A program made the translations under genes and the position numbers. Positions 1 through 39,311 of a stretch of DNA of 39,311 nucleotides are shown here, one piece after another. The stretch is from an uncultured Clostridia bacterium. GTDB taxonomy: Bacteria; Bacillota; Peptococcia; Peptococcales; Peptococcaceae. The first letter of the stretch is position 1, and every line of letters starts with the position of its first letter. The DNA is taken from assembly GCA_944391625.1 (NCBI GenBank), contig CALXUG010000027.1, forward strand, positions 1 through 39,311. The letters are read 5' to 3'. The notes below the pieces were generated by a model. That model was not told where the DNA came from. It saw nothing but the letters and a program-made list of their open reading frames with translations, and ran no database searches.

Positions 1-10
1 CTATCTGGCA

Positions 11-216
11 AGAAAAATCGGCGGCCAAAAAAATGACCGCCCTTAAAAAAATTTACACACTTTACTTGACAAACCCTGACTACCCGCCTCAATCCTCACA
101 AGATCGGCGGGTAGTTTGTCGATTACAGGGAGTAAACCGTTTATCGATGTGCTTCCAACACATCATGGTTACTCTCTTTGTATTTATATCCTAACATGGC
201 AGAGGTTATTCGTCAA
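11..216 (-). ncRNA. Putative small RNA, promoter shared with antisense RNAs at 24.3 and 24.7 kb
   Basis: Read on the minus strand, TTGACG (216-211), a 17-base spacer and TAGGAT (193-188) form a promoter. The bases around its -10 (GTTAGGATATA) match the antisense RNA promoters near 24273 and 24653. The predicted transcript starts near 181. It contains a large hairpin (68-120; arms GACAAAC/GTTTGTC and TACCCGCC/GGCGGGTA) and ends at a second GC hairpin (19-42) followed by a U run (16-12). No ORF with a ribosome site is visible in it. By analogy it could be the antitoxin RNA of a type I pair whose toxin lies left of the window. The promoter is seen; the role is inferred. Confidence 0.4.
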
Positions 217-241
217 TGACGGTTAGTTGAGATGCCTGCCG

Positions 242-1015
242 TTACTGTAAATTTTTTTCTAACTCACTGGTCCATTGTTCTGCTTTTTCTTCCAGCTGTT
301 CGCTCCATTGTTCTGATTTTTCCTCCAGATGACTGGACCAACGATCCAAGTTGTTATTTAATAATTCCTCTGCCGCAGCGATACGCTGTTCGATATCCTC
401 TGAAATTTTTTCATCGCCCATGTTTCCGGTCAATACATTGCAGAGCGTGTCATCTAATTGGATTTGCCAGCCGTTGTCTGTTTGCTTTAATGTGATAGTT
501 AATTGTGTTGTCAGTTCTTTTTTTGTATTTTGCAGATAAGGCAGTAATGTTTCCGGACTGTTCTGCGCTTCATCTACAGTTTGTGTGATTACTTTGGCCA
601 GGTTGTAGCCGTCCTTCCGTCCATCGTTGATATTATTAATCAAATCGGCCACAAAATTTCCTATTGCATCGGAAAAATCTTTGTTTTTTATGATAACATC
701 TGCTTCGGCAAGGTTGCCTTCGGTTTGTATGTCAACTATTTCCCAGGAAAGATTTTCTACCATGGCCTGCGCCAGCTGACGATGTCCTTCTTTTTGCACT
801 TTGCGAGTCAATTCTTCAAACAGATAGCAGCCGGAAGCTGTTTTATTGTTGGTACAGGCGTTAAAGGTACGCATATCCAACTCCTGCAATGCAGTAAAAG
901 CAGTATGAATGGTTTCCTCCGGTGTTTCTGATTGTTGCGCAGCCTGACTGCCGCAGCCGGCCAGCAGGATAATAGAAAACAGAGGAATGGCCAGAAAAAG
1001 GGAGATTTGTTTCAT
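242..1015 (-). CDS. Predicted lipoprotein, DUF4878-like
   Basis: A 257-residue exported protein. The N-terminus has a lysine, a hydrophobic stretch and the lipobox LLAGC, with the lipidated cysteine at residue 21, so it should be anchored on the outer face of the membrane. The mature part begins with a helical segment (ETPEETIHTAFTALQELD) of the kind seen in DUF4878/NTF2-like lipoproteins, and the last 60 residues are charged repeats (EEKSEQWSEQLEEKAEQW) likely to form a coiled coil. AAGGAGGG lies 6 bases before the ATG. The terminator at 1155-1197 separates it from the upstream CPBP gene, so it is probably transcribed alone. No enzymatic motif is seen; function unknown. Confidence 0.75.
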   Translation of the reverse strand: MKQISLFLAIPLFSIILLAGCGSQAAQQSETPEETIHTAFTALQELDMRTFNACTNNKTASGCYLFEELTRKVQKEGHRQLAQAMVENLSWEIVDIQTEGNLAEADVIIKNKDFSDAIGNFVADLINNINDGRKDGYNLAKVITQTVDEAQNSPETLLPYLQNTKKELTTQLTITLKQTDNGWQIQLDDTLCNVLTGNMGDEKISEDIEQRIAAAEELLNNNLDRWSSHLEEKSEQWSEQLEEKAEQWTSELEKNLQ

Positions 1016-1154
1016 GAGATGCCCTCCTTTCTGTGAAAATATAATTGTATCATTATTGTAACAGAAAATGGACAGAAAAACTCCCTTTTTTCCCGTTAGA
1101 AAATATAAAGATATTGTGAAGATTTTCTTTGCAATAGTAGAATAAAATAGCAGA

Positions 1155-1197
1155 ATAAAAAATTGGTTCCTGTTGCTTTTAAAGCAACAGGAACCAA
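1155..1197 (-). terminator. Intrinsic terminator after the CPBP protease gene
   Basis: A 17-bp perfect stem (TTGGTTCCTGTTGCTTT and its complement, 1163-1197) followed on the minus strand by TTTTTT. It lies just past the stop codon at 1209. Confidence 0.85.
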
Positions 1198-1208
1198 TGA
1201 AGAAGTAT

Positions 1209-2192
1209 TTAGTGGATAAAAAGCGGTTCCACCATACTGATCGCTAACAATAGATTAATCAGCAAATAAAATAGAAACCATGGTGCAGTACAGACAGTCA
1301 GAACAGTACCTTTGGGACTTTGGTTGGCATTCAGTTTTTGTTTGATAATATGACGGTGGCAAAATAATAAAATAACTGCTCCTATGGCCCAAAGCAATTT
1401 TAGCAGAATCCAGAAAGTATTTTCTGCTGTAACAGGTAAAATGGTACTTAAACGGGTTAGTCCTTCGTTGATAATCAGATTATTGAAAATATGAAGTAAT
1501 ACGGCCCAGCGAAAAGAGTATTGTAAAGCTGTATAGGCCAGCACCACCCCTACCAGCGTGGCAAAAATGCCCTGAAAAATGTTACTGTGATAAATGCCGA
1601 ACAGTACGGCGGAAAATACAATAGCCAACGTTTTTCCGTAAGGCAGCAGCGCTGGCAGAATCGCACCGCGAAAGATGAGTTCTTCAAACAGCGGGCCTAA
1701 AAATGCGGCATAGAGAAACATAGAAAGGCTGGGACTGGTGTCGGTGGCTTGTTCCAACGCAGATGTAAAGGTATAGCCCAGTTGGTTGGCAATCCATTCA
1801 CCGATGGAAAAGGTTAGTGAAAAAATAAATTGCGCTGCTAACAGACAGAGCAGCAGCTGCCAGAAGGCAGAGGCTGTCATAGGCTGATGAACACCGGTGA
1901 TATCCTTGCCCAACAGTTGTTTTCCGCGCAGTTTATACAACGGCAGCAGCATCAGCGGCAAAGTCAGCAGATAAGGCCAGGCGCTGCTGTCGATATGTTG
2001 CAGAATCAGCCGGTCGGCGGTATCGTTGGTGAAAGCATCGTAGTGGGCAAAGAGATAAACAATATACACAAACAGCACAGCCAGCAAAAGCAGCTGGCAG
2101 GTGAGAGCGGTGCGGCAAGTGCGGTTAATGGTTTTGCGCAGTGTTTTTTTGCTGTGGTTGTCTAATGCCGGGGTATGAGAGATCTGGTTCAT
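1209..2192 (-). CDS. CPBP family intramembrane metalloprotease
   Basis: A 327-residue polytopic membrane protein with about eight hydrophobic segments. The CPBP (Abi) motif EELIFRG is at 170-176, followed by a second motif with histidine (FGIYHSNIFQG, about 198-208) and a third (FNNLI, about 237). These supply the glutamates and histidines of the presumed metal site. Members act as prenyl-protein-type proteases or, in Firmicutes, as bacteriocin self-immunity or processing factors. GGAGGAATGCTCT precedes the ATG. The gene lies downstream of an AgrC-like kinase gene but behind that gene's terminator, so it may be a separate unit. The family is clear; the substrate is unknown. Confidence 0.85.
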   Translation of the reverse strand: MNQISHTPALDNHSKKTLRKTINRTCRTALTCQLLLLAVLFVYIVYLFAHYDAFTNDTADRLILQHIDSSAWPYLLTLPLMLLPLYKLRGKQLLGKDITGVHQPMTASAFWQLLLCLLAAQFIFSLTFSIGEWIANQLGYTFTSALEQATDTSPSLSMFLYAAFLGPLFEELIFRGAILPALLPYGKTLAIVFSAVLFGIYHSNIFQGIFATLVGVVLAYTALQYSFRWAVLLHIFNNLIINEGLTRLSTILPVTAENTFWILLKLLWAIGAVILLFCHRHIIKQKLNANQSPKGTVLTVCTAPWFLFYLLINLLLAISMVEPLFIH

Positions 2193-2233
2193 AGAGCATT
2201 CCTCCTGTTATGGTTTCTGACAGCTATCATAAC

Positions 2234-2266
2234 AGAAAAAAACACGACAGCAGGAATTCTGTCGTG
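2234..2266 (-). terminator. Intrinsic terminator after the histidine kinase gene
   Basis: The stem CACGACAG/CTGTCGTG (2243-2266) is followed on the minus strand by a run of seven T (2242-2236), directly after the kinase stop codon. Confidence 0.85.
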
Positions 2267-2271
2267 AGATG

Positions 2272-3570
2272 TTATTTTTTTGTGTCCAATGGTTGTATCG
2301 GCAGCAGCACAGACAGGGTAAAGACATGGGCCTCGGTTTCTATCTGCATATGACCTTGATTTTGTTCCACTGCTTTTCTTATATTAAACAGGCCGAAACC
2401 GTGTTCCGGCTGTTGTTTGGTGCTTAGCGGCAGCATTTGTGGAGAAAACCGGGGCTGTTGTTTTAATGGATTGCGAAAAGCAATGCAGAACATGGTATCG
2501 CTCTGGGTAATGCTGATGGAAATACGGCGCTGGTCGGCAGTCAGGTTTGTACAGGCTTCAACGGCATTGTCCAGCGCATTGGAAAAAATGGTGCAGATGT
2601 CTGCCGGCGGTAGATGCAGTGCTGTAAGAAAAGAGCCGTTTACTGTAAGCTGGATCTGCTGTTGACTAATTAACGCATATTTGCCGTTTATGATAGCGTC
2701 GGCAATATCATTGCCGGTGTGGAACAATGGTGCGGTTTCCTGCCATTGTTCGGTCAGGTTTTCGATATACCGGCTAACCGCTTCCAGATTGCCTTTTTTG
2801 CTGAGTAGCTCCAGCGTCAGCAGGTGATTTTTCATGTCGTGGCGATAACGGCGCAAAGTTTCCTGCTGTTTTTTGTAGGCTTGAAAATGCTGCAGTTCAT
2901 GTTCCATATATTGCTGATTGAGTTGGTTGACAAATTTGTAGTAGGCTTTGGCTCTACTTTGAAAAAAGAGAAAGCAGAACATACCGTCTAACAACAAGGT
3001 GCATAAAAGCAGCATTGTAGGCAGCCATGTACCGCCGGAGGATAAAATTTCTGTCATTTGTGCAGAAGGGTCAAGCAGCACTACAATTTGCAGTGTCAAC
3101 AGATTGAGTATCAGGCAGGTTACAATTTCCGCAGGGCTGATAGAAAAAGGCTGTATCATTTTACGCTGATAATGGTGGCAGAGAGCAATCGTCAGCAAAT
3201 CCAGTCCGATGCCAAGTATGGTTATTAACGCTTGGTTCTGCAGCTGCAGCAGCGTCAACAGCAATAGCAGAACATTGGAGGCCAGCAGCAAAAACAGCAT
3301 AAAGGACAGTAAAACGCCCAGTTTTTTCAGTTTGTGTGGAACGGCAAACAGCCGGAACAGACACAGCGGATAAAGGATAAACAACAGCAGCAGTTCTGAT
3401 GCCGGCCAGTTCATCCACTGACAGCCCAGCGCCAGCAAAAACGTGCTGCTGTAGCAAAGCCAGAATTTTTTGTGCAGTGTCAGATCCGGTACAAACAGAA
3501 AGCGCAGCAGATAAGCAAAGGCCAGCAAATCAGCCAGTAGGGAAAGAATATTAAGTGCCGGTATCAGCAT
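2272..3570 (-). CDS. AgrC-like sensor histidine kinase, GHKL type
   Basis: A 432-residue kinase. Residues 1-205 hold six to seven hydrophobic segments (the sensor), followed by a coiled coil and the phosphoacceptor motif RRYRHDMKNHL with His244. The C-terminal HATPase_c domain shows the N box (FSNALDNAVEAC, about 328-339) and the G box (HGFGLFNIRKAV, about 389-400). This matches the AgrC/ComD-type HPK10 family, which senses peptides or membrane signals and phosphorylates a LytTR regulator. Its start codon overlaps the regulator's stop by one base (TAATG), so translation is probably coupled. The ligand is unknown; no pheromone precursor is obvious in this operon. Confidence 0.9.
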   Translation of the reverse strand: MLIPALNILSLLADLLAFAYLLRFLFVPDLTLHKKFWLCYSSTFLLALGCQWMNWPASELLLLFILYPLCLFRLFAVPHKLKKLGVLLSFMLFLLLASNVLLLLLTLLQLQNQALITILGIGLDLLTIALCHHYQRKMIQPFSISPAEIVTCLILNLLTLQIVVLLDPSAQMTEILSSGGTWLPTMLLLCTLLLDGMFCFLFFQSRAKAYYKFVNQLNQQYMEHELQHFQAYKKQQETLRRYRHDMKNHLLTLELLSKKGNLEAVSRYIENLTEQWQETAPLFHTGNDIADAIINGKYALISQQQIQLTVNGSFLTALHLPPADICTIFSNALDNAVEACTNLTADQRRISISITQSDTMFCIAFRNPLKQQPRFSPQMLPLSTKQQPEHGFGLFNIRKAVEQNQGHMQIETEAHVFTLSVLLPIQPLDTKK

Positions 3571-4280
3571 TACATTTTCACCGCCTGTTGCACATAACGA
3601 TGCAGCGCTGCAGCAAAGGTTTTGCGGCGCAGCCTGCTTACCGGAACCCGCATATTGTTGGTTAGCAGCACATCTTGCACGGTAAGCTGTTTTACGGCGT
3701 TGAGATTGACCAGATAGCTGCGGTGACAGCGCACAAAATCCATATCCTGCAGCAGTGTTTCATATTTGGCCAGGGTTTCCCGCCGAGTGAGCTGTCTGTC
3801 CGGCAGATAAAAAATTAAATCCTGGTTGCGAGCTTCCACGCAGATTAGATTTTGTATTTTGATTAGATGGGTTCCTTCCCGGGCTTCCAGCAAAATTGTT
3901 TTTTGCTGCTGCAGTGTCTGGCTGGCAGTTTGCAGAGCTTCTAGCAGCTTTTGCGGCGATACCGGCTTTGTCAGAAACCGAAGAGCGTTGACTTCGTAGC
4001 CGTCCAAAGCAAATTCTTGATGAGATGTAATAAATACCACCGGCGCTTCATAGTGCATCTGCTGTAATCTGCGGGCAATATGCAGACCGTTGTCACCGTC
4101 CATTTCAATGTCCAACAGAATCAGCTGATAGGCAATCTGGCTGCGGATTATTCTATCCAGCAGTTGTTCTCCTGCGGTAAAAGTGTCTATCATCAGTTCC
4201 GGCAGTGGATACAGCTGTTGAATCATTTGCTGCAGCTGTTGGATAAAAAGCGGTTCATCATCACAAATGGCAATTTTCAT
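3570..4280 (-). CDS. LytTR-family response regulator
   Basis: A 236-residue regulator. The receiver domain is at 1-120, with acidic residues D7 and D8, phosphoacceptor D57 in LLDIEMDG, and the conserved lysine in RFLTKP. The LytTR DNA-binding domain is at about 135-235 (ending PVSRLRRKTF). The start at 4280 is chosen because AGGAGG sits 8 bases upstream and the family begins MKIAICDDE; a longer frame to 4346 has no ribosome site. It overlaps the upstream membrane-protein gene by four bases (ATGA) and the kinase gene by one, so the three form one operon. It is the likely partner of the kinase at 2272-3570. Targets are not identified here. Confidence 0.92.
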   Translation of the reverse strand: MKIAICDDEPLFIQQLQQMIQQLYPLPELMIDTFTAGEQLLDRIIRSQIAYQLILLDIEMDGDNGLHIARRLQQMHYEAPVVFITSHQEFALDGYEVNALRFLTKPVSPQKLLEALQTASQTLQQQKTILLEAREGTHLIKIQNLICVEARNQDLIFYLPDRQLTRRETLAKYETLLQDMDFVRCHRSYLVNLNAVKQLTVQDVLLTNNMRVPVSRLRRKTFAAALHRYVQQAVKM

Positions 4281-4951
4281 GGCTGCGCCTCCTGTTGATT
4301 CTGTTCCGCTGCGGTAAACAGCTCCGGATATTTTACTTGCTGCCATGCCTGCCAGTTGCGTTGGGTTTTAAAGCCGGACTGGATAAAGCAGGGAATGAAC
4401 AGCAGCGCGGTAGCAAGGCTTTTGCCTGTTCTTGCGTTTTGGAAAAAGTAGCCGCTCATCAGTAGATGCAGATCAAAAACTACACCTACTTCCAATGCCA
4501 GCGTAACCAGCAATCTGAGCCAAAATTTGCGGCGGGGATTTTTTTCTGATTGTTCAAAGGCCATAATTACCAGAAAACCCAGTAAAATCATGACGCCGAC
4601 GCTGATTACTATGGGCGCCAATGCGCCGCCTTGGGCTTGGTTTTGCATAATGACGGTGTTCAGCCCTTTGACCAATAAAAACAGCACTGCGAAACTGACA
4701 GTCAGTGTCAGCGGAATGGCAAAGCGATACAGAAAGCTGCTTTTGGTCAGCGGTTCTTTTGCTTTGGGCGCGGCGTTTTCTTCTGCGGTCAGGGATTTGA
4801 GGTCGGTGCTGCAGAAAAAATCAACCAACTCTAAAAGAGTGTTGTACAATGCTTTAAAAACGGGCAGCCAGTAAGCGCTGAACTTGAGCAGCCCGATTCC
4901 GCATAATACAAGAAGAATCAGTAAAAATACCATAGCTTCGAGAGAAAACAT
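4277..4951 (-). CDS. Integral membrane protein of unknown function in a two-component operon
   Basis: A 224-residue protein with about five membrane segments (about 6-25, 76-96, 110-132, 144-166, 176-192) and a charged cytoplasmic loop (about 48-68). No family motif is recognised. It is the first gene of an operon with the LytTR regulator and AgrC-like kinase (4-base overlap with the regulator). It could be an accessory sensor, an immunity protein or a signal transporter, but nothing in the sequence decides this. The ribosome site (GGAT) is weak. On the minus strand TATAAT at 4990-4985 is a possible -10. Confidence 0.7.
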   Translation of the reverse strand: MFSLEAMVFLLILLVLCGIGLLKFSAYWLPVFKALYNTLLELVDFFCSTDLKSLTAEENAAPKAKEPLTKSSFLYRFAIPLTLTVSFAVLFLLVKGLNTVIMQNQAQGGALAPIVISVGVMILLGFLVIMAFEQSEKNPRRKFWLRLLVTLALEVGVVFDLHLLMSGYFFQNARTGKSLATALLFIPCFIQSGFKTQRNWQAWQQVKYPELFTAAEQNQQEAQP

Positions 4952-5112
4952 AATGTCACATCCAATTTTAAGTGTAATATTTTTATTATAGCAAACAAAT
5001 TATTAGAAAAATGTGTAGTTTATATGATAATTATGAAGATTTTATTAAGATATAGAAGAACATACAATATTCATGGTATCATAAAGGAAATTACCATCGT
5101 GAGGGATAACGG

Positions 5113-5802
5113 ATGTGGAGTATTGCCATTTGTGATGATGAAGAACAAGTACATAAAGAAATTGTCCATTTGCTGCAAATGAACGGGGCGGAAGATTGTC
5201 AGGTGGAGCATTTTACTAATGGAGCTGATTTATTGCAAAGCGCTGTTAGTAAGCAGTATGATTTGATTTACCTGGATATTCAGATGCCTGGTTTGAATGG
5301 GGTGGAAACTGCCAGATCCTTGCGGCAACAACATTGTGCGGCAGCAATTTGGTTTTTAACAAATTTTGATGATTATTTGGAAATTGGCTATGAGGTACAG
5401 GCATTTCGGTATCGGTTTAAGCCATTAGACCCAATTATTTTTGCTAAGGATTTTTGTGCGTGGCAACAGTGGCAAAAAACGCATGGGGTGCGTTCTGTAT
5501 CTGTTATTGATGCCGGCAGTGTGCAGCAGGTGGCGGTGCAGGATATTATCTATTTGGAGATTGTACATCGCAAGGTACAGATTGTTACCGTCAGTGGCGT
5601 GTGTAGCAGCACAGAGGATATGGGTTATTGGGAAAATACATTAGGGAATACCGGCTTTTTATCGCCTTATAATAAAATACTGGTGAATGTGGAGCATGTA
5701 AAATTTTTTGACAGTGCAAAAGTGATTGTAACCGGTGATGTAACATTACCTATGTCCAGAAGAAAATATCAAACTTTTCGGAAAGCCATGCTGCAAAGTT
5801 AA
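5113..5802 (+). CDS. LytTR-family response regulator, likely controls the 5.9-9.6 kb island
   Basis: A 229-residue regulator. The receiver domain has D8, D9, E10, phosphoacceptor D55 (YLDIQMPG), the conserved Thr in FLTNFDDY, and K103 in RFKP. The LytTR domain spans about 130-228 and ends PMSRRKYQTF. It is transcribed away from the membrane protein-regulator-kinase operon. A ribosome site (GAGGGA) lies 7 bases before the ATG, and an extended -10 (TGGTATCAT) is near 5074-5082. The next two transcription units each start with a paired CCACTTTT repeat of the spacing LytTR proteins recognise, so this protein is the best candidate to bind them. Its partner could be the split kinase at 7932-9648 or the conventional one at 2272. 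The family is certain; the circuit is inferred. Confidence 0.92.
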   Translation: MWSIAICDDEEQVHKEIVHLLQMNGAEDCQVEHFTNGADLLQSAVSKQYDLIYLDIQMPGLNGVETARSLRQQHCAAAIWFLTNFDDYLEIGYEVQAFRYRFKPLDPIIFAKDFCAWQQWQKTHGVRSVSVIDAGSVQQVAVQDIIYLEIVHRKVQIVTVSGVCSSTEDMGYWENTLGNTGFLSPYNKILVNVEHVKFFDSAKVIVTGDVTLPMSRRKYQTFRKAMLQS

Positions 5803-5911
5803 AAATGGTTTAGATTTTAGTTTGCACTAAACATTTTGAAAAGTAGTACAATTTTTGTAGTTGTATTATTTCCTGTGTAGTAGGGATGTTGGCATTTTTA
5901 GCAGAGATATA

Positions 5912-5979
5912 ACCACTTTTACAGTAAAAATGACCACTTTTGCAAATGTTATTGCAATTGTTTTTATTTTTTGTAAAAT
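5912..5979 (+). promoter_or_regulatory. LytTR-type operator and promoter, copy 1
   Basis: Two direct repeats, ACCACTTTTACA (5912-5923) and ACCACTTTTGCA (5933-5944), start 21 bp apart (two helical turns). They are followed by a promoter TTGCAA (5952-5957)-N16-TAAAAT (5974-5979). The same ~80 bp block recurs at 7290-7356 with only a few differences. AgrA/ComE-type LytTR proteins bind paired ~9 bp direct repeats with about 12 bp between them. It controls the gene at 6074. Confidence 0.7.
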
Positions 5980-6073
5980 AAAAACAAGATTTATAAACAT
6001 AGGCATGCCTAAAATGGTTTGTAATGAGATTTTTTTGTATTTTAGTCAGTATAGAAAAGAAGGTTATATTATT

Positions 6074-6403
6074 ATGACAGATAAAGAACAATTATATTTT
6101 GATGCTTTACAGGAAATTGCAGAACGGTTGGGACATAGTATTGAGCATCCGATTTCAGTGTCATTATTATGCTTACAATTAGGTATAAGTAATGATGAAA
6201 AAGGGAGAATTTTTGTAGCCTTTAATCAGGTATTACGAAAGAATGCCCCTAAGGAGTTAGAGGTGGAAAAATTTAAAATTGCTTTGGAGGATGTCAATCC
6301 AAAATTTGGGGAATTTAATGATAAAGTTGTGTGTGGCTTAATTAAAGCCTTTTCTCTGCACTACATCCCTTCTCTGTATTCTTTTGCAAGAACATTGAAT
6401 TAA
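6074..6403 (+). CDS. Small protein of unknown function, paralogue of the next gene
   Basis: A 109-residue, mostly helical soluble protein with no signal peptide. ATG 6074 is chosen because GAAGG lies 10 bases upstream and the paralogue at 6508 begins at the equivalent place. The two share the pattern LYFDAL.EIAE.LG..E.PISV.LLCLQL throughout. It is the first gene after LytTR operator copy 1. In peptide-regulated Firmicute loci, small soluble paralogues beside a secreted peptide are often immunity proteins; that is only a suggestion here. I do not recognise the family. The coding sequence is AT-rich, like the whole 5.8-9.6 kb segment. Confidence 0.75.
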   Translation: MTDKEQLYFDALQEIAERLGHSIEHPISVSLLCLQLGISNDEKGRIFVAFNQVLRKNAPKELEVEKFKIALEDVNPKFGEFNDKVVCGLIKAFSLHYIPSLYSFARTLN

Positions 6404-6507
6404 AGATATTCCAAATAATTTTAGAAATTTTTAAATTATAGGTAGTTAGGCATTATTGATGTAAAAATGACAGATATTTGTTCGTTGATAACAAGGGAGG
6501 GTATGAA

Positions 6508-6849
6508 TTGGATTATTCCATTTTAACCAGTGAAGAATATTTGTATTTTGATGCTCTAAATGAGATTGCAGAACAGTTAGGTAACAGTTTTGAATATCCT
6601 ATTTCGGTAACGTTATTATGTTTACAATTGGAGATTACAAATAAAGAGAAAGAAAAAATAGTTTTTGCGTTTCAACAAGTCTTACAGGATAATTCCTTTG
6701 ATAAATTAGATGTAGAAAAATTTAGAGTTGCTCTGGAATGTATTAATCCAAGGTTTGGGAAATTTGCAAATAAGGTTATAATTGGATTGATAAAAGGTTT
6801 TTCACAGGAATATATAACGGAACTGCACCCTTTTGCAATTACACTGTAG
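6508..6849 (+). CDS. Small protein of unknown function, paralogue of the preceding gene (TTG start)
   Basis: A 113-residue protein homologous over its full length to the product of 6074-6403 (shared EYPISVTLLCLQL, LDVEKF..AL and NP.FG.F..KV). TTG at 6508 is preferred because GGGAGG lies 7 bases upstream and it places the N-terminus level with the paralogue; an in-frame TTG at 6478 has no ribosome site. An out-of-frame ATG at 6503 would encode only seven codons. It is probably cotranscribed with 6074 (104-base gap, no terminator). Tandem duplication followed by divergence suggests selection for variants, as for immunity or regulatory proteins, but no function can be assigned. Confidence 0.75.
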   Translation: MDYSILTSEEYLYFDALNEIAEQLGNSFEYPISVTLLCLQLEITNKEKEKIVFAFQQVLQDNSFDKLDVEKFRVALECINPRFGKFANKVIIGLIKGFSQEYITELHPFAITL

Positions 6850-6906
6850 TAGAAATTAATTTAGATAGAATGTGTTTAAACAATAAAATTATGTTCTGGT
6901 GATGTT

Positions 6907-7194
6907 ATGGAAACAATAAAAGAAATGATTGCTTTTATATTTGTGTTAGATAGAGATACATTTGCTAATGAACAAAGAGTAAAATGGATAAAGGTTATTT
7001 ACGTGATTTACAGGGTTTTAATGAGTATATTATGTATAATAACACTAATAATTATGGTTGGTTGTTTTGTAATTGGAATTGATTATTTATTGCATGGAAA
7101 TATACAAACCGGCTTAAAATTGATTTTTTCAGGTCTGTTACTTGTAATTGGTACATATATTTTATTTTTTAGAAAGAAAAACAAATTAAAATAA
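6907..7194 (+). CDS. Small two-span membrane protein
   Basis: A 95-residue protein with two long hydrophobic segments (about 34-57 and 67-87), a charged N-terminal region and a basic tail (RKKNKLK), predicting both ends in the cytoplasm. The ribosome site (GGTGAT) is weak and close to the ATG. It lies at the end of the first transcription unit, before the second LytTR promoter. Such proteins are common as bacteriocin immunity proteins, but no sequence family is recognised and that role is only a contextual guess. Confidence 0.6.
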   Translation: METIKEMIAFIFVLDRDTFANEQRVKWIKVIYVIYRVLMSILCIITLIIMVGCFVIGIDYLLHGNIQTGLKLIFSGLLLVIGTYILFFRKKNKLK

Positions 7195-7289
7195 GGTGTT
7201 TTTTACATGATTGGTAAGGAATAATTATATTCTAAATGAAGTAGATAAAATTGATATGTTTTAGCATGGATACTGAATTAAAAAGAGTG

Positions 7290-7356
7290 CCACTTTTACA
7301 GTAAAAATGACCACTTTTGCAAATGCTATTGCAATTGTTTTTATTTTTCGTAAAAT
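7290..7356 (+). promoter_or_regulatory. LytTR-type operator and promoter, copy 2
   Basis: CCACTTTTACA (7290-7300) and CCACTTTTGCA (7311-7321) are 21 bp apart, then TTGCAA (7329-7334)-N16-TAAAAT (7351-7356). It is almost identical to copy 1 at 5912-5979, so both units should answer to the same regulator. It drives the secreted protein at 7408 and probably the two kinase genes. Confidence 0.7.
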
Positions 7357-7407
7357 AAAAACAAGGTTAGCGCTGACCTTCAAAATAATTTTTGGAGGTA
7401 TAAAAAG

Positions 7408-7857
7408 ATGAATACAAAAATGAAAAAAGTGGTAGCAGGAGCGGTATTGGGTACATTTGCTTTTGGAGTTGCATCTCCGGCGTTTGCGGTTCCTACAAGT
7501 GAACAACGTGTTGAAATGACGGTTGCAAGTACGCAGTATATAAAAGATATGCCGTTAGACCATGGGAGTGGTGATATAGAAACCTATGGAATTAAAGGTA
7601 TGACTTTGAAGGCATTAAAAGAATTGGTTGAGAATAATTGGACAAAAATCACAACACTTATGATTGAATGGAATATTGAGATTGAAATGATTAAAAACCT
7701 CAATGAATTAAAGAGTACTTTCTTTGATGCAATGGATTCTTTATTTAGCGTGTGTGATACTGTACATGAATTATTAGTAGAATCATTTAAGAGTATTGGT
7801 TTTAACTCAACAATGGCTACATTAGCAGCAGATGCAGTTTGTTTTATTATTTTATAA
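7408..7857 (+). CDS. Secreted protein, possible bacteriocin or signal precursor
   Basis: A 149-residue precursor with a clear Sec signal peptide (MKKVVAGAVLGTFAFGVA core, predicted cut after ASPAFA at about residue 27). The mature part of about 120 residues has no obvious catalytic motif. It contains the segment ETYGIKGMTLKALKELV, then amphipathic helices, and ends in a hydrophobic stretch (AADAVCFIIL). The middle recalls, from memory only, the YGIK.K.IK.AL region of large unmodified secreted bacteriocins and putative toxins of Firmicutes (Geobacillin 26/SAR2788-like); this is untested. GGAGG lies 9 bases before the ATG. It is the first gene after LytTR operator copy 2 and is followed by a hairpin, so it may be made in excess of the downstream kinases. 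Confidence 0.75.
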   Translation: MNTKMKKVVAGAVLGTFAFGVASPAFAVPTSEQRVEMTVASTQYIKDMPLDHGSGDIETYGIKGMTLKALKELVENNWTKITTLMIEWNIEIEMIKNLNELKSTFFDAMDSLFSVCDTVHELLVESFKSIGFNSTMATLAADAVCFIIL

Positions 7858-7870
7858 AATGCAGGTATGA

Positions 7871-7902
7871 CTATGTCGAGAAATAATTTTTTCTCGACAT
7901 AG
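7871..7902 (+). terminator. Hairpin between the secreted protein and the kinase pair
   Basis: Arms CTATGTCGAGAAA (7871-7883) and TTCTCGACATAG (7891-7902) form a strong stem without a long T run after it. It probably acts as a leaky terminator or mRNA-stabilising hairpin that sets the ratio of the secreted protein to the kinases. Confidence 0.6.
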
Positions 7903-7931
7903 TTTATGTCTACAGATTGGTGGGAGATAGG

Positions 7932-8759
7932 ATGGATTTTAATATTATTATTGGTATCATTTTATTGCTTGTTTTTATTATTGTGCCTATATTACCACTT
8001 GCATATTTGTTATTCAAATTTTTTCAAGATGCAATTCGACTGGCCAAAGAATTACGTGTGGACTATCAAAATATTTCTGCCGAAATACAGCAAGAAGAAT
8101 TGGAAAATTATTTACACAAACAGCAACAAAAAGAACAATTAGGCATAGGGCGATATTATAAAGAAAAAATGGTGAGTTTTTTTCAAAAGTATGCGTTTTG
8201 TTTTTATGTGGTGCTTGTAATTGGAATATTGGTGTTTTTTTGTTTAGGGCCATGGTTTATGCAATCTGCGCAGCCAACATTGCCGCGGATTGAAGAACCA
8301 AAGTTAGTTTCTTTTATTTTTTTGCCAATACAAGGAATTGTGTTCTTTGGTTTCATATGTAGTAAAAATGAAAAAAGAAAGTGGCAATGGGCCGCTGGTT
8401 TGGCTGGGATTTTTACGTTAGAATTATTGTGGGGATTGTTAATAGAGCGCTCCGCATTTGCATTGGAAAAAGTATTTATTATTGTTTTATCATTGGGATT
8501 AGTTATGTACTATTATCAACAATGGAAACAAAAAAGTGACGAACAATTGTTATTACTACAGGAACGATTAAGAGAAAGTAACTTCACTAGTGATATATTA
8601 TTACAGCAATATAATTGCTTACAAGAACAACGGCATGACACCAAAAAGCACTTTTCGGTTTTACGCTACCTAGCGCAAGAACAAGAATTAAAAGCAATTC
8701 AAAATTATATAGAGCGGTTGGAGCAAAACGGAAGGGAACAACAAAATGAAACCAAATAA
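7932..8759 (+). CDS. Membrane sensor with phosphoacceptor histidine but no ATPase domain (split kinase, His half)
   Basis: A 275-residue protein. About five membrane segments occupy residues 1-200, then a coiled coil leads to QEQRHDTKKHFSVLRYL, an AgrC-type phosphoacceptor motif with His235. The frame ends about 40 residues later, where a normal kinase would continue into the HATPase_c domain. ATG 7932 is preferred (GGGAG 5 bases upstream) over an in-frame TTG at 7917. The last 14 bases overlap the next gene, which has the ATPase domain but lacks the histidine. The two therefore probably form a complementary heterodimer. Because the second gene has its own start, ribosome site and membrane segments, this is not a simple frameshift. 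The motifs are seen; the joint action is inferred. Confidence 0.8.
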   Translation: MDFNIIIGIILLLVFIIVPILPLAYLLFKFFQDAIRLAKELRVDYQNISAEIQQEELENYLHKQQQKEQLGIGRYYKEKMVSFFQKYAFCFYVVLVIGILVFFCLGPWFMQSAQPTLPRIEEPKLVSFIFLPIQGIVFFGFICSKNEKRKWQWAAGLAGIFTLELLWGLLIERSAFALEKVFIIVLSLGLVMYYYQQWKQKSDEQLLLLQERLRESNFTSDILLQQYNCLQEQRHDTKKHFSVLRYLAQEQELKAIQNYIERLEQNGREQQNETK

Positions 8760-9648
8760 TTGGTTGCAAAAAAAACTAATGCAGTCAAAGCATTTTTTAG
8801 TGGGTGTTTGGTCGCTATTGTTTTTGTTGGATTTATTTTGTCTGCTATATGTGGCTGTACTTTGGATTGAAACAGGATTTTCTATTTCGAAAATGAGTAC
8901 TTTTGGGCAATATTTATTTATGATAGGGACAATAGTTTTTATCATTTTAATAACGATGATGGTTTTTTATTCTAAGTGTATTCAGAAAAAAGAAATGGAA
9001 TTGCGTCAAACATATACGCAACAACAATTGGAGCAAAATCAGGTATATCAGTTATTATTGCAGCAAAAAATGGAGAACATAGAACAGGAGCGAGAAAATT
9101 TTAATTATCAAATAGGATGTATGAAGGAATTGGCTGCTCAGAACCATATGCAGGAGTTAATTACTTATGTAGATCAATTAACAAATAGTAGTGACAAGAC
9201 CATATTACAGAGGTTAACGGGACATTTGTTATTAGATATTCTGTACAGCGAAAAATTACAGAAAGCAAAAGACGCACAGATAAAATTATCATTAGATTAT
9301 CAACCCGATGCCTGTTTAGAACAAGTGGATACATATGATTTTTATTTATTATTAGGCAATCTACTGGATAATGCTATAGAGGCTGCTGCAAATAGTAATG
9401 GACGTTGGGTAGAGTGTGAAATGCTGCGTAAAAATGCTTATTTGGATCTTCTGATTGTACGTAACAGTTGTGATGCATCACCGACGTTTATTGATGGTCT
9501 GCCTGTATCACAGCGAGGTGAAGGACATGGCTATGGGGTAAAGATTGTGCAGCGTAAAGTAGCTCAGTATCATGGCGATTGTATGTTTTATTATGATGCC
9601 GAAAAAAAATTATTTTCTGTGCATATCTTATTGCCAAGAGAGGGTTAA
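8746..9648 (+). CDS. Membrane GHKL ATPase with degenerate histidine motif (split kinase, ATPase half)
   Basis: A 300-residue protein. Two membrane segments (about 17-42 and 54-75) are followed by a coiled coil and a dimerisation-like region in which the usual R-H-D is R116-E117-N118, so no phosphoacceptor is present. An intact HATPase_c domain follows, with N box NLLDNAIEAA (Asp208, Asn209) and G box GEGHGYGVKIV. It starts inside the end of the preceding gene (14-base overlap; AAGGGA upstream of ATG), which implies translational coupling. The expected role is to bind ATP and phosphorylate His235 of the neighbouring protein, which would then pass the phosphate to a LytTR regulator such as 5113-5802. 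The alternative is a regulatory pseudokinase. Confidence 0.82.
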   Translation: MKPNNWLQKKLMQSKHFLVGVWSLLFLLDLFCLLYVAVLWIETGFSISKMSTFGQYLFMIGTIVFIILITMMVFYSKCIQKKEMELRQTYTQQQLEQNQVYQLLLQQKMENIEQERENFNYQIGCMKELAAQNHMQELITYVDQLTNSSDKTILQRLTGHLLLDILYSEKLQKAKDAQIKLSLDYQPDACLEQVDTYDFYLLLGNLLDNAIEAAANSNGRWVECEMLRKNAYLDLLIVRNSCDASPTFIDGLPVSQRGEGHGYGVKIVQRKVAQYHGDCMFYYDAEKKLFSVHILLPREG

Positions 9649-9683
9649 TTATTTTATAGCTGCACTGAAAAATAACATTCAAA

Positions 9684-9720
9684 AATCGGCTTGCGTTAGT
9701 TAAACGCAAGCCGATTAAAT
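9684..9720 (+). terminator. Intrinsic terminator after the split kinase operon
   Basis: The stem AATCGGCTTGCGTT/AACGCAAGCCGATT (9684-9716) is followed by AAATTTT. It closes the AT-rich island. Confidence 0.8.
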
Positions 9721-9791
9721 TTTCTCAATGAAATAAACCATATCATTCTCCTGCCGGTTTGAGATAGAAACTGGAGTGGAAGCAGGGGATA

Positions 9792-9990
9792 TGCTATACT
9801 GAACAGTAGATGATGGGTTGATTTAAAATCAGGAATGAGGTGATGGGTTGTGTGCAGCAATACAAAAAAGAGAAATCAAGGATTACTCCATGCAAAGCCA
9901 GTGGATTGCGACGGTTGCATGGAGTAAGACAGTCGCAGGATAAAAATGCTGGCTTTGCTGCTTGATGGTGATATCAAGGAGGGAGTCTGC
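9792..9990 (+). promoter_or_regulatory. Extended -10 promoter and structured leader of the CD3324 gene
   Basis: TGCTATACT (9792-9800) is an extended -10 element, giving a leader of about 180 nt. The leader contains two mutually exclusive pairings: ACTCCATGCAA (9885-9895) with TTGCATGGAGT (9915-9925), or GCAAAGCCAG (9892-9901) with CTGGCTTTGC (9949-9958). The second encloses a TGCGAC/GTCGCA stem (9907-9912/9932-9937). A last small hairpin CTTGAT/ATCAAG (9961-9966/9973-9978) touches the ribosome site. This resembles an attenuator or riboswitch-like leader; no known class is recognised. Confidence 0.5.
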
Positions 9991-10254
9991 ATGAAATATT
10001 TTAATGCGCGGGCGATTCTTCCGGACGCGTTGGTAAAAGAGCTGCAAAATTATATTCAAGGTGGATATATCTATGTTCCCATTGAGCAGGAGCAGCAAAA
10101 GCGCTGGGGAGAGGTGTCCGGTTATCGGCAGGAATTGGCGCAGCGTAATCGGCAGATCAAAGAGGAATACCAAAGCGGTGTTTCTATGGAGTGTTTGTCT
10201 GAAAAATACAGCTTGTCGTTATATGCCGTTCGGAAAATTATATATCAGAAATAA
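9991..10254 (+). CDS. CD3324 family protein, predicted HTH
   Basis: An 87-residue protein matching the small CD3324 family by its ordered motifs: N-terminal ARAILPD.L..ELQ.YIQGGYIYVP, then RWGE.SGYR..L..RN..I...Y, and a C-terminal helix-turn-helix (SMECLSEKYSLSLYAVRKII). The last part resembles the DNA-binding helices of Mor-like or sigma-region-4 proteins, so it is probably a transcriptional regulator. ATG 9991 follows AAGGAGGG by 7 bases. It is a single gene with its own promoter and terminator, behind an unusually long structured leader. No target is evident. Confidence 0.85.
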   Translation: MKYFNARAILPDALVKELQNYIQGGYIYVPIEQEQQKRWGEVSGYRQELAQRNRQIKEEYQSGVSMECLSEKYSLSLYAVRKIIYQK

Positions 10255-10259
10255 TGGTA

Positions 10260-10289
10260 AGGGGCTGCCTGGCGCGGCCTCTTATTTTT
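10260..10289 (+). terminator. Terminator after the CD3324 gene
   Basis: A nine-pair stem (10260-10268 with 10274-10282, two G-U pairs) is followed by TTATTTTT. Confidence 0.7.
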
Positions 10290-10324
10290 AGGTTGGCTTG
10301 GGAGTGTATACGGTTATACGCAAC

Positions 10325-10372
10325 AGAGGGCTGCAATGGGAAGATGTAAGTAAGTTCCCATTGCAGCCCTCT
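10325..10372. repeat. Perfect 18-bp inverted repeat in the 10255-10481 intergenic gap
   Basis: AGAGGGCTGCAATGGGAA (10325-10342) and its exact complement (10355-10372) flank a 12-base loop. It lies between convergent genes and has no T run on the plus side. It may be a second terminator, for the minus-strand gene at 10482, or the remnant of a small repeat. Confidence 0.6.
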
Positions 10373-10481
10373 TGCTGATTTTGAAGCGGCAGAGAAACCA
10401 GCGCTGCAGAATCGTATACCACAGTTTTATATGGAAAACTATTTGCTGCGCTATGGTTAGGTTTGCCGTACGGATAGATTA

Positions 10482-10718
10482 TTATTTCTCTGCGTCTTCG
10501 GTTTCTTCGCAAATTACCTGCACGCCGTATTTGGATGCTACTTTTTTGCTGTGCTGACATTCCTCGTCGGCAGGTAAATGCAAAGCAGGCTGATTTTCTT
10601 GCTCGTCATCCTCACTGCAAACTACAGAAATACCATACTTAGAAGCCACTTTTTTGGTGTGTTCGCAATCTTCTTTCTGATCTTTGTTTGTAATGTAATG
10701 ACTTAGGTCTAATCCCAT
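10482..10718 (-). CDS. Small protein with two Cys/His repeats
   Basis: A 78-residue acidic protein built from a duplicated unit C.H.KKVASKYG..V.C (C18-C34 and C54-C70), the copies joined by an acidic linker. Each unit offers two cysteines and a histidine, so metal binding or disulfide formation is possible, but the spacing fits no zinc-finger family I recognise. AAGGAAGG lies 7 bases before the ATG. It is 52 bases downstream of the PucR regulator gene on the same strand and may be cotranscribed with it. The internal duplication is also visible at DNA level. Function unknown. Confidence 0.7.
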   Translation of the reverse strand: MGLDLSHYITNKDQKEDCEHTKKVASKYGISVVCSEDDEQENQPALHLPADEECQHSKKVASKYGVQVICEETEDAEK

Positions 10719-10770
10719 GCTAAACCTTCCTTTCAGGTATAATTTATTTTAGATGGCGATGAAGTCGGCA

Positions 10771-11925
10771 TCATAAAATATTTCTCAGCATACTGGCCAG
10801 ATAGAGTTCGATTCGCACTTCCATGTCTGATAGGTCACGGTCCAGCAGCTCTTCAATTTTATTGATTTTATATACAATGGTATTACGGTGCACAAACATT
10901 TTATCTGCGGTAGCGTTAATGCTACAGTTGTTATCCAGAAATGTATACAGAAATTCCAGATAATTGGTTTTGTTATTTTTATCGTATTGCTCCAGTTTTC
11001 CTAGTACACTGTTGTAATAATTGCGTTTGGCATCTTTATCTGTAACAGCCAGCAATAGTTGATATGCGCCCAGTTCATTGTAGTGAATGAGAATGTTTTT
11101 CCAGCCCATCCGCTCGCTGAGATCTACGGTTTGTTTGGCCTGCAGATATGTTTTGGACAGTTGATAAAGTCCAGGCAGGCTGGTGCTGACTCCGGTAAAG
11201 AATGTGTATTCTTTCATGCGCAGCAGCACAATAATTTTTAGTATGATATTCTGAATGGCCTGGTCAGAATAATTGGAAAATACCAGTACAAAAATATCTT
11301 CCATGGTAAGAATAAAAGATTTATCTCCGGCAGAGAGCAGCGTCTGTTCAATGGATTTTACAATCCATTGCAGTTCGGGAGCAGTCAGCATATGAAAGTG
11401 CTCTATTTTGATAATAGCAGTGGTATAGGATTCTTTTTTGTGAAAGCCGTATTGTAAAAAGGTAGGTGTATACAGTTCGGTTTTCTGCGGGAAAGAAATG
11501 GCATTCTTCATAGCAGAGAATAATTGCCGATTGGCCTTTTCCGATTCTAAAATCTGCAGACAAACCAGTTTTAATACATTGGATATGTTCGCGTCAATGG
11601 AAATTTGCAGCAGCGGAAAATTTTGTTCGTTGCAAAATTGGATAACCGATGGCGGTATTTGCTGAATATGATGCCCGATAGTGATAACCAATCCACTGCA
11701 TTGCCGCTGGATTAATTGTTGTATAAATTGTTGAAAGGCATCGGCATCCTGCAAATATTGCCCATAGGAAAAGATCAATTCTTTTTCATTAACAAACTGT
11801 ATTTCATAATCCTCTTCTACGAAATGAAACCATTCTACAATATTACCAAGGCCGTTTTCGCCGGCCAGTGTTTTTAATTTATAATCACTGACGATGTCTA
11901 AAAATTTTTCTACTGTTATGCTCAC
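10771..11925 (-). CDS. PucR family transcriptional regulator
   Basis: A 384-residue regulator. Residues 1-125 form a PucR_1 (PurR-like, N-terminal) sensor domain (MSITVEKFLDIVSDYKLKTL onward). The C-terminal PucR helix-turn-helix at about 318-380 carries the family signature FLDNNCSINATADKMFVHRN followed by T.VYKINKIEELL. The start is GTG 11925, with GGGAGG 9 bases upstream. Family members regulate purine, amino-acid and related catabolic genes in response to a small metabolite. It lies downstream of, and in line with, the NhaC antiporter and opine dehydrogenase genes, which are its most likely targets. The effector is unknown. Confidence 0.9.
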   Translation of the reverse strand: MSITVEKFLDIVSDYKLKTLAGENGLGNIVEWFHFVEEDYEIQFVNEKELIFSYGQYLQDADAFQQFIQQLIQRQCSGLVITIGHHIQQIPPSVIQFCNEQNFPLLQISIDANISNVLKLVCLQILESEKANRQLFSAMKNAISFPQKTELYTPTFLQYGFHKKESYTTAIIKIEHFHMLTAPELQWIVKSIEQTLLSAGDKSFILTMEDIFVLVFSNYSDQAIQNIILKIIVLLRMKEYTFFTGVSTSLPGLYQLSKTYLQAKQTVDLSERMGWKNILIHYNELGAYQLLLAVTDKDAKRNYYNSVLGKLEQYDKNNKTNYLEFLYTFLDNNCSINATADKMFVHRNTIVYKINKIEELLDRDLSDMEVRIELYLASMLRNIL

Positions 11926-12064
11926 TGCTATCTGCCTCCCTCGCCATGGTGTGATATTTTTTAGTTTTACATAATTTATACCATAACATATCTTCTGTTA
12001 TCTGGCAATGTACAAAAGCGGTTCATCAATACCTTTGGCAAGAGTGGATCATAAGGAAGTATGT

Positions 12065-13465
12065 TTATTTTAAATAACGAATACCTTTTCCGGTAAACGC
12101 CCAAATCATAGCAAATACAACGCACAAATAACAGGGGATAGCCCAGATTGCATATTGGGCAACGGATACGCCTAATAAATCCATATAGTAAATACCGGAA
12201 GCGCCCCATGGAACAAACGGCAATAGCATAGTGCCTGAGTCTTCCAGTGTACGAGAAAGGTTGACACCGTGCAATCCCATAGAATTGTAGGCTGCTTTTA
12301 ACAGGAAACCGACCATAATAATGGAGATAGAAGCAACACCGGCGGTAAATACCAGCATGGCACTGGCCAGAATGGTAACGCCGATTAATTTCCAACGGCA
12401 GTCGATTTTATGGGAGACACTGTCCAGAATTACTTGTAAACAACCGATTTTTTCTACAATACCGGCGAATGCGTAACCGCAGATGATGGTATTTACGATA
12501 TTCATCATAGAGGAGATGCCGCCCCGGTTTAACAGTTTGATGACATTTTCCTGAGCAATGGCATCTTGAGCACCTGCAGCGGTTATCATTGTTGTTTTAA
12601 ATCCGCCAACGCAGGAGGCAACACCGCTGGCAAAGGAAAAATGATGGAAAAACATACCTAAAGCAATAGCGACTACTGCGGATAATAACATGAGCGGAAC
12701 AGTCGGTTTTTTCATAAGAGCGCCGACAATGATAATCACCGCTGGCAGCAGTAAAAGAATATTCCAGTTGAAGATAGAGGATAAATTATTTGACAGGATG
12801 GCGATGCTGGTGGAATTGGCAGCATCTACTGTTAAACCCTGCCCGACGATAAACCAGACAACCAGCCCTACCAGCGAAGCCGGAATGGTGGTCCAGAACA
12901 TATGGCGGATATGGTCAAATAAATCGACATCGCAGATCAGCGGCGCCAAGTTGGTGGTGTCAGACAATGGGGACATTTTATCACCAAAAACACCGCCGGA
13001 GATAATAGCACCGGCTGCCATACCCATTGGAATGCCCATCTCTGAGGCAACCCCAATCAATGCCAGACCGGCTGTGGCAATAGAGCCCCATGCTGTTCCG
13101 GTGGCGGTGGAAACAACAGCGGTAATCAAAAACGCAGTAACTAAAAACATTTGCGGGCTGATTAATTTTAAACCCAAGTAGATTAAATATGGCACAGTGC
13201 CGGAATAAACCCAGGTGCCGATTACAATACCCACTGCGATTAGGATGTAAATAACAGGCAGGCTGGCAGTGAAGTTGTCAGTTACCCCTTTTTCCATTTC
13301 CTGATAGGTATAGCCCAGTCTTAAACCGACGAGTGCCGCATAAAATGCAGCCAGCAAAAGGAGCGGTTGGATATCTAATTTCATGATACCTTTTCCGATT
13401 CCGATAATCAAAATCATTACAACAAAACAGGATATGGCTTCTATTAATGTGGGTTTTCGTTTCAT
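12065..13465 (-). CDS. NhaC family Na+/H+ or Na+/organic acid antiporter
   Basis: A 466-residue polytopic membrane protein with about twelve hydrophobic segments and the NhaC-family signatures SATGTAWGSIATAG, GGVFGDKMSPLSDTTNLAP and AGVASISI. The family exchanges Na+ for H+, and some members swap malate for lactate with Na+/H+. ATG 13465 is chosen because GGAGG lies 8 bases upstream; a frame extended to 13492 lacks one. It is downstream of the opine dehydrogenase (116-base gap holding a GAAGCCTG/CAGGCTTC hairpin, 13507-13550) and upstream of the PucR regulator. Context suggests it imports or exports the dehydrogenase's substrate rather than serving general pH control; this is inference. Confidence 0.88.
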   Translation of the reverse strand: MKRKPTLIEAISCFVVMILIIGIGKGIMKLDIQPLLLLAAFYAALVGLRLGYTYQEMEKGVTDNFTASLPVIYILIAVGIVIGTWVYSGTVPYLIYLGLKLISPQMFLVTAFLITAVVSTATGTAWGSIATAGLALIGVASEMGIPMGMAAGAIISGGVFGDKMSPLSDTTNLAPLICDVDLFDHIRHMFWTTIPASLVGLVVWFIVGQGLTVDAANSTSIAILSNNLSSIFNWNILLLLPAVIIIVGALMKKPTVPLMLLSAVVAIALGMFFHHFSFASGVASCVGGFKTTMITAAGAQDAIAQENVIKLLNRGGISSMMNIVNTIICGYAFAGIVEKIGCLQVILDSVSHKIDCRWKLIGVTILASAMLVFTAGVASISIIMVGFLLKAAYNSMGLHGVNLSRTLEDSGTMLLPFVPWGASGIYYMDLLGVSVAQYAIWAIPCYLCVVFAMIWAFTGKGIRYLK

Positions 13466-13581
13466 AACAAGTACCTCCGTTCGTACAGCCAAATATAAGG
13501 GTAGAAGAAGCCTGAAATACAGGTTTTAACAAAACAGTATCACAGGCTTCATTTTATTAAATATGGGATGTTGTTCTGTGT

Positions 13582-14688
13582 TTATACTGCCTGAATCAGT
13601 TCTTCTACAGAAAGATTGGATAAGTTCAGTTTATCTAAAGTTAAGCCGGTTGTATAGAAATCTTCTTGCAATAAGGAACAGCCTAATGTAATAACAGCGT
13701 CGATATTGGGTGTTGGCACACCGGCGATTCTGCCCAAATTGGACCACAATACCAATCCGGTAGAAATGTCTTCGGTAAAGTAGCGGCCTGTTACACTGGT
13801 AGGGCCTTTAATTTTGGTGAACACTTCGCTGGTGTTAAACAATGTTTGCAAATCCTGTTGGTCATTGGAGAAATAGCCTCTGCGATAACGGCTTTGTACA
13901 GCATCTTCCAGCTCAAAACCAAAGGCGCGGCCGATGTTCATCCGTTCCCGCTCAATAGCACGCAGCACATTAACGGTGTGGCTGGTGATGCCTTCCCGAT
14001 ATAGCCAAAATTCTCCGTTGGAGTAATCAATGCGGCCTGCGTTCAGCATACAAGGCCCAGGGTGTACTTCCGGATTGCCGTTTTCCAGAGTGGTATGCCA
14101 TACATTGTCAGCAGGTACCAGGCAGGAATAAATTTGTTTGCATGCATCAAACAATTCTGCGGTGTTTTCTTTAGGATAAGCGGCAAAGAATAATTTTTTT
14201 ACACGCAAGGTTAATTCTACACGAGCTTCGTCGGCAAAGCCTCTTGTTCCGTAAGCTAGGGAATTTACTTCACACAATTTAAATGTTTTATCAATGCCCA
14301 TTTCTTTGGCTTTTTTGGCGAATCGTACACAACCCATAGCGGCTGCACCGTTGAAGAAGATGACCTGATCTTCTGTTGCTACAGGCGCCAGAACTTCGGT
14401 AAAGGCTTCGATAGCAAAACCTGGGATGGTTAACATGATAATTTGCGCGTCTTTAACAGCGGCGGCTATATCAGTTGTGATGAGATCCAATGGCAAGAAT
14501 ACTTCTTTGGCAGGAACTTCGTTTGGTTCCTGTAAGAGGATACCGCCTTTTTCCTGCATCACTTGCAGATTTTTTGCAAACTGTGGTAATTCGTATAAAC
14601 TGATTTCAAAGCCTTTTTCTTTTAATTCAGCAGCGGCGGTCATACCGCCGTTTCCTGCGCCTAAAACTGCTACTTTTTTCACCATCAT
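13582..14688 (-). CDS. NAD/NADP octopine/nopaline dehydrogenase family protein
   Basis: A 368-residue cytosolic oxidoreductase. The Rossmann fold begins VAVLGAGNGGMTAAAEL, and the C-terminal helical opine-dehydrogenase domain contains the NGNPEVHPGPCMLN.GRID region, whose histidine is the family's catalytic residue, followed by AIERERM.IG. Enzymes of this family reductively condense an amino acid with an alpha-keto acid, or act in reverse to break down opines. GGAGGGG lies 6 bases before the first of two ATGs. It is the first gene of a probable operon with NhaC and PucR behind the promoter at 14844-14872. The substrate cannot be read from the sequence. Confidence 0.88.
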   Translation of the reverse strand: MMVKKVAVLGAGNGGMTAAAELKEKGFEISLYELPQFAKNLQVMQEKGGILLQEPNEVPAKEVFLPLDLITTDIAAAVKDAQIIMLTIPGFAIEAFTEVLAPVATEDQVIFFNGAAAMGCVRFAKKAKEMGIDKTFKLCEVNSLAYGTRGFADEARVELTLRVKKLFFAAYPKENTAELFDACKQIYSCLVPADNVWHTTLENGNPEVHPGPCMLNAGRIDYSNGEFWLYREGITSHTVNVLRAIERERMNIGRAFGFELEDAVQSRYRRGYFSNDQQDLQTLFNTSEVFTKIKGPTSVTGRYFTEDISTGLVLWSNLGRIAGVPTPNIDAVITLGCSLLQEDFYTTGLTLDKLNLSNLSVEELIQAV

Positions 14689-14843
14689 GAGATACCCCTC
14701 CTAAGATATTAAAGCTCGCTTATATGCGAAATTTGTATAAAAATGCAGTCAGTTTTGGCCAAAACCAGCTCCATAGAGATATATGAAGATTTACCATTGA
14801 TTGAAAATGAGATGTTCTTCATACACCCTTACTCTTTATACTT

Positions 14844-14872
14844 ATTATAATCGGCTCTTATGATTTGTGTAA
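14844..14872 (-). promoter_or_regulatory. Promoter of the opine dehydrogenase operon
   Basis: On the minus strand TTACAC (14872-14867)-N17-TATAAT (14849-14844), giving a leader of about 150 nt. It lies in the gene-free stretch 14689-15023, whose other visible feature is the terminator at 14957-14995. Confidence 0.7.
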
Positions 14873-14950
14873 GTAGCAGAATCACTAAATCTTTTTGTCA
14901 TTATATACAAATGTCCGTATATATTGGACAAGGATAGGGGTATAAAATCC

Positions 14951-14995
14951 CCAAAAAAACTCCGGCTTGCGCCATTCAGGCGCAAGCCGGAGTTT
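14951..14995 (-). terminator. Intrinsic terminator after the NSS symporter gene
   Basis: A 17-bp stem AAACTCCGGCTTGCGCC with its complement (14957-14995) is followed on the minus strand by a run of T. Confidence 0.88.
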
Positions 14996-15023
14996 ACATC
15001 ACTTATCATCTTTACAGTCGTAC

Positions 15024-16400
15024 TCAACCGGCAAAGAATTTTTGCCAGTAGCCCATTACCAGAATGAACAGAATCATCAACGGCAGGATATAGCTTACAT
15101 AGAAACGAACCGCTTTTGGGAACTTAAGCCCTACACCGGCATCGGCTTCTTTGATAAAGTTATCCCAGCCCCAGCCATATCTGCTGGTACAGAATAACAG
15201 ATACAGCAGACTGCCCAGCGGCAGCAGGTTGTTGGAAACGATGAAATCTTCCAAATCCTGAATGGTAGTGCCGTCGCCCAGCGGCGCAAAATCGCTCCAC
15301 AGGTTAAAGCCCAGCACGCATGGCATGGACAGAATCAAAATCAGGATAACGTTGAACACAACGGCTTTTTTCCGCTCCCAGCCCCACAAATCCATAGCAA
15401 AGCTGATAATGTTTTCAAATACCGCAATGACAGTGGATAGTGCGGCAAAACTCATAAAAATAAAGAACAGAGTGCCCCATAATTGTCCGCCTGCCATCTG
15501 GTTAAAGAGGCTTGGCAGGGTAACAAATACCAGTCCCGGCCCTTGGCCTGCATCAATACCGAAGGCAAAACAGGCAGGAAAGATAATTAAACCGGACAAA
15601 AATGCCACCGATGTATCCAATGCGCAAACGCTGACTGCTTCGCCGGTCAGCGAACGGTCTTTACTGATGTAGCTGCCAAAGATGGCCAGTGCGCCAATGC
15701 CCAAACTCAGTGTAAAGAACGCCTGTCCCATAGCGGCAAATATGACTTCGCCAATGCCTGCTTCCAGCATACGGCCAAAGTCGGGAACCAGATAGAACGC
15801 GATGCCGGCTCCGGCGCCTTCCAGTGTTACACTGCGGATTGCCAGCGCGATCATGATAATAAACAGCGAACTCATCATCACTTTGGTGATGCGCTCTACG
15901 CCGTTTTGCAGCCCCAGGCTGCAAACAAAAAAGCCGATCATAACCGTTACAATCATCCAGGCTGTCATGTAGCCGGGCTGTGCCAGCATGCCGTTGAACA
16001 CGCCGCCCACTTGCTCCGGTGTTAAGCCGTTAAATTCACCGGTTATCATTTTTACCATGTAGGCCATCATCCAGCCGCCAACGGTGGTGTAGAACATCAT
16101 CAGCAGGTAGTTTCCGGCAATGGCCAGATAGCTGATAAGATGCCACTTGGTTCCTTTTGGTTCCAGCACATGAAAGCTGCGCGCTGCCGATTTTTGGCTG
16201 GCGCGGCCTACGGCAAATTCCATTACCATGATAGGCATACCCAGAATGATCAGGAACAGTAAATAAATTAATACAAATGCTGCGCCGCCGTATTGGCCTG
16301 TGATGTATGGAAATCTCCACACGTTGCCCAGTCCAATGGCGCAGCCTGCTGAAATGAGAATGAATCCCAAACGGGACGCAAATTTTTCGCGGTTCTGCAT
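15024..16400 (-). CDS. Sodium-dependent transporter, neurotransmitter:sodium symporter family
   Basis: A 458-residue protein with eleven to twelve membrane segments. The N-terminal signature SAGCAIGLGNVWRFPYITG is the unwound first helix that binds Na+ and substrate in LeuT-type transporters, and GQAFFTLSLG (TM6 region) is also conserved. The family couples uptake of amino acids or related amines to Na+. ATG 16400 is preferred because GGGGGAG lies 9 bases upstream and homologues start here; the frame extends to 16487 without a ribosome site and overlaps the promoter. It has its own promoter and terminator. The substrate is unknown (tryptophan, tyrosine or branched amino acids are common). Confidence 0.92.
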   Translation of the reverse strand: MQNREKFASRLGFILISAGCAIGLGNVWRFPYITGQYGGAAFVLIYLLFLIILGMPIMVMEFAVGRASQKSAARSFHVLEPKGTKWHLISYLAIAGNYLLMMFYTTVGGWMMAYMVKMITGEFNGLTPEQVGGVFNGMLAQPGYMTAWMIVTVMIGFFVCSLGLQNGVERITKVMMSSLFIIMIALAIRSVTLEGAGAGIAFYLVPDFGRMLEAGIGEVIFAAMGQAFFTLSLGIGALAIFGSYISKDRSLTGEAVSVCALDTSVAFLSGLIIFPACFAFGIDAGQGPGLVFVTLPSLFNQMAGGQLWGTLFFIFMSFAALSTVIAVFENIISFAMDLWGWERKKAVVFNVILILILSMPCVLGFNLWSDFAPLGDGTTIQDLEDFIVSNNLLPLGSLLYLLFCTSRYGWGWDNFIKEADAGVGLKFPKAVRFYVSYILPLMILFILVMGYWQKFFAG

Positions 16401-16457
16401 TGCAGCAATCTCCCCCTTCTTACAATAATGATAGAAAATATAAATGGATATTTTATT

Positions 16458-16487
16458 AGAATACCACACAAAAAAGAGCAGTGTCAA
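16458..16487 (-). promoter_or_regulatory. Promoter of the NSS symporter gene
   Basis: On the minus strand TTGACA (16487-16482)-N18-TATTCT (16463-16458). The rest of the gene-free stretch 16401-16839 holds the hairpin at 16691-16735 and a smaller GCAAGAC/GTCTTGC hairpin at about 16749-16773. Confidence 0.65.
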
Positions 16488-16685
16488 CGAAACTGCAAAA
16501 GGATGATATAAGTGTACTTGATTTTTAATATGGAAGTCCCAAGTATCATAAATACATTGGCTTTTAAAGAATATAAATAAAAAACAGCGGCGTTACGAAG
16601 TAGTGTTAGAAGCAGTATAGCGCAGAGGATGTTCCAGATAAAAAACAGGGAAGAAGCAGCGAGGAGACTTGATAAATCAGCGCAG

Positions 16686-16735
16686 CATAAAAACCAGCAT
16701 CTTTCCGTGTTGTTTTCACGGAAAGATGCTGGTTT
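16686..16735 (-). terminator. Intrinsic terminator after the methionine aminopeptidase gene
   Basis: A 19-bp perfect stem (AAACCAGCATCTTTCCGTG, 16691-16709, with 16717-16735) is followed on the minus strand by five T. Confidence 0.8.
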
Positions 16736-16839
16736 CCCATTAGCTTTTGCAAGACGCTGCAGCAGTGTCTTGCCTGATAGATTGCACGATATCGTTTTGA
16801 ATTGTTTCATGCTGTTTACTAGAAAACAGCAGTGGTTTA

Positions 16840-17709
16840 TTAATAGCTCAAAATTTCGTAGCCGTCTTCTGTAATCAGAACAAAATGCTCCCACTGGGCC
16901 GAATCTTTGCCGTCGGCAGTGTAAACAGTCCAGCCGTTGTCTTCGTCGATAAATAAATCGGGAACGCCCTGATTAATCATAGGCTCTACGGTAAAGGTCA
17001 TGCCCGGCACCAGCAGGCAGCCTGTGCCCCGTTGCCCCACGTGGGCCACAAAAGGCTCTTCGTGAAATTCTACGCCGCAGCCATGACCGCCAAACTTGGT
17101 GACTACCGAGTAGCCGTTGGCTTCGGCATGTTCCTGTATGGCTGCGCCCACGTCGCCCAAAAAGCCCCATGGACGAATAGCAGCCAGACCGGCGTCCAAA
17201 CATTCTTTGGCTACTGTTACCAGACGCTGCCGTTCCGGTGAGATCTGACCGATGGTGAACATGCGGGAAGCGTCAGAATAAAAGCCTTTATAGATGGTGG
17301 ATACGTCCACATTAACAATGTCGCCCTCTTTTAAAATAATGTCTTCAGACGGAATGCCGTGGCAGATTTCATTATTGATGGAGGTGCAGACACTTTTTGG
17401 ATAGCCCTCGTAGTTGAGGTCGGCGGGAATGGCGCCGTGGGCTATGGTAAAGTCGTGGATTAAACGGTCAATTTCTCCGGTGCTCATGCCCACATGGATT
17501 TTTTGCGCCACCATGTCCAGCACTGCTGTGTTGATTTTGGCGCTGGCGCGGATGCCTTCCAGCTCTTTGATGGTGCGAATGGACTCAAAGTCAGGCACTT
17601 CAAAGCCTTTGTACGCATATGTAGCAATTTTATTGTCAAAATCAAGATGGCACTTTTTGTATTTTAGTCCGCTGCCGCACCAGCAAGGATCATTACGGCC
17701 GATACTCAT
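16840..17709 (-). CDS. map: Methionine aminopeptidase type I with N-terminal SEC-C motif
   Basis: A 289-residue cytosolic metalloprotease that removes initiator methionine from new proteins. Residues 1-25 are a SEC-C zinc motif (GRNDPCWCGSGLKYKKCH) thought to help ribosome docking. The catalytic domain has the five metal ligands of the family: Asp in NVDVSTIYKG, Asp in YSDASRMF, His in GGHGCGVEFHEEP, Glu in TVEPMI and Glu in WEHFVLIT. ATG 17709 has a purine-rich site (AAAGAAAGAG) about 10 bases upstream; an in-frame GTG at 17718 is an alternative. SEC-C-bearing MAPs are typically second copies in Firmicutes, beside a ribosomal-operon map. It has its own promoter (17787-17815). Confidence 0.93.
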   Translation of the reverse strand: MSIGRNDPCWCGSGLKYKKCHLDFDNKIATYAYKGFEVPDFESIRTIKELEGIRASAKINTAVLDMVAQKIHVGMSTGEIDRLIHDFTIAHGAIPADLNYEGYPKSVCTSINNEICHGIPSEDIILKEGDIVNVDVSTIYKGFYSDASRMFTIGQISPERQRLVTVAKECLDAGLAAIRPWGFLGDVGAAIQEHAEANGYSVVTKFGGHGCGVEFHEEPFVAHVGQRGTGCLLVPGMTFTVEPMINQGVPDLFIDEDNGWTVYTADGKDSAQWEHFVLITEDGYEILSY

Positions 17710-17786
17710 AGTTTTCACACTCTTTCTTTAGAAATAATTTTATTTTGCCGCAGCGTTTTTTGCAGCAAGTGTATCACAATGGGATT

Positions 17787-17815
17787 ATTATACAACAAAA
17801 ATGCAAACGTGTCAT
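17787..17815 (-). promoter_or_regulatory. Promoter of the methionine aminopeptidase gene
   Basis: On the minus strand ATGACA (17815-17810)-N17-TATAAT (17792-17787). Confidence 0.6.
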
Positions 17816-17962
17816 CTATCACCGGAAGGGATTTTGTTGAAAAGCCATTGTTTTCTTTTTTGTGACATGTTACATAAAAACGACGAGTCTTGCATGTTTC
17901 GTGTCACATTTTGCGGATAATTCAAATCAGATTAATTTTTGATTGTGTTTTTTGCAAAATTT

Positions 17963-17971
17963 TGGTATACT
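17963..17971 (+). promoter_or_regulatory. Extended -10 promoter of the coiled-coil gene
   Basis: TTGGTATACT (TG at 17963-17964, TATACT at 17966-17971) is an extended -10 element 23 bases before the start codon, so the leader is very short. Confidence 0.5.
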
Positions 17972-17993
17972 GTTGGCGGGAGGTGTTGACCAC

Positions 17994-18479
17994 ATGGACA
18001 TGGAAACAAAGGAGATGTTTCATCTTGTTCTTTCTGAACTAAAAGAAATGAAAGGGGACATGCATCAGTTAAAGCAGGATGTGTCTGAACTGAAAGAAGA
18101 TGTAACTGTCTTAAAGCAGGACGTATCCGAACTGAAAGAAGATGTAACTGTCTTAAAGCAGGACGTATCCGAACTGAAGGAAGATGTAACTGTCTTAAAG
18201 CAGGATGTATCCGAACTGAAGGAAGATGTAGCTGTCTTAAAGCAGGACGTATCCGAACTGAAGGAAGATGTAACTGTCTTAAAGCAGGATGTATCCGAAC
18301 TAAAGCAAGATGCAGCAATCTTAAAGTCCAACCAAACCGTTTTATTAGAAGCAATCAATACACTCCAACAAAACGAACAAGAACATTTCACAACACTTAG
18401 CAACAAAGACGCAGAACTGGAAACGGTAGTCCGGCAAAATTCTTACGATATTGCGCTGTTGCGCAGTAGAGCAAGTTAG
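17994..18479 (+). CDS. Coiled-coil protein with 14-residue repeats
   Basis: A 161-residue soluble protein. Residues 26-109 are six tandem 14-residue units of the form LKQDVSELKEDVTV, that is two heptads each, which should form a long parallel coiled coil. The DNA shows the same 42-bp period from 18069 to 18320 with few differences, so copy number could vary between strains. The ends are also helical (MDMETKEMFHLVLSELKEM and a C-terminal NTLQQNEQEHF region). GGGAGGTG lies before ATG 17994. Similar small coiled-coil proteins are common in Firmicutes without assigned function. It is a single gene with its own promoter and terminator. Confidence 0.8.
   Translation: MDMETKEMFHLVLSELKEMKGDMHQLKQDVSELKEDVTVLKQDVSELKEDVTVLKQDVSELKEDVTVLKQDVSELKEDVAVLKQDVSELKEDVTVLKQDVSELKQDAAILKSNQTVLLEAINTLQQNEQEHFTTLSNKDAELETVVRQNSYDIALLRSRAS
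18069..18320 (+). repeat. Six tandem 42-bp repeats within the coiled-coil gene
   Basis: Units start at 18069, 18111, 18153, 18195, 18237 and 18279, each beginning TTAAAGCA. Internal units are nearly identical, which implies recent expansion. Confidence 0.9.
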
Positions 18480-18500
18480 GTCGGCAACAATTATTTTATG

Positions 18501-18531
18501 GAACACAGGCTTCTGGTCTGTGTTCTTTTTT
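18501..18531 (+). terminator. Intrinsic terminator after the coiled-coil gene
   Basis: The stem GAACACAG/CTGTGTTC (18501-18525) is followed by TTTTTT. Confidence 0.85.
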
Positions 18532-18675
18532 AACAATGGATTTTGAAACAAGCAACGAACAGCGAGGTTGATGATACAGCCCATGTGGTTGGAGATGGGC
18601 CCTGGATGCAGAGCCGCAAACAACCGGCTGATTGTTTGCGCAGTGTTATTTATGAATAGAAAAGAGGGTTGTTGT

Positions 18676-19224
18676 ATGGCATTTTATCTTGTGGATTATG
18701 AAAATGTAAATACCGAAGGGATGCAGGGGGTGGAACTGCTGTCTGCTGTTGATGAGGTAATTATTTTTTACAGCCATTACGCCGATCGGCTCACCTTTGA
18801 CTTGCATCAGCGCATCAATTCATCACAGGCTGCGGTGCAATATATCAAAGTAGATGCCTGCAAGAAAAATGGCCTGGATTTTCAGCTGGTCACCTATCTG
18901 GGCTATCTGATTGCCCGAACACCGGAAAGTAATTTTTATATTGTCAGCAAGGACAATGGGTTCCAAAGTGTGGTGCAGTTTTGGGAAGATCGGCAGATTG
19001 CTGTGTCCCAGTTGGATAGCATTACTGCTGCCGGAGATTGCAAAAAGCGTGACACCATGGAGCAGCAGATAGACAATTTGTTTGCCGATTCAGCCACAGC
19101 GCAGCGTGTTGCCGATTGCCTGCGCAAAAGCAGAAGCAAGCAGGAGTTGCACAATTATTTGGCAGCTGCGTTTCGCACTGATGAGGCGGGCAAGTATTAC
19201 CATAAGATAAAGCACCTGTTGTAA
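18676..19224 (+). CDS. PIN-like domain protein, putative RNase
   Basis: A 182-residue protein. The first 120 residues look like a compact PIN/NYN-like nuclease fold: the start YLVDYENVN carries the first acidic residue, KVDACKKNGLDFQL the central ones, and YIVSKDNGFQSVV the last Asp (SKD..F motif). The C-terminal 60 residues are a helical tail (AQRVADCLRKSRSKQELHNYL) likely for RNA binding or oligomerisation. ATG 18676 follows AGAGGG; the upstream frame extension lacks a ribosome site. Single-gene arrangement with no partner antitoxin beside it, so it is more likely a housekeeping or defence-type RNase than a VapC toxin. The target is unknown. Confidence 0.75.
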   Translation: MAFYLVDYENVNTEGMQGVELLSAVDEVIIFYSHYADRLTFDLHQRINSSQAAVQYIKVDACKKNGLDFQLVTYLGYLIARTPESNFYIVSKDNGFQSVVQFWEDRQIAVSQLDSITAAGDCKKRDTMEQQIDNLFADSATAQRVADCLRKSRSKQELHNYLAAAFRTDEAGKYYHKIKHLL

Positions 19225-19335
19225 GGCTGTTTGTTAGTATTTGGTATAAGGCGCAGAGAACGGCGGTATAGATTGCCTGTTTTGCAGCGTCGGTTCAGAA
19301 TAGAAAATTTGTGTGAACGGCAGGGGGCGTATAGC

Positions 19336-19674
19336 ATGCAGACAAAGGAAGATGTGATTGCCTGTTGTATGCAGTTGACAGATGTGTACGAAGATTATCC
19401 CTTTCACGATAGTAATTGGGCGGTGCTCCGCCATAAAGGCAATAAAAAAATATTTGCCTGCGTGTATGCGCGGCAGGGAAATATTTGGGTGAATGTAAAG
19501 TGCGCGCCGGGCTGGCGGGATTTTTGGCGGCAAAAGTATGAGGCGGTGATACCGGCTTATCATATGAACAAAGAGCACTGGAATTCTGTTATTTTAAACG
19601 GCACCGTGGCAGAATCGGATATTCGGGATATGATTGGTGAAAGCTATCGTCTGACTGCTCCAAAAAGTAAGTAG
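19336..19674 (+). CDS. MmcQ/YjbR family protein
   Basis: A 112-residue protein with the complete YjbR fold: N-terminal MQTKEDVIACCMQLTDVYEDYPF, the WAVLRHKGNKKIFACVY strand pair, NVKCAPGW..FWRQKY and the C-terminal HMNKEHWNSVILNG..... S.I.DMI region. The family has a double-wing fold related to CyaY and is often called DNA-binding, but its function is unsettled. ATG 19336 follows GGGGGC. It lies 111 bases after the PIN-like gene and is possibly cotranscribed with it. Confidence 0.88.
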   Translation: MQTKEDVIACCMQLTDVYEDYPFHDSNWAVLRHKGNKKIFACVYARQGNIWVNVKCAPGWRDFWRQKYEAVIPAYHMNKEHWNSVILNGTVAESDIRDMIGESYRLTAPKSK

Positions 19675-19931
19675 ATTTGCATGGAGCTGTTTTGGCAAAA
19701 GTGGGTTAGAGAAAAATATTTCATGGTAAAACATCTCATTGCAAAAAGATTTGTGGTGGGATGTTTTTTCATTTGTCTTTTTGTTTTATGCTGTTGTTGT
19801 ATATCAAATTTCCACAGCGCAATGTGTTTGTTTGGCAGAATGTTTATAGACGTAGAAGAAGACGCGATATTATGTTGTTCAAAAAATAGAAGAATAGAAC
19901 TGTCATTTGAAAGATTAGGGGGATTTATACA

Positions 19932-20474
19932 GTGCTGCGACTCAGTTTTTATCTGGCAATGATTGAAGGTGAGGCCGAGCAACACAAGTTTGAGCAGCTG
20001 TATTGGAAATTTAAAGGTTTAATGTATTACCGAGCATATGAAATACTGCAGGAAGAACAAGCAGCAGAGGATGCTGTCAGCATGGCTTTTTTGCGCATTG
20101 CCCAGAATATTCATAAAGTGGGCGAGTTGGACGATCCGCGCACCAAAGGGCTGATTGTTACCATTGCGGATCATATTGCCATTGATTTGTACCGCAAACG
20201 TCGGCGGGAACGGGAACACTATGCGCCGATTTCGGAGCTGGACGAAACGTCAGCAGTGCGCACATTGGAAACCGAACTGGAAAATTCGTTGATGGAAGCC
20301 ATCTTGTTATTGCCCGCGCAATACAAGAATGTGCTTTTGTTAAAGTATGCGGATGGCTACAACAACAGAGAAATTTCCGAATTGCTGCATTATAGTGTGG
20401 CCAAAGTGGAAAAACTGATTAGCCGCGGTAAAAAACAGTTGCATCGTTTGCTGGAGGAGGTACCGCCGCTGTGA
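19932..20474 (+). CDS. ECF-type RNA polymerase sigma factor
   Basis: A 180-residue sigma factor. Region 2 (about 20-88) includes LYWKFKGLMYYRAYEILQ and the core-binding/melting segment AEDAVSMAFLRIAQNI. Region 4 (about 118-175) includes LLPAQYKNVLLLKYADGYNN followed by the helix-turn-helix REISELLHYSVAKVEKLISR. The start is GTG 19932, with AGGGGG 9 bases upstream. It overlaps the next gene by four bases (GTGA), a usual arrangement for sigma/anti-sigma pairs. It should direct polymerase to a small regulon, probably including its own operon. No signal is evident. Confidence 0.9.
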   Translation: MLRLSFYLAMIEGEAEQHKFEQLYWKFKGLMYYRAYEILQEEQAAEDAVSMAFLRIAQNIHKVGELDDPRTKGLIVTIADHIAIDLYRKRRREREHYAPISELDETSAVRTLETELENSLMEAILLLPAQYKNVLLLKYADGYNNREISELLHYSVAKVEKLISRGKKQLHRLLEEVPPL

Positions 20475-21178
20475 AGTTTACAGAGGATGAATTGCGGGCG
20501 GCGGCTGTAGAAGCGCGCAGATATATGTTGCGTCAGCTGCCTGATGAGGACAGCTGTCAGCATTGTTTTTCGGAACAGTTTGAGCAGGATATGGAAGCAT
20601 TGCGCCGTAAGGTCAGAGCAAATCAGGTGGCGCAGAAGCAAGCCTTTTTGGGCTGGCCCTATTATGCCCGCCGAGGCATTGCCGCTGTGTTGCTGTGCTT
20701 TGTGCTGGCTTGCTTTACCATGCCCGAAACTGTGCTTGCCGGCTATCGCTATCTGATTGAAGTGATAGAAACTGTCTGGGATGAATATACTGAGTTCCGC
20801 TATCATTCGGACGCCTCCGCTGATACAGAGTTCCAGCCCTTGGAACTGCAATATTTGCCGGAAGGTATGGAAGAAGTGCGTAGGGAGGAACGGGATGACG
20901 GTATACGGTTAATATGTATGAACAGGGAAAGCAAACAGCATTTTAGTATTCAACAAAAATTGTTGACTGAAGAATACAGTATGAATGCTATAACAGATAC
21001 TCAAGAAGTTGGAACAGAAATTATAATGATTCAAAATGAAAAAATAAAGTTAATATTTAAAGAGGACCAAATTTATTATTGTTGGTTAAAAACAAATTAC
21101 TATATTGATGGAAAAACAAACTTATCCAGAAAAGAAATGATAAAGATATTGAGTAATGTAAAATTACTAGAAAATTAG
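20471..21178 (+). CDS. Probable anti-sigma factor, membrane protein with DUF4367-like domain
   Basis: A 235-residue single-pass protein. A cytoplasmic N-terminus (1-72) contains a CxxC pair (DSCQHCF), then a membrane span (about 76-94) and an extracytoplasmic part of about 140 residues whose start (LELQYLPEGMEEV) is typical of DUF4367 domains. It should hold the sigma factor from 19932 at the membrane until a signal is sensed outside. It begins at GTG 20471, overlapping the sigma gene. From about 20930 the coding sequence turns clearly AT-rich, while the first part matches its GC-richer neighbours, so the outer domain may have been replaced by recombination. Confidence 0.8.
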   Translation: MKFTEDELRAAAVEARRYMLRQLPDEDSCQHCFSEQFEQDMEALRRKVRANQVAQKQAFLGWPYYARRGIAAVLLCFVLACFTMPETVLAGYRYLIEVIETVWDEYTEFRYHSDASADTEFQPLELQYLPEGMEEVRREERDDGIRLICMNRESKQHFSIQQKLLTEEYSMNAITDTQEVGTEIIMIQNEKIKLIFKEDQIYYCWLKTNYYIDGKTNLSRKEMIKILSNVKLLEN

Positions 21179-21249
21179 GTTTTTTATGATAATAATGTCC
21201 GAAACCTTCCTTTTATTTCGTTACGAAGAATAAAAGGGGGTGAGACGAT

Positions 21250-21702
21250 ATGATGAGTCAGAAAATGAGAAAAATTCTGGCAATTTCCTGCCTGAGTTCT
21301 TTTGCCATCACATCTGCGCCGATGATGGCTTTGGCAGAAACTACAGTACCTATGACAACTATTGTAGAAGATGAAGCCATTGCGCCTCGGTTAAAGTATA
21401 TTGTAAGTGCATATAGTTCTTTAAAAATTTCTGATGGTATTGCGACAGTGGATTGTTTAGTAGATGGGGACTTCTATGATGCTACAAAAGCTAAAGTAAT
21501 TGCTGAGTTACAAGTAAAAAGCGGCAGCGGCTGGCTTCCGGTAGGACTTTGGACTGATACACAAAATGGTTCCACTGCTTGGGTGTATGAAACTAAGTCA
21601 GTAACAGAGGGCGAAGTCTATCGAGTGAAAGCCACAGTGACCGTTTGGGAAGGTGATCAATCGGAAACTAAGACGATTTTCACAGAAGAAAGAACCGCAT
21701 AA
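21250..21702 (+). CDS. Secreted protein, DUF6147-like
   Basis: A 150-residue precursor. The signal peptide (MRKILAISCLSSFAITSAP core) is probably cut after MALAE at about residue 30. The mature domain is beta-rich: LKYIVSAYSSLKISDGIATVDC, VIAELQVKSG.GWLPV and a final VTVWEGDQSETKT strand. This resembles DUF6147 proteins of Bacillus and Clostridium, which are small secreted beta-sandwiches. GGGGGTGAG precedes ATG ATG (21250 or 21253). It sits directly behind the ECF sigma/anti-sigma pair and is probably the operon's effector. Function unknown. Confidence 0.78.
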   Translation: MMSQKMRKILAISCLSSFAITSAPMMALAETTVPMTTIVEDEAIAPRLKYIVSAYSSLKISDGIATVDCLVDGDFYDATKAKVIAELQVKSGSGWLPVGLWTDTQNGSTAWVYETKSVTEGEVYRVKATVTVWEGDQSETKTIFTEERTA

Positions 21703-21737
21703 GGCAATTATTTTCCTTTGCACAGCGCCAAAATGGC

Positions 21738-21778
21738 ATAGAAAAACACCGGACAAATTTTGTCCGGTGTTTTTCTAT
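21738..21778. terminator. Bidirectional terminator between convergent genes
   Basis: A 20-bp perfect stem ATAGAAAAACACCGGACAAA with its complement; the A/T ends give U runs on both strands. It serves the secreted-protein gene and brnQ. Confidence 0.9.
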
Positions 21779-21787
21779 GTTATATGG

Positions 21788-23113
21788 TTAAATTCGTTTG
21801 GTTGCAAGACTGACAATCCAGCCAATGACACCACCCAGTACAGCAGGAATGACCCAGCCCAGGCTCAATTCGTAAAAGGGCACATAGGTCAGCCATTGAC
21901 TGACGATGCCCAGATTCATGCCGTAGTTGGCAGCCAATGCTTCCAAACCGTTGGGAATGCTGATGATGGCAGTGCCCAGCAATACGCCGACATATACTGC
22001 CTGACGGCCTTGGAACAGCTTATCCAAAAAGGCGGTGAAGACCAGCGCCATCAGCAATGGATACACCATCAGCAGTACCGGCAATGTAATGCTGATTAAT
22101 TGGGACAAGCCAACATTGCTGACCAGAAAGCTGAACACGCACACAGCAATAATCACATGATTATATTCCAGCTTGATATAGGTGCGGCTGAAATAATCAC
22201 CAAAGGATGTGGTCAGGCCGATGGCTGTGGTTAAGCAGGCAAACAGCACTGCAACCCCCAGAATCAGCATGCCCACTGTGCCGAACATATGATTTGCCAC
22301 AGCAGATAACAGCTGACCGCCGTTTTCAAATTGTCCCAGCGGGCTGCTGGTTGCGCCCACATAAGCCAGGATGCCGTACACAACAGCCAGACCAACGGCT
22401 GCCAGCAGACCGGCCAGCAGGGTATATTTGACGATGGAACGCTCGCCGCGGATGCCCATGCCTTCTACGTTTTCGATTACGATCAATGCAAACACACCGG
22501 CAGCCAGCGCATCCAGCGCCAGGTATCCTTCCAGCAAGCCTTTAAAGAACGGAATGGTGGTGTAATCGCCCACAGGCGCTTCCAATGTGCCAATGGGATG
22601 CACGATTGCACTTAACCCGATGATAAAAATGGACAGCAGCAAAATTGGTGTCAGAATTTTACCTACAATGTAAACAATTTTCTGCGGATTGGCAGATAAA
22701 AAATAGGTCAATCCAAAAAAGATGGCGGTGAATACAACCGACCAAAGGGTGGTATTGCTGCCATCTCCTAAAAACGGCAATAAGGCCAGTTCAAAGGACA
22801 CGCTGCCCGTGCGGGGAATGGCAAAGAGCGGCCCGATTAACAGATACACCAACGCTACAAAAAATACAGAAAATCCTTTGCTGACTTTACCGGCCAGATT
22901 GCTTAAAGTGCGTCCGGTAAAAACAACGGCTGCAATGGTCAGCAGCGGTAAGCCCACATCAGTGGCAATATAGCCTGCCAATGCAGACCAGACGTTTGTC
23001 CCAGCAGCCTGTCCCATTGCCGGCGGAAAAATCATGTTTCCTGCACCAAAAAACAGTGCGAAGAGCATCAGAGACAATGACAATAACTGGGAGAAAGGTA
23101 GCTTTTCTTTCAT
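21788..23113 (-). CDS. brnQ: Branched-chain amino acid:cation symporter, LIVCS family
   Basis: A 441-residue polytopic protein with about twelve membrane segments. The N-terminal signature LFALFFGAGNMIFPPAMGQAAG is diagnostic of BrnQ, and GLTTSFGDYFS and PAVLGGVIGWIVS are also conserved. It imports leucine, isoleucine and valine with Na+ or H+. AGGAGGAAATC precedes the ATG, and a good promoter lies at 23148-23176. It is a single gene with its own terminator. Confidence 0.95.
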   Translation of the reverse strand: MKEKLPFSQLLSLSLMLFALFFGAGNMIFPPAMGQAAGTNVWSALAGYIATDVGLPLLTIAAVVFTGRTLSNLAGKVSKGFSVFFVALVYLLIGPLFAIPRTGSVSFELALLPFLGDGSNTTLWSVVFTAIFFGLTYFLSANPQKIVYIVGKILTPILLLSIFIIGLSAIVHPIGTLEAPVGDYTTIPFFKGLLEGYLALDALAAGVFALIVIENVEGMGIRGERSIVKYTLLAGLLAAVGLAVVYGILAYVGATSSPLGQFENGGQLLSAVANHMFGTVGMLILGVAVLFACLTTAIGLTTSFGDYFSRTYIKLEYNHVIIAVCVFSFLVSNVGLSQLISITLPVLLMVYPLLMALVFTAFLDKLFQGRQAVYVGVLLGTAIISIPNGLEALAANYGMNLGIVSQWLTYVPFYELSLGWVIPAVLGGVIGWIVSLATKRI

Positions 23114-23147
23114 GATTTCCTCCTGTATACTGTATTATTACAGAAAA

Positions 23148-23176
23148 ATTTTAAAAGACTGTTTTTACACAGTCAA
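23148..23176 (-). promoter_or_regulatory. Promoter of brnQ
   Basis: On the minus strand TTGACT (23176-23171)-N17-TAAAAT (23153-23148). Confidence 0.7.
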
Positions 23177-23338
23177 TAGCGTTATTCTATCACAAATGGT
23201 TGGAGGAAACAACCAGGAATCACTGACATTGCAAATCCTGATAACATGTATCATGCCGAAACCACATGCCGCCACGAATAAATTGCACTGGGAGAGGATG
23301 TACATAAGAGTGTGATATAACAATAAATAGATTTCTAA

Positions 23339-23703
23339 TGTTTTGTGTGAAACAATTTTGTTTTGAAATGCTGCATTATCGGGAGACTGTTTGTTGCCTG
23401 CCCTCCTTCATCTGACATCTGCTTGTCGGTCTGCCTCACTATGGACTGCGTCCAGTTCGGCTAGACAGACTGCGCATCTGTCCGCTTCAATGTCGACAAC
23501 GGCAACAAAACATCTCCCTGACTTGCGTGTATAAGGCTGGCCTATTCTTTGCCAAAATTCTGAATTGCGGCGGTCAGCAACGCAGTTTGTTTTCATTGAG
23601 CTGGACGCAGTCCATAGCGAAAGAAACAAACAAGTTGGTGTCCGTCGCACTGAAGGATAGGCAAAGATGGGACAGCCGATCACTCAATCTTTCACACGAA
23701 ACA
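23339..23703 (-). repeat. parS-bounded two-hairpin repeat, copy A (both parS decayed)
   Basis: Read on the minus strand this matches copies B and C. Hairpin I arms are at about 23690-23650 and 23547-23528, and hairpin II arms are at 23518-23501 (GGGAGATGTTTTGTTGCC) and 23398-23381 (GGCAACAAACAGTCTCCC). Where copy B has parS at each end, copy A has parS-like 16-mers with three changes each: TGTTTCGTGTGAAAGA (23703-23688) and TGTTTCACACAAAACA (23354-23339). It fills most of the gene-free stretch 23114-23722; apart from the brnQ promoter I see nothing else there. No protein with a ribosome site is visible. Confidence 0.75.
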
Positions 23704-23722
23704 ATAAAAAAGCATTGCAGGT

Positions 23723-24130
23723 TTAGTCTGCAATGCTGGCAATATAATCATATGGAAGGTTTCCTTCCGCAACGGTATAAAAGAACGGGTCTTTTCGGAT
23801 GGTGTCGTTGGAATTGATAATAAAGTTGTTCCAATCATCTGCTTGGTTACCGTCGGATAAATAAATTGTTATTTTAAAGCCGAAGCCGGAATAACCAACA
23901 GAGGGTTTTCCTCTTTCTACAGTAACCTCATTTAAAGCGTCAATGATGGTGGCAATTTGATTTGTGTCGCTAACGTGCGTAACAGTTCCAGTGCCGCCGT
24001 TAAACACAACGATCTCCAGCACCTCGTCAGGATCCAGATCCATCAGATTGATAGGAGTGCGATACCAAACAGCGCAGATAATCAATAAAACCATTGTTGC
24101 CGCGGCCAATATAGCTGCTCTTTTTTTCAT
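23723..24130 (-). CDS. Small membrane-anchored protein of unknown function
   Basis: A 135-residue protein with an uncleaved or cleavable N-terminal hydrophobic segment (AAILAAATMVLLIICAVWY, about 4-22) and an outside domain of about 110 residues with alternating strands (EVLEIVVFNGGTGTVTHVSD, GFGFKITIYLSDG, FIINSNDTIRKDPFFYTV). The pattern resembles small DUF-type lipoprotein-like domains with a GTGT strand, but I cannot name the family. ATG 24130 is chosen over 24145 because GGAGGTG lies 6 bases upstream. The promoter is TTGAAG-N17-TATAAT at 24209-24181. Confidence 0.72.
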   Translation of the reverse strand: MKKRAAILAAATMVLLIICAVWYRTPINLMDLDPDEVLEIVVFNGGTGTVTHVSDTNQIATIIDALNEVTVERGKPSVGYSGFGFKITIYLSDGNQADDWNNFIINSNDTIRKDPFFYTVAEGNLPYDYIASIAD

Positions 24131-24180
24131 GCTCAGCACCTCCATAGGTTTATCATTGCAAGGTCAACTGTTCAGTTATT

Positions 24181-24209
24181 ATTATAGCGTATTTTAACAT
24201 CTGCTTCAA
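24181..24209 (-). promoter_or_regulatory. Promoter of the anchored-protein gene
   Basis: On the minus strand TTGAAG (24209-24204)-N17-TATAAT (24186-24181). Confidence 0.65.
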
Positions 24210-24249
24210 GGCAGTGTGTAAGGGGGAAAACGGAATCAAAAAATGGCGC

Positions 24250-24370
24250 TTGACGAATATTTTTTACTATGTTAGGATATACATATAAAAAGAGCAGTCG
24301 ACGGCTGCCCTTCGTAATCCTCTTGGTTACCCTATCAGATTGTCAGGTTCAGACGGGGTAACTTTTTTTA
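24250..24370 (+). ncRNA. Antisense RNA (antitoxin) of a type I toxin-antitoxin pair
   Basis: The promoter TTGACG (24250-24255)-N17-TAGGAT (24273-24278) starts an RNA near 24285 that ends at a GTTACCC/GGGGTAAC hairpin with seven T (24326-24369). The RNA lies opposite the 3' end and untranslated tail of the toxin mRNA on the other strand. A GCAG/CTGC hairpin (24294-24312) with U-rich flank on the minus strand probably terminates the toxin mRNA. This layout fits TxpA/RatA-like pairs, where the antisense RNA pairs with the toxin mRNA 3' region and causes its decay. Confidence 0.7.
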
Positions 24371-24387
24371 TTTATTTCAAAAAGTTA

Positions 24388-24474
24388 CTATTTCTTGCGC
24401 GTGCAATAGGTGATCACAGCCACCAATAGCATGCCGAACGTAAATAAGCACGTTAAAGCATCCCATGTAACCAT
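24388..24474 (-). CDS. Type I toxin, putative holin-like membrane peptide
   Basis: A 28-residue peptide beginning MVTWDALTCLFTFGM, with one membrane span (about 6-23) and a basic end (CTRKK). The order MVT..AL..LF.FG followed by a hydrophobic helix and a lysine tail is that of the putative holin-like toxin family (TxpA/BsrG-type). The ribosome site AAGGGGGTGG, 4 bases before the ATG, is unusually strong, as is typical of these genes. A convergent small RNA overlaps its 3' end. Such peptides insert into the membrane and halt growth when the antisense RNA is lost. The family call is by eye from a short sequence. Confidence 0.75.
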   Translation of the reverse strand: MVTWDALTCLFTFGMLLVAVITYCTRKK

Positions 24475-24629
24475 TTGACCACCCCCTTACTACAGGGCAA
24501 GCCGTCTATTGCCGTCACGCACTGTGCAAAACAGCGTGACTACTCTTTGAGTGATAGTTTATCATACATTTGTTCGCTTGAAAAGAGTTTTTCTTGAAGT
24601 ATGTGAAATTTTTTCGGAGAGATTTGTAC

Positions 24630-24748
24630 TTGGTGAACGGGTTTCTTTCTGTTAGGATATACATATAAAAAGAGCAGTCGACGGCTGCCCTTTACAATTG
24701 GTTGAGTTGCCCCATCAGATTGTCGGGTCCAGATGGGGTAACTTTTTT
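24630..24748 (+). ncRNA. Second antisense-type RNA, orphan
   Basis: TTGGTG (24630-24635)-N17-TAGGAT (24653-24658) starts an RNA whose first 30 or so bases are identical to the antitoxin RNA at 24285, ending at a GTTGCCCC/GGGGTAAC hairpin with six T (24706-24748). Arm differences from copy 1 mostly keep pairing. No toxin ORF lies opposite it: I read the minus strand from 24750 to 24950 and found none. It may act in trans on the toxin mRNA or be a relic of a lost pair. Confidence 0.6.
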
Positions 24749-24812
24749 AGGTTCTATCATAAAATATCAAGGCAGTGATTGCCCGGTATTTATGATGGAA
24801 CCTTTTTTATTT
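24749..24812 (+). terminator. Hairpin following the orphan RNA
   Basis: Arms AGGTTCTATCATAAA (24750-24764) and TTTATGATGGAACCT (24789-24803) are followed by TTTTT. It is a strong terminator-like hairpin in the 24475-24954 gene-free stretch. Confidence 0.6.
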
Positions 24813-24913
24813 CCCGAAAAAACGTGAAACAATATATGCTGGATGGATTGCTTTCCATGGTAGATATTTTCTTTTTAAAACATGGAGTTTGCAGGTTCAT
24901 TTTTGATGAAGTG

Positions 24914-24922
24914 TGCTATAAT
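24914..24922 (+). promoter_or_regulatory. Extended -10 promoter of the DUF2007 gene
   Basis: TGCTATAAT (24914-24922) is an extended consensus -10, 33 bases before the ATG. No good -35 is visible. Confidence 0.55.
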
Positions 24923-24954
24923 AATACTTAATGAGAAAAGGTGGTGACGACGTT

Positions 24955-25380
24955 ATGAGCAAAACAGACACAGAGCAGGACCTGGTGTTGCTGACAGAAC
25001 ACGCAGATCAGATTGAGTCGGGAATCTTGCAGGATTTGCTGCGGCAGGAGGGTATTCCTGTGCTGGTAAAGGATGTGGGCAGCGGCGGTTATTTAAAAGT
25101 GTATATGGGATACTCTGTGTTTGGGGATGCGCTTTATGTGCAGCGTGGACAGTATGAGCGGGCATGTGAGCTGCTGCAGATGCTGCGTCAGGACGGCAGT
25201 GCTGCTTTGGCCGATGCGCAGCCTGATGCTTTTGACGACGCCGAGCTGTTTGAGGCATATAAGGCAGCCCAAGAATCAGAGAAATCGCAGAAGAACACAA
25301 AAAAAGAAAAATCTATCATTCCTGCGCTTTTGATTTTGGTGGCGGCTATACTTTTAAGTTTGTGGCAACTGGGGCATTAA
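24955..25380 (+). CDS. DUF2007-domain protein with C-terminal membrane anchor
   Basis: A 141-residue protein. Residues 8-75 are a DUF2007 (putative signal-transducing, GlnB-like fold) domain with the usual order LVLLTEHADQIESGILQDLL, GIPVLVKD.G and VFGDALYVQRGQYERACELL. An acidic and lysine-rich linker follows, then one membrane span (about 120-137), so the domain faces the cytoplasm. AAGGTGGTGA precedes ATG 24955. It is 20 bases upstream of the metallo-hydrolase gene and probably shares its transcript. Function is unknown for the family. Confidence 0.82.
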   Translation: MSKTDTEQDLVLLTEHADQIESGILQDLLRQEGIPVLVKDVGSGGYLKVYMGYSVFGDALYVQRGQYERACELLQMLRQDGSAALADAQPDAFDDAELFEAYKAAQESEKSQKNTKKEKSIIPALLILVAAILLSLWQLGH

Positions 25381-25400
25381 CATGAAACAGAGGTGCAGAT

Positions 25401-26222
25401 ATGAAAATTGTGGTGTTGGTAGAGAATACGGCAGAGCAAAAGGATTTGAAAGGCAAACATGGACTGTGCTTGTACATGGAAACGGAGCGGCACAAGGTTT
25501 TATTTGATTTGGGTCCGGATGATACTTTTTTGCACAATGCAAAGAAGTGCGGCGTGGATATCAAAGCAGTAGATACGGTGATTATTTCCCATGGTCATGT
25601 GGATCATGGCGGCGGATTAGGCGCATTTTTGCAGATGAATCATACAGCAAAAGTATATATTCGTCCCGATGCTTTTTTGCCACACTATAATAAAGTGCTG
25701 CGCATTCCCATATATTGCGGATTGGACTCTAAATACAAGAGCCACAGACAGATTGTGTTTACTGACGAACGACATATTATAGATAAAAATTTAATTTTGT
25801 TTGCCGACGGCGATGGACGCAAATGTGTGCCTACTTTTAATAGTTCGCTGCAGGAGCAGCGGGGACGGCAAAAAGCGGCGGACACATTCAGCCATGAACA
25901 AAATTTAATTATCCAGGAAGATGGCAAAATTATTGTGGTGGGCGGCTGCGCGCATCGAGGCGTGATTAACATTATGAATCAGGCCAGCGTGATCAATGGT
26001 AAGCAGGTTGATGTGATGATTTCGGGTTTTCATTTAACTGATCCGGTTTCTAAAAAAACGGAAAGCAATGAATTTTTAGATAGATTGGCCTACAATTTGA
26101 AGAAACATGATTGTCAGTTTTACACATTTCACTGTACCGGAAAAGATTGTTATGACTATTTGCATAAACAGGTGGGAGAAAAACTGCATTATTTGCAAAC
26201 CGGTGATGTTTTAGAAATATAG
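25401..26222 (+). CDS. MBL-fold metallo-hydrolase
   Basis: A 273-residue protein of the metallo-beta-lactamase fold. The metal motif SHGHVDHGGG gives His64, His66, Asp68 and His69. A further histidine lies in VGGCAHRGVINI, and the end region has SGFHL. The shape matches the group annotated as 7,8-dihydropterin-6-yl-methyl-4-(beta-D-ribofuranosyl)aminobenzene 5'-phosphate synthase-like hydrolases, whose bacterial role is unknown. GAGGTG lies 6 bases before the ATG. The stop is followed within 10 bases by parS site 1, whose long palindrome probably ends the transcript. Confidence 0.88.
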   Translation: MKIVVLVENTAEQKDLKGKHGLCLYMETERHKVLFDLGPDDTFLHNAKKCGVDIKAVDTVIISHGHVDHGGGLGAFLQMNHTAKVYIRPDAFLPHYNKVLRIPIYCGLDSKYKSHRQIVFTDERHIIDKNLILFADGDGRKCVPTFNSSLQEQRGRQKAADTFSHEQNLIIQEDGKIIVVGGCAHRGVINIMNQASVINGKQVDVMISGFHLTDPVSKKTESNEFLDRLAYNLKKHDCQFYTFHCTGKDCYDYLHKQVGEKLHYLQTGDVLEI

Positions 26223-26227
26223 TTGAG

Positions 26228-26269
26228 AAAAAATTTCCAATGTTTCACGTGAAACATTGGAAATTTTTT
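26228..26269. promoter_or_regulatory. parS site 1, in a 42-bp palindrome that also looks like a terminator
   Basis: Exact parS TGTTTCACGTGAAACA at 26241-26256. The palindrome extends without a mismatch to 26228-26269 (arms end CCAA/TTGG then A/T tracts), giving a hairpin with a U run right after the metallo-hydrolase stop. Confidence 0.93.
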
Positions 26270-26470
26270 TATTGTGTTTGCCAAAGAAACAGGGAGCATA
26301 TTTTGGCAACAGAGCTGTATCGATTTGCTGAAATATGCAGATAGGAAATGCAGATGTGTGATGAAAATGAATTATATCGGTGCGTATTGTTTGGCAATGC
26401 TGTGTCAGCTGCAAGGAATAGAAACTATTTTTGACGATTGTTGTCTGTAGTTTTTTCTTTTTTGCCGCTC

Positions 26471-26514
26471 TTATAAATTGAAAATGTTTCACGTGAAACA
26501 TTTTCAATTTATAA
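26471..26514. promoter_or_regulatory. parS site 2, in a 44-bp perfect palindrome
   Basis: Exact parS at 26485-26500, flanked by TTATAAATTGAAAA and its complement, so perfect symmetry spans 44 bp. It lies in the gene-free stretch 26223-26914. Confidence 0.93.
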
Positions 26515-26840
26515 TGCAGTGTTGAAACATACAATGACCATTGTCAGCAAAGGATTTTGGTTGCAGCTAATGATTGTTTTGCGATTGTTAGTTGTGTTGT
26601 CAGCGAAAAATAAGAATGAAAAGTGTAAAAAAACGGCTCTGTATTTTTCGATTTGCCGGACAAACAGAATTATGATAAGGGGATTTGTTCAAAAATAGAT
26701 AAAATGAGTTAAAATCAATTTTAACGGCTCTGAGCGATAATGGCTGAAAAATGAAAAATTTTTTTGGCGGCAGAATAATATTTTTTACAATTTGGCAGTT
26801 TTTTTATCGGTTTGCTATATCCAGCAGAGAAAATTTCCTT

Positions 26841-26846
26841 TATAAT
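26841..26846 (+). promoter_or_regulatory. Probable -10 of the parAB operon
   Basis: TATAAT at 26841-26846 with no clear -35. Site 3 of parS (26873-26888) would lie about 25 bases into the transcript, so ParB binding could repress the operon. Confidence 0.45.
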
Positions 26847-26872
26847 AAAAGGAAAGTAAATATATTTCAAAA

Positions 26873-26888
26873 TGTTTCACGTGAAACA
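26873..26888. promoter_or_regulatory. parS site 3, upstream of parA
   Basis: Exact 16-mer; symmetry extends to 22 bp (AAA/TTT). It sits between the -10 and the parA ribosome site. Confidence 0.93.
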
Positions 26889-26914
26889 TTTATCATTTTT
26901 TGAGGAGTGAGAAC

Positions 26915-27673
26915 ATGGGAAAGGTTATTGTAGTTGCCAATCAGAAGGGCGGCGTTGCCAAAACGACAACCTCGGTCAATCTGGCTGCTTGTCTGGCCCA
27001 TCAAAAAAAGAAAGTGCTGCTCATTGATCTGGACCCCCAGGGCAATGCCAGCAGTGGTTTGGGAATCAATAAAAATGCGTTGGAGCATTCTGTATATGAT
27101 GTGTTGGTAAATTTTGTGCCGATTGATAAAGTTACCATGGAAGTGAATCCCCGCTTGTTTGTGGTGCCGGCTAAAGTAGAACTGGCCGGTGCGGAGATGG
27201 AGCTGGTGGCGGCCATTTCCCGTGAAATGCGTTTAAAAAATGCGCTGGACGAAGTGAAGGAGCAGTATCATTATGTGGTTATTGACACGCCGCCGTCATT
27301 GGGATTGCTGACATTGAATGCGCTGACTGCTGCCGATAGTTTTCTGGTGCCGATCCAGTGCGAATATTATGCGCTGGAAGGTTTGAGCCAGCTGCTGAGC
27401 ACCATTAAGCTGGTGCAGAAAAATCTGAATCCCGGCCTGGAAATGGAAGGCATTCTGATGACTATGTACGATAACCGCACCAACTTGTCCAACCAGGTGG
27501 TGGCGGATGTGCAGCAAAATTTTAAAGAAAAAGTATTTAAGACCATTATTCCTCGGAATGTGCGGCTGAGTGAAGCACCAAGCTTTGGGCAGTCCATTCT
27601 GGATTATGATCCCAAATCGAAAGGCGCAGAAACCTATCTGGCGCTGGCTAAGGAGGTAATTAAGCATGGCTAA
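26915..27673 (+). CDS. parA: Chromosome-partition ATPase ParA (Soj)
   Basis: A 252-residue ATPase. The deviant Walker A motif is KGGVAKTTTS (about 11-20), Walker A' is LLIDLDPQGN, and Walker B is VVIDTPPSLG. It binds DNA non-specifically as an ATP dimer and moves or regulates the ParB-parS complex near the replication origin. ATG 26915 follows GAGGAG by 7 bases. It overlaps parB by eight bases. The usual Firmicute neighbours (gidA/gidB, jag, yidC) are absent, so the pair has been moved away from the common origin arrangement. It is surrounded by parS sites. Confidence 0.95.
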   Translation: MGKVIVVANQKGGVAKTTTSVNLAACLAHQKKKVLLIDLDPQGNASSGLGINKNALEHSVYDVLVNFVPIDKVTMEVNPRLFVVPAKVELAGAEMELVAAISREMRLKNALDEVKEQYHYVVIDTPPSLGLLTLNALTAADSFLVPIQCEYYALEGLSQLLSTIKLVQKNLNPGLEMEGILMTMYDNRTNLSNQVVADVQQNFKEKVFKTIIPRNVRLSEAPSFGQSILDYDPKSKGAETYLALAKEVIKHG

Positions 27674-28571
27674 AGCAAAAGGAGGCCTGGGGCGCGGTTT
27701 GGGCGCGCTGCTGCCTGAGTATGAAGAACTGGTAGATGCTCATGATGCCAAAGAAAGCATTGTGGAACTGGATCTGGAAAAGGTGTTTCCCAACCCTGAT
27801 CAGCCGCGCAAAAACTTTGACGAAGACAAACTGATTGATCTGGCGGAGTCTATTGCTGAGCATGGCGTGTTGCAGCCTATCCTGGTGGCGCCGCGTGAGG
27901 ACAGCTATATGATTATTGCCGGGGAACGTCGGTATCGTGCTTGCAAGCGAGCAGGACTGAAAACGATTCCGGCATTGATTCGGGAACTGGATGAAGAAAA
28001 AATTATGGAGCTGGCGTTGATTGAAAACGTGCAGCGGGATGATTTAACTCCTATCGAGGAAGCGCGAGCATATGATGTGCTGCAGCGCAAGTTTGGCTAC
28101 ACCCAGGAGCGGCTGTCCAAACGGATGGGCAAAAGCCGCAGCTTTATTGCCAACAGCACCCGGCTGCTGACATTGCCGGAAGACGTGCAGGATATGGTGG
28201 AGGACGGCAAGCTGTCGGTGGGACACGTGCGCCCTATGCTCAGCATTGATGTGCCGGGCTGGCAGTCTGCTTTCGCCCATGAGATTTATCAAAACAACCT
28301 GACTGTGCGTGAGGTTGAAAAGATGGTAAAGGCTGCGCTGGACGAAGGTGTGGTGCAGTGGGAAAGCACCCAGGTTATGTTTCAGAATCCTAAAAAATAT
28401 AAAAAATTGCCTTCTGAACTGCGTTTGCTGCAGGATCAGCTGGCAGAACATCTGAGCACCAAGGTGAATATCAAGAAAAATCCTGACGGCAGCGGCAAGC
28501 TGGTCATTGAGTATTATAGTGAAGAAGATTTGAAACGAATCATCGACGGCTTAAAGGGCGATTTTTATTGA
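27666..28571 (+). CDS. parB: Chromosome-partition protein ParB (Spo0J)
   Basis: A 301-residue parS-binding CTPase. An N-terminal ParA-activating basic stretch (GLGRGLGALLP) is followed by the ParB/Srx domain with the CTP-binding motifs (QPRKNF, HGVLQPILV, GERRYRA at 86-92, ENVQRDDLTPIEEA). Then comes the helix-turn-helix (YTQERLSKRMGKSRSFIANS) and a C-terminal dimerisation domain ending DLKRIIDGLKGDFY. It loads as a clamp at TGTTTCACGTGAAACA and spreads along DNA, recruiting SMC. It overlaps parA by eight bases. Eleven exact sites lie within 6 kb of it on both sides. Confidence 0.95.
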   Translation: MAKAKGGLGRGLGALLPEYEELVDAHDAKESIVELDLEKVFPNPDQPRKNFDEDKLIDLAESIAEHGVLQPILVAPREDSYMIIAGERRYRACKRAGLKTIPALIRELDEEKIMELALIENVQRDDLTPIEEARAYDVLQRKFGYTQERLSKRMGKSRSFIANSTRLLTLPEDVQDMVEDGKLSVGHVRPMLSIDVPGWQSAFAHEIYQNNLTVREVEKMVKAALDEGVVQWESTQVMFQNPKKYKKLPSELRLLQDQLAEHLSTKVNIKKNPDGSGKLVIEYYSEEDLKRIIDGLKGDFY

Positions 28572-28713
28572 TAGTCGGAATAATTATCTGATGCAATCGG
28601 TATCTCAATGGCGTTGATTGACAGACGATGATTCGTTGGCTTGGTGCAAGCAATAAGAAAGAATGCTGCAGTGATAGGAAGATGATATTGCTTGCAGCGG
28701 GGGTGTGATATAA

Positions 28714-28761
28714 GTCGATGCTTTTTGGTCTTAATTTGATCGGAAAGCATCGGCTTTTTTG
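28714..28761 (+). terminator. Terminator after parB
   Basis: GTCGATGCTTTT and GGAAAGCATCGG form a stem followed by TTTTTT. It lies in the gene-free stretch 28572-28909, which otherwise holds only parS site 4. Confidence 0.7.
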
Positions 28762-28867
28762 TTTTGAGCAAGTTTATGAATCTTATCTGCTTGCTGTCTA
28801 TCTCGTCGTTGTTATTTTGAGCGCTTTCCTGTATAATAATTTTATAAGTGAAAAATAAAATTGCAAA

Positions 28868-28883
28868 TGTTTCACGTGAAACA
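28868..28883. promoter_or_regulatory. parS site 4
   Basis: Exact 16-mer, symmetric over 22 bp, 26 bases before the start of the gene at 28910. Confidence 0.93.
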
Positions 28884-28909
28884 TTTTGAAATGGAATGGA
28901 GGGGATTTT

Positions 28910-29503
28910 ATGAAAGAGCAACTGCGAGTGTATTTGTTTGTCATCTTGGGCATGATTTGTTTTTGCGCCAACTACCTGGCAGGTATTCTTCTCTTTGGAC
29001 CGGGACGTATTCAGATTGATTTTATGCTTGTTCTGGCGTGCATTTTTTGGGTATTGGCGGCGGTATACCATTTTGAAGCGCGTTCCGATGGGACAGAACC
29101 GACAAAACCTGTAAAGCAGAAAGTTTTGCATAATGGCCAGCGCTGGACCGAATTCAACTGTTTTCAGGTACAGCTGGATATGGAAGAAGTGGCTTGCACG
29201 CAAGACCAGATGCTGCAATGCAAGGTGGCAGCTCATGTGGAAAACTGGCTGGAAGATTGGAAAGATAAAGATACCGATTTACGGTTGTCAGTGGCTGCGT
29301 TGGCGGAGACAGGCAAGAATAAGACAGAAGTTATTGGTCAGTTGGACAAAGATTGCCCTATAGCAGTTGGCAGCAAAGAAACCTTCTATTGGACCGTTCA
29401 AGTGGGCGAAAAAACCGAACGGCTGCTGTTGACAGTGACTGTAGAGAGTGCCGAAAAACGGTATCAGCAGCAATATGAATTTTATCCGGCTCATCAAAAA
29501 TAA
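28910..29503 (+). CDS. Membrane protein of unknown function between parS sites
   Basis: A 197-residue protein with two membrane segments near the N-terminus (about 7-29 and 37-55) and a hydrophilic domain of about 140 residues containing alternating strands (QRWTEFNCFQVQLDMEEV, TDLRLSVAALAETG, TERLLLTVTVES). No family is recognised. ATG 28910 follows GGAGGGG by 5 bases; an in-frame ATG at 28886 has no ribosome site. The gene is bracketed by parS sites 4 and 5. Nothing in it suggests a role in segregation. Confidence 0.75.
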   Translation: MKEQLRVYLFVILGMICFCANYLAGILLFGPGRIQIDFMLVLACIFWVLAAVYHFEARSDGTEPTKPVKQKVLHNGQRWTEFNCFQVQLDMEEVACTQDQMLQCKVAAHVENWLEDWKDKDTDLRLSVAALAETGKNKTEVIGQLDKDCPIAVGSKETFYWTVQVGEKTERLLLTVTVESAEKRYQQQYEFYPAHQK

Positions 29504-29554
29504 TTGATTATCAGCGATTGGCAGGAATCAGACTTGTTTGATAACGATGTTGAT

Positions 29555-29570
29555 TGTTTCACGTGAAACA
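29555..29570. promoter_or_regulatory. parS site 5
   Basis: Exact 16-mer, 25 bases before the DUF4003-like gene. Confidence 0.93.
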
Positions 29571-29595
29571 TTTGCAAAATTGAGGGGGAATAAAA

Positions 29596-30582
29596 ATGGA
29601 TGAGCAATTACAAGAGCGGTGCCGGTTACTGCTGGAAAATCGTGATCGTATGAAAAAAGCGTTTACTTGGGAGAGCGGGTTGATGCATCTGGCTTGCGCC
29701 GGCATTTATACCAGTGAGGGAAAGCTGGCAGAGCCGGAACAGGCTATGGCCTGCAAGGCGTTGCTCAAACAATCGGTAGGGGTGTTTTCGCAGTTTCGCG
29801 GTATGCTGCAGGCTCCGGTGGCAGCGATGATGGATGTGAGCGGCGAGCCAAAGGCATTGTTGGAACGCAGTGTTGCGGTTTATCAATTGCTGAAAGAGGG
29901 CTTTTGGGGTTCTGAATATTTGCTGCTGGCGGCGATGATGATTGCCCGCGCTGCTGATACTGCGCAATATGAAGCCATTGCTGACAGGACCCACTATCTT
30001 TATAAACAGATAAAGGCGATGCATCCTTTTTTGACTTCTGACGAAGATAGTTCTTTTTGTGCGTTGATGGCGTTATCAGCTAAGAGTGATAATCAATTGC
30101 TGGAGGAAGCAGAGCAATGCTATCAGCTATTGAAACAATCGCCGTTTTCTTCAAACGGTGCTCAATCCTTAGGGCATGCGCTGGCTTTGTGTGATGGTGC
30201 TGTAAAAGAGCGCTGTGAAAAAACGATAGAGTTGTATGAACGGTTAAAGGCCGGCGGTTATAAATATGGTGTGCATGGGGAGTTGCCTTCGTTGGGTATT
30301 GCAGCTATGATGGGCGGAGAAGTCTGCCATATTGCGCAGGATATTATGGATGCCGACGATTGGCTGAGTAGGCAAAAGGGATTTGGTTTTTTCGGCAGTG
30401 TAGACCGCAAAACGCGACTGATGTATGCCAGCATGGCAGCGCAAAATTGCTATGCGGCTTCTTCAGCAACGCAGACTGCACTGACCAACAGTGTGATTAC
30501 TTCTCTGCTGGCGCAGCAGACGGTGCTGTATGCCAGTGTGGTTACGGCAGTAACGGCCAGCAACGCTGCGAATAATAATTGA
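29596..30582 (+). CDS. DUF4003 family protein
   Basis: A 328-residue soluble, all-helical protein. The start (NRDRMKKAFTWESGLMHLACA) and the repeated motif of the type YQLLKEGFWGSEYLLLAAMM, LYKQIKAMHPFLTSDEDSSF and LKQSPFSSNGAQSLGHAL correspond to DUF4003, whose members share repeated helix pairs and have no known function. The tail is small-residue rich (ASVVTAVTASNAANNN). GAGGGGG precedes the ATG. It is flanked by parS sites 5 and 6. Confidence 0.85.
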   Translation: MDEQLQERCRLLLENRDRMKKAFTWESGLMHLACAGIYTSEGKLAEPEQAMACKALLKQSVGVFSQFRGMLQAPVAAMMDVSGEPKALLERSVAVYQLLKEGFWGSEYLLLAAMMIARAADTAQYEAIADRTHYLYKQIKAMHPFLTSDEDSSFCALMALSAKSDNQLLEEAEQCYQLLKQSPFSSNGAQSLGHALALCDGAVKERCEKTIELYERLKAGGYKYGVHGELPSLGIAAMMGGEVCHIAQDIMDADDWLSRQKGFGFFGSVDRKTRLMYASMAAQNCYAASSATQTALTNSVITSLLAQQTVLYASVVTAVTASNAANNN

Positions 30583-30591
30583 TGCATAAAA

Positions 30592-30607
30592 TGTTTCACG
30601 TGAAACA
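30592..30607. promoter_or_regulatory. parS site 6 (left end of repeat copy B)
   Basis: Exact 16-mer, symmetric over 22 bp, ten bases before the repeat's CGGCT start. Confidence 0.93.
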
Positions 30608-30907
30608 TTTACGCAGTCGGCTATCCTACCTTTGCCTTTTCCTCAGTACATCGGACATTTTATTGCCTGTCTATCTTAGTCAGACTTCGTCTGCCACGAT
30701 TTAGACAGGCTACAAAAATGACCGCTGCAATTCGGAATTTTGGCAAAGGATAGGCCAGCCTTATGAGCAAGTCAGGGAGATGTTTTGTTGCCGTTGTCGA
30801 CATTGAAGCAGACATACGCGCAGCTATCCGGTGCCCGACGCCTTTCTGGTCGGGTAGGAGAGCAGGCAACAAACAATCTCCCGATGATGCAGCATCGCAA
30901 ACAAAAT

Positions 30908-30923
30908 TGTTTCACGTGAAACA
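30908..30923. promoter_or_regulatory. parS site 7 (right end of repeat copy B)
   Basis: Exact 16-mer preceded by GCAAACAAAAT. The same context precedes the decayed site of copy A. Confidence 0.93.
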
Positions 30924-30945
30924 TTTGCAAAGTTGAGGGGAGCGT

Positions 30946-31470
30946 ATGAAACAAAAAGGATTACTGAAAATCATAGTTTTGCTATTGGGTTGCTTTGCGC
31001 TGACGGGTTGGAGTGTGTGGACGGAAGCAAATAAGGTATTTCCGGTGCAGGAAGATGAAATTGAATATGTTTTTGTAAAAAAAGAAGAACCTGTAACAAC
31101 AAATGTGTACAAGCCCTTAGATGAGCAGCAGAAGGTGCGATTGATTAGTATGCTCAATCAATGTCAGTGGAAAGATGCAACAGCAGATTCACAGCGCGGT
31201 GATTTTCGTATTGTCAGCGACGTTGAGCAGATTGTTTATGAAGTTAAATTAAATTACCGGCAGGATGAGTGGATGTGGCGTAAAAATCGTGCAGCAAATT
31301 TGTTGATTGACAGAAACAATCGTGTAATTGCAGAATATGGTGGTTTTGAATACTATACCGATGCAAGCGGCAATTACGATACGCTGTTGGAGCTATTAGA
31401 GGAACAACACTTTTACTGCCACGAGCAGCACAGTGCGGCGTGTCAACAGGAGCATGGAGTAACGGAATAA
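30946..31470 (+). CDS. Exported or membrane-anchored protein of unknown function
   Basis: A 174-residue protein. The N-terminal KGLLKIIVLLLGCFALTGWS segment looks like a signal peptide or anchor; LTGW is near a lipobox but lacks the cysteine at the right place. The outside domain contains the strands EIEYVFVKKEEPVTT and IVYEVKLNYRQDEW and a YGGFEYYTDASGNYDTLLELL end, reminiscent of small PepSY- or YfiR-like domains, though no family is recognised. ATG 30946 follows GAGGGGAGCG. The next 365 bases (31471-31835) hold no gene, only a possible weak terminator (ATCCG/CGGAT before seven T, about 31728-31780). Confidence 0.72.
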   Translation: MKQKGLLKIIVLLLGCFALTGWSVWTEANKVFPVQEDEIEYVFVKKEEPVTTNVYKPLDEQQKVRLISMLNQCQWKDATADSQRGDFRIVSDVEQIVYEVKLNYRQDEWMWRKNRAANLLIDRNNRVIAEYGGFEYYTDASGNYDTLLELLEEQHFYCHEQHSAACQQEHGVTE

Positions 31471-31835
31471 TTTCTTTCATACTAAGCAATGGCAATTTGT
31501 ATTATTTGCCGATGTTAATGTCATCGACAAGGAAGAACGATGTATTGGTGTGACTGGTGGCAAAGCACCAGGGCAAGGATAACTGCGGTGATAGCCGATG
31601 GAGCGTTTTGGCATGGCAGATGGTGGTTGTGCATTGGTCACAAATTTTTTATAAAGAAAAAAGCTGTGCAGGAATTGGCTGGTTTTTGTAGAATTATAAC
31701 AAAATAAGGTTTTGTAAGGAAGAATGATCCGTGTGTTGTCGAATGTTTTTATAACTGTTGGCCATGCGGATTTTTTTGTCAAAACTTTGGTAAAAAATTT
31801 ACACAAGGATGGATAGAAGCAGGCGGAGGTGAAGC

Positions 31836-32090
31836 ATGGGCGAGCTGCAAAAAATTCCCGGTGTGGGAAAAGCCATGGAGCAGGACTTACTGGATTTGGG
31901 TTATGCCACCATTGCCTCACTGCGCGGCGCTGATCCGGAGCAAATGTATGAGCAGCGCTGTGAGCAGCAGGGCGTGTTGCTGGATCGTTGTGTGCTGTAT
32001 GTGTATCGGTGCGCGGTTTATTATGCCAGTACGCCGCCTGAGCAGCATCAGCCGGAACTGTTAAAATGGTGGAACTGGAAAGACGAGTGA
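31836..32090 (+). CDS. Helix-hairpin-helix protein, Cdd1 (pathogenicity locus) family
   Basis: An 84-residue protein. It opens with a helix-hairpin-helix, LQKIPGVGKAMEQDLLDLGY, and continues with the Cdd1-family pattern I.SLRGADPE.MYE..C.QQG.LLDRCVLYVYRCAVYYA, ending LLKWWNWKD. The family name comes from a Clostridioides difficile toxin-locus neighbour, not from a known role; the HhH suggests DNA binding. GGAGGTG lies 4 bases before the ATG. It is 34 bases upstream of the next small gene and probably cotranscribed. Confidence 0.88.
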   Translation: MGELQKIPGVGKAMEQDLLDLGYATIASLRGADPEQMYEQRCEQQGVLLDRCVLYVYRCAVYYASTPPEQHQPELLKWWNWKDE

Positions 32091-32124
32091 GCAGGAGTAT
32101 GAAAACCGGAGAGGAGCTTGGACA

Positions 32125-32340
32125 ATGAAAAAAGGAATTATGGTGGGCGTGTTTCAGGTATTAACAGGTGTGAGCGCTGCTCTTGTGGCCAAAAACGGCA
32201 GTGCATTGGTGAAAGCCAAGAAGAATGACGAGATATCTCCGTTAAAGGTGTTTAACTTGATGGTGGGCTGCGCCGCTTTGGGATTGAATGTGGTAAATCT
32301 GCTGCGTGCCAGTAAACGGCAGAAACAACTGGGAGAATAA
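32125..32340 (+). CDS. Small membrane-associated protein of unknown function
   Basis: A 71-residue protein with two weakly hydrophobic helices (about 4-22 and 43-61) and lysine-rich loops (KAKKND, SKRQKQ). AGAGGAGC lies 8 bases before the ATG. It follows the HhH gene closely. No family recognised; there is no intervening terminator before the parS pair at 32420 and 32524. Confidence 0.6.
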   Translation: MKKGIMVGVFQVLTGVSAALVAKNGSALVKAKKNDEISPLKVFNLMVGCAALGLNVVNLLRASKRQKQLGE

Positions 32341-32411
32341 TCGTCGGTCAGAACATTTGAAGCAGACGCAAGTGTCAAGTGTTTTGCATGGCAGATTGAT
32401 GCAGTGCGAAT

Positions 32412-32443
32412 TTTCAAAATGTTTCACGTGAAACATTTTGAAA
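32412..32443. promoter_or_regulatory. parS site 8, in a 32-bp palindrome
   Basis: Exact parS at 32420-32435, flanked by TTTCAAAA and its complement. It lies with site 9 in the gene-free stretch 32341-32655. Confidence 0.93.
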
Positions 32444-32523
32444 TGGGTTTCGGCGTGTTATATGCCGAAATCGTTTGTCTGCTATAAGATGGTGCTAAAA
32501 GACAGCGTTGAATCATTCTGAAT

Positions 32524-32539
32524 TGTTTCACGTGAAACA
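32524..32539. promoter_or_regulatory. parS site 9
   Basis: Exact 16-mer, symmetric over 22 bp (AAT/ATT). It is only 104 bp from site 8, the closest pair in the window. Confidence 0.93.
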
Positions 32540-32655
32540 ATTGCAATTTTGATTGGATAGATGGTTGTTCCAGTGATAGATTGGTCATTGTTGCGAAACG
32601 ATGGGCAAAAATATAAATATTGAATGAGATAAGGGCAAGGAGTGGAGTATTCTGT

Positions 32656-33108
32656 ATGAATTATAGAAATGTGTTGCTGGTGGTATGTGATTTGGAGGAA
32701 TCCAAAAAGTTTTATGCTGATGTGCTGGGTTTGACGGTGGAGGTTGATTTTGGCGCTAATGTTACGCTAACGGGCGGTGTTTGTTTGCAGACCATTCGCA
32801 GCTGGCAGCAGCTGATTGGCAATCAGTCGGTGCGGTTGGGCGGCAATGCAGCGGAATTATATTTTGAGGAAGACAATTTTGAGGCCTTTGTGCAGAAGCT
32901 GCAGCAGTTTGATTTGGAATATGTGCATGAAATGACAGAGCAGCCATGGGGACAGCGGGCAGTGCGTTTTTATGATCCCGATCGACATATAATTGAAGTG
33001 GCTGAGCCAATGCAGGCGGTGGCTCAGCGATTCCGCGCAGCAGGTATGAGTGCGGAACAGATTGCAGCCCGCATGGATGTGCCTGTGGCTATGGTGGAAC
33101 AATGGTAA
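32656..33108 (+). CDS. VOC family protein (glyoxalase/bleomycin resistance fold)
   Basis: A 150-residue protein with the VOC pattern. It begins MNYRNVLLVVCDLEESKKFY and continues DVLGLTVEVDFG; the second half has ELYFEEDNFEAFVQKL and the closing motif RAVRFYDPDRHIIEVAEP, whose Glu is the usual metal ligand. A short C-terminal extension (FRAAGMSAEQIAARMDVPVAMVEQ) looks like a helix-turn-helix-like tail. ATG 32656 is chosen with TGGAG 8 bases upstream. Members range from glyoxalases to antibiotic-binding proteins, and the substrate is not readable. The stop is directly followed by parS site 10. Confidence 0.85.
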   Translation: MNYRNVLLVVCDLEESKKFYADVLGLTVEVDFGANVTLTGGVCLQTIRSWQQLIGNQSVRLGGNAAELYFEEDNFEAFVQKLQQFDLEYVHEMTEQPWGQRAVRFYDPDRHIIEVAEPMQAVAQRFRAAGMSAEQIAARMDVPVAMVEQW

Positions 33109-33109
33109 T

Positions 33110-33125
33110 TGTTTCACGTGAAACA
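33110..33125. promoter_or_regulatory. parS site 10 (left end of repeat copy C)
   Basis: Exact 16-mer two bases after the VOC stop codon. Confidence 0.93.
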
Positions 33126-33536
33126 TTTTGTGGGCGGCTGGCCTATCTTTGCGCATCTCTTGTCCAAGCAAGTACGCTGTTGGTCTGCAATTTGCCGATT
33201 CCTCAGTGGCATGGACAATCGCTAAAATGTCTGCCTTAGTTTGGACTTCGTCCACTTCGGTTCAGATATTTTGCGCGATAATCCATTCCAATTCGGAATA
33301 TATGGCAAAAGCAGACCAACGCTTACGGTTGTGTAATATAAGGAAGCGGCAAAGGATAGGCCAGCCTTATATGCGCAACCCAGGGAGATGTTTTGTTGCC
33401 ATTGTCGACATTGAAGCGGACAGTTTGACCAGCTGTTCCAACCGTGGCGGACATAGTCCGACTAAGGGGAACGGCAGTAAAACTGTCCGATGAAGGAGGG
33501 CAGGCAACAAACAGTCTCCCGATGATGCACATCCAT
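33110..33536 (+). repeat. parS-bounded two-hairpin repeat, copy C (right-end parS missing)
   Basis: Exact parS at 33110-33125, then nine bases, then hairpin I: GGCTGGCCTATCTTTGC (33133-33149) pairs with GCAAAGGATAGGCCAGCC (33349-33366). Hairpin II pairs GGGAGATGTTTTGTTGCC (33383-33400) with GGCAACAAACAGTCTCCC (33503-33520). Its loop folds again (GGACAGTTT with AAACTGTCC). Hairpin I's loop is longer than in copies A and B and contains a nested GTTGGTCTGC/GCAGACCAAC pair. After GATGATGCA the match to the other copies ends and no parS follows. Confidence 0.82.
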
Positions 33537-33593
33537 GTTAGCCGATTTGTAGCGGCAAAGAATGAGAAATCTGATAAAATGATGTTTACTATA

Positions 33594-33656
33594 AAGAAGC
33601 TCCCTTCTAAACGGACAAGGACGATACCGAACCTGTCGTTTGGAAGGGAGCTTCTT
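33594..33656. terminator. Long hairpin downstream of copA
   Basis: 21-base arms (33594-33614, AAGAAGCTCCCTTCTAAACGG; 33636-33656) pair fully apart from two G-U positions, and the loop is partly self-complementary. The T run is short on either strand. It probably ends the copA transcript, or is a small repeat of unknown type. Confidence 0.55.
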
Positions 33657-33743
33657 GTATTGCAGTACATCTAAGAAGTAAGGCAAAGTGTAAGGACCAA
33701 GTAGGGTGTGGGCGCGTTAGCGATTCCACATATTGTTTATCAG

Positions 33744-33959
33744 TTATTCTGCGTCGATCAGTTCCATAACTTTGTAACCGCCGTCGATGACAACCTGTTT
33801 CATGGCGTCGTCGCTGACAATGCCTTGGGTGGTGATATAAGCAGCTTTATCTTCCAGGCTGACGGTGGCGGTAACGCCTTCCAGTCCGTTTAATGCTTTG
33901 GTAACAGCGTTTTGGCAGTGGGGGCACATCATACCTTCAATTTTCATAACTTTTTTCAT
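33744..33959 (-). CDS. Possible internally initiated CopZ-like copper chaperone
   Basis: In frame within the 3' end of copA, ATG 33959 is preceded by AAAGGAG with a 9-base spacer, as good a ribosome site as any nearby gene has. The product would be 71 residues, a complete HMA domain (MKKVMKIEGMMCPHCQ start) of the size of CopZ, which delivers Cu(I) to CopA and CsoR. This suggests either a former separate copZ fused to copA, or a deliberate double use. The ribosome site and the frame are seen; production of the short form is inference. Confidence 0.5.
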   Translation of the reverse strand: MKKVMKIEGMMCPHCQNAVTKALNGLEGVTATVSLEDKAAYITTQGIVSDDAMKQVVIDGGYKVMELIDAE

Positions 33960-36674
33960 GGTTGTAGTCTCCTTTGTGAGTTGATTGTTTGTGTGGTTAT
34001 CAATTTCCAATGTTTCACGTGAAACATTGGAAATTTGTTTTCCTTCATCTTGTTTTGCATTATCGATGAGGGAATCCACCTGATAGCCTTCGTCAATGAC
34101 GGCCTGTTTTAGCGTATCGTCGCTGACAATGCCTTGGGTGGTGATATAGGCGGCGTTGTCTTCCAGACTGACGGTGGCGGTAACGCCGTCCAGCTTATTC
34201 AATGCTTTGGTGACGGTGTTTTGGCAATGGCTGCACATCATGCCGGTAATTTGCATGGTTTTTTGCACACCCTTTGCCGTTGCAGCAGGTTGGGACAACT
34301 GCGGCGCAGATGTATCTGCCTGCTGTGCGGCAATGGCAGTGATGACGGATACTGTCTGCTCTGCATGAGCGGCGGACTGCTGACTGTCGGCAGCGGGCAG
34401 CACCGGGTTAAACCAACGCAGCCGCAGTGCATTACTGACCACAAAGATGCTGCTGAAACTCATGGCTGCTGCGCCGAACATGGGGCTGAGCAGCAAGTGA
34501 AATGCCGGATAAAGAACACCGGCTGCCAGCGGAATCCCCAGGCAGTTGTAAAAGAACGCCCAGAACAGATTCTGCTTGATGTTGCGGATGACCGCCTTGC
34601 TCAGTTGAATGGCAGTCACCACGTCCAGCAAATCGTTCTTCATTAAGATGATGTCGGCGCTCTCTAAGGCGATGTCGGTGCCTGCGCCGATAGCCAGCCC
34701 CACATTGGCGCGGGCCAGAGCAGGCGCATCGTTGACACCGTCACCCACCATGGCTACCACTTTGCCCTGGGCTTGCAGTGCGGCAATGCGCTGCTCTTTA
34801 TCCTGCGGCAGCACTTCGGCAATGACTTCGTCGATATCCAACTGCTGCTGAATGGCTGCGGCGGTGCGGGCGTTATCGCCGGTGAGCATCACCACCTGCA
34901 CGCCCATCTGTTTCAATTGCTGAATGGTTTGTCGGCTGGTGGCTTTTACAATGTCGGCAGCGCCGATGATGCCGATTACCTGTTTGCTGTCAGCAAAAAT
35001 CAGCGGCGTTTTGCCGGCGGTGGCCAAAGCGTCCAGCGCTGTGTCCCACTGCTGCAACGAGATGTGCTGCTCATCCATCAAGCGGCGATTTCCCGCATAA
35101 TACTGGGTGCCGTCAATGACAGCCTGCACCCCTTTGCCCGGTAATGACTGAAACTGCTCTGACGTTGCAGCGGCAATGTTTTGCTCCACAGCATAGTGCA
35201 TCACTGCTTCTGCCAGAGGATGCTCGCTGCCTTGTTCCAAAGCGGCGGCAATGGCGATAAAAGATTGCTGGTCGGGCAGGATGGTTTGCACATCGGTAAC
35301 TACCGGTTTGCCCTGGGTGATGGTGCCGGTTTTGTCCAGCACCACTGTTTGAATGTTGTGGGCAGTTTCCAACGCCTGACCGGATTTTATCAAGATGCCA
35401 TGCTCAGCGCCCTTGCCGGTGCCCACCATAATGGCAACCGGCGTGGCCAGCCCCAATGCGCAGGGGCAGGAGATAACCAACACCGAGATGGCGCAGGACA
35501 GAGCAAATTCAAAGGTTTGTCCCAGCAGCAGCCAGACAACCGCTGTGAGCAGGGCAATGCAGATAACCACCGGCACAAATACACCGGCAATGCGGTCTGC
35601 CATTTTGGCAATGGGCGCTTTGGTGGCAGAAGCATCTTCCACCAGCCGGATAATCTGAGCAAAAGTGGTGTCGTTGCCGACTTTGGATGCAGTGAAGCGG
35701 ATGAAACCGCCTTTGTTGATGGTGGCTGCGATCACTGTATCGCCCGGCTCTTTTTCCACCGGAATGCTCTCGCCGGTGATGGCCGACTGGTCTACACTGG
35801 TGCTGCCCTGGGTAATCTGGCCGTCTACCGGAATGCGCTGCCCCGGTTTTACCACAACGGTGTCGCCCACCAGCACCTGCTCAACGGGAATCTCCATCTG
35901 CTGGTCGTTGCGCTCCACAGTGGCGGTTTTGGGCGCCAGGTCCATCAGGCGGGTGAGCGCTTCGCTGGTCTTGCCTTTGGAGCGGGTTTCCAGATATTTG
36001 CCCACTGTAATCAGCGCCAGAATCATAACCGCTGATTCAAAGTACAAATCCATATGATAGCGGGCAACCAGATCCATGTTGCCGCTGCCCAGTCCGTAGC
36101 TCATGCGGTAAATGGCAAAGATGCCGTACACCAGCGCAGCGCCGGAGCCGATGGCAATCAGGCTGTCCATATTGGGCGCGCCGTGAGCCAGAGTTTGAAA
36201 TCCTTTGATAAAAAATTTGCGGTTGATATACACTACAGGCAGTGCCAGCAAAAATTGGGTAAAGGCGAAGCTGACTGCGTTCTGATGGCCCGACAAAAAG
36301 GACGGCAGCGGCAGGCCCACCATATGCCCCATGGACACATACATCAGCGGAATCAAAAATACAAAGGAGATAATCAGCCGATGCTTCATTTCTTTCAGCT
36401 GGGCTTCCACCGGATTTTGGCGCTGCATGGGTGCTGCAGCAGCGGCAGTGTTGTTGGCGTGTTCTTCTTTTACGCTGGCGCCGTAGCCCGCCTGGGTAAC
36501 AGCGGAGATAATCTGCTGGGTGGACAGCTTGGTTTGGTCAAATTCCACCTGCATACTGTTGGTTAGCAGATTGACCGATACGTCCTGCATACCGTCCAGC
36601 TTGCTGACGCATTTTTCCACGCGGGATGAGCAGGCTGAGCAGGTCATCCCGGTTACATCAAATTTTTCTTTCAC
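33744..36674 (-). CDS. copA: Copper-exporting P1B-type ATPase with two extra C-terminal metal-binding domains
   Basis: A 976-residue Cu(I) exporter. The N-terminal HMA domain has GMTCSAC (9-15); then come membrane helices with the CPC ion motif (SCPCALG), phosphorylation site DKTGT, SEHPL and GDGVNDAPAL. Unusually, two more HMA domains follow the last membrane helices: GMMCSHC (near 830) and GMMCPHC (near 915), about 70 residues each and very similar, so they arose by duplication. The linker between them (ISNVSRETLEI) is a translated parS site. The last domain begins at an internal ATG with its own ribosome site. The gene starts at GTG 36674 (GAGAGGTGAG upstream), 69 bases after csoR in the same operon. 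Confidence 0.93.
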   Translation of the reverse strand: MKEKFDVTGMTCSACSSRVEKCVSKLDGMQDVSVNLLTNSMQVEFDQTKLSTQQIISAVTQAGYGASVKEEHANNTAAAAAPMQRQNPVEAQLKEMKHRLIISFVFLIPLMYVSMGHMVGLPLPSFLSGHQNAVSFAFTQFLLALPVVYINRKFFIKGFQTLAHGAPNMDSLIAIGSGAALVYGIFAIYRMSYGLGSGNMDLVARYHMDLYFESAVMILALITVGKYLETRSKGKTSEALTRLMDLAPKTATVERNDQQMEIPVEQVLVGDTVVVKPGQRIPVDGQITQGSTSVDQSAITGESIPVEKEPGDTVIAATINKGGFIRFTASKVGNDTTFAQIIRLVEDASATKAPIAKMADRIAGVFVPVVICIALLTAVVWLLLGQTFEFALSCAISVLVISCPCALGLATPVAIMVGTGKGAEHGILIKSGQALETAHNIQTVVLDKTGTITQGKPVVTDVQTILPDQQSFIAIAAALEQGSEHPLAEAVMHYAVEQNIAAATSEQFQSLPGKGVQAVIDGTQYYAGNRRLMDEQHISLQQWDTALDALATAGKTPLIFADSKQVIGIIGAADIVKATSRQTIQQLKQMGVQVVMLTGDNARTAAAIQQQLDIDEVIAEVLPQDKEQRIAALQAQGKVVAMVGDGVNDAPALARANVGLAIGAGTDIALESADIILMKNDLLDVVTAIQLSKAVIRNIKQNLFWAFFYNCLGIPLAAGVLYPAFHLLLSPMFGAAAMSFSSIFVVSNALRLRWFNPVLPAADSQQSAAHAEQTVSVITAIAAQQADTSAPQLSQPAATAKGVQKTMQITGMMCSHCQNTVTKALNKLDGVTATVSLEDNAAYITTQGIVSDDTLKQAVIDEGYQVDSLIDNAKQDEGKQISNVSRETLEIDNHTNNQLTKETTTMKKVMKIEGMMCPHCQNAVTKALNGLEGVTATVSLEDKAAYITTQGIVSDDAMKQVVIDGGYKVMELIDAE
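34002..34035. promoter_or_regulatory. parS site 11, inside the copA reading frame
   Basis: Exact parS at 34011-34026 within a 34-bp palindrome whose CCAA/TTGG flanks match those of site 1. On the coding strand the core is read as N-V-S-R-E-T, joining the two C-terminal HMA domains. Confidence 0.93.
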
Positions 36675-36743
36675 AAGTTCTCACCTCTCTGAAAAATGAT
36701 TTTGTTCTTATTATTGCACAAAGAGCGGTGTTTCATGCCGGGC

Positions 36744-37007
36744 TTATTTCATAATTTTGCCCAGCATGGCGACCAGCTCGTCAATTTTTTCGTCCCGCTC
36801 TGCTTGCGTCTGCGCATTGCTGACACAGTGCTTTAAGTGGGCGGTCAGAATTTCTTTGTTGATTTTGTTCAGCATGGCTTCGGTGGCCATCAGCTGCTGA
36901 GAAATATCAATGCAGTAGCGATCGTCCTCTACCATTTTTAAAATGCCGTCCAGCTGTCCGCGGGCGGTTTTTAACAATTTGGTGGTGCGGGCTTTGTCTG
37001 CCATCAT
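36744..37007 (-). CDS. csoR: Copper-sensing repressor, CsoR family
   Basis: An 87-residue all-helical DUF156 protein. The Cu(I) ligands of CsoR are present as Cys in RYCIDI and the His-x-x-x-Cys-type pair in HLKHCV, and the N-terminal ARGQLDGILKMVEDD is the family signature. It binds its operator without copper and leaves it when copper is bound. GGAGATGATAACCG precedes ATG ATG. It is the first gene of the csoR-copA operon behind a consensus promoter (37060-37088) and a G/C palindrome (37029-37045), so it should repress itself and copA. Confidence 0.9.
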   Translation of the reverse strand: MMADKARTTKLLKTARGQLDGILKMVEDDRYCIDISQQLMATEAMLNKINKEILTAHLKHCVSNAQTQAERDEKIDELVAMLGKIMK

Positions 37008-37028
37008 CGGTTATCATCTCCAATCACC

Positions 37029-37045
37029 ACACCCCTGGGGGGTGT
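37029..37045. promoter_or_regulatory. Putative CsoR operator
   Basis: ACACCCCTGGGGGGTGT is a near-perfect palindrome with the C-run/G-run form of CsoR operators. It lies just downstream of the predicted transcription start of csoR-copA. Confidence 0.75.
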
Positions 37046-37059
37046 CTGTTGATGAAAAA

Positions 37060-37088
37060 ATTATAACGCTCGATGTGGGCAATGTCAA
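37060..37088 (-). promoter_or_regulatory. Consensus promoter of csoR-copA
   Basis: On the minus strand TTGACA (37088-37083)-N17-TATAAT (37065-37060), a perfect sigma-A match. Strong repression by CsoR would be needed to keep it off. Confidence 0.85.
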
Positions 37089-37257
37089 ATAAAAAAAATT
37101 GTGCCGGAGTATGAAGCAGCAAACTGAAAAAATGTTTTAATAATGATTATGAATTTACGCAATACAGTGGTAAATTGCATTGAAAAGTGTTAAAATGTTG
37201 GTAACAAGCAGAGTAGAAAAGTATAGTTTTCAGTCAAACATAAAAAACACTACATAT

Positions 37258-37299
37258 AGCGGTTATACGGTGCGGCAGACACTGTATAGCCGCTTTTTT
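37258..37299 (+). terminator. Terminator-like hairpin upstream of the surface-protein gene
   Basis: A 15-pair stem (37258-37272 with 37280-37294, two G-U) followed by TTTTTT. No gene on the plus strand precedes it (gap 37008-37380), so it would end a short RNA or attenuate the surface-protein transcript. Confidence 0.65.
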
Positions 37300-37380
37300 C
37301 ATGCCTTCAAAAAACTATAGATTTTCGGAGCGATTTTTACTTTGCTGATGAAATTTATTATTTTGGAGGAGATTTTTGGA

Positions 37381-39311
37381 ATGAAAAAAACAGTAAAGAA
37401 ACATGTAGCAGAGGCGGCGTTGGTTAGCTTTACCTTCGCCTCGGTGCTGCCGGGCGGCGCAGCATTTGCAGCCGCAGATGTGACCGATGTGAACGGCCAT
37501 TGGGCTGAACAGGCTATCCACGACTGGATGGAACGGGGCTATATTGGCGGTTATGAGGACAACACCTTCCGTCCAAACCAAACCATTACCCGTGCAGAAT
37601 TTGTAAAATTGGTGAACAAAACCATTGATGCTGACCAGACAGCGACCATTGCATTCAGCGATGTGAGCGACAGCGACTGGTTTGCCGGCGAAGTGGCCTT
37701 GGCATTGGGTGAAGGCTATGTGTCCGGCTTTGAAGACGGCACATTCCGTCCGGGCGAGCCGGTGACCCGCGCGCAGGCAGCTGCATTTTTGGCAAAAGCA
37801 TTGAAACTGACCGGCGATGCCGACGCTGTTGCGGATATGACCGACAGCGCAGCAATTCCTGACTGGGCAGTCGGCGCAATCGGCGCAGTGGTAGCCGAAG
37901 GTTACATGGGCGGTTACGAAGATGGTACATTCCGTCCAAATCGTCCGCTGACCCGCGCAGAAGCAGTGTCCATGTTAAATCGTGTACTGAATGACGACGG
38001 CAATGAAGATACCAAACCGCCTGTTGTAATTGGCGGCGGCGGTGGTTCCTCCAGCGGCGGCAGCAGCGGTGGCGGCAGTGTTACAAGATATACTGTTACC
38101 TTTGATACTGACGGCGGTAGCACGGTAGCATCGGTTACTGTAAAAAGAGGTGACAAGCTGACCAAACCGGCAGATCCAACCAAAACAGGTTATACTTTTG
38201 GCGGCTGGTATACTGATAAAGCCTGCACAACACCATGGAATTTTGAAAATGATACAGTAAGAGAAGCAACCACACTGTATGCGAAGTGGGACGTAGCAAG
38301 CGTATCTTCTGTAAAAGTTGTAGATGGGAAAGATGGTTATACACCAGTTACCAATCCTGTTGCAGGTCAGGTACTGTATGCCAATGTAATGCTGTCTGAT
38401 GGAACAGAAATTGGTACTTATCCGGTAGATGATAGAGTGACCTATAAATGGTACTATGAAGGCAGCGATGATGCAGTATTGGGTACCAAGCCAACCTATA
38501 CTGTAACCAGAGATAATGTGGGTAAAAAACTGTGTGTGACAGTTGCTGTCAAAGGTTATAAAGGAGAAGTAACTTGGACAGCTGCAGCCGCCGTTCCTGC
38601 TGTAACAGTATCTTCCGTAGCAGTGGTAGATGGGGCTGATGGATTTACTCCGGTTACCAATCCTCGTGCAGGTCAGGTGCTGAATGCCAATGTAATGCTG
38701 TCTGATGGAACAGAAATTGGTGTTTATCCGGTAAATGCGGATGTAACATATGAATGGTACTACAAAGAAAGTCCAGAAACTGTATTGGGTACCGAACCAA
38801 CCTATACTGTAACCACGGATAATGCGGGAAAAACATTGTGTGTAACAGTAACTGTGAAAGATTGCGAAGGAGAAGCAACTTGGACGGCTGCAAAGGCAGT
38901 AGCAGCAGTATCTTCTGTGAAGGTTGTGGATGGAACAAATGGTTATACACCAGTTACCAATCCTGTTGCAGGTCAGGTGCTGTATGCCAATGTAATGCTG
39001 TCTGATGGAACAGAAATTGGTGTTCACCCGGTAAATACGGATGTAAAATATGTTTGGTCCTACGAAGGCAGTGATGCAGTATTGGGTACCGAGCCAACCT
39101 ATACTGTAACGAAAGATAATGTAGGTAAAACATTGTGTTTAAAAGTGACCATGAAAGGTTATGAAGGAGAAGCAACTTGGACAGCTGATAAAGCAGCTGT
39201 TATGGAGGTATCTTCCGTAGCAGTGGTAGATGGAGCTGATGGATTTACTCCGGTTACCAATCCTCGTGCAGGTCAGGTGCTGAATGCCAATGTAATGCTG
39301 TCTGATGGAAC
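37381..39311 (+). CDS. SLH-domain surface protein with tandem repeats (3' end beyond window)
   Basis: At least 643 residues, still open at the window edge. The signal peptide is about 1-31. Three S-layer homology domains (about 34-76, 95-137, 155-199; motifs GHWAEQAI, GYEDNTFRPN..ITRAEF, GFEDGTFRPG..VTRAQA and GYEDGTFRPN..LTRAEA) should bind pyruvylated wall polymer. A Gly/Ser linker (about 218-234) and an InlB-type repeat (236-305, TFDTDGGS and GYTFGGWYTD) follow. Then come about 100-residue repeats starting at residues 309, 411, 511 and 611, alternating two types. GGAGGAG lies 9 bases before ATG 37381. It is probably a wall-anchored adhesin or S-layer-associated protein. Confidence 0.92.
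   Translation, partial: MKKTVKKHVAEAALVSFTFASVLPGGAAFAAADVTDVNGHWAEQAIHDWMERGYIGGYEDNTFRPNQTITRAEFVKLVNKTIDADQTATIAFSDVSDSDWFAGEVALALGEGYVSGFEDGTFRPGEPVTRAQAAAFLAKALKLTGDADAVADMTDSAAIPDWAVGAIGAVVAEGYMGGYEDGTFRPNRPLTRAEAVSMLNRVLNDDGNEDTKPPVVIGGGGGSSSGGSSGGGSVTRYTVTFDTDGGSTVASVTVKRGDKLTKPADPTKTGYTFGGWYTDKACTTPWNFENDTVREATTLYAKWDVASVSSVKVVDGKDGYTPVTNPVAGQVLYANVMLSDGTEIGTYPVDDRVTYKWYYEGSDDAVLGTKPTYTVTRDNVGKKLCVTVAVKGYKGEVTWTAAAAVPAVTVSSVAVVDGADGFTPVTNPRAGQVLNANVMLSDGTEIGVYPVNADVTYEWYYKESPETVLGTEPTYTVTTDNAGKTLCVTVTVKDCEGEATWTAAKAVAAVSSVKVVDGTNGYTPVTNPVAGQVLYANVMLSDGTEIGVHPVNTDVKYVWSYEGSDAVLGTEPTYTVTKDNVGKTLCLKVTMKGYEGEATWTADKAAVMEVSSVAVVDGADGFTPVTNPRAGQVLNANVMLSDG
38305..39311 (+). repeat. Tandem ~300-bp repeats in the surface-protein gene, ABAB order
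   Basis: Units start at 38305, 38611, 38911 and 39211. Units 1 and 3 resemble each other, and unit 4 matches unit 2 with one difference over the first ~100 bases visible, so the duplicated block is about 600 bp. Confidence 0.9.

Follow-up and report, generated by a model that had tools for sequence, protein, structure and literature searches.

A putative split AgrC-type receptor kinase encoded by two overlapping genes of a gut Peptococcaceae-type bacterium

Introduction

Can the phosphoacceptor and the ATPase of a membrane receptor kinase reside on two different membrane proteins, each of which has physically lost what the other retains? The question is raised by two overlapping genes, here called P1 and P2, within a stretch of 39,311 nucleotides (the window, to which all positions refer unless another locus is named). 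An earlier note, made from the letters of this DNA, had described their products as complementary halves of one histidine kinase. The window belongs to a genome of 2.97 Mb in 74 contigs. Since a sister species was recovered from water buffalo cecum (MAG Peptococcaceae bacterium RGIG7294, a second species of the same genus, referred to as G005), we take the source to be a gut Peptococcaceae-type bacterium.

Results

Two proteins carry complementary kinase domains

The features of the locus are collected in Table 1. P1 starts at the ATG at 7932, with GGAG just 5' of it, and is a protein of 275 aa with about five membrane helices by hydropathy. A Pfam search returned zero matches to P1 and hence no ATPase match. 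In profile comparison its residues 223-264 matched, at 96.5% probability, the histidine hairpin of AgrC-like kinases, His235 being the histidine of an AgrC-like RHD hairpin (RHDTKKH). The AlphaFold model of P1 is poor (mean pLDDT 61.5) and was set aside, and no relation of its membrane part to any named family was seen.

P2 is a protein of 300 aa, read from the ATG at 8746 with GGAAGGG upstream, and has two membrane helices by hydropathy. In alignment with full kinases, Glu117 (in REN) takes the position of the phosphoacceptor histidine. The rest of the protein carries an AgrC-related GHKL ATPase (Pfam HATPase_c_5, E 1.6e-14; HATPase_c, 5.9e-7) in which the N-box LLLGNLLDNAIEAA and the G-box GHGYGVKIV are both intact. 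The nearest solved structures by profile are those of Staphylococcus aureus AgrC (7.6e-14), and fold comparison of the predicted model (pLDDT 74.9, higher across the ATPase) ranks AgrC 6e95 first; the curated AgrC model NF046015 gave P2 30.7 bits and its cut-off of 500 was not reached.

In the sense in which CheA3 and CheA4 are a split kinase, P1 is therefore a phosphoacceptor domain without a catalytic domain and P2 a catalytic domain without a phosphoacceptor, and the RHD-type H-box and ATPase that AgrC/HPK10-type kinases hold on one polypeptide are divided between them. The open reading frames, their domain content and the 14-base overlap are as the earlier note had given them. We rejected the possibility of one frameshifted kinase: the start, the ribosome site and the membrane segment of two helices in P2 are its own, which rules out a single frameshift. 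In P1, in P2 and in HK447 and HK460, full-length kinases from G005 and from the genome G007, respectively, 43 residues separate the final membrane helix from the histidine or its equivalent, so that P1 and P2 could pair in register.

Table 1. Features of the split-kinase locus and of its secreted protein family (window positions unless another locus is named)
Feature	Position	Strand	Basis or remark
LytTR response regulator, proposed phosphate acceptor	5113..5802	+	Pfam; orthologues in G005 and G007
LytTR-type direct repeat ACCACTTTT-N12-ACCACTTTT, promoter of the 6074 gene group	5912..5944	+	10 bp upstream of -35-like TTGCAA
109-aa cytoplasmic protein, paralogue of the 6514 protein	6074..6403	+	Relative in G005
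111-aa paralogue of the 6074 protein	6514..6849	+	60% identity; TTG 6478 is a possible start of the ORF
95-aa protein of the 6074 gene group, predicted membrane helices	6907..7194	+	
Second ACCACTTTT-N12-ACCACTTTT copy, promoter of the peptide-P1-P2 unit	7289..7321	+	Only other copy in the genome
149-aa protein with signal peptide (MNTKMKKVVAGAVLGTFAFGVASPAFA), of the peptide family of the locus; candidate signal or regulated output	7408..7857	+	Comparison with the locus family
Strong hairpin downstream of the peptide gene, before P1; probable processing site or leaky terminator	7864..7912	+	-24.4 kcal/mol, z -7.6
P1, membrane protein with phosphoacceptor hairpin (DHp), without ATPase domain	7932..8759	+	Pfam, profile comparison, orthologue in G005
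His235 codon, proposed phosphoacceptor	8634..8636	+	H-box; conserved in the G005 orthologue
P1/P2 gene overlap, 14 nt, ATGAAACCAAATAA; translational coupling likely	8746..8759	+	14 nt in G005 too
P2, two membrane helices, coiled coil, degenerate hairpin (Glu117 replaces His), intact GHKL ATPase (about residues 160-298)	8746..9648	+	Pfam, alignment, profile and fold comparison, hydropathy
Secreted family members of about 150 aa	window 7408-7857; L026 1099-1542, 3634-4092, 4660-5103; L064 170-643, 4736-5179, 6145-6600		

The pair recurs in a second species of the genus

The earlier note had proposed looking for the same pair in other genomes, and G005 contains one. Its P1 and P2 are 37% and 44% identical to those of the window, their genes overlap by 14 nt, P1 retains the histidine (FRHDTRKHF) and P2 (306 aa) has a serine at the histidine position; the division of labour that the note had read from one genome is thus repeated in another, and a pair that recurs in this way looks like a working two-part receptor and not like a broken gene. 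The G005 P1 gene is split over two contig ends (C6 and C87), each finishing in an IS30-like element. The end of this element occurs on contigs C28, C12 and C59 as well, and this repetition accounts for the contig breaks. The element (L026, about 6043 to the end, plus the P1 end of L022) is bounded by imperfect terminal repeats of 24 bp and a target duplication of 2 bp (AC), and its removal restores an in-frame protein of 283 aa that is 37% identical to P1 over the full length. The G005 pair was therefore whole before this element inserted recently. Upstream of its P1 unit the repeat is damaged, and the neighboring peptide gene is a remnant of about 48 codons; with P1 interrupted as well, the module is dispensable in that species.

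A scar of the whole locus lies in a further genome (G004, contig C4; L087 4568-5086), flanked by genes for a replication-initiator-like protein and a solute-binding protein, and consists of one LytTR repeat, a small membrane-protein remnant and 52 aa of a kinase C-terminus. The split system is optional in the genus and has been lost piecemeal. The pair is known from two species only: the G005 MAG was the sole match in a search of genome contigs, no relatives outside the genus were obtained at E 1e-9 among 398 genomes drawn from the phylum, none beyond the family among class-level genomes, and none on plasmids or viral contigs.

A homologue of P1 with an intact ATPase domain, which the note had named as evidence against its reading, was not found for the membrane part of P1; the similarity of full kinases to P1 is limited to the coiled coil and the histidine hairpin. 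Two candidate sources for the parts of P1 were considered and not adopted. Gene order hinted that its membrane part derives from a membrane protein of about 200 aa that accompanies full kinases (window 4277-4951 and relatives), but BLAST and profile comparison (probability 14.5%) lend this no support. Nor can the hairpin be assigned as a copy from one particular kinase, as HK460 (16/42 identities), HK447 (15/42) and the window kinase at 2272 (15/42) are too near each other to choose. A 420-aa protein of G004 (contig C21; L025 6321-7583) has a P1-type membrane part without the histidine, fused to a member of the family of about 200 aa.

Constraint on hairpin and ATPase is reciprocal

Between the two species, the hairpin of P1 is 61% identical (72% in the H-box core) versus 32% for its membrane part, and that of P2 is 23% identical versus 61% for its ATPase (Fisher p 6e-4 for P1, 5e-5 for P2). 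The control pair of full kinases from the same type of locus, HK447 and HK460, shares 62% identity in the hairpin and 54% in the ATPase. The reciprocal pattern indicates that selection on the hairpin has shifted from P2 to P1. The histidine was lost to different residues in the two P2s (Glu, Ser) and kept in both P1s. Among 33 GHKL proteins of the bacterial family the H-box reads HD in 30 and RHE in one, with the histidine missing only from the two P2s.

Within the P1 family the histidine is kept only where a P2 gene is adjacent (2/2), and it is absent from the five P1 relatives found without a P2 alongside (two in G003, two in G004, one on contig 62 of G005), two of which sit on a 3-kb contig, so that one of the neighborhoods is only partly covered. 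Differences between the diverged orthologues are fewest at second and most frequent at third codon positions, as in constrained genes, synonymous sites being saturated for dN/dS.

In a tree of the 33 GHKL proteins the two P2s join (support 100/99) and are sister to HK447 plus HK460 (100/99). One G005 locus holds both HK447 and the split pair, while the HK460 locus of G007 has the orthologous regulator, peptides and repeats and no split pair. P2 is the sole member of this clade in the window genome, which has no full kinase of it, and the regulator there is thus left with no other matching kinase. The simplest account would be that duplication and specialization took place within the genus and that the species of the window later lost its full kinase.

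A regulator and two promoter repeats accompany the pair

The LytTR response regulator encoded next to the pair, as is usual for AgrC/HPK10-type kinases, is 56% and 53% identical to the same-locus regulators of G005 and G007 versus 21-29% to the other regulators compared, and its orthologues adjoin the pair as well as a full-length kinase. Both repeat sites consist of 9-mers 12 bp apart, 10 bp upstream of TTGCAA-N16-TAAAAT. LytTR promoters are marked by direct repeats 11-13 bp apart and about 10 bp upstream of the -35 element, and the two sites match the geometry of autoregulated LytTR operons, with 12 bp between the repeats and 10 bp to -35 (PMC6193735). The 2.97-Mb genome contains exactly two copies of the double repeat, both of them at this locus, with none expected in shuffled windows; within the family it is confined to four genomes of the genus.

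A secreted family of about 150 aa, whose members have near-identical signal peptides and diverged helical C-termini, adjoins the regulator and the repeat sites. These proteins could be pheromones, bacteriocin-like proteins, or precursors of these, and the hairpin downstream of the peptide gene suggests that more of the peptide is produced than of P1 and P2. The two cytoplasmic proteins of about 110 aa under the 5912 repeat site (6074, 6514), which have no family match, are possible immunity proteins; a third copy in G005 (L026 4085-4420) is 60-68% identical.

The minus strand of the window at 2272-4951, divergent from the split system, encodes a complete AgrC-like kinase, a LytTR regulator and a membrane protein of about 224 aa, the family of which also adjoins full kinases in G005 and G007. 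Elsewhere in the window, an ORF at 17943-18479 has repeated coiled-coil units (DVSELKEDVTVLKQ), and a long ORF at 37975-39027 has repeated units (TNFCSIRQHYIGIQHLTC) and probably just shadows a repetitive gene that lies in a different frame and continues beyond the end of the window.

Discussion

We propose that P1 and P2 are the halves of a naturally split agr/Fas-like receptor kinase, in which phosphate would pass one way from P2 to His235 of P1 and on to the regulator within a feedback loop, and we give this reading a probability of about three in four. P1 and P2 would pair in the membrane through their coiled coils and hairpins, as the obligate heterodimer that the earlier note had predicted, and the P2 ATPase would phosphorylate His235 in trans; P2 should be unable to phosphorylate itself because it has no acceptor histidine. 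Phosphorylated P1 would in turn serve as phosphate donor to the LytTR regulator of the locus (gene at 5113), which is expected to bind the double repeats at 5912 and 7289, activating the peptide-P1-P2 unit as well as the 6074 gene group and so closing a positive loop. We are more tentative, leaning against rather than for it, about a further specification, namely an obligate two-receptor kinase with its own membrane sensor on each half, both halves needed and maybe two inputs (an AND gate), where the acceptor hairpin came to lie on a membrane protein of separate origin and the kinase proper lost its histidine.

Accessory proteins of histidine kinases do exist, as RetS acts on GacS, and P1 and P2 might likewise serve full-length kinases, P2 by pairing with another GHKL kinase or P1 by being phosphorylated by one, without acting on each other. 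At least seven other GHKL kinases are encoded in the window genome and might take part in cross-talk, G005 keeps a full kinase and the pair in a single locus, and the relatives of P1 that lack both histidine and neighboring P2 show that the fold has other uses. We nevertheless consider this account unlikely, because the window genome retains the orthologous regulator yet lacks any full kinase of the P2 clade, and because the gene overlap and the reciprocal constraint point to P1 and P2 as each other's partners.

Decay is evident at related loci, in the insertion and the peptide-gene remnant of G005 and in the scars to which the G004 locus has been reduced, and could suggest that both reading frames are relics of a kinase, devoid of kinase function. 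The window offers a different picture: its reading frames are complete, with ribosome sites, and the promoter and repeat site are intact, while the diverged orthologues keep frame, H-box, ATPase motifs and the codon-position bias of constrained genes. Two proteins of which one has a membrane part of its own are, moreover, not derivable by one frameshift. This reading is already disfavoured, and we consider it very improbable. We see just as little room for the idea that the pair acts mainly as a phosphatase or sink, or senses the regulator, with P2 as a nucleotide-gated regulatory subunit. A precedent is free CheA3, a phosphatase in the split system of Rhodobacter sphaeroides (PMC3591291). Such a role would, however, require a separate kinase for the orthologous regulator, where the right clade is absent, and the N- and G-boxes of P2 are intact.

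To our knowledge, the direction of phosphorylation within the dimer and the identity of the sensing subunit can be separated in ordinary kinases only by engineered mutants. In the split kinase proposed here nature seems to have fixed the separation, P1 being able only to accept and P2 only to donate, and the pair would offer a clean test of trans-phosphorylation for AgrC-type kinases. Its full-length relatives in sister species provide a before-and-after comparison for the passage from a homodimeric receptor to an obligate heterodimer: HK447 and HK460, the sister group of P2, have regulator, peptides and repeat sites in common with the pair, but each is a complete kinase that unites YQHDFKKH and ATPase on a single polypeptide.

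Both split kinases and AgrC-type heterodimers have precedents, and the novelty lies in a membrane pair of AgrC type whose members have physically lost complementary parts; our search of open-licence papers found no AgrC-type membrane receptor divided in this manner into two membrane proteins. The CheA3/CheA4 pair of R. sphaeroides is likewise a natural split kinase, with histidine and kinase domain on separate proteins and one-way phosphorylation in trans, which indicates that a kinase divided as P1 and P2 are can work; theory predicts switch-like responses for split kinases (PMC3591291). CheA3 and CheA4 are, however, soluble chemotaxis kinases with an HPt-type P1 domain and not AgrC-type membrane receptors. 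In Synechocystis, Hik36 and Hik43 share a kinase between two genes and have one regulator as target, but they are of CheA type, encoded by distant genes, with an HPt domain in one half (PMC7656254). S. aureus AgrC (PDB 6e52/6e95, 4bxi) resembles P2 in its GHKL ATPase, hairpin type and LytTR partner and differs in being a single polypeptide with a six-helix sensor that forms a homodimer.

P1 and P2 would be the natural counterpart to an arrangement in a pathogen, the FasB/FasC/FasA system of group A Streptococcus, which lends the proposed mechanism its strongest external support. There, too, two AgrC-like membrane proteins accompany one LytTR regulator, acceptor histidine and sensor coming from one of them and the ATPase from the other. 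FasB and FasC form heterodimers and not homodimers; FasC(1-286), which lacks the ATPase, works together with FasB, FasC requires H246 and FasB needs its own ATPase, so that truncated forms with the domain content of P1 and P2 stay functional (PMC12675982). FasB and FasC nevertheless each retain all three domains (membrane, hairpin and ATPase), although in experiments they can do without the surplus ones (PMC12675982). In the pair described here the surplus parts have been physically lost, the ATPase by P1 and the histidine by P2.
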